Assembly: GCF_018777385.1 (NCBI RefSeq)
Contig: NZ_JAFJYB010000005.1
Coordinates: 124,001-188,000 of the forward strand
Length of the DNA stretch: 64,000 bases
Reading direction: 5' to 3'
DNA from: Candidatus Symbiopectobacterium endolongispinus
Lineage (GTDB): Bacteria; Pseudomonadota; Gammaproteobacteria; Enterobacterales; Enterobacteriaceae
Shown: in pieces, positions 1-64,000 of the stretch
How positions within the stretch are numbered: the first letter of the stretch is position 1
Layout: every line of letters begins with the position of its first letter
Notes under the pieces: model-generated
Databases searched by the model: none
What the model was told of the DNA's origin: nothing
Seen by the model: only the letters and a program-made list of their open reading frames with translations
Position numbers and translations under genes: made by a program

Positions 1-518
1 GACATGGAAATCCTGACTTATGTGCTGTCCGGCACGGTGGAACATCAGGACATTATGGGGAAACAAGGAGCAGATTCCGGCGGGTGAATTTCAGATCATG
101 AGTGCAGGCACCGGGATTCGCCATTCGGAATACAATGCCAGTCAGGATGAGCTGTTGCATTTGTATCAGATTTGGATCATTCCGGAAAAAGCTGGTATCA
201 CTCCGCGTTATGAACAACGACGCTTTGACACACCGCAGGGCCGTCAAAGCGTCGTTGTCACCGGATGCACGTGAAGGTTCGCTGAAGGTGTATCAGGACA
301 TGACGCTGTCGCGTTGGGCGCTGAAAGCCCAAGAGCAGTCGGTATATCAGGTGCCGGCAGGCCGTCGCGTGTGGATTCAGGTGGTACGGGGAGAGGTGGA
401 AATCAATGGTCAGGCAGCAGGCGAAAGCGATGCGCTGGCGATATGGGATGAAGAAACCCTCTCAATTCATGCCACGCAACAGAGTGAAATCTTGTTGTTT
501 GATCTGCCGCCGGTGTAA
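1..518 (+). pseudogene. yhhW: Pirin-family quercetin dioxygenase-like protein YhhW, 3' part, frameshifted
   Basis: The gene enters from outside the window; the visible part matches about the last 170 residues of the bicupin pirin YhhW, which in E. coli has quercetinase activity. Position 1 is already in frame (DMEILTYVLSGTVEHQD). At about 60-66 an extra A in the run before CAAGG shifts the frame, and the protein continues in the next frame (NKEQIPAGEFQIMSAGTG). A second shift at about 245-255 restores a third segment (LSPDAREGSLKVYQD) running to LLFDLPPV and the stop at 516-518. Both cupin halves are recognisable, so the loss is recent. No single reading frame gives the protein. Family assignment is firm; the inactivation is as sure as the base calls. 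Confidence 0.88.
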
Positions 519-523
519 CCAAG

Positions 524-554
524 AACGGTGCGTACCTGTGACGCACCGTTTTTT
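524..554 (+). terminator. Rho-independent terminator after yhhW
   Basis: A perfect 10-bp stem (524-533 with 541-550, AACGGTGCGT/ACGCACCGTT) has a 7-base loop and runs into a T tract at 549-554. It lies 6 bases after the yhhW stop. Confidence 0.85.
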
Positions 555-561
555 GCTTTTC

Positions 562-1149
562 TCAGGGAACCTCTGCGGGAAGCAGCGTGCAAAGTGCTGC
601 ACTGTCGGTCAACACCGCATCGACATCTTCATAGGATTGCGTGGTGATGACACTTTTCTCTTCATGCCAGGTATAGAGTGGCACGCCGGGATCGTCGTGG
701 CTTTCCTGCAGCACGTAACGTTGCAGTTTAACCGGTTGCGCATCAGTTAAATCCTCTCCCACCTTCTCTGCGGTGATTAAACGCACCCCTTGCGTATAGC
801 GCACCAGTTGAACATCGAAAATCTTCTGCCGCGATGCGGCAATACGATAATCAAACCAGATAAACGCATCGCTGTTGGGGATGGGGACGAGTGAATAACC
901 ATCCGGGGTTTTGATGTAAAAGCTCAAGCCTCGGTGAGGGTGTGAGGTGTTGTTTTCGAAGGTGGCAAGCACCGCGAAATCCTCTGAGGTCGAGTGTGCC
1001 AGCGCCAGATTATTCACACCCGGTTGCAGCTGTACCAGACTCAAACCCGTGGGGCTCGAAACCGCCGCACTCTGGCAGGCGGCTATCGTCGTACCGCTGT
1101 AAAACAGCAGGGCGGCGATGATGCGCCGAGCGTTGGTAAGCAAAAACAT
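562..1149 (-). CDS. Putative secreted lipoprotein, unknown function
   Basis: About 195 residues from the ATG at 1149; ATG 1170 and GTG 1176 are alternative starts and no convincing ribosome site decides between them. The N-terminus is a type II signal: MFLLTNARR, a hydrophobic stretch, then TIAAC with the likely lipidated cysteine, so the product should be a periplasmic lipoprotein. The mature part has no motif I can name; it is mixed alpha/beta in appearance and ends CTLLPAEVP. A resemblance to periplasmic carbapenem-tolerance proteins of the CarG type came to mind but I cannot support it from motifs. The frame is open, without lesions, unlike its neighbours yhhW and yhgN, and it is convergent with yhhW across the terminator. 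Confidence 0.6.
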   Translation of the reverse strand: MFLLTNARRIIAALLFYSGTTIAACQSAAVSSPTGLSLVQLQPGVNNLALAHSTSEDFAVLATFENNTSHPHRGLSFYIKTPDGYSLVPIPNSDAFIWFDYRIAASRQKIFDVQLVRYTQGVRLITAEKVGEDLTDAQPVKLQRYVLQESHDDPGVPLYTWHEEKSVITTQSYEDVDAVLTDSAALCTLLPAEVP

Positions 1150-1204
1150 AGCGGTGATTATCCCTTTCATGCCCACGCTGGGCGAAAACCGGTCAGTAAC
1201 CGTC

Positions 1205-1798
1205 TCATTTCATCAAGTAAGTACGGATGCCATCGAGGAACATCTGGGTCGAAAGCATGACCAGAATCAGCCCCATCAGTCGCTCCAGCGCGGCAACGCC
1301 TTTCTCACCCAGTAAGCGCAAAAAGAGATCGGACATCAACAGGATGATAAATGAAATCTCCCAGGCGATGCAGAGTGCGAGCGTTAAATGCGGCAACTGA
1401 TCCGGATATTGATGCGATAACAGCATCAGCGCGGCCAGAATAGACGGTCCGGCGACCAGCGTGATTGCCATCGGTACCAGAAATGGTTCTTCCCCAGCTG
1501 GCAACCCGCTGCTGTTGCTTTACTGCGATGGGAATATCATGCGGATAGCGATTAAAAACAGCACAATGCCGCTCGAAATCGACACGGTTTCGGTACGCAG
1601 ATTTAGAAACGCCAGAATACGTTCGCCCGCAAACAGAAAAATCAGCATCAGCCCAAGGGCGATCACCATCTCACGAATCAGCACCACCCGTCGGCGTTTC
1701 GGGTCCAGATGTTTTAGTACCGACATAAAAATGGGCAAATTGCCCAACGGATCCATAATTAACAGCAACAGAATGGTTGCTGAGATCATTTCGCTCAT
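1205..1798 (-). pseudogene. yhgN: MarC-family inner membrane protein YhgN, one in-frame stop
   Basis: Full-length match to the six-helix MarC/YhgN family of inner membrane proteins, whose function is unknown. The N-terminal part (LLLIMDPLGNLPIFMSVLKH) is typical. After IRMIFPSQ an in-frame TAA at 1522-1520 interrupts the gene, and the same frame resumes at once with SNSSGLPAGEEPF and runs to the natural end DGIRTYLMK. No base has been gained or lost. The equivalent residue in E. coli is Ser, so the lesion may be TCA to TAA, or CAA to TAA. It is transcribed divergently from asd. Confidence 0.9.
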
Positions 1799-2154
1799 GA
1801 TGGTGGTGGACTCCTGTTATCCCTTTAATGATGGCACCGCATTAGCCACATTGCTGAAAAAGCCGGTGTCATCGAATAAATTCACTTGCGACTTCTGATA
1901 CATTTTGTAAGATTGATAGTCATCACTTTATGTAATATTTGCTGAGTTTGGTGATAAACCGATTTTTATTACCCCTCGCTCTGCCGTCATGATAGTCCTG
2001 CCGCCACGGTTTTCGCGCGTTTGCGTGTGGTAAACCTATTGTTCTGCAAGACATTCACCTGACGAGAACAGGGTAACAGAGTGTGTGTCGGCCGTCAGTA
2101 CTGCCTGTGTGGCAGTCCAAATTCTTTATGTCATCCCAAGGCAGGATTGTTACC
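1799..2154. other. Intergenic region between yhgN and asd
   Basis: This 356-bp divergent intergenic region should hold promoters for yhgN (minus) and asd (plus). I see no gene, repeat or riboswitch fold. TTGTAA-17-TTATGT at about 1905-1933 is a weak candidate promoter only. A GGCAGG-type ribosome site precedes the asd ATG. Confidence 0.4.
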
Positions 2155-3258
2155 ATGAAAAATGTTGGTTTTATCGGCTGGCGCGGTATGGTGGGTTCCG
2201 TTCTGATGCAGCGTATGCAGGAAGAGCGTGATTTTGACCTGATTCGTCCGGTGTTCTTTTCCACGTCACAACACGGTCAGGCTGCTCCGGTACTGAGTGG
2301 ACAGCAGGGCACGTTGCAAGACGCTTACAATCTGGATGCACTGCGCGCGCTGGATATCATCATAACCTGCCAGGGCGGTGATTACACCAATGAGGTTTAC
2401 CCCAAGCTGCGTGAAAGCGGCTGGCAGGGGTATTGGATCGATGCGGCCTCCTCGCTGCGTATGTGCGATGACGCCATCATCATCCTCGATCCAGTCAACC
2501 ATGCTGTGATCAAACAGGGCCTGGATAACGGCATTAAAACTTTCGTTGGCGGCAACTGTACCGTCAGCCTGATGCTGATGTCGCTGGGTGGCCTGTTTGC
2601 GCACGATCTGGTGGAATGGGCCTCTGTGGCGACCTATCAGGCGGCATCTGGCGGCGGTGCGCGCCATATGCGCGAATTGCTGGTTCAAATGGGTCTGCTG
2701 CACAATGATGTGGCGAAAGATTTGCAGGACCCTGCCTTTGCCATTCTGGATATCGAACGCAAAGTCACCGCGCTGACGCGCAGTGGCACGCTGCCGACCG
2801 ACAATTTCTGTGTACCGTTGGCTGGCAGCTTGATCCCGTGGATCGACAAACAGCTGGATAATGGCCAGAGCCGTGAAGAGTGGAAAGGTCAGGCAGAAAC
2901 CAACAAAATTCTCGGCACCCAGTCCGTAATCCCAGTGGATGGTTTGTGCGTACGCATCGGGGCGCTGCGTTGCCACAGCCAGGCGTTCACACTGAAACTG
3001 AAGAAAGATGTTCCAGTGTCTGAAATCGAACAACTGCTGGCAACCCATAACGATTGGGTGAAAGTGATGCCAAACGATCGCGAGATCTCCATGCGTGAAT
3101 TGACGCCAGCTGCGGTAACCGGCACGCTTTCCACGCCAGTGGGGCGTCTGCGTAAACTGAACATGGGGCCGCAGTATCTCTCCGCCTTTACAGTGGGTGA
3201 CCAACTGTTGTGGGGCGCGGCAGAACCGCTGCGCTGTATGCTGCGCATCCTGCTGTAG
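2155..3258 (+). CDS. asd: Aspartate-semialdehyde dehydrogenase
   Basis: A 367-residue protein, the same length as E. coli Asd, colinear and closely similar throughout. It reduces aspartyl phosphate to aspartate semialdehyde with NADPH in the cytosol, the branch point to lysine, diaminopimelate (cell wall), methionine and threonine. Visible signatures are the nucleotide-binding start [12 protein letters not shown] and the catalytic cysteine in GGNCTVS near residue 135. ATG 2155 is chosen because it gives the family N-terminus MKNVGFIG; the frame stays open upstream but that sequence is not conserved. No lesion is seen, as expected for a gene needed for peptidoglycan synthesis. In relatives glgB follows directly; here a nucleotidyltransferase gene on the other strand intervenes. 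Confidence 0.97.
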
Positions 3259-3361
3259 TCCCCTCTGGATTGAATGCCCCGCGTTATGCTGGGCATGTTC
3301 TCTCTCACTTCCTGCCGTTGCTTTCTTTGTTCTACTATCGCTTGCCATGCTCTCCACCTTT

Positions 3362-4090
3362 TTAGCGGCATGCAGCATCAATACCGTTGATCTTTTCAGT
3401 GACATTTTCCCTGAGCAGGTTTTCGATACGTTGGGCAAAGGTATTTAGTGTCAGCCACTGTCGTGTGAGCGCCTGGCGATTTCCTGCCATGAGCTGTATG
3501 CGCAGTGCCTCTTCTTCTTGTGTCAGCCGGGAGGCATGTTCAAGCAGGGAGGAGGCGAAGCCACAGTCGGAAAAATAAGCGATCGCCTCGTTCCGGTTAG
3601 CGGGGTAATGGAGGCTTTGCCATTGCTGCAAGGGGCGGAGACAGCCGTGATCGGCCAGCTTTACCATAAGGCTTAATTGGTAATGTGCGCGCTGACCATA
3701 GCATCCGCTTACCAGATAGCCGCGTGCAACCTGGCGGATGGTATAGAGATTATTCAAAATGGCGTTCACGTTGTCTGACGGGCCGCCGGTCTGTGCAAAA
3801 CAGAAGGGGCCAGCGAGGTGGCGAGTGCCGTTGAGCAAACCATAGCGGCGAAATGTGGGGTATTGTCGGATATTGTTGAGGCTATAGACGGAGAGCGAGA
3901 GTTTTTCGAAGCGGTGCTGTATGCGTCGAACCTGCTCCAACGTGGGATGGTCGACATTGTCGAACACCGCCATAAGGTCAATATCCGAATCCGGTCTCAT
4001 ATCGCAGTGTGCAGCGCTGCCATAGAGATAAAGCGATAGCAGGCGGTCACCGAAGGCGGCGTTGAGTGCACCGACGATCGGTGCCGTCAT
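3362..4090 (-). CDS. Nucleotidyltransferase (Pol-beta fold) domain protein
   Basis: About 242 residues. Near the N-terminus is the signature of Pol-beta-like nucleotidyltransferases: YGSAAH followed by SDIDLMAVF, the Gly-Ser plus Asp-x-Asp metal site. The rest is mostly helical, as in aminoglycoside adenylyltransferases and related single-domain enzymes, but substrate cannot be told. Start ATG 4090 is the best of the available ones (MTAPIVGALN); the frame stays open to 4150, but those extra codons are read antisense from glgB sequence. There is no good ribosome site, so the true 5' end may have been lost at the junction with glgB. It is not part of the usual asd-glg arrangement, so it is an insertion or the relic of a rearrangement. 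Confidence 0.6.
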   Translation of the reverse strand: MTAPIVGALNAAFGDRLLSLYLYGSAAHCDMRPDSDIDLMAVFDNVDHPTLEQVRRIQHRFEKLSLSVYSLNNIRQYPTFRRYGLLNGTRHLAGPFCFAQTGGPSDNVNAILNNLYTIRQVARGYLVSGCYGQRAHYQLSLMVKLADHGCLRPLQQWQSLHYPANRNEAIAYFSDCGFASSLLEHASRLTQEEEALRIQLMAGNRQALTRQWLTLNTFAQRIENLLRENVTEKINGIDAACR

Positions 4091-4117
4091 AGCGTGAATC
4101 GTTGCAGGGCGCGGTTT

Positions 4118-5467
4118 CAGCGCGTTGGGCGATGAGCTGCTGCCCATCAACGAACATCCGTTTGACGGTAGCTGGGGTTATCAGCCGCTCGGCCTGTATG
4201 CGCCGACGCGACGTTTTGGTACGCCGCAGGATTTCCGCTGTTTTGTCGACACCCTGCACGAGGCGGGCATTAACGTGCTGCTGTATTGGGTGCCGGGGCA
4301 TTTCCCGACCGATGCCTATGGTTTGGCGCAGTTTGATGGCACCGCCTTGTACGAATATTCCGACCCGAAAGAGGGTTTTCATCAAGATTGGAACACCCTG
4401 ATTTATAACTACGGTCGCCATGAGGTGCGTAACTATCTGGCGGGTAATGCGTTGTTCTGGATGGAACATTACGGTATTGATGGTCTGCGTGTGGATGCGG
4501 TCGCCTCAATGATTTATCGCGACTACAGCCGGGCACAGGGCGAATGGGTGCCCAATTATTACGGTGGCAAAGAGAATCTCTAAGCCATCGCCTTTCTGCG
4601 TTACACCAACAACATGCTGGGACATGCGTGTCCCGATGCCATCACCGTGGCCGAAGAATCCACCGACTATCCGGGGGTGACGTTGCCACCGGGCTGCAAC
4701 GGCTTAGGTTTCCATTACAAGTGGAGCATGGGCTGGATGCACGACACGCTGAGCTATATGCAGCAGGATCCGGTGCATCGCAAGTATCACCACGACAAGA
4801 TGACGTTTGGCATGCTCTACGCTTACAGCGAGAATTTTATTCTACCGCTGTCACTCGATGAGGTGGTGCACGGCAAGCGTTCACTGCTCGATCGTATGCC
4901 GGGCGATGTGTGGAAAAATTTGCCAATCTGCGCGCTTATTACGGCTTTATGTGGGCATTTCCCGGTAAAAAACTGCTGTTTATGGGCGGAGAGTTTGCGC
5001 AGGGGCGGGAGTGGAATCACGATACCAGCCTGGACTGGCATCTGCTGGATGAACCGGAAGGATGGCACCGTGGTGTACAGCAGTTGGTGAAGGATTTGAA
5101 TCACTGCTACCGCGCTCAGCCGCCGCTTTATCAACTGGATTTTCAACCGGAAGGTTTCGAATGGCTGGTGGTGGATGATCGGGAAAACTCGGTATTCGCC
5201 TTTGTGCGCCGCGACAGGCGAGGCAATGAAGTGCTGGTGGTCAGTAATTTTACCCCGGTGCCACGCCAAGGTTACCGCATCGGTATCAATCAGCCGGGGC
5301 GTTGGTGCGAAATTCTCAACACCGATTCCTGGCATTATCACGGTAGTAATCTGGGTAACGGCGGTGGGCTGGAGAGCGAGGCCATCGGCAGCCACGGCCG
5401 AGCCCATTCGCTGATATTGACGCTGCCGCCGCTCGCGACGCTCTATCTGGCGAAGGAGGTGCCGTGA
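4118..5467 (+). pseudogene. glgB: 1,4-alpha-glucan branching enzyme, 5' half missing and frame broken
   Basis: Similarity to GlgB starts abruptly at [18 protein letters not shown], equivalent to about residue 290 of 728; the N-terminal CBM48 region and the start of the GH13 barrel are gone. GAA/GAG has become TAA at 4581-4583 (NL-stop-AIAFLRY). A one-base contraction of an A run at 4914-4918 then shifts the frame within the stretch corresponding to [12 protein letters not shown], after which the protein continues to LYLAKEVP. The GH13 residues Asp ([10 protein letters not shown]), Glu (VAEESTD) and Asp (LSLDEVVHG) can still be seen, though His before the last Asp is now Leu. The stop overlaps the glgX start. 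The enzyme made alpha-1,6 branches in glycogen; it cannot be made now. Confidence 0.95.
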
Positions 5468-7396
5468 TCGCACTACTGCCGGGCAAGCCCGCGCCATTGG
5501 GTGCCAGCGTCGATCAACAGGGCATTAATTTTGCGCTGTTTTCCGCCCATGCCGAGAGGGTAGAACTGTGTCTGTTTGATGCCCATCAGCAAGAACACCG
5601 CTTCACTCTGCCGTCCCGTACGGGAGATATCTGGCACGGCTATTTGCCACTAACAGAGCAGGAGCCCACTGCGCGCCACGGACTGCGGTATGGCTACCGC
5701 GTCTATGGCCCCTTTGCGCCGCAACATGGTCATCGCTTTAACCTGAATAAACTACTGCTCGATCCATGTGCCCGTCAGTTAGATGGCTGGGTGGTTGATG
5801 ACGAGAGTCTACATGGGGTGATACGTCAGACGAGCGCGACAGCGCTCAGGTGATGCCAAAACCGTGGTGGTGGATGAAAGCTACGACTTGGACGATGACG
5901 CTCCGCCAGCCACCCCGTGGGGCGAGAGCGTGATCTATGAGGCTCACGTGCGTGGCTTGACTCAGCTACATCCCGAGATCCCCGCCGAATTATGTGGGAC
6001 CTACAGTGGTGTGGCACATCCGGTCATGATCAACTACCTGAAAAATCTGGGTATCACCGCTATTGAACTACTGCCCGTGCAGCAGCACTCCGATGAGCCG
6101 CGCTTGCAGAAACTCGGGCTGCGTAACTACTGGGGCTACAACGTGCTGTTGCTGTTTGCCGTTGAAACCAGCCTGGCGGCGCGTGATGACGCGCTTAATG
6201 AATTCCGCGATATGGTCAAGGCGCCGCACCGTGCGGGTATCGAAGTGATCCTTGATGTGGTGTTTAACCATTCGGCGAAGCTGGATGTTGAAGGGCCGAC
6301 GCTGTCGCTGCGCGGCATCGACAACCAGAGCTATTACTGGCTGACCGAACAGGGCGAATACCACAACTGGACCGGCTGCGGTAACGCGCTGCGTCTCAAT
6401 CATCCTGCGGTGATTGACTGGGTGATGCAGTCCCTGATTTTTTGGCGCGGAGTATGTCATGTGGATGGCTTCCGTTTCGATCTGGCTACCGTTTTGGGCA
6501 GAACACCGGCATTTGATCCCGCCGAGCCTTGGGATATCGGCGGCGGTGGCTATCAACTCGGGCGTTTCCCCGCCCCCTTTGCCGAATGGAGCGATCGCTA
6601 CCGCGACGATATGCGCCGCTTCTGGCTGTGCGGCGATGTTTCTCTGGGCGGCTTCGCCCGCCGCTTTGCCGCGTCGAGGGATATCTTTCAGCACCCTCCA
6701 CGTTTACCGCATGCGTCGGTAAACAAGCTCACCGCGCACGACGGCTTCACGCTGCGCGATCTGGTCAGCTTCAACCACAAGCACAACCACGCCAACGGGG
6801 AAGATAACCGCGACGGCACAGACAGCAATTTCAGCAACAACCACGGCACCGAAGGGTTGGAAGCGGATAAGGCTACGCTGGCGCGTCGTGCCGCCAGCCA
6901 ACGTGCATTGTTGACGACATTGCTGCTGTCGCAGGGCACGCCCATGCTGCTGGCGGGGGATGGACAGGGGCACAGCCAGCAGGGGAATAACAACGCCTAC
7001 TGTCAGGATAACGATCTGACCTGGCTTAACTGGGAAACAGCGGATAACGCCTTGAGTGCTTTTACCGCCGGGCTGATTCGGCTGCGACGCGCCATCCCGG
7101 CGTTACAGCAGGATGCCTGGTGGCAAGATGGAGATGGCCGTGTACAGTGGCTGAACGAACGGGCGCAGCCGCTCACGCCGTCGGCCTGGGAGCAGGGAGA
7201 GCGCCGTTTACAAATCGTCCTGTCGTCTGATTGGTTACTGCTGATTAATGCGAGTGCGTCGCCGTGCGAGATGTCGCTGCCCGCAGGAGATTGGCTGGTG
7301 TCGCCGCCGTTCGAGGCCTCGAAAGCGCTGCGCGGCGGGTTTTGGCAAGGGAATGCCCAATCGGTGTGTCTCTGTACACGCCGCAGTAAGGAGTAG
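5464..7396 (+). pseudogene. glgX: Glycogen debranching enzyme GlgX, frameshifted with small deletion
   Basis: GlgX removes short branches from phosphorylase-trimmed glycogen. The N-terminal CBM48 domain ([20 protein letters not shown]) is in frame from ATG 5464, which overlaps the end of glgB. Near 5818 one base is lost and near 5862 (AAAA) a second shift occurs; the stretch between them reads [14 protein letters not shown] in the third frame. From 5864 one long frame carries the GH13 barrel: nucleophile Asp in VDGFRFDLA, Glu in AEPWD and Asp in TAHDGFT. About 22 residues that normally precede AEPWD are absent, an in-frame deletion at about 6520. The C-terminus is otherwise complete. Confidence 0.95.
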
Positions 7397-7399
7397 GCC

Positions 7400-8326
7400 A
7401 TGGTAAATAATGAGAAGCATGATCCCTTGATGCTCGCACGGCAGCTTCCACTGAAATCAGTGGCGCTGATTCTGGCAGGCGGGCGCGGCTCGCGCCTGAA
7501 AGACCTGACCGCGCGGCGCGCCAAGCCCGCCGTCCATTTTGGCGGCAAATTCCGTATCATCGATTTCGCCCTCTCGAACTGTCTGAATTCGGGGATTCGC
7601 CGCATTGGCGTGATCACCCAATATCAATCCCACACGCTGGTGCAGCACATTCAGCGTGGCTGGTCTTTCCTCAATGCTGAAATGAATTTGTCGATCTTCT
7701 GCCAGCGCAACAGCGACAGGAGACCGACCACTGGTATCGCGGCACGGCGGATGCCGTCTGTCAAAACCTCGACATTCTTCGACGCTATCGTGCGGAATAC
7801 GTGGTGATTCTGGCGGGCGATCACATCTACAAAAGATGTGGGAACGCTTGAGGCCTATTGGCGGGCTAACCTCGATTTGGCCTCAGTCACGCCAGAGTTG
7901 GATATGTACGACAGAAACTGGCCAATACGTTCCGCCATGGATCAACTGCCACCGGCCAAGTTCGTACAGGACCGCTCTGGCAGCCACGGTATGACCATGA
8001 ATTCGCTGGTATCCGGCGGTTGTATCGTGTCGGGATCGGTGGTGACGCATTCGGTGCTGTTTCCCCGCGTGCGGGTGAACTCATTTTGCAGCATCGATTC
8101 GTCCGTGTTGCTGCCGGATGTGAACGTGGGGCGTTCGTGCCGCCTGCTGCGCTGCGTCATCGACCGTGCGTGTGTTCTGCCGGAGGGGACGGTGATCGGT
8201 GAAAATGCCGCAGAAGACAGCCGCCGTTTTTACCGTTCGGAAGAGGGGATTGTGCTGGTGACACGCGCCATGTTGGCGAAGCTGTGGTTCAAGAAGCTGT
8301 ATTTAAGAGGCTGTCGTTCACGATGA
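7400..8326 (+). pseudogene. glgC: Glucose-1-phosphate adenylyltransferase, internal deletion and frameshift
   Basis: GlgC makes ADP-glucose, the glycogen precursor. The start is family-like ([18 protein letters not shown], the nucleotide-binding loop). About 3 bases are missing and the frame changes near 7687 (NAEMN to [10 protein letters not shown]). After GDHIYK at about 7833 the sequence jumps to DVGTLEAYW, removing about 130 residues of the catalytic domain and shifting the frame again. The C-terminal beta-helix region ([15 protein letters not shown] through [13 protein letters not shown]) is intact, but the last residues are replaced by an unrelated short tail. Four bases separate it from glgX. 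Confidence 0.94.
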
Positions 8327-8980
8327 TGTGGTGCATGACATCGCAGGTGAGGGGAACGTGGGAGTAAGAATGCGGGTATTACATGTATGTTCAGAGCTGT
8401 TTCCGCTGCTGAAAACCGGCGGATTAGCGGACGTTGCTGGGGCGTTGCCAGCAGCGCAAATCGAAGCCGGGCTGGATGTGTGTGTTATTCTGCCCGCCTT
8501 TCCCGATCTGAAAAAAGGTGTAGGCAACCTGCAAACAGTGTGTGAGCTGGATACCTTTGCTGGACGCATGGCGCTGCTTTACGGCCACTTCAACGACGTA
8601 GGCATTTATCTGATCTATTTGCCGGAACTGTATGAACGTGCTGGCAGTCCATACCACGATCCAGCGCTGTATGCCTATGCGGACAATTACCTGCGTTTCG
8701 CTCTGCTGGGATGGGTGGGGTGTGAAATGGCCTGCGGACTCGATCCCTACTGGCGGCCCGAGGTGGTACACGCTCATGACTGGCACGCGGGGTTAACCTG
8801 CGCCTATCTAGAGGCGCGCCATCGTCCGGCGAAATCGGTATTTACCGTGCACAATCTGGCGTTTCAGGGTTTGTTCCATGCCCGTCATATGGCATATATT
8901 CAACTGCCGGGTGATTTCTTCCAGGTGTACGGCCTGGAGTTTTACGGGCAGATCTCCTACCTCAAGGCCGGGTTGTATTA

Positions 8981-9018
8981 GGGGTCCGCTTGGAAAACGG
9001 AAAATATCCCACGCTAAG
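8981..9018 (+). repeat. Left 38-bp terminal inverted repeat of the transposon
   Basis: Pairs with 11991-12028 at all but three or so positions. It is preceded by target-duplication copy TATTA at 8976-8980. Confidence 0.92.
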
Positions 9019-9026
9019 ACTATTTT

Positions 9027-9595
9027 TTAAACAGTAGGTATTTGCTGTTTTACTTTAACTCTCAGAATCGTTTGCCGTGTGGTTCTGAATTCCCGGGCAA
9101 TAGCACTTATACTTACACCAGACTGAATTCGTTCGAGTACCCTTTGTTTTTGTTCTTCATTTAACACCGGTGGGCGCCCAAAGCGTTTTCCTGCATCCCG
9201 TGCTCTTGCTATCCCCGAATAGGTGCGCTCGAGTAAAAGGTCTCGTTCAAATTCAGCAACCGCTGAAATCACCTGCATCGTCGGACTGGTCAAATCAACG
9301 CCACCCAATGCACCCGAATACCTGATCCGGCCAGTTGCCCCACTGTTTTCCTGATATCCATCGCATTACGACCAAGACGATCCAATTTTGTGACAATCAA
9401 TACATCGCCATTTTCCAGTCGGTCAAGCAACCGGTTAAAACCAGGACGTTCACCGGCCGCTACCGAACCACTGATTTGTTCTTCGATTATTCGCTGGGGT
9501 TTGACGCTAAAACCAGCGGTTTCGATTTCCCGACGTTGATTTTCGGTAGTCTGTTCCAGAGTAGAGACCCGACAATAGGCAAAAATTCGTGACAT
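9027..9595 (-). pseudogene. tnpR: Transposon resolvase (serine recombinase), frameshifted
   Basis: Serine recombinase of the resolvase/invertase family, about 186 residues if the frame is restored. The N-terminal part has the catalytic serine in YCRVSTLEQ and the conserved TKLDRLGRN. Near 9300-9308, after GSGIRVHW, one base is missing or added and the protein continues as [24 protein letters not shown] in the next frame. The C-terminus is a helix-turn-helix ([18 protein letters not shown]). It would have resolved cointegrates at the adjacent res site. It is divergent from the transposase gene. Confidence 0.9.
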
Positions 9596-9596
9596 A

Positions 9597-11989
9597 ATGA
9601 AATTTTCTGTACGAAATGGGTGTAAATATTATAATGCGTATCCGAAATTAATTTCACTGACTTTCGTACATATTTGTCAGGTAGTGTACGAAACCGACCG
9701 GTTAAATGCCATTGAGTCGCTGGCATTGCCTGACGGCATTGCGCTTTCCGTTCACCAGAACCGTTTACTGAAACTGGCACGCGAAGGCAGGAAAATGAGT
9801 AGCCGGGATCTGGCTAAATTCACGGATATCCGCCGTTATGCCTCGCTGGTTTGTATAATATCAGAGGCCAGGGCCACCCTGACTGACGAAGTTATTGATC
9901 TGCACGAGCGTATTCTGGGTAGCCTGTTCAACAGGGCAAAACGCACGCAGGCCGAACGGCTCCAGCAAACGGGAAAGCTTATTCAGAGCAAGCTGAAGCA
10001 GTTCATTACCGTCGGGCAGGCGTTACTTAACGCCAGAGAATCCGGCGAAGATCCCTGGGCCGCAATAGAAGACGTCATTCCCTGGCAGGAATTCATCAAC
10101 AGCGTGGAGGAAACGCGGTTTCTGTCACGTAAGGACAACTTTGACCCGCTTCATCTGATCACTGAAAAATACAGCACGCTGCGTAAGTATGCCCCCGGAT
10201 GCTTTCCGCGTTGCAGTTCAGGGCTGCGCCAGCCGCGATACAGCTTAGTGACGCGCTGGATACCGTCAGAGAGATGTATCGGAAACAACTCCGAAAAGTC
10301 CCGTCATCCGCGCCAATCGGGTTCATCCCAGAAAGCTGGCGAAAGGTAGTGATCACTCCCTCCGGTATTGACCGCAAATATTACGAATTTTGCGTACTTA
10401 ATGAGTTGAAGGGGGCATTACGTTCTGGCGATATCTGGGTAAAGGGATCGCGCCGCTACAGGAATTTCGATGACTATCTGATCCCGTCTGACGATTTTGA
10501 AAAATCACTCCGGGATAATCAGCTATCCCTTGCCATTCTGACCGATTGCCATGAGTACAACCGTATGACGCTTCTGGCATCGCGCCTGGAAGAAGTGAAT
10601 ACGATGGCGCTGGCCGGTGATTTGCCTGATGTTGATATATCGGATAAAGGCGTGAAAATTACCCCGCTGGATAATAGTGTCCCTTCAGCAGCATCCCCTT
10701 TTGCCGATCTGGTTTATGGCATGTTGTCTCACCCTAAAATTACTGAAATGCTGGATGAAGTGGACGGCTGGACCGGTTTTACCCGCCATTTCACGCATCT
10801 TAAAAATAATCACGTCAGACCAAAAGACAGAAAGTTGTTACTGACCACCATCCTGGCCGATGGCATCAATCTGGGGCTGACAAAAATGGCCGAATCCTGT
10901 CCGGGAACAACAAAGTTGTCACTGGAGGGCATTCAGGCCTGGTACATCAGGGATGAAACCTATTCAGCCGCGCTGGCTGAGCTGGTTAATGCTCAGAAAA
11001 AGCGGCATCTGTCGGCATTCTGGGGCGATGGTACAACGTCGTCGTCTGACGGACAGAACTTTCTGGTGGGTAGTCACGGGCGTTATGCGGGTCAGGTCAA
11101 TCTGAAATACGGGCAGGAGCCAGGCGTGCAGATTTACACGCATATATCGGATCAATACAGCCCGTTTTACACCAAAGTGATCAGCCGTGTGCGTGACTCC
11201 ACGCATGTACTTGATGGTCTGCTGTATCACGAAAGTGATCTGGAAATTACAGAGCATTACACTGATACCGCTGGTTTTACGGAGCATGTTTTCGCGCTGA
11301 TGCATCTGCTTGGATTCGCTTTTGCGCCAAGGATCCGGGATCTTCATGACAAGCGGATTTTTATTCATAGAAAGGCTGAGCGATATCCGGGACTTCAATC
11401 TGTGATATCCACAACCCAACTGAATCTTAAAGATATTGAGACGCACTGGAATGAGGTACTTCGCCTCGCAAGCTCGATAAAACAGGGGACAGTTACCGCA
11501 TCGCTGATGATGAAAAAACTTGCAAGTTATCCTAAACAGAATGGCCTTGTAAAGGCATTGAGGGAAATCGGACGCATCGAGCGGACACTGTTTATGCTGG
11601 ACTAGTTCCGAGATCCATCACTGCGCCGACGCGTACAGGCGGGGCTGAATAAAGGTGAAGCCCGGAATGCGCTTGCACGAGCGGTCTTTATGCACCGGTT
11701 GGGGGAGGTCAGAGATCTGGGGCCGGAGAATCAGAACTACTGGGCTAGTGGTTTGACGTTGCTGACTGCGGTGATCTCCCTGTGGAATACGGTATATATA
11801 GAAAGAGCCATAGATTCCCTGAGACGAAAAGGGCTCCCTATTAATGAACAACTTATTTCTCATTTGTCCCCGCTGGGATGGGAGCACATCAATCTGAGTG
11901 GGGATTACGTTTGGCGGACAAACCTTAAGCTGGGACAGGGTAAATACCGTTCGTTACGCTCAGTAGATAGTGGTCTGTACAAAAAATAG
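9597..11989 (+). pseudogene. tnpA: Tn3-family DDE transposase, N-terminally truncated and broken
   Basis: Family-like sequence begins at about 9690 (YETDRLNAIESLALPDG), matching about residue 200 of a usual ~990-residue TnpA; the 5' end overlaps the res site, so the DNA-binding N-terminus has been deleted. A frameshift falls at about 10195. The catalytic core is present: first Asp in SSSDGQNF, second Asp in [11 protein letters not shown] has become TAG at 11603-11605 (FMLD-stop-FRDP), cutting off the last part, which holds the third acidic residue in HRLGEVRDL. The final frame ends at 11989, just inside the right repeat. Confidence 0.93.
9605..9695. other. Probable res site of the transposon
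   Basis: Lies between the divergent resolvase and transposase genes. The 9-mer TGTACGAAA occurs at 9608-9616 and 9685-9693, and its reverse complement at 9662-9670, as expected for resolvase half-sites. Assignment rests on position and these repeats. Confidence 0.6.
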
Positions 11990-11990
11990 G

Positions 11991-12028
11991 CTTAGCGTAG
12001 GATATTTTCCGTTTTCCAAGCGGACCAC
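11991..12028 (-). repeat. Right 38-bp terminal inverted repeat of the transposon
   Basis: Near-perfect inverted copy of 8981-9018, followed by target-duplication copy TTTTA at 12029-12033. Confidence 0.92.
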
Positions 12029-12852
12029 TTTTATGCCGATTATGTCACCACCGTCAGTCCGACCTATGCTCATGAAATCACCTTGCCTGAATTTGGCTAC
12101 GGGATGGAAGGGCTGCTGCGGACGCGGGAAGAGGAGGGACGGTTATCGGGCATTCTTAATGGTGTTGATGATGCCATCTGGAGTCCGGCGCACGATGCGC
12201 TGCTGTCGCATCCTTACGCCCGTGAAACGCTGGTCAATAAGGCGCATAACAAGCGCCAACTGCAAATCTCCATGGGATTGAGCGTGGGTGAGAAAATTCC
12301 GGTGTTTGCCATCGTCAGCCGCCTGACGCATCAAAAAGGGTTGGATTTGGTGCTGGAGGCGGTGCCGGAGCTGTTGGAGCACGGGGCTCAATTGGTGGTA
12401 CTGGGCGCAGGTGATGCTGATTTGCAGGAATGGTTCCTGGCAGCGGCGGCAGAATATCCCGGCCAGGTTGGAGTCCTAATCGGCTATCACGAAGCGTTTT
12501 CGCACCGCATTATTGGCGGTGCTGATGTCATCATGGTGCCCAGCCGTTTTGAGCCCTGTGGGCTAACGCAGTTGTATGGGTTGAAGTACGGTACGCTGCC
12601 GCTGGTGCGTCATACCGGCGGTTTTGCGGATACCGTTGCGGATTGCTCGCTGGAGAATCTGGCCGATGGTCTTGCCACTGGTTTTTCCTTCAGCGATTGC
12701 AATGTCGGCGCGCTTTCCCGAGCGATTCGCCGAGTGTTTGTGTTGTGGTCTCGTCCCACGCTGTGGCGTTATGTGCAACGTCAGGCGATGGCGATGGACT
12801 TTAGCTGGCGGGTAGCTGCGCAGGCATATCGTGCACTTTACCAGCGCTTATG

Positions 12853-12976
12853 ACCCTAAATACTTCGAGTTGCGGGAAGGTGGCAAGTGACGGAATCCCG
12901 ATGAGCTTACACCGGTAAGTGATTCGGGTGAGAGAACGCAGCCAACGCACCTGCAACTTGAAGTATTTAGGGTATA
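12853..12976. repeat. ERIC-type palindromic repeat
   Basis: A 124-bp imperfect palindrome between glgA and glgP, with ends ACCCTAAATACTTCGAG and AAGTATTTAGGGTATA and the internal motif GTAAGTGATTCGGGTGAGAG, matching the enterobacterial repetitive intergenic consensus. It starts on the last base of the glgA stop. Confidence 0.85.
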
Positions 12977-13070
12977 GCCGTGCGTTGCATGGTGAGGACA
13001 ACGTGCAGGGGCGTTAGCGATCTCGGTCAAACAACGCTTGTCGTAACACTCATGATTGGGAATAAACGTA

Positions 13071-15356
13071 ATGAACTCTCCGTTTATCTACAACTCACCC
13101 ACGCTCAGCGTGGACGCGCTAAAGCATTCCATTGCCTATAAGTTGATGTTCAGCATAGGTAAAGATCCCTCTATCGCCAACAAGCACGAGTGGCTGAACG
13201 CCACGCTGCTCGCGGTGCGCGACCGCATGGTGGAGCGCTGGCTACGCTCCAACCGAGCGCAGCTCTCGCAGGATGTGCGACAGGTTTACTATCTCTCGAT
13301 GGAGTTCCTGCTGGGCCGAACGCTGTCGAATGCGCTGCTGGAGATGGGGCTGTACGAGGATCTAAAGCAGGCTCTGGACGACATGTGGCTGGATCTGGAT
13401 GAGCTGATCGAGGAAGAGAACGATCCCGGGCTGGGTAACGGTGGCCTCGGGCTTTTGGCGGCCTGCTTCCTTGATTCGCTGGCGACGATGGCACTACCCG
13501 GCCGTGGTTATGGCATTCGCTATGAATACGGCATGTTTGCGCAAAAGATTGTCAACGGTCAGCAGGCTGAATCCCCGGACTATTGGCTGGAATACGGTAA
13601 CGCCTGGGAATTCCCGCGTCACAGTACGCGCTATACGGTGCGTTTTGGCGGGCGTGTACAGCAGGAAGGGAGTAAGGCGCGCTGGGTGGAAACCGAAGAG
13701 ATCATTGCCAGTGCCTATGACCAGATAATCCCTGGCTACGACACGGATGCGACCAACACGCTGCGGGTGCGCAGGCCAGCAGTGAAATCAATCTGGGCAA
13801 GTTCAATCAGGGTGACTACTTTGCTGCGGTGGAGGACAAAAACCACTCGGAGAACGTGTCGCTGGTGCTTTATCCCGATGATTCAACCTACTCCGGGCGC
13901 GAGTTGCGCCTGCGTCAGGAATATTTTCTGGTGTCTGCCACGGTGCAGGATATCCTCAGCCGTCACTGGATGATGCACAACACCTATGACAACCTGGCGG
14001 ATAAATTTGCCATTCACCTCAACGATACCCATCCGGTGTTGGCGATCCCCGAACTGATGCGCTTGCTGATCGATGAACACAAATTCAAATGGCTGGATGC
14101 CTGGCAGGTGGTGACGAGTGTCTTCTCTTACACTAACCACACGCTGATGCAGGAAGCGCTGGAAACCTGGCCGGTGGACATGCTGGGCAAGATTTTGCTG
14201 CGCCATCTGCAACTGATTTTTGAAATCAACGAGCACTTTCTCGAAGAAGTGCAAAAGAAATTCCCGAAAGATAACGATCTGCTGGCGCGCGTTTCCATCA
14301 TTGATGAAACCAACGGTCGCCGGGTGCGCATGGCCTGGTTGGCGCTGGCGAACCCGTCGTTGTCGAAAGTGCTGGATGACGCGATTGGTAAAAATTGGCG
14401 TACCAACCTCATCCAGTTGGAAGATATCAAGCCGCAGGCGGGTTTGTGCAGAAGGTGCGTAAGGCGAAGCTGGCGAACAAGCAACGTCTGGCGGAGTACG
14501 TGGCCGAGCATCTGGATGTGGTGATCGATCCTGAAGCGTTGTTCGATGTGCAGATCAAGCGCATTCATGAGTACAAACGGCAACTGCTCAATCTATTGCA
14601 CATTATCACGCTGTATAACCGCATCAAGGATGAACCCAAGGCCAAGCGTGTGCCGCGCGTGGCGATTTTCGCGGGTAAAGCGGCGTCGGCGTACTACATG
14701 GCGAAGCACATCATCAACCTGATCAACGATGTTGCGGCGGTGATCAACCATGATCCTGACATGCATGACAAGCTGAGGTGGTGTTTATTCCCAACTACAG
14801 TGTCAGTCTGGCGCAGATCATCATTCCTGCGGCCGATCTGTCTGAGCAGATCTCGCTGGCGGGGACCGAAGCCTCCGGTACCAGTAACATGAAATTTGCG
14901 CTCAATGGGGCACTGACCATCGGTACGCTCGATGGGGCCAACGTGGAAATGTTGGAGCACATTGGTGAAGAGAACATGTTTATTTTTGGCAACACCACGG
15001 AACAGGTAGAGGCACTGCGCAAGAACGGCTATAACCCGCGTGAAATTTACGAGAAGGACGAGGAGCTACGCCGGGTGCTGACGCAGATTGCCACCGGGGT
15101 TTTCAGCCCGAACGATCCAAGACGCTACGGCGATTTGTTCGATTCGTTGGTGAATTTTGGCGACCATTGGCAACTGTTGGCGGATTATCGCAGCTATGTC
15201 GATACTCATGACAGAGTGGATGACCTCTATCGCACACCGGAAGAATGGACGCGCAGAAGCATCCTCAATATCGCCAATATGGGTAACTTCTCATCTGACC
15301 GCACTATTCAGGAGTATGCCGACGATATCTGGGATATCAAACCGATACGGCTGTAA
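13071..15356 (+). pseudogene. glgP: Glycogen phosphorylase, frameshifts and one in-frame deletion
   Basis: GlgP releases glucose-1-phosphate from glycogen ends using pyridoxal phosphate. ATG 13071 gives [18 protein letters not shown]. The frame shifts at about 13770 (NTLR to [12 protein letters not shown]), at about 14440 and at about 14776 where one A of an expected AAG codon is missing. At about 14340 about 52 residues are absent: RRVRMAWLA joins directly to [10 protein letters not shown]. Both ends of the missing stretch normally carry WLA, so deletion between short direct repeats is likely. The PLP lysine region ([11 protein letters not shown]) and the C-terminus are intact. Confidence 0.95.
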
Positions 15357-15415
15357 CGGTGGTGGGGGAGTACTGAAATGGTGCTTTCCCACACATCGTC
15401 TTCGGCTTCCCCCAC

Positions 15416-15497
15416 GTCATCCTCGGCGAAAGCCGGGGATCTCTGGCAGAAGGAACACGTTTCCCCTGTAGGAGATTCCCGCTTTCGCGGGAATGAC
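15416..15497. repeat. Inverted pair of dRS3-like repeats downstream of glgP
   Basis: The right unit 15475-15494 is ATTCCC-GCTTTCGC-GGGAAT, the ATTCCC-N8-GGGAAT pattern of dRS3-type elements. The left unit (15416-15443) is a diverged inverted copy beginning GTCATCCTCGGCG. Together they could form a long hairpin that ends glgP transcripts. Confidence 0.75.
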
Positions 15498-15524
15498 AGG
15501 TAGAGTGCGGGATTACCCGTGTGA

Positions 15525-16184
15525 TTACTCCTCGGTACCGTAATACAGTTTCCCGATTTTAATCAGCGGTCTGCCCTGCGATTTGCGGTGCAGATTGCTG
15601 TCGCGCAGGGAATAAACGCAACCGCAGTATTCTTGCTGATAAAATTGCTCCCGCTTGCTGATCTCTATCATGCGCGCAGAGCCGCCCCCTTTACGCCAGT
15701 TGTAACCCCAGTACACCATACCAGGATAATGTGAGGCGGCCCGCTGGCCGCAGTCATTAATTTGCTGCATGTTTTTCCAGCGCAAGATGCCGAGCGAACT
15801 GCTGATCACCGTAAAGCCATTTTCCGCGGCATAGAGTGCGGTGCGTTCGAAGCGCATATCAAAGCACATGGTGCAGCGAACGCCGCGCTCCGGTTCCCAC
15901 TCCATTCCTTTTGCCCGTTCGAACCAGTTATCCATGTCGTAATCGGCATCGATAAAGGGCACCCCATGCTTCTGGGCGAAGCGAATATTCTCTTCCTTGC
16001 GGATGAGATACTCCTTCTGCGGATGAATATTGAGGTTGTAGAAGAAAATGGTGTAGTGAAGCCCGGAGGCCTGAATGGCTTCCATCACTTCCCCTGAACA
16101 CGGCGCGCAGCACGAATGCAGCAGGAGTTTGTCCGCCCCGTTGGGGAGCGTAAGAATCGGGCGTTTCAATGCAGTGCTGGTCAT
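15525..16184 (-). CDS. queH: Epoxyqueuosine reductase QueH
   Basis: About 219 residues from ATG 16184 ([13 protein letters not shown]). QueH does the last step of queuosine synthesis, reducing epoxyqueuosine in tRNA anticodons, and replaces the unrelated QueG in many bacteria. The expected cysteine pairs are all present: SCCAPCSG near the N-terminus, RCTMCFDMR in the middle and [11 protein letters not shown] near the C-terminus, which bind the Fe-S cluster and a second metal. The length is normal and there is no lesion. It is divergent from ygiQ. The open frame upstream to 16259 lacks conserved sequence. Confidence 0.92.
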
Positions 16185-16408
16185 ATATTCTGTTATGTGG
16201 CTGGCTATATTTACCTGAAGTGTAGCATTGCAAACGCGCAGGCTGGCTAACGACCTCACCCGGTGTGTTTTCTTGCAACGTTGGTGCGCGTTTTTTGCGC
16301 AGAACCATTTTCATGATCTGTCTCATTTCCTGTGTAAATGCCCCCCTTTTTCTGGGGAAATCGGTAGAATTTCCGGCCCTGATAACCCCCTGTGTTGAAG
16401 AGTTGACC

Positions 16409-18604
16409 GTGTCCACAAGCCTGATTGTTCCTGAACGCCATCTGTTTTCTTACCCACGCTACTGGGCTGAGTGCTACGGCACGGCGCCATTTTTGCCCAT
16501 GAGCCGCGCAGAGATGGATGAACTGGGCTGGGACAGCTGCGACATTGTGCTGGTGACAGGGGATGCCTATGTGGACCATCCCAGATTCGGCATGGCGATC
16601 GTTGGCAGGATGCTGGAGTCGCAGGGGTTTCTGGTTGGGATTATTGCCCGGCCGGACTGGACGCAGAAGAACGACTTTATGCGTCTGGGCAAGCTGAACC
16701 TGTTTTACGGCGTGACGGCGGGCAATATGGACTCGATGATCAACCATTACACCGCCGATCGCAAAGCGCGCCATGATGATGCGTATACGCCAGATAATAT
16801 TGCCGGTAAGCGTCCGGATCGCGCCACACTGGTTTATACCCAGCGCTGCAAGGAAGCCTTTAGCGATGTGCCGGTTGTGCTGGGTGGCATTGAGGCTAGC
16901 CTGCGCCGCATCGCCCATTACGACTATTGGTCAGACAAGGTGCGTCGTTCGGTGCTGGTGGATGCCAAAGCCGATTTGTTGATCTACGGCAACGGTGAGC
17001 GGCCGCTGGTGGAAGTTGCACACCGCCTGGCGGCGGGAGAGCCCATTAGTTCGATTGTGGATGTGCGCAATACCGCCGTGCTGCGTAAAACTGCGCTGCC
17101 CGGTTGGACATGGGTGGATTCCACGCGTCTGGATAGCCCCGGTCGCATCGAACCTATTCTTAATCCCTACGGCGAAGACTTGCCCTGCGTCGCGAATACG
17201 GTAAAGGGTTCCACCAGTGGCAAGCCCATCACCGTGCGGGCACACAAGCCAAAGCCGTGGGAAAAAACCTATGTGTTGTTGCCCTCGTTTTAGAAGGTGA
17301 AAAACGACAAGGCCATGTACGCGCATGCTTCGCGTATCCTGCACCACGAAACCAACCCGGGCAGTGCGCGTGCGCTGATGCAAAAACACGGTGACTGCTA
17401 TGTGTGGATTAATCCACCGGCCATTCCGTTGCAAACGGATGAGATGGACGCGGTCTACGCCTTGCCGTATCAACGGGTGCCGCACCCCTCCTATGGCACA
17501 TCGCGCATCCCGGCCTACGATATGATTCGCTTTTCCATCAACATCATGCGTGGCTGTTTTGGCGGATGTGCGTTCTGCTCGATCACCGAGCACGAAGGAC
17601 GCATCATTCAAAGCCGTTCGCAAGAGTCGATTGTGCAGGAGATTGAAGCGATCCGTGATGAAGTGCCAGAATTTACCGGCATTATCTCCGATCTGGGCGG
17701 ACCCACGACCAACATGTACATGCTGCGCTGCCAGTCACTCAAAGCGGAGCAAACCTGTCGCCGTGCTTCTTGCGTCTACCCAGAAATTTGCGCACACATG
17801 GATACCAACCATGAGCCGACAATCCAGCTATATCGCCGTGCCCGTGCCATGAAAGGTGTCAAGAAGGTGCTGATCACTTCTGGGGTACGCTACGATTTGG
17901 CGGTGGAAGATCCACGCTATATCAAGGAATTGGCCGAACACCACGTGGGCGGTTACTTGAAGATTGCGCCAGAACACACGGAGCAGGGGCCATTATCGAA
18001 GACGATGAAACCCGGCATGAGCAGCTACCACCGTTTCAAAGAGCTGTTTGACACCTATTCGCGTCAGGCGGGCAAAGAGCAGTATCTGATCCCGTACTTT
18101 ATTTCTGCTCACCCTGGTAAGCACGATGAGGATATGGTCAATCTGGCGCTGTGGCTGAAAAAGAACCGCTTCCGGTTGGATCAGGTGCAAAATTTCTATA
18201 CTTCACCTCTCGCCAGTTCTACCACCATGTATTACAGCGGTAAGAATCCGCTCAGCAAGGTGGATTATCACAGTGAAGAGGTGGTGGTGCCGCGTGGCGA
18301 TCGCCAGCGCCGTTTGCATAAGGTGCTGCTGCGCTATCACGATCCGGCTAACTGGGCGCTGATTCGTGAGGCGTTAACTGCGATGGGCATGAAGCACCTA
18401 ATCGGTAATCGCCGCGAATGTCTGGTGCCGGTAGCGACGGTCGATGAACGCCGCAATGCCAAGCCCTATCACAAGAGAGACACGGCGCAGGATAAAACCG
18501 CGCAGCCTGAGCTCACCCGCTTTATGGGGGAAGGGCGGCGGCCAGCGGCGAAGAAAAATGTTGGAAAAGCAAGCAATAAGCAGGGGCAGTCCGGCAAGCG
18601 ATGA
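16409..18604 (+). pseudogene. ygiQ: YgiQ-family radical SAM protein, single in-frame stop
   Basis: About 731 codons, matching YgiQ end to end. GTG 16409 ([18 protein letters not shown]) is chosen by family alignment; upstream codons are not conserved. The N-terminal UPF0313 domain runs to VLLPSF, where the usual Glu codon is TAG (17291-17293), and the same frame goes straight on as [16 protein letters not shown]. The radical SAM cluster [16 protein letters not shown] is intact, as is the rest to the Lys/Arg-rich tail. Function in the cell is not settled. Only this one base change blocks a full product; two separate polypeptides could in principle still be made. Confidence 0.93.
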
Positions 18605-18617
18605 GTGAGCGGTCGCC

Positions 18618-19160
18618 TCACGCTTGTGTCACGGCCTGATAAAGCCACTGTAACCGGACGCGCAGAAACTGTACGGACTGGTGCTTACGTAACAGCAAAG
18701 TTTCCACAGGGACGCCGGTCTCCTGCGCCAGTTGTTTGAAGCTGTAGACCTGCAACTCGGTTTTCTCAAAGGCTTCTCGTTGCAGCGCTGCCGCCAGCTC
18801 TTCCCACACCAGTTGGTACAGATAGGCATCTTCTGTGCTATCCGGCGGGCTGAACAGAATATCGGCCAATTCATCGCCTTCCGGCCAGCTCTCCGTTGCC
18901 ATTTCCGTGAGCGATATGTCGTGCTGCTTGCGCGAGCGATCGACCAACTCGTTGCGAGCAGCGCGAAATAGCCAGGCAGAAACATGCTCTATCGGATCGA
19001 GGTAGCTGTCGGCTTTGAGCTGCCGATAGCTGATTTCCTGAAAGATATCTTCCGCTTCAGCCGTGCTGCGCGTACGTCGAGAGATAAACGCACGCAGTCG
19101 TCGTTGACAGGCTTCAAGCGCAGTGAGCAGAACGTTTTGCCTTTGCATGGCGTCAGCCAT
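18618..19160 (-). CDS. ECF-type RNA polymerase sigma factor
   Basis: 180 residues. Region 2 is clear: CQRRLRAFISRRT, EAEDIFQEISYR and HVSAWLFRAARNELVDRSRK. Region 4 has the helix-turn-helix YSFKQLAQETGVPVETLLLRKHQSVQFLR. The stretch that normally opens region 4 with an LPxxQR motif is short here (ELAAALQREAFEKTEL), so about 6-7 residues may have been deleted in frame, which could weaken -35 recognition. The ATG overlaps the stop of the upstream membrane-protein gene (TAATG), so the two are translationally coupled. It is convergent with ygiQ, 13 bases apart. Regulon unknown. Confidence 0.82.
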   Translation of the reverse strand: MADAMQRQNVLLTALEACQRRLRAFISRRTRSTAEAEDIFQEISYRQLKADSYLDPIEHVSAWLFRAARNELVDRSRKQHDISLTEMATESWPEGDELADILFSPPDSTEDAYLYQLVWEELAAALQREAFEKTELQVYSFKQLAQETGVPVETLLLRKHQSVQFLRVRLQWLYQAVTQA

Positions 19161-19585
19161 TACTCCGTTTTTCCGCTTTGGTCGGCGGGTTTGTCGCTTG
19201 GCACCGGTGCGTCATACTGACTGTCATGACACGCCTGATGCCTACCACGACGGTGCGCGAAAGGGCCGTGATGAAAACGGTGACCGCAGCGCTCCCCGTG
19301 TGGGTCAAATCCCCGCTGGTGAAAAAAAGCGTCACGCTGTTCCTGACTCATGGCTAACCAACGCTCACGCATTTCGCGCCCATGGCGGCCAAAAAATCCC
19401 CGGTAGCCTATGCCACCAAACAGTATCTTACACAGGATCAGCAGCCCCAGCGCCTGGAAAAAGCCAATGCTTTGGACGCCAAAAATGGCGGGCAGCAAGG
19501 CATTCCACAGCAGCATTACCAGTGTGGCAATCGCCACAACCGCCAGCAGCCCGATACCCAGCATTTTAAATTTACGATCGTGCAT
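19160..19585 (-). CDS. Small His-rich membrane protein coupled to the sigma factor gene
   Basis: 141 residues from ATG 19585, which has CGGAG 8 bases upstream. Two likely membrane segments (about residues 9-31 and 42-60) contain WNALLPAIFGVQSIGFFQALG and ILFGGIGYRGFFGRHG, a pattern I have met in small proteins next to ECF sigma genes in several phyla. The C-terminal tail holds RERWLAMSQEQRDAFF and then a His/Cys-rich run (GERCGHRFHHGPFAHRRG). It is the first gene of the pair, so a role as anti-sigma factor or metal-sensing partner is a fair inference, but nothing in the sequence proves it. No lesion is seen. Confidence 0.7.
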   Translation of the reverse strand: MHDRKFKMLGIGLLAVVAIATLVMLLWNALLPAIFGVQSIGFFQALGLLILCKILFGGIGYRGFFGRHGREMRERWLAMSQEQRDAFFHQRGFDPHGERCGHRFHHGPFAHRRGRHQACHDSQYDAPVPSDKPADQSGKTE

Positions 19586-19732
19586 GTCATCTACTCCGTG
19601 TTGTTCTGATAGTGAAGTAGACGAATCAGGCAGAGAAATATTTGCATCAGGCGGCAAATTTTTTAAAAAAATGGGATGTAGTCAGAGACGGTGCGTTGAA
19701 ATAGCGGCGTGATACCGCTACTGTAGAGAGCA

Positions 19733-20571
19733 TTAGCAGTTGACGCAGTCGGCGGGAGTGAGGTGTTGATTTTCTGCGTTATCCGCGAGCGGTTCTATCT
19801 TACCGTGCTCTGTCAGACGGTAGAGGATACCAGCAACAATGCCGTTTTCTCCTTCATAGGCGGTGACAAAACGCAGGAGTTTGCCGTCATGGTAGCTGAG
19901 TGCTGCACAGCCACCGACGCCCAGCGTGAACTGTTGCACGCTGCCACTAGAGCAAAACACGCTGTCGGCACCGCTGACCTGTAGCGTGACGTTATCTCCG
20001 CAGTTGGCAATGCGCGCGCGATCGCCCAACGCGCTGATGCGGCAGTTCTGCCCCGTATTGCTATTTTGGCGGCAAAGCCGCTGCTCACCAACTGGCAGCC
20101 GTAGCCTGCGCTGGCGATGCTGTCGTTATCACCGGATTGACCGATAAAGTTGCCGTTGCCGGTGGCGGCCAGATTGCTTTGAAAGCCGGAGCAGCCAATA
20201 TTCAAAGCGTGAGCGCCGCTGGCAAATTGCAAGGTACACGACAGCATTGGCGTGAAGCGGCCACTGGCGTGGCCGAGTGGGGTAATGTGCAACTGTTCTG
20301 CCTGACAGCGTGTCAGCTGCGCTGCCAGGGTTCGCGCACTGCCTATCTCCTGTTCGAGAAACGGCCGGGCGCCAAAGTTGTGCGCGTAGGCATAATCCAC
20401 CAAACTTTCCAGCCAGGCGCTGCGGCCATCGCCAATCAGCGCCTCGTGAATCGCCTGATAGTTGCCGCCCGTTGGAAAACGTTGCAGGAACCAGTGATAC
20501 AAGTCGCGGCTAACGTGCAGCGTGCGCAACTGTTCACGAGTTATGTGCGGTTCTCCATGGGTCGGCATCAT
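19733..20571 (-). pseudogene. ydhT: YdhT, last gene of the ydh oxidoreductase operon, frameshifted
   Basis: Matches YdhT, a protein of unknown role encoded with the YdhV oxidoreductase. ATG 20571 is the likely start, 11 bases after the ydhU stop. The first frame carries WLESLVDYAYAHNFGARPFLEQEI and SGRFTPMLSCTLQFASGAHALNIG, then many short GxN/GDxx repeats. One G is missing from a run (CCCC on the plus strand at 20051-20054), and the protein continues in the next frame as GDRARIANCGDNVTL to the end at 19733. The repeats suggest a beta-helical C-terminal domain. Confidence 0.88.
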
Positions 20572-20581
20572 GGGTGCTCCA

Positions 20582-21261
20582 TTAGTGCCTGTGGTAGTCA
20601 TCGACCATACTACGGAAGGTCTGGGTCGGCGTGCGCCCTGTGGTGCACAGATAGAGATGCCCACAGATAAAGAACACGCTGAGTACCGCCAGCATAAAAT
20701 GCACCGGCAGCAGCCAGGCTTTCACCAAGACCCATCCGGCGGGCAGCCACAGCGGGTTATGCAACAATACGCCTGAGAGCAGCAGTAGCGGCACCAGACT
20801 GTACATCACCCCCAGAAGCCACCTGCTAACTTGGCGCGCGGTGTGGCCGGGAATGGATGATCTTCACCTTTGATAATGCCGTAAAGATAAAAGCGCACTT
20901 GCAGAAAAGCCCGCTGGCCCCATCCCTGTCGCTCGATAACGTAGTGGTGCCCGTTGCCACCCAGCGCGTTAATCAGCACAAACGCCAGCCAGCACGCCAG
21001 CAACAGTATAAACAGCAGCGCGTTGCTCCAGTGCCACAAACGTACCGCCCGCGAGTAGAGATACACCTTCTCCTCGTGTCCGTCAGCATGCGGCGCAGCG
21101 AAGCGATAACGCAGGAAACCGTGCAGCGCCAACACGCCCAGCATGCCGACAAACGCCACGCCGGCCAGGATCAGCCAGATAGGCCAATAGTCGGGGGTGT
21201 AGAGATAAACATACTGATACAGCTGGGACTGAAATTGCTCAGCGTTAGGCATGATATTCAT
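20582..21261 (-). pseudogene. ydhU: YdhU, cytochrome b-type membrane subunit, frameshifted
   Basis: Membrane cytochrome related to thiosulfate-reductase subunit PhsC, expected to pass electrons between quinone and the YdhV/X/Y ferredoxin chain. Present are KVYLYSRAVRLWHWSNALL with a haem-ligand His, and the C-terminal helices with LLPVHFMLAVLSVFFICGHLYL. About 30-40 residues usually found after the first conserved helix appear to be missing (LLLACWLAFVLINALGG). A contraction of a G run at 20809-20813 then shifts the frame (AGGFWG to VMYSLVPLLLL). Confidence 0.85.
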
Positions 21262-21274
21262 ACGTTCACCTTCT

Positions 21275-21708
21275 TCACTTCATGGGGCCCGGCCGACGAT
21301 AGAGGTGTGGTTTGCCCACATTTGGCAACTGATACTCATAGTAGTCGTGTGTTTTCAGCCAGTTCTGCACCACGTCACTGTCCTCCCGTCCAAAAATCAG
21401 GGCATTTTGTGGGCAGGCACTGACACAAATGGGCGGGAATCCTTTCATCAGACGCGATTCCAGACAGAAGTCGCATTTATCCGCCACATGGGTAACGGGG
21501 TTCAGATAGCGCACCTGATACGGGCATGCGGAGATGCAGTAGCTGCACCCAATGCACTTGGGCTTATCCACCCGCACGATCCCGTTGCTGTCGGCGCGTT
21601 TTCCTGCGCTGTCGGTGCATCGCTGTCTGCAACGTCCTCTGTGGCGGCAAGCGCCGCATCCGGCAATTCATCAGGAGGCGTTGTTTCGTTATCCACAACA
21701 GTTTTCAT
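21275..21708 (-). pseudogene. ydhX: Chimeric remnant: upstream ORF start (probably ydhW) joined to 3' part of ydhX
   Basis: The last 100 residues (VDKPKCIGCSYCISACPYQVRYL to HLYRRPGPMK) match the C-terminal half of the ferredoxin-like subunit YdhX, with two 4Fe-4S Cys clusters. In place of ydhW and the first half of ydhX there is only a short acidic reading frame, MKTVVDNETTPPDELPD, that starts 17 bases after ydhV and runs into the ydhX part out of frame near 21600. A deletion removing most of ydhW and the 5' half of ydhX fits best; that the acidic part is the ydhW start is inferred from position only. Confidence 0.72.
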
Positions 21709-21724
21709 GATTGATGTCTTGTAC

Positions 21725-23818
<2,094 letters not shown>

Positions 23819-23878
23819 AATTTTTCTTCCTGCGTATGAAACGCCGCGTGAATAAGGGGATAACGCCCGTTGCCGTTA

Positions 23879-24508
23879 TCAGACGGTAATCTCTTTCCAC
23901 TCGATAATGGATAATGCCCCGGTCGGGCACGCCGTCGCACATTCACCGCACAGAATGCATTTGCCCGATTTTTTGGTCTGCGGGTTAACGGTCGCCATCA
24001 TCCAAGGACAGGCGGTGGTACAGGCGGCGCAGCCGATGCAGCGCTTGGTGTCCATGGCGATGCTGCCATGCTCTTCATTGAAGGCGATAGCCTTGATAGG
24101 GCAGGCTTTCATGCATTCGGGATCTTTACACTGCCGACAGGTGTCAGTGGTGAAATTGAGATCGCCGTACAGGCCGCCGCCGGAGCCAAGCCCACCGTCG
24201 CCGTAGTAGAAATGGCGATGGATTTTGACGCGTGAAAAATAGGAACCAACGCTACCGTCATTAAACGACGTGCAGGCGGTTTCGCAGCGATGGCACCCAG
24301 TGCAGCGGGCGCGGTTTGTCACCAGCACGCCTTTGGGGGTGGTCGTCAGCCCGATAACGCCGCTGTCGATCTGTTCCTGTCGGCACCCAAACAGTGAAAG
24401 CAGTGCTGGCGCAATAGTGATCCCTGCCAGGCCTTTGCCTGAAATCCGCAGGAATTCGAGTCTTGTTAGTCCCAGATCCAATAAAGGACGCTCAACCTGA
24501 TTAGGCAT
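23879..24508 (-). CDS. ydhY: YdhY, ferredoxin-like electron-transfer subunit
   Basis: 209 residues with no lesion, the first gene of the operon and its only intact one. Four 4Fe-4S clusters can be read: CTGCHRCETAC, CRQCKDPECMKAC, CIGCAACTTAC and CILCGECATAC. The N-terminal segment (FLRISGKGLAGITIAPALLSLFGC) looks like a signal or anchor, so it may work at the membrane next to YdhU. In E. coli this operon is switched on by FNR without oxygen and held down by NarL/NarP; I found no clear FNR box in the upstream region here. Confidence 0.93.
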   Translation of the reverse strand: MPNQVERPLLDLGLTRLEFLRISGKGLAGITIAPALLSLFGCRQEQIDSGVIGLTTTPKGVLVTNRARCTGCHRCETACTSFNDGSVGSYFSRVKIHRHFYYGDGGLGSGGGLYGDLNFTTDTCRQCKDPECMKACPIKAIAFNEEHGSIAMDTKRCIGCAACTTACPWMMATVNPQTKKSGKCILCGECATACPTGALSIIEWKEITV

Positions 24509-25161
24509 TTAATTTTCATCCTCCGCATACCCGAATACATGAGCACGGAAATCAACGCAGTACAAAACACGCAACAAGGCGGCAAGAAATAACGTGACAG
24601 TAAACACTAACCGTTGTATAAAATAAGTAATAAAGATATCTCATCACAACGGCTTGTTACCCGCGTCTGTTTTGCGAACTGACTTACGATGCAATGTTGA
24701 ATAGGACGGAGGTCATGATCTGCTATCAGCACTAATAATAGAGTACTTGATATGCAATTTATTACTCCGTTAATCATTAATAAGAATGGGTATTTTATTG
24801 TATTTATTCTGTGAGCTATATCGTAGAAAAATAAATAACCATTTATTTTTTGTGGGCATTGATTATTATTCTTATTTACATCCTGTCAGATATATATTTT
24901 ATCCATCGCTTTCCTTCATGTGATAAATATATTCCTCAATTTCAAATTCTATTAACATAATAATAAACATTGTGCGCAATGTTTATTAGCATTCGTTTAT
25001 TATTTACTGTTACTGACCCGGTTTGTTTTCTTGAGATGACACTGTTTTTGACTTGCGTCTGTGAGAACCGATTAGCGCGAAGCGGGGAAAAATGATTAAC
25101 CACATTTTTTACATGGTTAATGGGCGTTGTATCCCGCGAAATGTTAACGTTTCTTTCGTGT
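24509..25161. other. AT-rich intergenic region upstream of ydhY
   Basis: About 650 bp with no credible gene. The ydhY promoter should lie in the first 200 bp. I see no good TTGAT-N4-ATCAA box. The AT-rich middle (24760-25000) holds the hairpin at 24961-24988. Confidence 0.5.
24961..24988. repeat. Perfect 12-bp inverted repeat in the AT-rich intergenic region
   Basis: Arms TAATAAACATTG (24961-24972) and CAATGTTTATTA (24977-24988) with loop TGCG. It has no T tract beyond it, so an operator-like site is as likely as an RNA structure. Confidence 0.7.
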
Positions 25162-25197
25162 AAAAAACGACAGGTTACCTTTCGGTAACCTGTCGTT
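25162..25197 (-). terminator. Rho-independent terminator of glpD
   Basis: A perfect 14-bp stem (25166-25179 with 25184-25197, AACGACAGGTTACC) has a 4-base loop and, read on the minus strand, ends in six Ts. It lies 24 bases past the glpD stop. Confidence 0.92.
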
Positions 25198-25220
25198 GGA
25201 GGAGCGGTCTGGCAGGAAAA

Positions 25221-26720
25221 TTATTGTGCGGCAACCTTGGATTGGCGATAGGCACTTAGCCAGTCAGCGACGCGCTGTTTCTGCTCATCATTCAGCCACA
25301 TGCCCAGCTTGGTACGACGCCAGATGGTATCATCCACGCTGACAACCCACTCTTTGTCGGCCAGATAGCGCAATTCAGCTTCGTAGAGATCGTGTCCGAA
25401 GTTTTCGCCGAGGTCATGAATGCCTGTAGCGTTCGTCAGGATCAGCTCGCTGTGGGATCCGTAGGTGCGGGCATAGCGACGCGCCAGCGATTCCGGCGGA
25501 TTGAAGCGACGGCGCAGCGCAGCCGCATATTCGTCGCGCGTACCGGCCAAATCGCCGCCGGGCAGTACCGCGTTTTGCGTCCAGGCCTGACCACTGTGAG
25601 GATAGTATTTTGCCAGCTTCTCCATCGCGTGTTCTGCCAGCTTGCGGTAGGTGGTCAGCTTGCCGCCAAATACCGACAGCAAAGGCGCTTTGCCGTGTTC
25701 ATCCGCCACTGACAGCGTGTAATCACGGGTAATGGCCTGCGGAGAATCCGACTCGTCATCGCACAGCGGGCGCACGCCGGAATAGGTCCATACGATATCA
25801 TCTCTCGTCAGCGTCTTTTTGAAGTGATCGTTGTAGACATCCAGTAGGTAGGCCACTTCTTTGTCGTCGATCTTCACTTCATGCGGATCGCCGTGGTATT
25901 CCACGTCGGTGGTGCCGATGATCGAGAACTCATCCTGCCACGGAATCACAAACACGATGCGGTTATCTTTGTTTTGCAGAATGTAGGCCTGCGGTTCATC
26001 GTGTACGCGAGGCACAACAATGTGGCTGCCTTTGATCAGGCGAATGCCATAAGGGGATTTCAGCTCCAGCCCGTGATCGAAGAAATCTTTCACCCAAGGC
26101 CCCGTGGCGTTGACCAGCCCTTTCGCCTGCCAGGTGTGGGTTTCCCCGGTTACGCTGTCGACGGCATCAATGATCCACAGATCGCCTTCACGACGCGCCC
26201 GCGTCACTTTGGTGCGGGTACGCACTTCGCCACCGCATTTCACCACTTCCTGCGCGTTCAACACCACCAGACGCGCATCGTCTACCCAACAGTCGGAATA
26301 TTCGAAACCGCGCGTTAATTCGGGTTTGAGTACTGAATCTTTGCCAAATTTCAGGCCGTGGCTGGCGGGCAGGCTGACGCGTTTGCCCAGATTGTCATAC
26401 ATAAACAGCCCGATACGGATCATCCAGGCCGGGCGCAGATGCGGCTGATGGGGCAAACGGAAGCGCATTGGGAATATGATGTGCGGTGCCATCTTCAGCA
26501 ATTTTTCACGCTCGGAGAGCGCTTCGCTCACCAAACGAAACTCGTAATGTTCCAGGTAGCGCAGGCCGCCGTGGATTAATTTTGAACTGGCAGAGGAGGT
26601 GGCGCTAGCAAGATCCTGTGCTTCCAACAGCAGCACAGACAAGCCACGGCCAGCGGCATCGGCTGCAATGCCTGCGCCGTTGATGCCCCCACCGATTACG
26701 ATAAGGTCTTTGGTTTCCAC
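25221..26720 (-). CDS. glpD: Aerobic glycerol-3-phosphate dehydrogenase
   Basis: 499 residues against 501 in E. coli, colinear throughout. This FAD enzyme at the inner membrane oxidises glycerol-3-phosphate to dihydroxyacetone phosphate and feeds ubiquinone. The FAD-binding start DLIVIGGGINGAGIAADAAGRG, SSKLIHGGLRYLEHYEFRLV and the conserved WTYSGVRPLCDDESD are present. No lesion is seen. It stands alone, with a GlpR-type operator upstream and a strong terminator downstream. GlpR is also intact in this window, so the regulation is probably kept. Confidence 0.97.
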   Translation of the reverse strand: METKDLIVIGGGINGAGIAADAAGRGLSVLLLEAQDLASATSSASSKLIHGGLRYLEHYEFRLVSEALSEREKLLKMAPHIIFPMRFRLPHQPHLRPAWMIRIGLFMYDNLGKRVSLPASHGLKFGKDSVLKPELTRGFEYSDCWVDDARLVVLNAQEVVKCGGEVRTRTKVTRARREGDLWIIDAVDSVTGETHTWQAKGLVNATGPWVKDFFDHGLELKSPYGIRLIKGSHIVVPRVHDEPQAYILQNKDNRIVFVIPWQDEFSIIGTTDVEYHGDPHEVKIDDKEVAYLLDVYNDHFKKTLTRDDIVWTYSGVRPLCDDESDSPQAITRDYTLSVADEHGKAPLLSVFGGKLTTYRKLAEHAMEKLAKYYPHSGQAWTQNAVLPGGDLAGTRDEYAAALRRRFNPPESLARRYARTYGSHSELILTNATGIHDLGENFGHDLYEAELRYLADKEWVVSVDDTIWRRTKLGMWLNDEQKQRVADWLSAYRQSKVAAQ

Positions 26721-26753
26721 GCGTTCTCCTCCGTGTCCAAAAAAAGGTCAAAG

Positions 26754-26769
26754 TGTTCATTTTAGAACA
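26754..26769. promoter_or_regulatory. Candidate GlpR operator of glpD
   Basis: TGTTC-N6-GAACA, a palindrome fitting the GlpR operator, sits 34 bases before the glpD start. A weaker half-site (TAATCGAAAACAAAC) follows at about 26776-26790, as expected for tandem operators. Confidence 0.65.
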
Positions 26770-26858
26770 TTATCATAATCGAAAACAAACACCACAGCCA
26801 AGGATTAACCAAATAAAAACATTTAGGCGTGATGCAGATAACATATTGTTGAAGGTTG

Positions 26859-27592
26859 TCACATAAAGTATAGGGGATTGGTGCGAGGAAGGGCCGTCAA
26901 GGCGTTATTTTGCCCGTAGTAGGCGTTCGGACCGTGTTTACGATTAAAATGCTTGTGCTGCAACGCACTATCGAGCGGGCGTAAATGGTGATTCAGCGTG
27001 CAGGCGAGCCAGGCCATGTGCGCCACCTCTTCCAGCACCACCGCATTGTGCACCGCTTCTTCTGCATCTTTGCCCCAGCAGAACGGCCCATGCTGGTAGG
27101 CAATCATGCCGGGTGTGTGCAGCGGATTGCGATCTCCCAGCGTCTGGGCAATGACCACACCGGTATTTTTTTCGTACTCATGCTCCACTTCTTGCGCCGT
27201 CAGTGGGCGGGTACATGGAATGTCGCCAAAAAAATAGTCGGCGTGCGTGGTGCCGAGCGCAGGAATGTCCAACCCCGCCTGTGCCCAGGCGGTGGCGTGG
27301 GTAGAGTGGGTGTGCACAACCCCCCCATTTGCGGATAGCGGCGATACAACTCCAGATGTGTGGGAGTATCCGAGGAAGGGCGATAACGCCCTTCAACTGG
27401 ATTGCCCTGTAAATCGACCACCACCATATCGTCGGCCTGCATCACCTCATAGGCAACGCCGCTGGGTTTGATGACCACCAGACCGCGTTCGCGGTCGATC
27501 GCACTCACATTCCCCCAGGTGTACGTCACCAGACCGTGCTGAGGCAGGGCCATATTGGCTTCAAATACCCGTTGCTTCAGTTGCGCTATCAT
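26859..27592 (-). pseudogene. ulaF: L-ribulose-5-phosphate 4-epimerase UlaF, frameshifted
   Basis: Last enzyme of L-ascorbate breakdown, giving D-xylulose-5-phosphate. ATG 27592 overlaps the ulaE stop (ATGA). The first frame reads [28 protein letters not shown] to YRRYPQMGG. There a G run of 7 (27320-27326), probably 8 in the ancestor, shifts the frame, and the protein resumes as [22 protein letters not shown] with the metal-binding His pair. A second contraction, of the final A run (26908-26911), removes the natural stop, so the frame runs on about 15 codons to 26859. Confidence 0.93.
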
Positions 27593-28289
27593 GCGGCTTC
27601 CTCCACGTGCAAACCGTCGCGTTCCATGCGCTGTTTCACCCAGTCGCGCGCTGCGAGCACCTCCTTGATGGGATCGGGGGCATTTTCGCTCCACATCTCA
27701 ATCAGATAAAGGCCGCGGTAGCCGCTCTCTTTCAAGGTGGTAAAGCAGCGTTCGAAATCCACGACGCCAGTGCCGAAGGGCACGTTTTTGAAGACGCCAG
27801 GGCGGGTATCTTTCACGTGCACTGCGACAATGTGGCCTTGCCCTGCGCGCGACTCGCCATTTCTACCGCTTGTTGCAGGCCGTCACGAAAACGCTCGCTG
27901 GTGATCTCATTGGCCTCCTGATAATAGACATCGTAACCAGCCAACTGAATCACGCGAATCCCCACATCCTGCGCCAGCGCGATCGCTTTATGCATGATGG
28001 CGAGTCCTTGGCTGCGAATGGCGTCATCCTGCGAGCCGAGCGGGAAGCGGCGGTGCGCGCTTAGGCACATGGAAGGTACCCGAATGCCGGTGGTGGCGAT
28101 GGCATTGACCAACGCCAGACGCTGTTCCCGATCCCAATCCAGCCGTGCCAAGCGTTCATCGGTTTCGTCCACCGACATTTCGACGAAATCAAAGCCCAGC
28201 TCGCGAGCCAACTGTAAGCGTGCCAGCCAATCTTCGCCGGGGGGCAACGCTTTTTCGTAGATGCCCAGCGGCACCGCTTTTGTCAGCAT
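27589..28289 (-). pseudogene. ulaE: L-xylulose-5-phosphate 3-epimerase UlaE, internal deletion
   Basis: ATG 28289 ([19 protein letters not shown]) starts a good match to UlaE, including [14 protein letters not shown] and [15 protein letters not shown]. After VEMASRAQG at about 27843 roughly 60 residues of the barrel are missing and the frame changes; the rest resumes as [22 protein letters not shown] and ends at the stop overlapping the ulaF start. The lost part would contain metal ligands, so no activity is expected. Confidence 0.93.
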
Positions 28290-28299
28290 GTTACTTCCC

Positions 28300-28539
28300 T
28301 TAGCCCCACAGTTGGGCAATACGGCGTTTAAACTCACGGGCGGCATCGACCGGGCTTGCCGCATCGCGGATACTGCGCCCGGCAATAAAGACGTGAATAG
28401 GTATGCCCTGGAATAGCGGCAGATCGTCCAGCGCCAGACCGCCGGTGACAGTGACTTTAAAGCCCATTTCGGCCAGACGCTTGATGGCGCTGATGTCGGT
28501 TTCGCTCCAGGCGATGCCAGCGGCCTGTGCATCCCGGTG
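28300..28539 (-). pseudogene. ulaD: 3-keto-L-gulonate-6-phosphate decarboxylase UlaD, 3' remnant
   Basis: Only the last 79 codons remain, from [11 protein letters not shown] to [12 protein letters not shown] and the stop at 28300-28302, matching the C-terminus of UlaD with [15 protein letters not shown] and [12 protein letters not shown]. It lies 11 bases upstream of ulaE in the usual order. At about 28535 it meets the 3' half of ulaR on the other strand. Confidence 0.9.
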
Positions 28540-29012
28540 AAAGCGTGGTGATTAACTGCGGTTCGACGGCGTTTCTGTTGGAACGTGAGATTGTCGGGCG
28601 TGATATTCAGGTGATTACCAACTATCTGCCATTGGCGAATTTCCTGATTGAGCAAGAGCATGAAAGTGTGGTGATTATGGGCGGACAGTACAACAAGAGC
28701 CAATTGATCACTCTGGCACCTCAGGAAGGAGATGCGATCCTGTATGCTGGTCACTGGATGTTCACCAGCGGCAAAGGGCTGACGCCGGAAGGACTGTACA
28801 AAACCGATATGCTGACGGCGATGGCGGAGCAAAAGATGCTGAGCTACGTTGGTAAACTGGCGGTGGTAGTGGACAGCAGCAAAGTGGGTCAACGTGCGGG
28901 CATGCTGTTCAGCCGTGCCGATCAGATTGACGTGGTGATCACAGGGAAACAGGCTGACGCCACTATCGTAGAGCAACTGCGAGCGCAGGGTGTTGAGGTG
29001 ATACTCGTATAA
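28531..29012 (+). pseudogene. ulaR: Ascorbate regulator UlaR, 3' remnant
   Basis: About 160 residues matching the C-terminal sensor domain of the DeoR-family repressor UlaR ([40 protein letters not shown]). The N-terminal DNA-binding half is gone, cut at the junction with ulaD. The end (GVEVILV) is natural. The part could not bind operators. Confidence 0.92.
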
Positions 29013-29381
29013 TAAGTCTTATACTGGGACACTGAATTATCCTTGTATTTCTGTCAGTAGCGTGAGCGTTTCGTGCGCGTTTACCTGCGCCAGTTTCTGC
29101 AACCGTTGTTGCGCGCCCGATACGAGGCGCTCAATCGCCGCTGCCTCGTGGCTTCAGGCTTTTCGCAAGAAATCACGCCGCTAAGCGGTGCCTTCGGCGT
29201 TCGTGTCCGCTGCTCGGGCCGTTCCAGACGCGTTCCAGACGCGGCGGGAACTTTCGCCGCATCCCTGCGACTCACCCGGCGATCACGCCCGCCTCAGCGT
29301 GATTTTTTACGCGAGCAAAAGACCAAACCACATCTTCTGCATCGGCTTTTGGCGTTACCTTTAAACACACTACCAGGATCG
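29013..29381. other. Gene-free, GC-rich stretch between ulaR and agp
   Basis: No credible gene. From about 29070 the sequence is GC-rich with a direct repeat CGTTCCAGACGC (about 29219-29241). A short minus-strand frame here reads like spurious small proteins I recall from plant-associated enterobacteria, which would suggest a dispersed repeat; this is unconfirmed. Confidence 0.4.
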
Positions 29382-30635
29382 TTACTGGGTTAGTGCCTTG
29401 GTAATTTTCTCAAAATCCTCAAACGAACAGAAACCTTTATCGTTGCTCGGGCACTCGCTAAGCGTTAGCGTCACACGCTGCGGGGGATTGGCGCGGTTGT
29501 GCGGTGCCAACGTGGCGAGCTGTTCAGTCGATTGATACACGTATTCCACTTTCAACAGCGCCTTGTTACTGGTGTTATCGCGCCAGCGTTGGAACACGAC
29601 TTTGCCGCCGATCGGCGTGGTTTCCAATTGGTGCGGCAGATGGTACGGTTTCACGCCCAGTGCGGAGAACAGCGATGCAACGTTTGAATCGTGACCGACC
29701 AGGAAGGTGAATTTGGGCTGTTGCTCGCCAAACGAACCGGCCAACGCTTTGACCAGATTGGCCGAGACGGCTTTGGCAACCACCGGGGCGCTAAACACTA
29801 CGCTGTTGTAGTACTCTTTGATCGACACCAAATCAGCCAGTTGCTTATCATCTTTGATGCGCCCCCAGCCGATTTTGTTAATTGGAGTGCCTTCGTAGTA
29901 TTGCAGGATAAAGGCATCAGCAATTGAGGTGCCGGTTCTCAGCGGGCCAACCACACCTGGCTCTTTGCCAGCCTCAATCTTCACGTCAGTTTCCTGTGCC
30001 ATCAGGTCGCACTGTTTACCCTGCTTGCAGTTGGCGGAATCCTTGTAGCGAATAATCTCCGCCATCTGTTGGTATACCGGTTTCAGCCGCTCATTAAGCC
30101 CTTTCACCCCACATTCACCGGCTTTTTGATTAATGGAATCGATGGCCTGTTGTTTAAACGTGGTGCTGTCGTTGCGGATGATCGGGTTAAAGGTGGCATC
30201 CATCGTGCCCAATTTTTCTTTGTGCACTACCGGCACCAGACAACCGGGGAACGCACACACTGCGAAATATTGTGCGGTGGAGATGGTGCGTTGCAGACTG
30301 TTGGCATAGAACGAGACGTCTTTATCCGTCGGGCAGGTATCGGCGGCCAGTAGGCGGTTATCCACCAATCATTCGCTAAAATAGTGGCCGAAATAGGCTT
30401 CCAATACGCCACCGCGCGTGGTCAGGTAACTGCTGGGGGTATCCCACTGTGGCCAGGCATCCGGCGTGACCTTGCCCAGTGCGCTACTTGGGCTGGCTAA
30501 TGTGGCGCGTAGGCCGTGACGACTAAATACCACGACCTGTTCGAGCGTGTAGCCATCCTGCGCGGCGGCGGGGAAAGTGAGCGCTGCGGGCAGTAACAGC
30601 GGGAGACAAAACAGGGCCTTTCGTTGTAAAGACAT
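29382..30635 (-). pseudogene. agp: Periplasmic histidine acid phosphatase (Agp/phytase type), one in-frame stop
   Basis: Start ATG 30635 gives a signal peptide (LFCLPLLLPAALTFPAAAQ). The phosphatase signatures are SRHGLRATLA near the N-terminus, with the nucleophile His, and LVGHDSNVASL. Overall it resembles glucose-1-phosphatase Agp more than phytase AppA, though RHG rather than RHN is the phytase-like state. TGG has become TGA at about 30369-30371 (GHYFSE-stop-LVDN), and the same frame then runs without lesion to 29382. This single change removes all but 89 residues. It would have scavenged phosphate from sugar or inositol phosphates. Confidence 0.88.
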
Positions 30636-30857
30636 GGTGATGCTCCTGGTGAGTGAATGACACATTCGCACATGACACGCGTAACGGATGCGTGAAAATG
30701 CGATCTTTCTCATCATGGCTATTTTTTCTCATAACGAAAAATGTTTTATTACAGAAATGTGACGATTGACTTACCTTACTGAAACAGTAGCATCTCTCTC
30801 ACATTGGCGTGCGCTGTGCCGTAATGCCTGTTTTCTTTGTCTCGAGGTGGTATTCGT

Positions 30858-31190
30858 ATGGAACAGTTTGAGTGTCTCAGCATTGAGCAAGCTCATGAGC
30901 GCTGGCAGAAACACGGCGTGATGGTGGATATCCGCGATGCGCAAAGTTACGCCACCGGACATGTGCCGCAGGCGGTGCACCTGACGAATGAAACGCTGTC
31001 TGATTTTGTGCGTGAAGCAGAACTCGATCAGCCGGTGATGGTGATGTGCTATCACGGCATTAGCAGCCGTAATGCGGCACAGTACCTGTTGAGCCTGGGG
31101 TTTGGGACGGTATACAGCGTGGATGGCGGTTATGAAGCCTGACAGCGTGATTTTCCACAAGATGTGGCGGCAGCGTCGGACAACGCGTGA
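30858..31190 (+). pseudogene. glpE: Thiosulfate sulfurtransferase GlpE with late stop
   Basis: Single-domain rhodanese, 108 residues in E. coli. ATG 30858 follows GAGGTGG. The active cysteine is in VMCYHGISS near residue 64. TGG has become TGA at 31140-31142 (GGYEA-stop-QRDFPQD); the same frame would go on to 31190. The made protein lacks only about the last 17 residues, after the rhodanese fold core, so it may still work. It is far from glpG here; in E. coli glpE and glpG adjoin, and the sugar-acid cluster lies between them. Confidence 0.85.
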
Positions 31191-31198
31191 AGTGGAAC

Positions 31199-31224
31199 AT
31201 CCCGACGCAATGACGCGTCGGGAT
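31199..31224. terminator. Hairpin between convergent glpE and the MFS gene
   Basis: A perfect 10-bp stem (ATCCCGACGC/GCGTCGGGAT) with a 6-base loop. There is no U tract on either side, so a terminator role is inferred from the convergent position. Confidence 0.5.
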
Positions 31225-31272
31225 AGGGCAAGGTTATTCCGCGGCCTGAAGCGGTTTTTTCACAAAGAAGCC

Positions 31273-32532
31273 TTAGCTGATGGCTCCCAGAATTAACAGG
31301 AAGGCACCAAACAGGAATACGTTGGTGAAGGTGGCCGTTGCATCAAGAATAATGCCGGTGACGATCGGCGCACTGGCAGCGCCGAGGAATCCGCCGAAGT
31401 TCTGGATGGCACCCAGAGAAGCCACCTGCGATTTCGGTGCGATATCTGTTGCCAATGTCCAGATAACTCCTAGACGGCATCTAAGAACAGAAGTAGCCCA
31501 GTGACAGCGTCGCGATACACAACGTGGTGTCGTGCACGAAGGGGATCGGTGCCACGAAGCAGGTGGCCAGTGCAGCGCCACACACGATCGGAATTTTACG
31601 TGCGGTAATGGTGTTAGTGCCGCGACGAATCAATCGGTCGGAAATCACGCCACCCACCAACACGCCCATGATCCCGGCAAAGAACGGGATGGAGGCCACC
31701 CAGCCGGTTTTCATCAGGCTGAAGCCGAGCGATCTCTCCAGATAACTTGGCAACCAGGTCAGGTACACCCAAATGGTGAACATGATGGAGGAGTTCCCCA
31801 GAATCATAAACCAGGTGGTTTTGTGTTTAAACAGAGAGCCCCAGCTTGCTTTGGGTTGATTCGCTTGTTGCGCCTCAGCGGCTTCCGCTTCGCCGTGGAT
31901 CTGCACTTCTTCTGCGGGCGTCGGGTTACGGTACAGCTTCAGCCACACTAGCAGAATCGGGATACCAGCCAAACCGATGGCGATAAACATGCCGCGCCAG
32001 CCCAGCGTCAACAACAGGATGGTCAGGATCGGCGGTGAAACGGCGTTGGCGATCTGTGAGCCAGTATTGATGATGGCGGTGGGAAGCCCACGTTCATTGC
32101 TGGGGAACCAGCGATGGGTGATCTTGATGCCGGAGGTAAAAAACGGTGATTCAGAGATGCCCAGCATCATGCGCAGGCCATAGAACATCGAATAGCCGTT
32201 AACGAAACCCGCGAGAATGGTGAACCCTGACCACAGGCCGAGCGCCCAGGAAAACATTTTTTTGGCCCGAATTTATCAACCAGCCAGCACGCAGGCAGGT
32301 TGGCGAGCGCATAGGGCCACAAAAAGGCCGAAAGCAGCAGGCCCATCTGGGTGGAGCTAAAGCCGAACTCTTTGGAAATCGTGGTGTTGGCGATTCTGAG
32401 GTTGGTGCGGTAGAGGTAGTTCACCACGGCGGCGATCAGCAACACCAGAATAATACTCCAACGCAAACGGGATATTTTTTGCATTGGTGGTGTAACAGCA
32501 GCAGGTTGAGATAACGATATTGTCTCTTTCAT
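31273..32532 (-). pseudogene. MFS sugar-acid transporter (anion:cation symporter type), broken
   Basis: Twelve-helix major facilitator of the family that takes up hexuronates, galactonate and glucarate. ATG 32532 gives MKETISLSQPAAV. The A run before MFSWALGLWSG is one base short (T7 at 32257-32263), shifting the frame after WLVDKFGPKK. Near 31485, CAG has become TAG (GYFCS-stop-MPS), and a few codons later an extra A shifts the frame before VIWTLATDIAPKSQVASLG. The C-terminal helices are complete. It is last in a minus-strand cluster with the aldolase and kinase; substrate unknown. Confidence 0.88.
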
Positions 32533-32741
32533 TTTATTTATTTTCCGTGAGCAGGCTGAGAGGAATCTGCAAATAAACGATTCGCCGTGAGTCTGGCTGT
32601 AAGGACGTTGTTGTAGGATGCAGGGCGTGCTGTTCTTGCGCCCAATCACGTTGGTCACATACGATCATGCTGAAAATCCCCTGGTTTTTTTATTTTTCGT
32701 AGCGGGAATCACGAGGTGTTCCCGCTCGTTGTTGTTATTTT

Positions 32742-33635
32742 TTATTGCGCAATTTTTTTCTGATAATGCGCGGTGCCGTGGCGAATCTGGTCGAGGATCA
32801 CGGTCAATCCACAGAATTTCTCCAGCACGTAATCCTTGTTTACCCGGCAGTGAATGCTGTCAAAGGTGCCACGGCGTTGATGGTAAATTTTGGCGTTTTT
32901 CGGATAGCCCAGCGTTTCAGTAACGGCAGACAGTGACAGGAAATCGGCCAGTTCATCTGCCAGCGCGGGGTTTTCCTGATGGTGGTGATACAGCCACACG
33001 TACAGTTCTGGGTGGAAGTTGGTGAACACGCCGCTGAAACCGCGCGAGCCCGCTTTCATTGCCGGGAAGGCAATGGCAGCATTGGCGTTGATGATATTAA
33101 GCGGGGTGTCCTGCACCAGTTTGACGCGGAGGGTTACGGTGTCCAAATCGCAGCTTACGTCTTTCAGCACCACAAAACGGCCGGTGTTAGCACAGTAAGT
33201 TAGCTCTTCGTCACTCAGCAGGCGATGATATGGCGCCGGGCACTCATACAGACCCAACGGCAGCGATTCCGGCAGTGCATCCAGAAGACTGTTCAGCGTA
33301 CTGAAGAAGGTGTCACTGCCGGTTTTCTGCGGATCGAGGTGGTTAGTCACCAGCACCAGAGCATCAATGCCGGTTTTCGCCATGGCAGACAGCTCTTCGA
33401 TTTGTGCACCGAGGTCGTCACTGATGTGACCGGAGGCGATCACTGGCACGCGGCCTTTCACATGGTCGACAACGAAACGGGCCCCCGCCACGCGTTCTTC
33501 CAGCGTCAGGAATTGCATTTCACTGGACTGGCATACGGCAAACAGCACATCGACCTTGTTTTCCAGATACCAGTCAATCAGGTTGGCCAGGCCGGGATAG
33601 TCTACGTCGTTCTGTTCGGTGAACGGTGTAAGCAT
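32742..33635 (-). CDS. DapA-family aldolase/lyase (dihydrodipicolinate synthase superfamily)
   Basis: 297 residues from the ATG at 33635, which starts inside the first strand of the fold (MLTPFTEQNDVDYPG). In the family about 11 residues precede it. In frame upstream lies ATA AAA AAA ATC GAT GTT ATC GTC CCT GTC (ATA at 33663-33665) with GGAG 9 bases before it, so the original ATG start has probably become ATA. The Schiff-base lysine is in FVVLKDVSC and the tyrosine in LYECPAPYHR. Members of this family cleave keto-deoxy sugar acids; the neighbours fit that role. No other lesion; whether it is still translated well is doubtful. Confidence 0.8.
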   Translation of the reverse strand: MLTPFTEQNDVDYPGLANLIDWYLENKVDVLFAVCQSSEMQFLTLEERVAGARFVVDHVKGRVPVIASGHISDDLGAQIEELSAMAKTGIDALVLVTNHLDPQKTGSDTFFSTLNSLLDALPESLPLGLYECPAPYHRLLSDEELTYCANTGRFVVLKDVSCDLDTVTLRVKLVQDTPLNIINANAAIAFPAMKAGSRGFSGVFTNFHPELYVWLYHHHQENPALADELADFLSLSAVTETLGYPKNAKIYHQRRGTFDSIHCRVNKDYVLEKFCGLTVILDQIRHGTAHYQKKIAQ

Positions 33636-33712
33636 GACAGGGACGATAACATCGATTTTTTTTATTTTTTATTTCTCCGAATACAGACTGTGCTGGCGCA
33701 GGCCCGCAGGCA

Positions 33713-34228
33713 TTAACGTTGTGATAAACGTGCGATAACCTGTTGATGTTCTGGCATGTTTGAGGCACCTTCCCGCTCGACCGCTAGGGAAGCAAAGGCG
33801 GAGTCATAGGTAGCGGCCTGCACCATGCTTTGTCCGTTGGCCAGTGCGGCGGCAAAGGCACCGTTAAAGGCATCCCCTGCGCCGGTGGTATCCACACCGA
33901 GCGCCGGAAAGGCCGGAATGTGTTGGAACTGGTGGCCGTCATACAGCAGCGCACCGCGCGATCCCATGGTAATGATGACGCGCTTGGCACCCATACGTGC
34001 GATTTTCAGCGCGGCTTCTTTGGTGCTGTCAAAATCCTGAATGTCGATACCCGATAGCAGTGACGCTTCTGTTTCGTTAGGCGTGATCACGTCCAGATAA
34101 TCCAGATATGGCAATATCTCGCTGGAGTAGGGAGCCGGATTGAGGATCACTTTTTTGCCCAGCGCATGCGCCACCTTGGCGACGATATCGACGTTGAACG
34201 ATCCTAAAATACACACCTTGCCGTTCAT
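33713..34228 (-). pseudogene. PfkB/ribokinase-family sugar kinase with internal deletion
   Basis: ATG 34228 follows AAAGGAAACAAG, a good ribosome site, and opens with VCILGSFNVDIVAKV, the first strand of a ribokinase fold. It then joins at once to AHALGKKVILNPAPYSSEILPYLD, so about 100-110 residues of the sugar-binding half are missing, in frame. The ATP/anion-hole motif DTTGAGDAFNGAFAAAL is intact. The open frame looks healthy but the product cannot fold as a kinase. It lies upstream of the aldolase gene in the same direction. Confidence 0.8.
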
Positions 34229-34519
34229 CTTGTTTCCTTTCTGTTTGCTGGTTTGATGCCGGGTCTGCTTTTCCAGTCGCTTGAGCAGCACTTCAAAATT
34301 TTCACTGCGGGGAGCAATCGACCCAGACTGCAAACTACGCCGCACAATAATTGCACCGCCGTAGCAGCGCTGAACCAGATTCAAGCGCGCCAACTCGTTC
34401 AGGTCGCTGCGGATCGTCTCTTTGCTCACGGCAAATTCGGTGGCCAGATAATCAACACTGGCACGTTCGTGTTTGGTTAAATAAGCCAGAATTTGATTAC
34501 GTCTTTCTTCCAGGAACAT
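34229..34519 (-). pseudogene. DeoR-family regulator, DNA-binding part only
   Basis: ATG 34519 follows GAGGTGACC. The first 70 residues are a DeoR helix-turn-helix (RRNQILAYLTKHERASVDYLATEF, SKETIRSDLNELARLNLVQRCYGGA). The usual ~170-residue sensor domain is missing; the frame continues through LKRLEKQTRHQTSKQKGNK and across the kinase start, giving an artificial 268-residue fusion. A deletion inside the regulator gene explains this. It probably controlled the kinase-aldolase-transporter cluster downstream. Confidence 0.75.
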
Positions 34520-34775
34520 GGTCACCTCGCTGCTGGATATGAGCCTAAAGGAGCGGCTATGGTTAAAAAGTGACTATTGTCATAGGATAATGGGCAAAAC
34601 GGAAGCAAACGGGAAGTGTGTATGTGGGTGATGTATAACGAATTGCCAGCGCCAGCGATGTTCGTGGCGTGGGTGTCAGGGTAAACAGCCAGTTTATCAG
34701 AACAATATTTCAACCCTCTTAATAAAACGATGTGATATTTTTATGACAAATCAATTTGCTAACGGATAAACCACG

Positions 34776-35603
34776 ATGGCAATTCGCCTAACAGCCTTAT
34801 CTCAGCCACGCTTGGCACAGGCGTTTGTCGACTATATGCAAACGCAGAATATTCAACTGGAGTTACGCTTCTCTGGGCAGGAAGCGGAACTCTGGCTGGA
34901 CGATGAGGCGCGGTTGACCGAAGTACAACAGGCGCTTGAGGTGTTAATTCAGGACCCGATGCATCCGCGTTATCAAGAGGCCAGTTGGCAGGCGGGATCA
35001 ACCTCTTCGCCCCTGCGCTATGCGAGTTTCTCTTATTTGCAGACGTTACAGCAGCGCGCCGGCCCGCTGACGCTGGGTGTGATGGTTACCTGCATTGTCG
35101 TTTATCTGTGGATGACGATATTCGGTAACGATCGTGCCATGATATGGCTCTCTTACCCAGACGCAGGACAACAAGGCCAGATATGGCGCTGGTTCAGCCA
35201 CGCTTTCCTGCATTTCTCCTTGCTGCATATTTTGTTTAACCTGATGTGGTGGTGGTATCTCGGCGGGCCGGTAGAGAAAATTTTGGGGACGCGCAAGCTA
35301 CTGACCTTGGCGCTGCTCTCTGCGGTTGCCAGCGGCTGGATACAATCATTCTTCAGCGGCATCTATTTCGGGGGCTTGTCCGGCGTGGTGTACGCCTTGA
35401 TGGGCTACGTCTGGCTATACGGTGAACGCGTGCCGTCGGGCCCATTGTTCATGCAGCGCGGATTGATGGCCTTCGCATTGTTGTGGTTGATTGCCGGATA
35501 TTTCGATATTTTAGGTCTACGCATTGCTAATGCCGCGCACGTCGTGGGTCTGGTTATTGGGTTGGTGCTGGCTTTTTGGGATACGCAGCAGAAAAAAGCA
35601 TGA
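34776..35603 (+). CDS. glpG: Rhomboid intramembrane serine protease GlpG
   Basis: 275 residues, full length. The cytosolic N-terminal domain is followed by six membrane helices. The catalytic serine lies in [16 protein letters not shown], the histidine in [10 protein letters not shown], and the oxyanion-helping segment [19 protein letters not shown] is present. GlpG cleaves membrane helices and takes part in membrane quality control. The start ATG 34776 is fixed by family length. No lesion is seen; glpR follows 94 bases later. Confidence 0.95.
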
Positions 35604-35697
35604 TCGCAACCCGGTAGCATTACGGGGTGAGCGTTGCCAGCAGCACAGAGAAGTCTCAACCAGAGGGTTGAGTGGAAATCTGTTTTAGGGGAACAAC

Positions 35698-36468
35698 GTG
35701 AGGCAAACACAGCGGCACGACGCCATCATTGAACTCATCATTGAACTGGTGCGTCGGCAGGGATATGTCAGTACCGAAGAGTTGGTAGGACATTTTGCGG
35801 TCAGCCCGCAAACGATTCGCCGGGATCTTAACGATCTGGTGGAGCAGAACAAGATCCATCGCCACCACGGCGGTGCGGCACTGCCTTCCAGCTCGGTGAA
35901 TACGGCTTACCACGATCGCAAGATGATGTGGTCAGATGAAAAAGCACGTATTGCACTTAAAGTCGCCAGCCAAATCCCGGATGGTGCTACGCTGTTTATA
36001 GATATCGGGACAACGCCAGAAGCGGTTGCCTATGCGCTGTTGCAACATAAGGATCTGCGGGTCGTCACCAACAACCTGAATGTGGCGACGCTATTGATGG
36101 GAAAAGAGGATTGCAGGCTGATTCTGGCAGGCGGCGAAGTGCGCACCCGAGACGGTGGCATTATGGGTGAAGCGACGCTGGATTTCATTTCTCAGTTTCG
36201 TCTGGATTTTGGCATCCTCGGCATCAGCGGCATTGACATGGATGGCTCCTTGCTGGAGTTTGACTACCATGAAGTGCGCACCAAACGGGCAATTATCGAG
36301 AATTCTCGCTGCGTTATGCTGGTCACCGACCACTCCAAATTCGGTCGCAATGCGATGGTGAATCTGGGCAACATGGACCTGATCGACTATCTTTTTACCG
36401 ATCAACTACCACCACCCAGCGTAATGAAAATCATTGAACAACATAAGGTGCAGTTGGAGTTGTGCTGA
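35698..36468 (+). CDS. glpR: Glycerol-3-phosphate regulon repressor GlpR
   Basis: 256 residues from GTG 35698; family length is 252. The four extra residues come from a 12-bp tandem duplication (ATCATTGAACTC-ATCATTGAACTG, about 35726-35749), so the first helix reads AIIELIIELVRRQGYVS. The recognition helix VSPQTIRRDLNDLVEQ and the sensor domain (DIGTTPEAVAYALL, LLEFDYHEVRTKRAIIENS) are intact. It represses glpD when glycerol-3-phosphate is absent. Whether the longer first helix harms DNA binding cannot be judged from sequence. Confidence 0.94.
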   Translation: MRQTQRHDAIIELIIELVRRQGYVSTEELVGHFAVSPQTIRRDLNDLVEQNKIHRHHGGAALPSSSVNTAYHDRKMMWSDEKARIALKVASQIPDGATLFIDIGTTPEAVAYALLQHKDLRVVTNNLNVATLLMGKEDCRLILAGGEVRTRDGGIMGEATLDFISQFRLDFGILGISGIDMDGSLLEFDYHEVRTKRAIIENSRCVMLVTDHSKFGRNAMVNLGNMDLIDYLFTDQLPPPSVMKIIEQHKVQLELC

Positions 36469-36511
36469 GCCAGACGTGCCTTTTTCTGATTGATAACAGG
36501 GGAGAGGTACG

Positions 36512-38770
36512 ATGGGAAAGCTGTCATTCAACCACACGCTGTTTATTGCTGCATTGCACCGCCAACGACAACACTATGGCGTGGCGGCGCTGACCTGCCT
36601 CAGCGCCCAACAGCAGTGGCATGTTGTCAGTACTGCGCTGGCGGAGCAGGGACTTAACCTCAGCGATGTGCTGGAAGGCGAGACTGACCCGGCATTGGGT
36701 AACGGGGGGTTAGGGCGTCTGGCCTCCTGTTTTCTGGATGCGATGGCGACGGTGGGGCAACCGTCGATGGGCTACGGGCTGGACTATCAATACGGCCTGT
36801 TCCGCCAACGTTTCGAGGCCTGCCAGCAGCATGAGTATCCTGATGACTGGCAGCGCGATGCTTACCCTTTGGGACGACCGCAGCCTGAACTGAGCGTGAA
36901 GGTCGGTTTCGGTGGCGCTATCGAACAGCGCGATGGAGAGGTTGAAAAATGGCAACCAGCCTTTTATTTTCGCGGTGAGGCGCGCGATGTGCCGGTGCTG
37001 GGCTATCAAAATGGCGTGGTACAGGTGTTGCGGCTCTGGCACTCTACCGCAGAAACCCCTTTTGATCTCACAGCATTCAACGCCGGACGCTATCTGGACG
37101 CGGAGCGCGCCGGTGTGTCAGCGGCGAGCCTGACGAAAGTGCTTTATCCGAATGACAACCATGCCGCCGGTCGGCGTCTGCGCCTGATGCAGCAATATTT
37201 TCAGTGTGCCTGCGCCGTCGCGGACATTGTGCGGAGACACCTTCAGGCTGGGCGGACGTTGTCAGCGCTGCCAGAGTGGGAGGTGATTCAACTCAACGAC
37301 ACGCACCCGACGCTGGCTATTCCTGAATTGTTGCGCGTGTTACTGGATGAACATCATCTGGATTGGAACTAGGCGTGGGGTATCACCCAACGTATTTTTG
37401 CCTATACCAACCATACGTTGATGCCATAAGCGCTTGAGCGCTGGCATGATGGCTTGTTCCGTCGCCTTCTGCCCCGCCATTTTGATCTTATCGATGCCAT
37501 TGATACACACTTCAAAGCGCAGGTGGAACAACAGTGGGGAGCACAGGCAAAGCATATCTGGCCGCGTGTTGCCATTCGCTATCAGCATCAGGTGCGCATG
37601 GCAAACCTGTGCGTGGTGGTCTGCTTTGCCGTTAACGGGGTGGCAGCACTGCATTCGCGTCTGGTTGTGAGCGATCTTTTTCCAGAATACCACCAACTTT
37701 GGCCGCAAAAATTTCATAACGTGACGAATGGCATTACGCCACGCCGCTGGCTAAAGCAGTGTAATCCGGCGCTGTCGGCACTGCTGGATGAAACGGTTGG
37801 CACGGCCTGGGCCACGGATTTACCCGTCTTGCGTGCGCTCGAACCTTACGCCGATGACAGTGCGTTTCGGGCGCGTTATCGCGCCATCAAGCAGCAAAAT
37901 AAAGAAAATCTGACAAACTGGGTAAGCCAGAATCTGGGGATAAAACTGGACCCTCACTCCCTGTTTGACGTGCAGATCAAACGCTTGCATGAGTACAAAC
38001 GCCAGCACCTGAATTTGCTCCATATTCTTTCACTTTACCGCCAATTGCGTAATAACCCGCATCTGGATATAGTTCCGCGCGTCTTTTTATTCTGGGCTAA
38101 GGCTGCACCTGGATATGTGCTGGCAAAAAATATTATCTACGCCATTAATAGCGTAGCGGAGAAGATTAATCGGGATAAGCATGTCAGAGATCGTTTGCGT
38201 ATACTGTTTATTCCAGATTATCGTGTGTCGCTGGCGGAACGAATTATTCCCGCTGCCGATGTGTCGGAGCAAATCTTCACCGCCGGGAAAGAGGCTTCAG
38301 GCACCGGGAACATGAAGCTGGCATTAAACAGTGCGCTGACAGTGGGGACGCTGGACGGTGCCAATGTGGAAATGGCGCAGGAAGTAGGGGAAGAAAACCT
38401 GTTTATTTTCGGGCATACGGTGGATCAGGTTAAAAGCGTGCTGTCACAGGGTTACGATCCTGGTGTGGTGCTCAAGCAGGTGCCGCAGTTGACTCCATTG
38501 CTGGATGAACTGGGCAGCGGTGCGTTTAGCCACGGCGACAAAACGGCGTTTGCGCCGTTGCTTAAAAGCCTGCTGGATAAGGGCGACCCCTATCTGTTGT
38601 TGGCCGATTTTGCGTCCTATTGCCAGGCGCAGCAGCGTGTGGATGCGCTGTATCGTGAAACGGAGGAATGGACGCGACGGTGTGTGCTGAATACCGCGCG
38701 AATGGGTTTTTTCAGTGCCGATCGGGCGATTCATGATTATCAGACGCGCATCTGGCACGCGCGCTGTTGA
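36512..38770 (+). pseudogene. malP: Maltodextrin phosphorylase, deletion and two stops
   Basis: MalP phosphorolyses maltodextrins. ATG 36512 starts a match in one frame. About 50 residues are missing after STALAEQ (at about 36650), where the family has the conserved YISMEFLIGR stretch. Two in-frame stops follow: TAG at 37370-37372 (LDWN-stop-AWG) and TAA at 37427-37429, where Glu is usual (LMP-stop-ALERW). The frame then runs clean to 38770, including the PLP-lysine region [11 protein letters not shown]. It is followed 10 bases later by malQ. The regulator gene malT, which in E. coli lies next to malP, is not here. Confidence 0.95.
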
Positions 38771-38780
38771 GGAAAGGAAG

Positions 38781-40885
38781 ATGTCATTCAAGGTAGATAA
38801 CCCGAAGTTCGCTCCTGTCGGCGTTGCCGATACCTATACTGATGCATACGGTAAAACGCACCTTGTCGATGTTGCGGTGAAAAAACAACTGTTGGCCATG
38901 ATGGCGACGAGCGGTTGCGAAAACGCACCGCTGCCTTCGGTTCGGGTTTTTCGTCAGGGCAAGGCGGCGCTAATTCCCCTCTCGGGTGACGGCGAGTTTG
39001 GTTGGACGCTGATGTATGAAAACGGGGGCAGGTTCAGGGCAACGTCACGGGCGGCAGTGAACTGCTGCTGCCGGATGCTTTATCACTGGGGTATCACAAA
39101 CTGATATTGATGCGCGGTGAACAGCGCTGGACCTGCCGCGTGATTGTTGCGCCGCAGCGTGGCTATGAGCTGGAGCCCTTAACCCAAGGGAAACGCTGGT
39201 GGGGTGTTAACGTGTAGCTTTATACGCTGCGCTCGCAGGATAATTGGGGGATTGGCGATTTCGGCGATCTGCGCCAACTGGTAGAGCAAGTGGCACGACG
39301 CGGCGGCGCCTTTATCGGCGTGAATCCACTGCATGCGCTTTATCCTGCCGACCCCTAGGCTGCCAGTCCTTACAGCCCCTCTTCCCGTCACTGGTTGAAC
39401 ATCATTTATATCAACGTCAACCGTATTGATGATTTTCAACAGAGCAAAGAGGCGCAAGCCTGGTGGCGACAGGATGACACACAGCGTCAACTAGCGGCAT
39501 TGCGTGCCGGACGCTGGGTTGACTACAGCGGTGTGATGGCGCAAAAACTGGCCGCATTGCGGCTGGCATACGACTTCTTCAAGACGCGCAACGTGCTCGA
39601 TCCGCGCGTCAGCGCATTTCGTCAATTTGTGGTCAGCGGTGGACAAAGCCTGCAACGACAAGCCAGCTTTGATGCGTTGCAAACCTGGCTCAAACGTCAG
39701 GGTGAGAATTATGGCGATTGGCAGCAGTGGCCAACGCGTTATCACGATGTGCATGGCGACACGGTGAAAGCGTTTTGTCAGGAAAATGAGCACGAGATTG
39801 CGTTTTACTGCTGGATGCAATGGGTGGCTAGCGAGCAACTGGCTGAGTGTTTTGCGCACAGTAAACAGCTCGGGATGCCTATTGGCCTATACCGGGACAT
39901 GGCCGTGGGCGTGGCGCAGGGCGGCGCGGAAACCTGGGATGAGCGTCAGCTCTACTGCCTGGAGGCCACCATAGGTGCGCCGCCCGACCCACTGGGGCCG
40001 CAGGGGCAAAACTGGTCGCTGCCACCGATGAACCCACTCGTGATGCAGGCGTAGGGATATCAGTCGTTTATCGATGTGCTGCGCAGCAACATGGCGCACT
40101 TTGGCGCATTGCGTATCGACCACGTGATGGGGCTGCTGCGCCTGTGATGGATACCCAAAGCCGAGCCAGCTACGCACGGTGCCTATGTACATTATCCGCT
40201 GGATGATTTACTGGCTGTGCTGGCGCTGGAGAGCCAACGCCAGCGATGTCTGGTCGTGGGTGAAGATCTGGGGGACGGTACCGGCCGAGATTGTGGATAA
40301 ACTGCGCGACAGCGGCGTTTACTCTTACAAGGTGCTGTTTTTTAACAGGATGAGCGCAATCACTTTCGGGCTCCACTAGACTATCCGCGCCAGTCGATGG
40401 CGACTATTACCACACACGATCTGCCCACGTTGCGCGGCTTTTGGCAAAACGTCGATCTGTCATTGGGCAAAGAACTGGGCCTTTATCCCGATGAACGCAC
40501 GTTGCAGCAGCAGATGGAACAGCGTGACAACGCCAAGCAGGGCTTGCTTGATGCGCTGCATCAGTATCAGTTATTACCGCAGCGCGTAGGGCGCAATGCG
40601 GCGTTAACCGCGATGGGTACGCAACTGAGCCGTGGTGTGCAGCGTTACCTGGCGGACAGCCGCAGTGCCTTGCTGTGGTTGCAACTCGAAGATTGGCTGG
40701 ATATGGCGACACCGGTCAATATTCCCGGCACCACGCGGGAATACCCTAACTGGCGGCGCAAGCTAAGCAGAACGGTGACATCAATATTCAGCGATCGTCA
40801 CCTGGAACGTTTGATTCGCGATCTCGATCTACGACGTGGTTTGGCGTTGCCGCCTGAAACGGCGAGTGAAGCCAGTGAGCGTTGA
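38781..40885 (+). pseudogene. malQ: 4-alpha-glucanotransferase (amylomaltase), many lesions
   Basis: ATG 38781 follows GGAAAGGAAG. One G is missing from a run at 39024-39028. TAG replaces Gln at about 39216 (GVNV-stop-LYTLRS) and Glu at about 39356 (YPADP-stop-AASPYS). The stretch from 39395 to 40053 is open; TAG then follows LVMQA (40052-40054) and TGA replaces Trp at about 40146 (LLRL-stop-WIPK). An added G at 40270-40274 and a lost base at about 40345 shift the frame twice more before THDLPTLRGFW. The GH77 active-site motifs LRIDHVMGLLRL and VVGEDLG can still be read. The most damaged gene of the window. Confidence 0.95.
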
Positions 40886-40895
40886 TGGGTTGAGG

Positions 40896-40925
40896 CATAC
40901 TCCCCACGGGGACGTGGGGAGTATG
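40896..40925. terminator. Hairpin between convergent malQ and nfuA
   Basis: A perfect 13-bp stem (CATACTCCCCACG/CGTGGGGAGTATG) with loop GGGA. No clear U tract on either side; the position suggests a two-way terminator. Confidence 0.6.
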
Positions 40926-40937
40926 GCGATCAGTGGA

Positions 40938-41513
40938 TCAATAGTATGAATGTTCGCCGCGCTGGTGCTCTGTCAAATCGCGCACGCCTTTCAGCTCAGG
41001 GAATTTCTCTAGCAGCTCTTTCTCGATCCCTTCTTTCAGCGTGTAATCGACCATTGAACAGCCGTTGCAACCGCCGCCGAATTGCAGGATAGCCAAGCCA
41101 TCATCGGTGATTTCCATCAGCGTTACACGACCACCGTGCCCGGCCAACTGGGGGTTGATCTGGGATTGCAGCACATACTCAACGCGTTCCATCAACGGCG
41201 CATCGTCACCCACTTTGCGCATTTTTGCGTTAGGCGCTTTCAGCGTCAGTTGAGAGCCCAACTGATCGGTAACGAAGTCGATTTCAGCATCTTCCAGGTA
41301 AGGTGCACTCAGTTCATCCACGTAGGCGGAAAGTTTCTCGAACTTCAGTTCAGTGTCGGAAGCTTCCACCGCATCCGGCGGACAATAGGAAACGCCACAC
41401 TCAGCGTTAGGCGTGCCAGGATTGATAACGAAGACGCGAATTTGTGTGCCTTCTTCTTGTTTTACCAGCAGTTTGACAAAGTGGTCTTGTGCAGAGTCGG
41501 TAATACGGATCAT
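40938..41513 (-). CDS. nfuA: Fe-S biogenesis protein NfuA
   Basis: 191 residues, the family length. The N-terminal degenerate A-type domain ([21 protein letters not shown]) is followed by the Nfu domain with the cluster-binding CNGC in [17 protein letters not shown]. NfuA carries 4Fe-4S clusters to target enzymes such as aconitase under stress. No lesion is seen. The start ATG 41513 is fixed by the conserved N-terminus. Confidence 0.97.
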
Positions 41514-41619
41514 AGTTGGTTAACTCAATAGTTGACTACGCTTATCGGTCATAATACGCCCATCGTGGCGTTAACTCCAATTCATTCACGGTAAATGCCA
41601 TTTATGGCAACAAAGGCGC

Positions 41620-42318
41620 TCACGCGCCGAGCAGCGTGCGGCACAGGCACCATACCTGAATATGCGCGACACCCTGCGCCTGTAAAACGCGGCAGATCTC
41701 TGTCACCGTATTGCCGGTGGTCACCACATCATCCACCAGCGCCACCCGCAGCCCGGAGAGATCCTGGTCGCAAGCAAACGCATGACGCAGGTTGTAGCGC
41801 CGCTCAGAGGCGCGCAGGTGCTGTTGCAGAGGTGTATGACGCACACGCCTGAGCGCATGTGTATGATAGCGACAGCGCAACCAACGTGCCAAAGGCTGGG
41901 CCAGTAACTCGGTTTGATTGAAGCCGCGCCGCCAGTGCTGACGGCGGTGCAGCGGCACGGTGAGCAGTACATCGGGTTTCTCAACGCGTTCAGGATCAAG
42001 GCGATATACGTTAAGCCAGCGCAGTAACATCTTTCGAGCGAGCACCTGCCAGAGTTCGATGCGCCCGTGGAATTTGAACTGTTTCAATAGCGTGGTGAAC
42101 GGTGGACGGTAATCGGAGACAAACGTCAGGCTGTGCCAGCATGGTGGGCGATACAGGCAGCGGCCGCACGGCAACGTGGCATTGCCGGAGGGTAACCCGC
42201 AGCGCGGGCAGCATACTGGCTGAGCTGGAAGATGGCGCTAACAATAGTGGCAAATACCGTGGTGGTAATGATAAAGCGGTTGTTGGCATAGCCAGCAGTT
42301 AGCGCCGATGGTTAACAT
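41620..42318 (-). pseudogene. gntX: ComF-family phosphoribosyltransferase-like protein GntX, early stop
   Basis: Start ATG 42318 gives MLTIGANCWLCQQPLY, the first half of a Cys4 zinc ribbon. TAG at 42240-42238 (HYC-stop-RHLPAQP) stops the frame after about 26 codons; the same frame then continues with CCPRCGLPSGNATLPCGRC and runs to the end. The PRPP-binding motif VALVDDVVTTGNTVTE is intact. GntX/YhgH proteins are linked to ComF and are implicated in use of external DNA. Divergent from bioH, as in E. coli. Confidence 0.88.
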
Positions 42319-42364
42319 AGTAGCCTCGCAACAAAATATCGAACGACTAGCAGGAAGATAATTG

Positions 42365-43132
42365 ATGACAACGCTCTACTGGCACACCGAAGGGGAGGGG
42401 AAATGCGATCTTGTGTTGCTGCACGGATGGGGGCTGAACGCGCAGGTATGGCAGGGTATTGCGGCGCGATTGGCCCCGCATTTTCGACTGCACTGTGTGG
42501 ATCTCCCCGGTTATGGCCGTAGTGTGGGATATGGAGCGTTACCGCTTGCTGACATGGCTGATATCGTGCTGGCACAGGCACCCGAGCAGGCTGTCTGGTT
42601 GGGATGGTCGCTGGGCGGACTGGTTGCCAGTCAGGCGGCACTCAGTGCGCCTACGCGTGTCAGTGCTTTGGTCACGGTCGCGTCCTCCCCCTGTTTCAGC
42701 GCCAACGAGGAGTGGCCCGGCATTAAACCTACGGTGTTGTAGGGTTTTCAGCAGCAGCTTAGCGAAGATTTTCAGCGCACCGTGGAACGGTTTCTGGCAT
42801 TGCAAACGCTGGGCACAGGCAGTGCGCGTCAGGATGCGCGCCTGCTAAAAAGTGTGGTGCTGGAGCAGCCGATGCCGAGCATTTAGGTGCTTGAAGGGGG
42901 CTTGGATATTTTGCGCCAGACCGACATGCGCGAGGCGATGGCGTCGTTGACGCTGCCGATGCTGCGTATTTACGGGGCGCTGGATGGGTTGGTACCGCGT
43001 AAAGTGGCGAGCCTGCTTGATGAACGCTGGCCTGATAGTGATTAAGTGGTGATGGCGCAGGCGGCGCATGCACCGTTTATTTCCCACCCTGATGCCTTCG
43101 CCGAAACGGTTTGCGCGTTTGCTGGTGTCTAA
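42365..43132 (+). pseudogene. bioH: Pimeloyl-ACP methyl ester esterase BioH with three in-frame stops
   Basis: 255 codons against 256 residues in E. coli, no gain or loss of bases, but three stops: TAG 42740-42742 (PTVL-stop-GFQQQ), TAG 42884-42886 (PMPSI-stop-VLEGG) and TAA 43043-43045 (PDSD-stop-VVMAQ). The catalytic triad of the alpha/beta hydrolase is still spelled out: Ser in GWSLGGL, Asp in [10 protein letters not shown] and His in QAAHAPF. BioH frees pimeloyl-ACP from its methyl ester in biotin synthesis, so its loss predicts a biotin need unless another esterase serves. TTG 42362 is an alternative start. Confidence 0.95.
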
Positions 43133-43308
43133 CGCTCTGTTGAGTAAAGGCACAAAAAATGTGTCACCAACGTTAATTTACATATTCTCCTCATTTTCTC
43201 CACGATGTTGCGTGTGGTGACAGGGTAAAGTAGTATGTTATTTAAGATACCTATAAATAATCAACAATATGCGCCACGTATAAAATAGTCTGAAGGAGCG
43301 TTGTTTCG

Positions 43309-46300
43309 ATGGCGAATTTTTTTATTGATCGCCCGATCTTTGCCTGGGTACTGGCCATCCTGCTGAGTCTGGGTGGCATGATGGCGATCGCCTCGTTGGC
43401 GGTTGAGCAATACCCCGATTTGGCACCGCCCAATGTGCGTATCACCGCTTCCTATCCGGTCGCTTCTGCGCAGACTATGGAAAACACCGTGACGCAGATT
43501 ATCGAGCAGAGCATGACCGGGCTCGATCATCTGATGTACATGTCATCGCAAAGCAGCTCCGGTCAGACACGCATTACCTTAAGCTTTTATGCGGGCACCG
43601 ATCCGGATAACGCCCGTCAGCAGGCGCAGAAACAGTTGCAATCCGCGATGCGAAAATTGCCGCAGGATGTGCAACAACAAGGGGTTACCGTCAACAAGAC
43701 TGGAGACACCAATATCCTGATGATCGCGTTCGTCTAGACAGACGGCAGCATGGAGAAACAGGATATCTCTGATTACGTTGCCAGTAACGTACAAGAACCG
43801 CTTAGCCGCATCAACGGGGTGGGCAGCGTCGATATTTTCGGTTCGCAGTATGCCATGCGCATCTGGCTCGATCCGTCCAAACTCAAATCTTTTTCCCTGA
43901 CGGCCAGCGATGTGGTGAGCGCCATTCAATCGCAAAACAGTCAGGTGTCGGTCGGTCAGGTCGGCGGCACGCCGTCTGTAGACTATCAGTCACTTAATAC
44001 CGCCGTAAACGCGCGCTCGCTGTTGCAGACGCCCGAGCAATTCCGCGCCATTACCCTGCTTGTGAATAAGGATGGTTCAGCGGTGACGCTGGGCGACGTG
44101 GCGAAGATTGAACTGGGGGCAGAAAACTACGACTCGCTGAGCCGCCTCAACGGTCAGCCAGCCTCCGGGCTTGGTATCAAACTGGCGTCCGGGGCCAATG
44201 AAATCGAAACCGATAAGCTGGTGCGCGCGCTTGGCCGAACTGGCCCCGTTTTTCCCGCACGGACTGGAAGCGAAAATCGCGTTTGAAACCTCACCCTTTG
44301 TAAAAGCCTCAATTGAGGATGTGGTCAAAACGCTGTTGTAAGCGGTACTGTTGGTGTTTTTGGTGATGTACCTGTTCTTGCAAAATTTCCGCGCTACGCT
44401 CATCCCCACTATCGCAGTCCCCGTGGTGCTGCTGGGGACGTTTGCCGTGCTCTATGCTTTTGGCTTTAGCCTCAACACGTTGACCATGTTCGCCATGGTG
44501 CTCGCCATCTGGTTGCTGGTGGATGATGCCATCGTGGTGGTGAAAAACGTTGAGCGCGTAATGAGCGAGGAAGGGCTGAGCCCCAGAGCAGCGACGCGCA
44601 AATCAATGCAACAGGTGCAAAGTGCATTGGTGGGTATTGCGCTGGTGCTCTCTGCGGTGTTTGTACCAATGGCGTTTTTTGGCGGCACGACCGGCGCTAT
44701 TTACCGCCAGTTCTCCAGCACCATCGTCTCTGCGATGGTGCTGTCAGTGTTGGTGGCGTTGATTTTAACCCCTGCACTGTGCGCCACGCTGTTGAAACCG
44801 CTGGCGAAAGGCGAACACCATGGCAAACGCGGCTTCTTCGGCTGGTTTAACGTCAGTTTAATCAGCTCTCTGAACGTTACGAGCACGGTGTTGGCAAGAT
44901 AGTGGTCAAAAGTGGCCGCTGGTTTGTGCTCTACCTCGCGATAATTGGTGTTATGGCGTTCCTGTTTCGCACCTTGCCTACCTCGTTTTTGCCGCAGGAA
45001 GATCGCGGCGTCTTTATGACGCAGATCCAGCTACCGCCCAGCTCGACACAGCAGCAAACGCTGAAAGTAGTCGAGAAGGTGGAAGCCTATTACATGACAC
45101 AAGAAAAAGAGAATGTGGTGTCTGTGTTTACCGCCGTCGGTAACGGTCCCGGCGGTAACGGCCAGAACGTGGCACAGCTGTTTGTACGTCTGAAAGATTG
45201 GGATGAACGTCCCGGTGCGAAAAACAGTGCAGGTGCCATCGTTGAGCGGGCAACGCGCGCCTTCCGCCGTATCAATGAGGCGATGGTTTTCGCCAGTACG
45301 CCACCGGCAATTTCCGGTTTGGGTAACGCATCCGGGTTTGATATGGAATTGCAGGATCGCGCAGGGTTGGGGCACGATGCTTTGATGGCGGCGCGTGACA
45401 CGCTGTTGGCGCAGGCGGCTGGGGATGCGCGTTTGACCCGGGTTCGCCACAACGGTCTGGATGACAGTCCGCAAATGCAAATCACCATCGATCAGCGCAA
45501 GGCGGAATCGTTGGGGGTTTCCATCAGCAACATCAACAGTACGTTGAAGATTGGCTGGGGCTCCACTTACGTGAACGATTTTCTCGATCGTGGGCGGGTT
45601 AAAAAGGTGTATTTGCAGGCAGCCGCCCCTTATAGCATGCTGCCAGACGATCTCAACAAATGGTATGTACGTAATGACAGCGGTGGCATGGTGCCGTTCT
45701 CCGTCTTTGCGCAAACCTCGTGGATGACCGGCTCGCCGCGTCTAGAACGCTATAACGGTTTCTCCGCGTTGGAGATCCTTGGCGAATCAGCGCCGGGCGT
45801 CAGTACCGGTACAGCCATGGATGTGATGGAACAACTGGTGGCTAAATTGCCAGAAGGGTTTGGGCTGGAGTGGACCGGCATGTCGCTGCAAGAGCGCATG
45901 ACCGGAGCACAGGCTCCGGCGCTCTATGCCATCTCCCTGCTGGTGGTATTTTTGTGTCTGGCGGCGCTGTATGAAAGCTGGTCCGTGCCGTTCTCCGTGA
46001 TGCTGGTGGTGCCGCTGGGCGTGCTGGGCGCATTAATCGCAACCTGGGCGCGCGGGCTGGAAAACGATGTTTATTTTCAGGTTGGCCTGCTGACAGTGAT
46101 CGGGCTCTCAGCCAAAAACGCCATATTGATCGTAGAGTTTGCCAATGATATGAACCACAAAGGCGTGGATATCGTCAAAGCCACGCTGGAAGCTTCCAGA
46201 CAACGCTTGCGTCCCATCCTGATGACGTCACTTGCTTTTGTTTTTGGTGTGTTGCCGATGGCAACCAGCACCGGTGCGGGCTCCGCAAGCCAGCACGCGG

Positions 46301-46416
46301 TGGGCACCGGCGTGATTGGCGGCATGGTGGCTGCCACCGTGCTGGCGATTTTCTTTGTTCCCCTGTTTTTCGTCGTAGTACGACGCCGCTTCCCATTGAG
46401 AGAGAAAACGGAGTAG
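43309..46416 (+). pseudogene. RND (AcrB-type) multidrug efflux pump, broken
   Basis: About 1,036 codons, full length for an HAE1 inner-membrane pump (MANFFIDRPIFAWVLAILLS). Lesions: TAG at 43735-43737 (IAFV-stop-TDGSM); a frameshift at about 44230 (KLVRAL to LAELAPFF); TAA for Glu at 44339-44341 (TLL-stop-AVLLVF); a lost C at about 44849 (FN to [13 protein letters not shown]). From 44902 to 46416 the frame is clean. The proton-relay Asp pair is kept but preceded by Trp instead of the usual Gly ([11 protein letters not shown]). No membrane-fusion gene is adjacent, so it would have used a partner from elsewhere. Which Acr/Mdt subgroup it belongs to is open. Confidence 0.93.
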
Positions 46417-46439
46417 TGCTTATTGGTCTCTCTTTCCTT

Positions 46440-46468
46440 ATCCCCGTGGGAGTCACGGGGATTTTTTT
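46440..46468 (+). terminator. Rho-independent terminator after the RND pump gene
   Basis: A 9-bp stem (ATCCCCGTG/CACGGGGAT) with a 5-base loop, then a run of seven Ts at 46462-46468. Confidence 0.9.
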
Positions 46469-46579
46469 CCTGCCTGCCTCGTGACGAAGAAACATCTCCA
46501 TCTATGTCAACATTCATCAAACTGTAAACAAAGGTAACTAGGTTATGTCCTGATTATATTATCGCTCAAGGACATGACC

Positions 46580-47932
46580 ATGAACGCTCGTTGGCTACTG
46601 CCGTTGTTGTTTGCTTCCACCCTGCCGTGGTTCGTGCAGGCTCAAGCGATTTACCCTATCGACCGCGCCACCATGCTGGCTGGCGGTAAGTTTGACTTTA
46701 AAGTTGAGTTTGATTCCGTACTGAAACCCGCAGATGTCCGCATTCTGATCAACGGCAAGGATTACCAGCAAGTGCTGGGTAAATCCGCTACCTTTGTTGA
46801 GCGCGAAGACGGGCAGGATGTCTCAGCCGTGTGGATCCGCGATGTGTTCCTGCCGCAGGCAGGCAAGTATGAAGTAGGAGCGCAGGCTAACGGCAAAACG
46901 TCGAAAGTGACCTGGGATGTCTATCCCAGCGCGGAAAAACATAAAGCGAAGAACGTCATTCTGTTTATCGGTGATGGCCTCTCTGTGGCGCACCGCACCG
47001 GTGCGCGCATCCTTTCCAAAGGCGTGACCGAAGGGAAAGCCGATGGTCGTCTGGCGATTGACGATCTGCAATACATGGCGTTTGCCGGCACCTCCAGTAC
47101 GGACTCTATCGCGGCAGATAGTGCGAATACCATGAGCGCCTACATGACGGGGCACAAATCTGGCGTGAATGCGTTGGGTGTCTATGTGAGCCGCAGCAGG
47201 AATTCGCTGGAACATCCGAAACAGGAAACGCTGGGCGAACTGATCACCCGTTCTTCCAAGATGTCGGTTGGCGTGGTCAGTGACGCCGAACTGGAAGATG
47301 CCACGCCAGCGGCGGTGGTGTCGCACACCCGCCGTCGCGCCGATAAAGCAGAAATCGTTGAGATGTTTTACAACGTGAAGCCGACAGTCATGCTGGATCA
47401 GTCAGTGGCCATTGCCAAAAAGTTTGCTGAGAAGAACCCGGATACGCTGATCATTGTTACTGGTGACCATACGCACGGCCTGTCGATTATCGGTACGGTG
47501 GATGATGATAAGCCGGGTACCGAGATGCGTGAAAAAGTGGGCGTGTATGAAGATGCCGGCTTCCCGAACTACAAAGATGCCAACAAAGATGGCTACCCGG
47601 ATGACATCAACGTCTCTAAACGTTTAGCGATATTCTTCAACAACTACCCGGATTACTATTGAAACCTTCCGTCCGAAACTGGATAATCAGTTCGTTCCTG
47701 CCATCAAGAACGAAAAAGACCAGTATGTGGCGAGCAAGGCCTATGAAAACGTGCCGTGTTCCGTGAAGGCATTCTGCTGCGCTCTTCGGACACTGGCGTT
47801 CACGCCGTGGATGACATGGTGATTCAGGCCAGTGGCCCTGGCGGTGAAAAAATTCGCGGGTATATGGAAAATACCGAGTTGTTCCGCGTGATTGTTGATG
47901 CGCTGGCGCTGAAACCACAAGCCACCAAGTAA
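46580..47932 (+). pseudogene. Alkaline phosphatase, frameshifted and internally deleted
   Basis: ATG 46580, with AAGGA about 10 bases upstream, starts a secreted protein (LPLLFASTLPWFVQAQA). Metal-site motifs of the alkaline phosphatase superfamily are seen: NVILFIGDGLSVAHRTGAR and the active-serine region SSTDSIAADSANTMSAYMTG, then TGDHTHGLSIIG. The middle is shorter than expected: MFYNVKPTVMLDQSV seems to join distant parts. At about 47659 an extra T shifts the frame (NYPDYY to ETFRPKLDNQFVPA), and near 47755 another change leads to VFREGILLRSSDTGVHAVDD, running to the natural stop at 47930-47932. It is a zinc enzyme lying just upstream of a putative zinc transporter. Confidence 0.82.
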
Positions 47933-47941
47933 CGCGCTGTA

Positions 47942-48430
47942 ATGAAGTGCCTTACTTTAAATCCGGCGGGGAAGACCCCGCCGTTATTCTTCTCGGTGTT
48001 GTGGCGCATGGTCGGCGTTTGCGTGTTGATGCTTAGCCTGATCGGTACCGCGCATGCCGCATTGCCCACGCTCTCTTTCGATAAACTCTATGCCTCGTAT
48101 GGTGTGCTGGGGTTAGAATTTTCCGATGAGGTAAAAAAACTCTCGGGAAAACGCGTCAAAATGCGCGGCTTTATGGCCCCACCGCTCAAGGCTGAATCCC
48201 AATTCTTTGTGTTAACCAAAATGCCGATGGCACTCTGCCCGTTCTGCTCTTCCGACGCCGACTGGCCGGAGGATATCGTGGTGGTCTACCTGTCAAAACG
48301 GCAAACCTTCGTACAGAACAACACCATTATCGATGTGGAAGGCGTGCTGGAGTTTGGCTCCTGGACGGACCCGGAAACTGGGTTTGTCAGCCTGTTACGC
48401 CTGCGCGATGCCCGCTTTGATACGCCTTAG
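47942..48430 (+). CDS. Secreted DUF3299-like protein
   Basis: 162 residues. An N-terminal signal (VLWRMVGVCVLMLSLIGTAHA) ends at an AxA-type site before LPTLSFDKLY. The mature part has KKLSGKRVKMRGFMAPPLKAE and MALCPFCSSDADWPEDIVVV, the pattern of DUF3299 proteins that accompany ABC transporters with an FtsX-type permease; the two cysteines might bind a metal. It is 8 bases upstream of the ATPase gene and probably in one operon with it. No lesion. The DUF assignment is from memory of the pattern. Confidence 0.7.
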   Translation: MKCLTLNPAGKTPPLFFSVLWRMVGVCVLMLSLIGTAHAALPTLSFDKLYASYGVLGLEFSDEVKKLSGKRVKMRGFMAPPLKAESQFFVLTKMPMALCPFCSSDADWPEDIVVVYLSKRQTFVQNNTIIDVEGVLEFGSWTDPETGFVSLLRLRDARFDTP

Positions 48431-48438
48431 GAGCCGCT

Positions 48439-49089
48439 GTGGCTGATTTGCATATTGAAAATTTAACGGTCTCTTTTCCTGATATGCCCAGTGCCGTGCT
48501 GGACATTGCCCAATTGCAGATTGCGGCGGGCAGTTGCGTGGCGGTAATGGGGCCATCAGGCTCGGGGAAAACCACGTTAGTCAATGCTATTACCGGCATG
48601 GAGTGTGAAGGCACTGGCTGTGTACGTTGGGGCGAGCTGGACATCCGCCAATTGTCAGAAGCCGAACGGGATCGCTGGCGCGCCCGTCATGTTGGTCTGA
48701 TTATGCAAGATTTTCATTTATTTCCCGGCCTTGATGCACTGGAGAACGTTCTGCTGCCAGCTCGTTTTCACCATTGGCGTCTGCCGGCGTCATTGGCGGC
48801 GCGGGGGAAAATGTTGCTGGAACGCGTCGGTGTGAACACCGGTAATCGACCGATTGAAGTGCTGTCACGCGGTGAGAAACAGCGTGTGGCCGTAGCGCGT
48901 GCGCTCTTGGCGTCTCCGGAAATTATCGTTGCCGATGAGCCTATGGCCAGTCTGGATGCACACAATGGTGAGCAGATCGCCGATCTCCTCGTCACGTTGG
49001 CCCGGGAACAGCGCAGCACGCTGATTGCCATTACGCACGATAAACGGTTGGCTGCGTTGATGTCGCGCTGTATTCAGTTGGAAAAATGA
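48439..49089 (+). CDS. ABC transporter ATP-binding protein (LolD/MacB type)
   Basis: 216 residues from GTG 48439. Walker A is GPSGSGKTTL, the signature reads LSRGEKQRVAVARAL in place of the usual LSGGQ, Walker B is EIIVADEP and the switch His is in AITHDKRL. The Q-loop is IMQDFHLFPG. It is the family that drives FtsX-like permeases rather than classic importers. The permease gene follows 35 bases later but is broken, so this subunit has lost its partner here. No lesion. Confidence 0.9.
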   Translation: MADLHIENLTVSFPDMPSAVLDIAQLQIAAGSCVAVMGPSGSGKTTLVNAITGMECEGTGCVRWGELDIRQLSEAERDRWRARHVGLIMQDFHLFPGLDALENVLLPARFHHWRLPASLAARGKMLLERVGVNTGNRPIEVLSRGEKQRVAVARALLASPEIIVADEPMASLDAHNGEQIADLLVTLAREQRSTLIAITHDKRLAALMSRCIQLEK

Positions 49090-49124
49090 CAGCAAGTGGC
49101 AGATGACTCTCAGGAGGTACAGGG

Positions 49125-50383
49125 ATGATCCCATGGCGTTTTATTATCGCAGACTGGCGTCGACTGTGGCCGGGCGTGGTGGTGGGGTGGTGGTGATACT
49201 GATTGCGTTGGCGACCGCGCTAAGTATTTCTGTGAATTTACAGGAGCGTGCTCTGCGCATGGGCAGTGCGAAGGCGGCTGACCGTTTCGATATGGTTATC
49301 GGTGCACCGGGGAGCGAAACGCAACTGGTGCTCTCGTCAGTCTTTCTCCAGCCTTCTGCATTGACACTGATTCCAGCGCAGGTGCTGTATGAGGTACAGA
49401 AAAACCCGCTGGTGGCCTGGGCGGCACCGGTGGCGTTTGGTGATTTCTATAAAGGCATGCCGATCGTGGGGACTAACGCGGCATTGGTGACGGATGGCGG
49501 GAAACGCCCATTGCTAGCCGGTCGGGTGTTTAACGATGGATTTGAAGCCGTAGTGGGCGCAGGGACCGGACTGTCGATTGGCAGCACCTTTAGCCCGGTG
49601 CACGGCCAGGTCGGGGAAGAGTGGGCCCATGCCCATGCGGAAGTACGCTATACCGTGGTCGGCGTGCTGCCCGCCGACGGCAGCGCCTGGGATAAAGCCA
49701 TTCTGGTGCCAGTCAACGCGGTGTGGCGTGTGCACGGTATCCATGCACCCGGCGACCATGACGATTAGCACGAGCATCATGATCATGATGATGGGCATGA
49801 GCACGCCGAGGGCGATACACATGAACACCATGATGACAGTGAAGCGCATCACCATGAGGCTGGTGTTCCTGCCATCGTAGTAAAACCTTTAAGTATTGTA
49901 GGCGCTTACCAACTGCGCTCACTCTATCGTAGCACGGCGACGCAGGCGGTATTCCCGGGATAGGTGCTGGTGAAGCTCTATTCCATCCTCGGTGACATTC
50001 GTGCGTTGTTGATGTATATCGCGATGGGTACACAAGGGTTGGTGGGAATGGCGGTGGTGCTGGTGGCGGTGATGCATTTACGCCAACGCCAGAAACAAAT
50101 CGGTGCATTGCGTGCTTTCGGCGCGCCGCGTACCGGTATTTTCCTGTTGATCTGGAGCTGATTGATGTCACTGGTGTTTGCCGGTGTGGGGCTGGGCTAT
50201 GCCGCTGCCCAGGCAGTGGCGATTGTCATGACTGAAAAGAGTGGCTTTGTCTTGCCGATTACATTGGGCGAAGACGATCTGTGGTTCGTGCTGTTACTGC
50301 TGGCCGTGGCTGCCGTGGTGCTGACGCTTCCTGCCGTGCTCTCCTATCGACAGTCTCCTGCGGCGGCATTGCGCGTGGAATAA
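49125..50383 (+). pseudogene. FtsX-type ABC permease with His-rich loop, frameshift and three stops
   Basis: ATG 49125 has AGGAGG 8 bases upstream and gives MIPWRFIIADWRRLWPG, a good permease N-terminus; it shifts frame in the G-rich run at about 49170-49195 into VVVILIALATALSISVNLQER. The frame then carries three stops with no further shift: TAG 49766-49768, TAG 49961-49963 (VFPG-stop-VLVKLY) and TGA 50159-50161 (LIWS-stop-LMSLV). Between the periplasmic domain and the second membrane block is a loop extremely rich in His, Asp and Glu (positions 49740-49860, including HEHHDHDDGHEHAEG). That points to a divalent metal, most likely zinc. The last helices end at PAAALRVE. Confidence 0.85.
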
Positions 50384-50389
50384 TGGACA

Positions 50390-50590
50390 TATACCCTAAA
50401 TAATTCGAGTTGCAGGAAGGCGGCAAGCGAATGACAAATTTGTCTGGAGCAAATTTGAACAGCGCTTGCGCTGGCCCGAAGGGTGAATCTCAGGGATGAG
50501 ATTCATTCATCCCAATGAGATTACTCAGGTAAGTGATTCGGGTGAGAGAACGCAGCCAACGCATCTGCAACTTTAAGTATGACGGGTATA
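50390..50590. repeat. ERIC-type repeat, long form
   Basis: 201 bp with ERIC ends (TATACCCTAAATAATTCGAG and AAGTATGACGGGTATA) and the core GTAAGTGATTCGGGTGAGAG; about 75 bp longer than the 127-bp standard, with the extra part at about 50430-50525. Confidence 0.85.
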
Positions 50591-50870
50591 GCAAGGGGCC
50601 GTTTGGCCTCTTGTCATGACCTGACAATATTTTCTCTCCGCGATTACCAATGATTGAATAAGGTGATAATGCCTTGTTTTAGTAGATTATTTTCTGAATG
50701 CATTTCCTCTCATCTCACCGTTATATTCTAAATCGATGACTGACGTTGATATTTGGCACCTTCATGTTTAAAAAATGACTCAGAAAAATGTGTTATTCCT
50801 ATATTTTTCTGTTTTTGTGCGAGTTCACTTTTCTATAAAAATCATTCACGCATTTATTAAGGAATTGTTC

Positions 50871-51790
50871 ATGCAGCAACAATACGTAATTCTCTACTGT
50901 GTTGCCGGTATGATGACGATATTTTCCGCTCAGGCCGAAAACACCGTTACCGCCGCAACAATAAGTGGGGCGTTGGGATGGTTAGAGGGAGAATCACACG
51001 AAAATGTTTACATGGAAAATGGAGATAAACTCAGCCAACTGGATTGGAAAATAAAGCAAACCCCGATTATGGAAATGGCGATTAATTGGGATATATCCCC
51101 GCACATAACATTGAATGCTCTGGGTTGGACAACATTCGCTGAGCGAAGCGCAAAAATGGATGACTATGATTGGCTTTATGACGATCAAGCGCACTGGAGT
51201 GAATGGTCTCATCATCCCAATAGTCGCCTGAACCATTCGAATGCGTTTGATATGGGGGTTCAGAGTTGGGTTATAATCCAGTCCAATTACCGGCTGGGAG
51301 GGATTGTCGGTTATCAACAGACGCGTTATAGCTGGACGGATCTAGGTGGGTTTTATCAGTACGATAATGGTGAAACGGTGGGGGCACTTGAACGGGACAG
51401 TAATCGTGGTGGTTACAGGCAACAATTCGATGTCCCGTACCTGGGGGTGACCGGGATAGTGCGCTATCAGAATTTTGAGCTGAGTGCACTTGCAAAATAT
51501 AGCCCTTGGGTCAAAGCGCGTGATAATGATGAGCACTATTTTCGCCAATTAACCTTTCGCGATGAAGGCAATTATGGGCGTTATTATTCCGTGTTGGTGG
51601 ACATTGGTTATTATCTGCATCCTGTGCCAAGGTATTTACCGCGCTGAGTTGTAATAAATATGATGAGAGTCGGGGAGGGATGCAAATTATCGATCAGGTT
51701 TCCGGGGAGCAGGGATATATTGGCGGCCACGCGGCGGGTATCGCCAATGAGTATTACATGGTGACAGCAGGTCTGACATACCGTTTTTAA
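50871..51790 (+). pseudogene. Omptin-family outer membrane protease, frameshifted near the end
   Basis: ATG 50871 follows AAGGAATTG and gives a signal peptide ending near SAQAEN. The ten-stranded omptin barrel is evident: SQLDWKIKQTPIMEMAINWD, ALGWTTFAERSAKMDDYDW with the two catalytic Asp, NYRLGGIVGYQQTRYSW and the Asp-His pair in ARDNDEHYF. At about 51620 the frame shifts (GYYLHPVPRYLPR), and the last strands continue as AKVFTALSCNKYDESRGG to GLTYRF at 51790. Loss of the last strands should prevent barrel closure. Omptins cleave host peptides and plasminogen at the surface. Base composition is more AT-rich than its neighbours, suggesting acquisition. Confidence 0.9.
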
Positions 51791-52015
51791 TCATCACCAC
51801 GGGGTGCCAGCGTGGTTTGCGCTGTAGTGGGGGAGCCGGCCCCATCAACCGATGACGTCAGAATAACAGATCGAAACCGGTAATGATTTTTGTTCAAAAA
51901 AATTGACTTATCAAAGCAAATCACTTAGCTATTCATTACCGAGCAATGGCGCTATTCTTCTCTTCATCGAAAGCACTTCGCTTTCTACCTAACCACAGAG
52001 ATAAGGATTAGCATC

Positions 52016-52243
52016 ATTAAAAACATCAAAATTTTTGCAGTAGTATTGGCCCTGACTTCTCTCTCTTTCGGCACCTTCGCCGCAGAGCAGATGGGTACCG
52101 TTTCCGTGAGTGGCGCTAAAACGCTGAGCGGTTTTGAATCGCAAGTTGCCGCTAAAGCACAGGCAGCAGGTGCATCTTCTTACCGTATCGTTTCTGCTAC
52201 CGGTGATAACCAACTGCGCGGCACGGCAGTTCTGTATAAATAA
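52016..52243 (+). CDS. BhsA/McbA-family small secreted stress protein, non-standard start
   Basis: About 75 residues. In-frame ATG 52046 falls inside the signal peptide; the natural N-terminus KNIKIFAVVLALTSLSFGTFA begins at 52019, and the codon in the start position (52016-52018) is ATT, 8 bases after AAGGA. ATT is a rare start codon in bacteria, so either it is used weakly or ATG has mutated. The mature part (EQMGTVSVSGAKTLSGFESQVAAKAQAAGASSYRIVSATGDNQLRGTAVLYK, given here only to name its ends EQMG and VLYK) has the DUF1471 fold pattern of BhsA/McbA/YhcN, periplasmic proteins tied to stress and biofilm. Confidence 0.75.
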   Translation: MKNIKIFAVVLALTSLSFGTFAAEQMGTVSVSGAKTLSGFESQVAAKAQAAGASSYRIVSATGDNQLRGTAVLYK

Positions 52244-52264
52244 GTGAAGCCGAGCAAATGTTAC

Positions 52265-52288
52265 AAGGGGAGCCAATGGCTCCCTTTG
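52265..52288 (+). terminator. Hairpin after the BhsA-like gene
   Basis: Stem GGGAGCC/GGCTCCC (52268-52274 with 52278-52284), extended by A-T pairs, with loop AAT and a short T run. Confidence 0.6.
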
Positions 52289-52290
52289 CT

Positions 52291-52450
<160 letters not shown>

Positions 52451-52456
52451 CAAAAG

Positions 52457-54781
52457 CTAACGTTTTTTAAATGCGGCGGCCAGTGCATCGCTCATGGCGC
52501 TATTGCCTGCTGCGCTCTGCGGCTGTTTTGCACGCGGTGCATGATGAGCAGGGCGAGATCCGGTGTTGCGTTGGGCTCCGCTGGCGCTACGGCGTGACGG
52601 GGTGTCACCCGGCTGTTCATCGAGACGCATGGTCAGCGCGATACGCTTACGTTGCAGATCGACTTCCAGCACCTTGACCTTCACAATATCACCGGCTTTC
52701 ACCACCTTGTGCGGATCATCGACATAGCGATCGGACAGCGACGAAATGTGCACCAAGCCATCCTGATGTACGCCAATATCCACGAAAGCGCCAAAGTTGG
52801 TGACGTTGGTGACCGCCCCTTCGAGCACCATACCCGGCAGCAGATCGTTGAGCGTTTCCACTCCTTCGGCGAACGCAGCGGTTTTAAACTCCGGTCGTGG
52901 ATCGCGCCCCGGTTTTTCCAACTCTTTCACGATGTCTGTCACCGTGGGTAAGCCGAAGCGAGTGTCAGTGAAATCCACCGCCTTGAGTTTGCGCAGCGCG
53001 GCGGTGTCACCCATCAAATCGCGCAGTGTCTGGTGTGTGGCTTCCAGAATGCGTTCGACCACCGGGTAGGCTTCCGGGTGAACCGTCGAGGCATCCAGCG
53101 GGTTATCGCCGTGATTGATACGCAGGAATCCGGCACACTGTTCGAAGGCTTTTGGCCCCAGGCGACTGACCTTGAGCAACTGTTGACGGTTGTCAAAGCG
53201 TCCGTTTTCGTCACGCCAGTTGACAATATTCTGCGCCATCATTTTGCTAAGCCCAGCAACACGCGTCAGCAGCGCCACCGATGCGGTATTCAGATCGACG
53301 CCTACGGCGTTAACGCAGTCTTCCACCACCGCATCGAGCTTTTTCGCCAGTTGCACCTGGCTCACATCGTGCTGGTATTGGCCGACACCGATGGATTTTG
53401 GATCGATCTTCACCAGCTCTGCCAGAGGGTCCTGCAAGCGACGCGCAATAGAAACCGCACCGCGCAGGGAAACATCCAGATCGGGGAATTCCAGCGCCGC
53501 CAGCTCTGATGCGGAATACACCGAAGCACCTGCCTCACTGACAATCACCTTCTGGGCATTGATTGCCGGGAACTGTTTTTGTGTATCGAGGAAGAAACGT
53601 TCGGTTTCACGTGATGCGGTACCGTTACCGATCGCCACGAGTTCTACCTGATGCTTAACGCACAGTGCCGCGATGATAGGGGCCGCCTTGGCAGCCTGTC
53701 CGGTATGTGGGTAAATCGTATCCGTGGCAAACAGTTTGCCAGTTGCATCTACTACCGCGACTTTCACTCCTGTGCGCAGACCCGGATCGAGCCCCATGGT
53801 GGCGCGCATTCCGGCAGGCGCGGCCATCAGCAGGTCGTGCAGGTTGCGTGCAAACACATTGATGGCTTCTTCTTCGGCCTTTTCACGCACGGTGCCCATC
53901 AGCTCGGTTTCCAGATGCAACAGCACCTTGATACGCCAGGTCCAGTTGATCACCGCACGACGCCAACTATCGGCAGGAGCATTGTTGAACTGCAAATTCA
54001 GGTGTGAAAGGATGATCTGCTCACCCTGGCTTTCGCGCGGCGGCTCGTCAAACTGTGGGTCGGCGTTCATGGCGAGTTGCAGTACCCCTTCGTTGCGGCC
54101 GCGAAACATCGCCAGTGCACGGTGTGATGGCACGTTGGCGATCGGTTCTTGATGGGCAAAGTAGTCGCGGAACTTCGCGCCTTCATCCTCTTTGCCTTCG
54201 ACCACGCGTGCGACCAGATGGGCATTTTTCCACAAATAGTCACGCACCTTGGCCAGCAAGATGGCATCTTCTGCGAAACACTCCATCAGAATGTAGCGCG
54301 CACCGTCCAGAGCAGCTTTGACATCGGCAACGCCTTTGTCTTCGGCGACATAGGCCAACGCCGCCTCTTCAGGCACCTGGCTTGGGTCTTGCCACAGGCT
54401 GTCTGCCAGCGGTTCCAGCCCGGCTTCGATGGCAATTTGCCCACGAGTACGGCGTTTGGGCTTGTATGGCAGATAGAGATCTTCCAGCTCAGTCTTACTC
54501 AGGGTGCCGTTAATCGCCAGAGCCAACTGCGGTGTTAATTTTCCTTGCTCTTCGATCGATTTCAGAATGGTCTGACGCCGTTCTTCCAGTTCGCGCAAGT
54601 AACCGAGGCGGGTTTCCAACTGGCGCAGTTGGGTATCATCCAACCCGCCAGCCACTTCCTTACGGTAACGAGCGATGAACGGTACGGTGTTCCCTTCGTC
54701 CAGCAGGCGGACAGCGGCGTCAACCTGCTCCTTTCGCGCCTGCAATTCGCTGGCGATAATCTGGCTCAATGCATCATTCAT
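52457..54781 (-). CDS. yhgF: Tex-family RNA-binding protein YhgF
   Basis: 774 residues, full length for the Tex/YhgF family. The order is an N-terminal helical region ([20 protein letters not shown]), a YqgF/RNase H-like domain ([19 protein letters not shown]), a helix-hairpin-helix region ([23 protein letters not shown]) and a C-terminal S1 domain ([31 protein letters not shown]), then a basic tail. Tex proteins bind RNA and contact RNA polymerase and ribosomes. No lesion is seen over 2.3 kb, which stands out in this window and suggests it is under selection. Confidence 0.96.
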
Positions 54782-55053
54782 AATCGGAATTCAATCATCA
54801 TCGAGGAGTGAGTTAACTAATCGGGGACAGTTATACGGATTGCGTAGCAAAAATGCCAGTCAGCATTATGACCTCTCAGAAAATTTACCTATGTCAATTT
54901 TTCAGCGAATTGTTCGAATTTGAAGCCTTTTTTCGCGTATTAAGGAAAGGTGCGGTACGGAGTGTGCTCTGGCTGTGTTACGGTAATGCCGCGCAGATTC
55001 GCGTTATGGGGTGTCATGTTGGTGAAAGGCGCATTCGGACGGGAGAAAGAATA

Positions 55054-56334
55054 ATGACAGTCAAGAAATCCATCCTGACGATGGAAGGAAAAAAGAACAT
55101 TGTACTCAATGTGCGCGCGGGCGTGTTGGGCAAAGAGGCCGTAGACATTCGTCCGTTAGGGGCGCAGGGGCTGTGTAGCTACGATCCGTGGTTTAATAAC
55201 ACAGCCGGGTGTGAATCCGCCATCACCTATATTGACGCCGCTAATAGCGTGCTGTTGCATCGCGGGTTTCCGGTGGAGCAACTGGCTGAGAAATGTGATT
55301 TCACCGAGGTGTGTTACATCATGCTGCACGGTGATGCGCCGAATCGTGAACAGTACGATCAGTTTGTCAACAGCATCACACGACATACCATGATTCATGA
55401 GCAGATCTCGCGTATGGTCAGTGGGTTTCGTCGTGACTCACACCCGATGGCGCTGATGTGCGCGGTGGTTGGGGCGCTGGCGGCGTTTTATCACGATGTA
55501 CTGGATATTCACAACGAAGATCACCGCGAGCTGGCGGCACTGCGCCTCTTGTCGAAGATGCCGACGCTGGCCGCCATGAGCTACAAATTCTCCATTGAGC
55601 AACCCGCCGCCTATCCGCGCAACAGTCTCTCTTATACCGGCGGTTTCCTGCATATGCTGTTTTCCATTCCGGCAGAAAAATATGAGGTCAACCCGGTGCT
55701 GGAACGTGCGATGAACCGGGTGCTGATTTTGCACGCCGATCACGGCCAATGCCCCTCTACCACCGCAGTGAGAGCATCTGGTTCCTCCGGTGCTAACCCC
55801 TTCGCGTGTATTGCCGCTGGGCTTGCAACCATGTGGGGACCCAACCACGGCGGTGCCAATGAAGCCTGTATGCGCATGCTGGAAGAGATCAATACCGTTG
55901 AACGTATTCCCGATTTTGTCCGCAGGGCCAAAGATCGCCGCGACTCGTTCCGTTTGCTGGGCTTCGGTAACTCGGTATATCACCATTTTGACCCGCGTGC
56001 GGCTGTGCTGCGAAAAACCTGTCATGAGGTACTCAATGAGATGGGGCCGAAAGATAATCTGATGCAGGTCGCGATGGAACTGGAACATATCGCCATGACC
56101 GATCCCTATTTCCTTGAGCATCGCCTCTACCCGAGTGTGGATTTCTACACGGCGGTGATCTTGAAAGCCATGGGGCTGCCGCCCTCCATGTTCCCGGTGA
56201 TCTCTGCGGTAGGTCGTACTATTGGTTGGATTGCCCACTGGAAGGAACTGCACACTCAGGAATCCAAAATCTATCGTCCATGTCAGATTTATACCGGCCA
56301 ACCGCGTCGGGACTACGCATCACAGTTGAAATAA
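55054..56334 (+). CDS. Type II citrate synthase paralogue with altered oxaloacetate site
   Basis: 426 residues, colinear with E. coli GltA. ATG 55054 follows GGAGAAAGA. Catalytic residues kept are the two His of LHADHGQ and GPNHGGANEA, Asp in YPSVDFY, and Arg in FDPRA, GRTIGWIAHW and YRPCQIYTG. The segment that in GltA reads GFGHRVY is GFGNSVY here: the oxaloacetate-binding His is Asn and the next Arg is Ser. With CPSTTAVRASGSSGANPF instead of the GltA sequence around residue 230, this looks like a distinct paralogue rather than gltA, which normally sits beside sdh. It could be a methylcitrate or other acyl-CoA synthase, or a gene that has begun to decay by missense change. Confidence 0.85.
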   Translation: MTVKKSILTMEGKKNIVLNVRAGVLGKEAVDIRPLGAQGLCSYDPWFNNTAGCESAITYIDAANSVLLHRGFPVEQLAEKCDFTEVCYIMLHGDAPNREQYDQFVNSITRHTMIHEQISRMVSGFRRDSHPMALMCAVVGALAAFYHDVLDIHNEDHRELAALRLLSKMPTLAAMSYKFSIEQPAAYPRNSLSYTGGFLHMLFSIPAEKYEVNPVLERAMNRVLILHADHGQCPSTTAVRASGSSGANPFACIAAGLATMWGPNHGGANEACMRMLEEINTVERIPDFVRRAKDRRDSFRLLGFGNSVYHHFDPRAAVLRKTCHEVLNEMGPKDNLMQVAMELEHIAMTDPYFLEHRLYPSVDFYTAVILKAMGLPPSMFPVISAVGRTIGWIAHWKELHTQESKIYRPCQIYTGQPRRDYASQLK

Positions 56335-56339
56335 TGCAT

Positions 56340-56371
56340 CAGCCATCCTCCGTGAAAACGGAGGATGGCTG
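56340..56371. terminator. Hairpin between convergent citrate synthase and olsF
   Basis: A perfect 14-bp stem (CAGCCATCCTCCGT/ACGGAGGATGGCTG) with loop GAAA. U tract weak on both sides; the position suggests a two-way terminator. Confidence 0.65.
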
Positions 56372-56390
56372 TATCAAAAAAGGAAAATGG

Positions 56391-58124
56391 CTACGCGTGC
56401 TCTTGTGCTGTCAGCTGTGGCTCCGGTAAGAAGGGAGCAACATAGCGCTGGTAGCGAGAGGGTTTGAGCTGTGTCATATCGACCAGCACCAGACCATCGA
56501 TGCAGTTGTTAAAATCAGGATCGATACCGAAATCGATAAACTGCACACCGCCGGTTTCACACACCTCAGAATATTGCTTGTACAGCGTGGGAATCGCACA
56601 TCCCATGTTGTTGAGCATGCTTTTTAGCCGCGTCAGATCTTGTTGATAGTCGGTGCCTTCAAACTGTTTTAACACATCGGGCAACGAGGCCGGATAAGGC
56701 CGACGTGAGGTAGCCATTGGCTGACTCGGGGAGAAGTACAGGCGATAAAAGGCAACCAGCAGATCCCGCGCGTGCGTTGGCAGGGTGCCGGAAAGCGAGA
56801 CCGGGCCAAACAGATAGCGATATTGCGGGTAACGGGCGAGATACGCACCGATCCCCAGCCACAGATAGTCGAGCCCACGTTTTCCCCAATATTTGGGCTG
56901 AATGAAGCTGCGCCCCAATTCAATGCCCTGAGACAGAATCGGATCCATCTCTGCCCCATACTGAAACAGGCTGTGGCTATACAGGCCGTTAACGCCTTTA
57001 TGGGCAATTTGCTGTTCGGTAGGTGTGAAACGGTAGGCTCCGACAATCTCCAGTTCCTTTTCATCCCATAAAATCAGATGCAGGTAGTCGTTGTCATAGC
57101 TGTCCAGATCACGTCGCTGGCCTGATCCTTCTCCAACGGCGCGGAACGCGATTTCGCGCAATCGTCCCAGCTCGCGCAGAATGGGCACATATCCTTCTTC
57201 ACCGCGTCGATAGAGGTAAACCACTTTTCCGTCAGGGGTGGTGCCTAAGGTCTCACAAACGGCTAATGCGTGCTTCAGTGCGGCGCGATCCTCCGCCAGT
57301 GCAATGGGTTTTTCTCCCTGGAAATCTCCGGGTTTGCCCAAACCCAAACGATAGACATGGCGGCGGAAACGGGTAGCGACATAGTTGGCATTCCACTCCC
57401 CGTGGCTCCAGGTGGCATAGGGAATGCGTACGCCAATACGGATCTTGAGTTTCTGGCTGCGTTGTTGAAACATTTCCCGGACCAACAGCAGCGTTGAAAG
57501 CGGCCGGTAGAGCAAAGAAGAGAGGTAGAACAAGCTGCTGTTGCGTCCGCTGATATGAATGGGAACGACGGGCGCACGCGCTTTGCTTGCCATACGAATA
57601 AAACCGCTATGCCAATGCCCATCGCGAATTCCTTGCAGGCTAATACGTGACACTTCCCCTGCCGGGAACAGAATGACGGCATCTTCCTGACTGAGATGTT
57701 ATTGTATGGCATTTATTTGTGAGCATTTTGTTCGATTGTTAACGTTATCGACGGCGAGCAGCACCCCTTTTAACGGGGTAATGTAGGAGAGCACCTGGCT
57801 GGCTAAAATACGTACGTCAGGACGAACGCTCGCCACCGCACGCAGAAGCGCCAGGCCATCCAATGAACCGATAGGATGGTTGGCGACCAGCACTACTGGC
57901 CCTTGGCTATGGATGTTTTCTAAACCCCCTTCCACCATTTCACAACTGAAATTGAAATAGTCCAGAATTTGCTCGACAAGGTCCAGGCCTTTCAAATGAG
58001 GGTAACGTTCGGCGAATTGCTGCATTTCGCGCTCAAACAGCAGTGCGCGTAGAAGAGAACGTTGCCAGGACGGCGTTTGACGGTGTGGTACAAGGTCTTG
58101 CAGGATGGCATCTACGCTGAACAT
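56391..58124 (-). pseudogene. olsF: OlsF-type bifunctional ornithine-lipid acyltransferase, one in-frame stop
   Basis: About 577 codons from ATG 58124 (GGGAG upstream). The N-terminal half is a PlsC-like O-acyltransferase with NHPIGSLDGLALLR and later LFPAGEVSR; the C-terminal half is a GNAT/OlsB-like N-acyltransferase (GAYRFTPTEQQIAHKGVNGLYS, ELGRSFIQPKYWGKRGLDYLW). This arrangement is that of OlsF of Serratia, which makes ornithine lipids, phosphate-free membrane lipids. CAA has become TAA at 57701-57699 (INAIQ-stop-HLSQEDAV) with no other lesion. Phosphate-starvation control is usual for ornithine lipids; no Pho box was identified here. Confidence 0.82.
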
Positions 58125-59049
58125 ATTCGAGTCTCCCGTGACACTTCTAGGCCAAATTAAGCGATCGAAGTGACACATTTATGTCAACACAAAAATAATC
58201 TTGTCCCTGCCACCTGTTAATTTGCATCGGTGTGGGCTGCACTCCTGCGCCTTCTTTCTACAACGCGAAGTATTTACGCAGATAGCGCACAAGCAAAGGC
58301 TTTCGGGGAGGGTGAATCCCGCGATGACGTGCATTATGCGTAATAAGCGTATCGTATTGGCGATCAGGGCATGGCAATTGCGAATTCATTCGCAATTGCC
58401 ATGTTCAATAGGCGATCAGAACAGCAGAATAAACCGTAGGTAAGGAGATGAAGGCCAACGATGATTTTATTCTGAGAGTATTTATCCGACTTGTACTGTT
58501 TTTTGAAAAAGTTTTTGCATATAGTTTACTTGAGTTATTGTTCATCGCGGTATTTGCACGTTACCTCTTTTTTCAAATCGTAAAATTTTTTATTATTTAT
58601 AGATTAAAGCTTTAATTAATTTAATTTTAATAGGTTTTGTGTATCGCATTACAGTAAAGAGAAGGGTTATACTCAATTTCGATGTCCACTATGTTCAACG
58701 GGTTAGTTCTTTTTTATTTTTTTGTTTATCTTCGGTTAGTATAAATCCAATCGCATTTTCTTTCAAAAAACGAGCTTGTATTTTTTAAGGAAATAACAAT
58801 CTAAAACAGCTTTAAATAATCTTTGACAATAAACGAGCGAATTTTTATGCTACGGCTCAACTCTTTTTATGTCGTCATGTAAAGGTATGGCGCAAAGGTA
58901 TTGTTTAAACTAATATTCTCATGGGCGTTAATGAGCAGTCTAAGATATATGTCGCAGGATTTCCATTTCCTATGTTTTGTGTAAATAAACATATCATCAA
59001 TAGGGTTAGGTTATTTTTAAAATAATACTTGCTTATCCCAGAGGGTTTT
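58125..59049. other. Long AT-rich intergenic region upstream of the ToxR-like gene
   Basis: About 925 bp. From about 58440 to 59040 the sequence is markedly AT-rich with many short A/T runs, unlike the flanking coding DNA, and no gene of believable length is present. It holds a perfect hairpin at 58371-58402. Such stretches often bind H-NS and mark horizontally gained regulators; that is inference here. Confidence 0.55.
58371..58402. repeat. Perfect 14-bp inverted repeat
   Basis: Arms ATGGCAATTGCGAA (58371-58384) and TTCGCAATTGCCAT (58389-58402), loop TTCA. A direct repeat GGCGATCAG lies on each side (about 58359-58367 and 58409-58417). No U tract. Confidence 0.75.
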
Positions 59050-59811
59050 ATGGCCTACTTGATTAATCAAACCATCATTTTCAATGATGGGGAGGGAACT
59101 TTATCTTGGCGCGATCGTGAAGGTGAAGCTATTTCATTGAGCGCGCCTATTGCACGCATACTCGCTACTCTGATTGATAATCCGGGGGTTACATTAAGCC
59201 GTGAATTGTTGCTACGAGAGGCACTAGAAAAGTATTCACTATCTCCTTCTATCAGTAATCTCAATAATTATATCTCATTGCTTAGAAAGGTATTACGTAA
59301 TTTCGGCTTGGCGGAGGCGATTGTCACTGTCCCGAAATCAGGTATTGTTTTTCATGTCGACAGTATTGAAGCTTATTCCAGACAACAAACGGATGTTCGC
59401 TCGGTAGGAAATACGGCAGAGACATCCATGAAAGAGCTGGCTTGTGGTGTAAATCTCCGATTGGCCGCGCCAGAAAAAGCATCTCCCCGGTTCCAGATAG
59501 GTTATACGACCAAGATTATTTTTATCATCGGCATGATTCTGTTATTTATTTTGATTATGGTGTCATTTTCTGGTCGTTTTCCTTATCGACCTTTCGTCAG
59601 AGTAAATATGATTAATAAGTGCGATGTTTTTTCATTACAGGATTCGGTCAGCTACGACTCGATCGCGGGTTATCAGGAACTCTGTGAGGATCATGTCTTG
59701 TTTATTTCATCAAAGACGATCCCGTTGCACAGTTCGGAAATGAAGAAGAATCGCATCATCATTGCATGTAGCAAACGTGGAAAGGGATGCACTACCTATG
59801 TTGAAAAATAA
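59050..59811 (+). CDS. ToxR/CadC-like membrane-anchored transcription regulator
   Basis: 253 residues from ATG 59050 (GAGGG upstream). An N-terminal winged helix of the OmpR/ToxR type (ATLIDNPGVTLSRELLLREALEKYSLSPS, NLNNYISLLRKVLRNFGL, VPKSGIVFHV) is followed by a linker, one membrane helix at about residues 160-185 (IIFIIGMILLFILIMVSF) and a short periplasmic part with two or three cysteines that could form a disulfide sensor. The layout is that of ToxR, CadC and YqeI, which bind DNA from the membrane. The next gene overlaps by 14 bases. No lesion. Target genes unknown. Confidence 0.82.
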   Translation: MAYLINQTIIFNDGEGTLSWRDREGEAISLSAPIARILATLIDNPGVTLSRELLLREALEKYSLSPSISNLNNYISLLRKVLRNFGLAEAIVTVPKSGIVFHVDSIEAYSRQQTDVRSVGNTAETSMKELACGVNLRLAAPEKASPRFQIGYTTKIIFIIGMILLFILIMVSFSGRFPYRPFVRVNMINKCDVFSLQDSVSYDSIAGYQELCEDHVLFISSKTIPLHSSEMKKNRIIIACSKRGKGCTTYVEK

Positions 59812-60271
59812 TCTTGGTAATAAAATGGTATGGTTCAGCATGTTATTATTGGTAACGGTTTTATTAGTTGGTCCCTATTATTTTAAACGTCAGTCTTTTC
59901 ACAAACCGGTGATTTGTTGTGGTGAAGTGAGAGTCAGTGAGGGGAATGAAAAATATAGAATAAGGAAAGAATACGATGTCAATGTTTATTTAAGCGATAA
60001 AAATCGTGCATTAATTTTTATTGATGGTGTGTTTATTTGTGAGGATGATATTCCCCTGACCGTACAGCGCACGTTCAGTTTTGACTCCGTTTGGAATGAA
60101 AACCATCTGTTAGTCAAGAATGTCGCACTGGATAAAAATCCGGAGGACAATGCACCCGATGACGCTTTCTCGATGATCGGAGAGAATGACATTCTGGAGT
60201 TCGAAATGCTGACGCGTGATGTCTACCTTATCAGTACAGCGTGGTCAAAATTGGCCTGCAATATCCGTTGA
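59798..60271 (+). CDS. FidL-like membrane partner of the ToxR-like regulator
   Basis: 157 residues from ATG 59798, overlapping the regulator's stop by 14 bases. One N-terminal membrane helix (MVWFSMLLLVTVLLVGPYYF) is followed by a periplasmic domain with two vicinal Cys (VICCGEVRVSEGNEKYRI), FIDGVFICEDD and a C-terminal Cys. Size, topology and gene position match FidL/YqeJ proteins that accompany ToxR-like regulators, as ToxS does ToxR. A role in stabilising or tuning the regulator in the periplasm is inferred. AT-rich like its neighbour; both probably arrived together. Confidence 0.75.
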   Translation: MLKNNLGNKMVWFSMLLLVTVLLVGPYYFKRQSFHKPVICCGEVRVSEGNEKYRIRKEYDVNVYLSDKNRALIFIDGVFICEDDIPLTVQRTFSFDSVWNENHLLVKNVALDKNPEDNAPDDAFSMIGENDILEFEMLTRDVYLISTAWSKLACNIR

Positions 60272-60331
60272 TGCCGCCCCACAATCCCGTAACACCAGGG
60301 TGACAGAGTGGGTAAATACGCGGCTGGGCCA

Positions 60332-60814
60332 TCACTCGGCTGGAGCATTATAGGTTATCTGGTTTACGTACCACGTTTTTTCGCCCGAAGGTGTTTTTAC
60401 TTTCACCTCTTCGTCGCGTTCTTTCTTCAGCAACGCTCGCGCCATGGGGGCGTCGATTGAAATATATTCTTTACGCCCATAGATCTCGTCAGGGCCAACG
60501 ATGCGAAAGCGCATCTGGTCGCCTTGCTCGTTTTCTACTTCAACCCAGGCACCGAAGAACACTTTGCCTTCTTGCTGAGGGGAGTAATCGACAACACGAA
60601 CGATTTCCAGACGTTTGCGCAAGTAGCGCACCCGTCGGTCTATTTCGCGCAACAGTCGCTTGTTATATTGGTAGTCGGCATTTTCACTGCGATCGCCTAA
60701 ACTTGCCGCCCAAGCCACTTTTTCTGTAATTTCTGGGCGACGTTCTTTCCAAAGATAGTTAAGCTCTTTGTAGAGCATGTCGTAACCTTCACGGGTGATA
60801 AGATCGGTTTTCAT
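60332..60814 (-). CDS. greB: Transcript cleavage factor GreB
   Basis: 160 residues, about the family length (158 in E. coli). The N-terminal coiled coil carries the acidic tip in SLGDRSENADYQYNKRLLREIDRR, which enters the RNA polymerase channel and triggers cleavage of backtracked transcripts; the C-terminal domain has FFGAWVEVENEQGDQMRFRIVGPDE and SIDAPMARALLKK. No lesion. It is divergent from ompR as in E. coli. Confidence 0.96.
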   Translation of the reverse strand: MKTDLITREGYDMLYKELNYLWKERRPEITEKVAWAASLGDRSENADYQYNKRLLREIDRRVRYLRKRLEIVRVVDYSPQQEGKVFFGAWVEVENEQGDQMRFRIVGPDEIYGRKEYISIDAPMARALLKKERDEEVKVKTPSGEKTWYVNQITYNAPAE

Positions 60815-61054
60815 CGTTTGCTTTCATCATCGGTTATTACGAGTACGCATAGCGCGGCATTGATACACTGTGAGCAGTATAGGCGTTGCTACATCCTAAG
60901 GCGATTGCGCCTGTGAAATGAAGGAAATGATTGATTAATCCCTATTTTATTATGCTTTGTAACAATTTTGCCTGCAATATATACCAGAAACGACTGTCAG
61001 TAATTCATAGGTTTTTGAACAATACGGCATCGATTACGCTTTTGGAGAATGAAA

Positions 61055-63111
<2,057 letters not shown>

Positions 63112-63133
63112 AACACGGCGGTTTACGCAGAAG

Positions 63134-63161
63134 AAAAAAGCGCAGGCAAGCCAGCGCTTTT
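63134..63161. terminator. Two-way terminator between envZ and pckA
   Basis: Stem AAAAGCGC-A-GGC with loop AA and the complement GCC-A-GCGCTTTT; six As on one side and four Ts on the other give a U tract in either direction. Confidence 0.85.
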
Positions 63162-63196
63162 GCATTTTATGGTGTGATTTCCGCCCCAATTTCGGG

Positions 63197-64000
63197 TCAG
63201 GCGCTTACCAGCGCCTGACCCGCAGGGGTGTCGGTATACTTGTCGAAGTTGGTGCAAAAACGCTGTGCCAAATCTTCGGCTTTCTCTTGCCACTTCTCCC
63301 GACTGGCATAGGTGTTGCGCGGATCCAAAATCTGAACATCGACGCCGGGCAGTGAGCTCGGAATAGCCAGATTGAAGATTGGCAACGTATGCATTTCAGC
63401 ATCATCAATGCTGCCATTGAGAATGGCATCAATGATGGCGCGGGTATCTTTAATCGAGATGCGTTTCCCTGAACCGTTCCAGCCGGTGTTCACCAGATAG
63501 GCTTATGCCCCTGCGGCTTTCATGCGTTTGACCAGAACTTCTGCATAACGAGTGGGATGGAGCGACAGGAACGTCGCACCAAAACAGGCGGAAAACGTCG
63601 GCGTAGGCTCGGTGATCCCGCGCTCTGTGCCAGCCAGTTTGGCGGTGAAGCCGGACAGGAAATGGTACTGCGTCTGGTCGGGCGTCAGGCGCGATACCGG
63701 TGGCAGAACGCCGAAAGCATCGGCCGTGAGGAAAATCACCTTACGAGCGTGTCCCGTTTTGGAAACCGGTTTGACGATGTTGTGAATATGGTAAATGGGA
63801 TAGGCGACGCGGGTGTTCTCCGTTTTGCTGCCATCGTTAAAATCCACGCTGCCATCTTCCCGTACCGTGACATTCTCCAGCAGCGCATCGCGTTTGATGG
63901 CACCGTAAATATCCGGTTCTGCTTCTTTCTACAGTTTGATGGTTTTGGCGTAGCAGCCGCCTTCAAAGTTAAACACGCCGTCATCATCCCAGCCGTGTTC
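63197..64000 (-). pseudogene. pckA: Phosphoenolpyruvate carboxykinase (ATP), two in-frame stops, 5' part outside window
   Basis: The visible 268 codons match the C-terminal half of PckA, which turns oxaloacetate into PEP for gluconeogenesis. TAG at 63931-63929 (KTIKL-stop-KEAEPD, Ser in E. coli) and TAA at 63505-63503 (MKAAGA[12 protein letters not shown], Gln in E. coli) interrupt an otherwise unshifted frame. Intact stretches include [28 protein letters not shown] and [19 protein letters not shown]. The C-terminus is short ([11 protein letters not shown]) compared with E. coli by four residues. Confidence 0.95.

Follow-up and report, generated by a model that had tools for sequence, protein, structure and literature searches.

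A putative self-regulated ECF sigma factor module whose two-helix membrane partner is a candidate anti-sigma factor

ECF sigma factors form a major class of bacterial signalling proteins, and for many of those without a class I anti-sigma gene nearby we know of no regulator. Such a gene lies near about one third of ECF sigmas, according to the accessible part of a survey (PMC7406223). The 64,000-nucleotide stretch of DNA analysed here (the window; positions 124,001 to 188,000 of contig NZ_JAFJYB010000005.1, assembly GCF_018777385.1, from Candidatus Symbiopectobacterium endolongispinus) carries an ECF sigma gene directly behind the gene of a small membrane protein (Table 1), which raises the question of what such a protein does for its sigma. 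We consider it fairly probable, judging from comparative sequence analysis, that the pair is a self-contained, autoregulated ECF sigma module with the membrane protein as putative inhibitor, most likely an anti-sigma factor whose family has no model in Pfam or NCBIfam. The ORF coordinates bear out the TAATG overlap described in a first reading made from the letters alone (the sequence-only reading): on the minus strand, the membrane-protein stop codon TAA (19162-19160) runs into the sigma start codon ATG (19160-19158), with GGAG immediately 5' of this ATG. No RNA families were found at 18000-20800 of the window.

Table 1 Features of the sigma/membrane-protein locus in window coordinates
Feature	Position	Strand	Description and basis
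Candidate auto-regulated ECF promoter	19618..19642	minus	-35 AATATT at 19637-19642, 13-bp spacer, -10 CGTCTA at 19618-19623
Membrane-protein CDS	19160-19585	minus	141 aa, two-helix, putative anti-sigma factor; ORF and relatives by profile
Membrane hairpin	19415..19564	minus	aa 8-57; phrog_705, phrog_2169; common to stand-alone phage proteins
Two short tail helices	19316..19396	minus	aa 64-90, predicted helices 64-78 and 81-90; RWLAMSQEQR, consensus RWxxMTPEER
His/Cys-rich C-terminus	19163..19315	minus	aa 91-141; pLDDT block means 44-59, predicted without helices
ECF sigma CDS	18618-19160	minus	180 aa, probably defective in region 4; TIGR02937 and Pfam Sigma70_r2 matches
Sigma region 2	18924..19115	minus	aa 16-79; Pfam Sigma70_r2
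CAGCGCTG, single remaining copy at deletion site	18783..18790	minus	comparison with congener G001 and alignment of 217 sigmas
Remaining sigma region 4	18627..18782	minus	aa 127-178; V and L at two sites, private among 217 homologues

A profile of the membrane protein alone finds relatives in Enterobacterales, Burkholderiales, Bacteroidota, Acidobacteriota and Spirochaetota. Counting weak matches, and including the centre genomes, which were picked for having the membrane protein, there are matches in 9 of 60 relatives' genomes, 16 of 398 genomes of the phylum set, 15 of 274 of the class set (13 of them weak, at E 1e-6 or worse, as tail-like or hairpin matches), 50 of 296 Bacteroidota, 20 of 149 Acidobacteriota, 41 of 200 in the family of the Burkholderia genome G444 and 19 of 100 in the phylum to which a Treponema genome belongs. 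Scanning species genomes confirmed at least 547 relatives, and the best 80 of these were kept. Neighbours were tallied over 259 loci (27 promoter loci of the 286 were left out), in which 251 ORFs match the profile at E 1e-5. An ECF sigma ORF lies within 200 bp on the same strand in 235 of these 251 cases, the arrangement looked for in an anti-sigma factor, which is encoded with its sigma. The query was the membrane protein alone, and this adjacency is more than chance; it agrees with the sequence-only reading, in which such proteins recur beside ECF sigma genes in distant bacteria. The contrary outcome, homologues lying mostly away from sigma genes, was looked for and does not hold for full-length homologues, whereas hairpin-only relatives do lie away from them. 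Among the 16 exceptions we judged 12 not to be full-length members and four to be so. The former have the hairpin only (L108, L110, L255) or a tail-like motif alone (L109, L190, L256-L259, L264, L266, L267). As for the others, L179 in Acidobacteriota has no adjacent sigma gene and a second, paired copy in the same genome, L185 has masked bases upstream, and L200 and L282 have a sigma gene on the same strand at a distance of about 340 and 600 bp. At L109, L256, L258, L259, L264 and L267, repeated WxxMTPEQR-like motifs stand without a hairpin about 300-510 bp from a same-strand ECF sigma gene, a second sigma-linked setting in which the tail motif recurs.

Once repeats are removed, with redundancy cut only at identical last 80 residues, 217 distinct pairs remain; their clade labels come from the search that fetched each locus. 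The Enterobacterales group includes L013 (a plasmid named Pseudomonas silvicola) and counts the broken L009 pair twice, and two L180 pairs share one promoter. The sigma gene comes first in 134 pairs and the membrane gene in 83, the latter order being found in all 66 Enterobacterales-group pairs, 11 of 58 in Bacteroidota, 2 of 51 in Burkholderiales/other Proteobacteria, 2 of 23 in Acidobacteriota and 2 of 19 in Spirochaetota. The two genes are also present together: the sigma subfamily (E < 1e-26) occurs in 10 of the 60 relatives, namely the nine with the membrane gene and G018, in which the promoter is followed by a damaged membrane gene and then by a sigma gene with a premature stop, and the next-best sigma matches in these genomes (E 1.1e-19 or worse) lie elsewhere. 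Pairwise identities of the membrane proteins follow those of the sigmas (r = 0.81 over 217 pairs; the largest value in 200 shuffles was 0.10). That the pairing is an accident of operon structure, the two proteins not working together, was already disfavoured and we hold it to be very improbable, given that adjacency is kept with inverted order across distant groups and that the genes share both their presence and a promoter element. Inspection by eye of 28 loci with simple ORF calling revealed no third conserved gene recurring beside the pair across lineages; among Pantoea loci, the same neighbouring genes do recur. The sigma profile also gave a second, different sigma-like match (E 1.1e-19 to 4.1e-18) in all five genus genomes searched (L302-L306).

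What kind of protein is the partner? The two membrane helices proposed in the sequence-only reading are predicted by AlphaFold2 at residues 3-35 and 42-57, at low overall confidence (pTM 0.28), and the WNxLxPxxFG...QALG...KILFGG pattern that it had pointed out is present and proves to be the best-conserved stretch in a wide family: a core of V, L, W and N is invariant in the family alignment, M, P, G, A, G and LFG are nearly invariant, and so are W, M, E and R in the tail behind the membrane part. The tail motif [MLIF][STN]x[ED][EQ][RK] is found in 170 of the 217 homologues. Lys and Arg average 1.5 in the 8 positions before helix 1 and 5.2 in the 23 positions after helix 2, and 0.7 in the 19 loop positions, yet 64% of the proteins have at least one Lys or Arg in the loop; from this surplus ahead of helix 1, and still more behind helix 2, we infer a hairpin whose two ends lie in the cytoplasm. 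The tail is rich in His and Cys as had been remarked, His making up 4.4-7.9% of the part after helix 2 depending on the clade, against 1.5% in the partner sigmas (217 distinct homologues), and at least one Cys following helix 2 in 163 of 217. His-richness peaks in Enterobacterales, and other features of the family are better conserved. Metal sensing was considered as the defining feature and rejected: the tail reaches its greatest length and His content in Enterobacterales, and Cys occurs in no more than 7 of 19 pairs in Spirochaetota and 26 of 51 in Burkholderiales/other Proteobacteria. Metal sensing by the Cys/His tail, one of the two signals (metal or envelope) in the anti-sigma hypothesis of the sequence-only reading, is a possibility. 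In agreement with the earlier impression that no described family covers the protein, it has no Pfam or NCBIfam match above cut-off and no recognised anti-sigma domain, and 34 diverse relatives give isolated weak matches at most, the commonest being DUF3106 (3 of 34), with NrsF in 1 of 34 (E 0.0034). Comparison with solved structures gave nothing significant for the membrane protein, and a literature search that covered few subscription journals found no paper on the two-helix family.

The hairpin reaches beyond the sigma-linked proteins. It matches phrog_705 (E 9.8e-13, residues 14-57) and phrog_2169 (E 6.1e-8), so that it is of the PHROG 705 type, and the phage membrane proteins of PHROG 705 and PHROG 2169 have the same two-helix hairpin. 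Phage records matching at E up to 1 number 237 (best 3e-5; 40 listed), all of them Synechococcus, Prochlorococcus or cyanophages by name. In three of four cyanophage loci examined (L328-L331) the hairpin is a short ORF adjoining thymidylate synthase; in the fourth, P-RSM6, the ORF is cut by the record end and likewise adjoins that gene, and the proteins in the four loci are annotated as hypothetical. More hairpin-only proteins without a tail are found on viral contigs L316-L327, and contigs L307-L315 hold full-protein copies like those of Enterobacter and Lelliottia. In four of these IMG/VR contigs (L307, L308, L311, L312), the predicted viral sequence ends exactly at the stop codon of the membrane gene, an Enterobacter-like copy; either a provirus adjoins the operon or the viral boundaries are drawn too wide. 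Unlike the sigma-linked family, the PHROG 705/2169 phage loci and hairpin-only viral loci examined have neither a tail nor an adjacent sigma gene. Cyanophages have the hairpin by itself, with no sigma beside it, so sigma control need not be what the hairpin is for; the sigma-linked family is distinguished by the tail, which the viral hairpin-only proteins lack, and for this reason the cytoplasmic RWxxMTPEER tail is the likeliest candidate for the sigma-contacting part. Residue coupling gives a weak signal for contact of the tail with sigma region 4. In a mean-field analysis, eight of the top 25 inter-protein couplings are tail-by-region-4 pairs, compared with a mean of 2.6 and a maximum of 6 in 25 permutations, which ignore within-clade relatedness and one of which equalled the real count in the top 50. 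The top pair falls to rank 10553 without Enterobacterales, and the count is 4 or 5 of 25 on leaving out Enterobacterales, Bacteroidota or Acidobacteriota. The sample of 217 pairs (Meff 133) is too small for this method, and the coupling runs counted L253, from another family of the class, as Enterobacterales, which the clade counts do not.

The sequence-only reading called for a search for an auto-regulated promoter upstream of 19585, and AATATT-N13-CGTCTA is a candidate. It is the sole match in the 64-kb window, with 0 in 100 shuffles, and with the following C it has one exact match in the whole genome (G000). In the 60 relatives, AATATT-N13-CGTCTAC occurs once each in 11 genomes, that is, in all ten with the sigma gene and in G017, where the match is probably due to chance. 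A similar element lies upstream of the first gene in homologous operons of other phyla: in the stretch from 200 bp before to 130 bp beyond the point where the first frame opens, 133 of the 217 distinct pairs have AATAT-N14-[CTG]GTCT and 0 of 217 have the reversed pattern. By clade, the looser pattern is present in 64 of 66 Enterobacterales-group pairs (the two misses, L004 and L042, have the site outside the searched stretch), 39 of 51 in Burkholderiales/other Proteobacteria, 15 of 23 in Acidobacteriota, 15 of 58 in Bacteroidota and 0 of 19 in Spirochaetota. The Spirochaetota pairs (L081, L093, L269-L286), which lack the AATATT pattern, mostly lack the MTPEER motif too (2 of 19 have it), as if promoter type and tail had changed in concert. 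Among the papers listed in a literature search, none described a promoter of the AATATT-N13-CGTCTA kind, and we regard the element as a candidate for the sigma's own promoter.

Searches for further targets bear on what the sigma is for. With up to 2 mismatches allowed, the pattern matches in eight genomes at the 8 operon sites and at 8 places elsewhere, and the reversed control has 15 matches, which leaves no excess of targets. In 200 genomes of the G444 family, AATATT-N13-CGTCTTC has 26 exact matches spread over 25 genomes; 17 precede a membrane gene by at most 1 kb and 9 lie elsewhere, against 5 for the reversed pattern. The sigma may have weak targets besides. With the operon promoter as the only strong site with evidence, the membrane protein could be the output of the system rather than its regulator: the sigma would be switched on in another way and would mainly make the membrane protein, for instance an envelope- or membrane-stress protein. 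The membrane gene standing first in 83 of 217 distinct pairs fits this reading, as does the occurrence of related hairpins alone in phages, which indicates that a hairpin can function without a sigma. Set against these points are the tail, conserved in sigma-linked proteins and absent from viral hairpin-only ones, the near-absence of full-length members without a sigma, where an effector would be expected to occur without one, and the finding, by eye, of no other candidate regulator recurring beside the pair. We therefore think it unlikely that the membrane protein is the output, and prefer to see it as the inhibitor.

In the window itself, the sigma appears damaged. The protein is an ECF sigma by its TIGR02937 match (53.5 bits against a cut-off of 42.9) and by its region 2 (Pfam Sigma70_r2, 45 bits against a cut-off of 24), and in comparison with solved structures it matches ECF sigmas such as SigL. 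Its Sigma70_r4_2 score is 15.2 bits with a cut-off of 25.7, and the block missing here is kept in congeners. The sequence-only reading, which saw the LPxxQR entry of region 4 as lost, was right about the preceding block (EEMPAL in congeners), which is gone, and not about QR itself, which is still present: relative to congeners, an 18-bp in-frame deletion removes six residues before QR. At the deletion site, congener G001 has CAGCGCTG two times, 10 bp apart, where the window keeps a single copy. This is the trace that a slippage deletion leaves, so the six-residue loss reads as a repeat-mediated event; it may instead be an assembly error in the window. The window is alone among 217 aligned sigmas in having an internal gap before QR, and six further sigmas are gapped across the whole of region 4 because the aligned ORF stops short of it. 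Three residues of the window sigma (model positions 42, 139 and 158) are found in none of the other 216 homologues. Its dN/dS in pairs with congeners (0.09-0.23) is not clearly raised, so that the case for damage is built on the deletion together with the three unique residues; a list of window-private substitutions, restricted to sites where all congeners have identical codons, was left out of it. AlphaFold2 still predicts helices through region 4 (pTM 0.43), a model that does not in itself reveal a defect. The window sigma is probably inactive, part of its region 4 being lost, with the membrane-protein gene intact and a promoter element identical to that of two congeners. Nearby, ygiQ (16265-18604, plus strand) is split over two ORFs, and ydhT and a thiosulfate-reductase-type cytochrome b gene (19733-20664 and 20582-21261, minus strand) each extend over two frames, splits that look like signs of local gene decay. 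Together with the deletion and the unique residues, these interrupted neighbours favour the earlier suggestion that the system is dying in this strain. The pair is altered in other genomes as well: the G002 sigma reads beyond its usual end, both genes are broken in G031 and both are damaged in G018.

The order of this decay touches on another alternative, in which the membrane protein acts positively, either anchoring or stabilising the sigma or serving as a membrane relay required for the sigma's activity. Tight pairing and co-inheritance would be expected equally of such a partner. In the window and in G002, two genomes of the genus and two cases only, the membrane gene is intact where the sigma has changed, which is the order expected if losing an inhibitor first is harmful, and membrane partners of ECF sigmas are usually inhibitors. 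A positive role for the protein is therefore improbable in our estimation.

Collectively, the pairing, the co-inheritance, the common promoter-like element and the lack of an excess of strong copies in the tested genomes support, at the level of sequence, the reading of the pair as an autoregulated module with an inhibitor. Spirochaetota without the promoter pattern, Bacteroidota mostly without it, and L179 without an adjacent sigma stand against it. On this model, the membrane protein would form a helical hairpin in the inner membrane with both ends cytoplasmic, and its cytoplasmic tail, two short helices around RWxxMTPEER, would hold the sigma inactive at the membrane, most likely through contact with region 4. 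A signal felt by the hairpin, by its short periplasmic turn or by the Cys/His residues of the tail would release the sigma, and the freed sigma would transcribe its own operon from AATATT-N13-CGTCTA and so renew its inhibitor. We infer direct binding, inhibition and release of the sigma by the membrane protein from these comparative data. As a more tentative proposal, about which we have more doubt than confidence, the unnamed anti-sigma family may have arisen as a short cytoplasmic sigma-binding tail added to a phage-type hairpin, and may travel with its ECF sigma and own promoter (-35 AATATT, -10 CGTCT) as a portable closed loop, the pair being present in at least four phyla and the promoter type in three. 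Since the module itself would be the one strong target in both of the lineages tested, the readout of the signal would be the abundance of the membrane protein.

One unnamed membrane family is thus found with a sigma subfamily in several phyla, and the promoter-like element that goes with the pair opens regulon and signal to direct testing. If the module regulates only itself, as it appears to, the question arises of what its output is; the hairpin, which marine phages also have, gives a second way of approaching its function. Among known systems, the CnrX-linked anti-sigma factor, compared by description only, resembles the window protein in having a very short cytoplasmic sigma-binding part on a membrane anchor, and differs in that this part is N-terminal, the membrane helix single and the metal sensor a separate protein, CnrX. 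Class I anti-sigma factors are often co-encoded with their sigma and, in the accessible part of the survey, are described as having an N-terminal four-helix domain (ASDI) whose first three helices bind region 4 (PMC7406223); in the window family, by contrast, the cytoplasmic part is C-terminal, consists of about two short helices and matches no Pfam anti-sigma domain. The closer likeness is to NrsF of Caulobacter crescentus (DUF1109), an inner-membrane protein whose gene shares an operon with that of its ECF sigma, sigma-F. According to the accessible part of its description, NrsF is a negative regulator though mostly buried in the membrane, with six transmembrane segments and two conserved cysteines that probably face the periplasm (PMC3511200). 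The window family, with two predicted helices and no such cysteine pair, falls outside NrsF (PF06532), so that NrsF is the nearest worked example in kind, from a different family.
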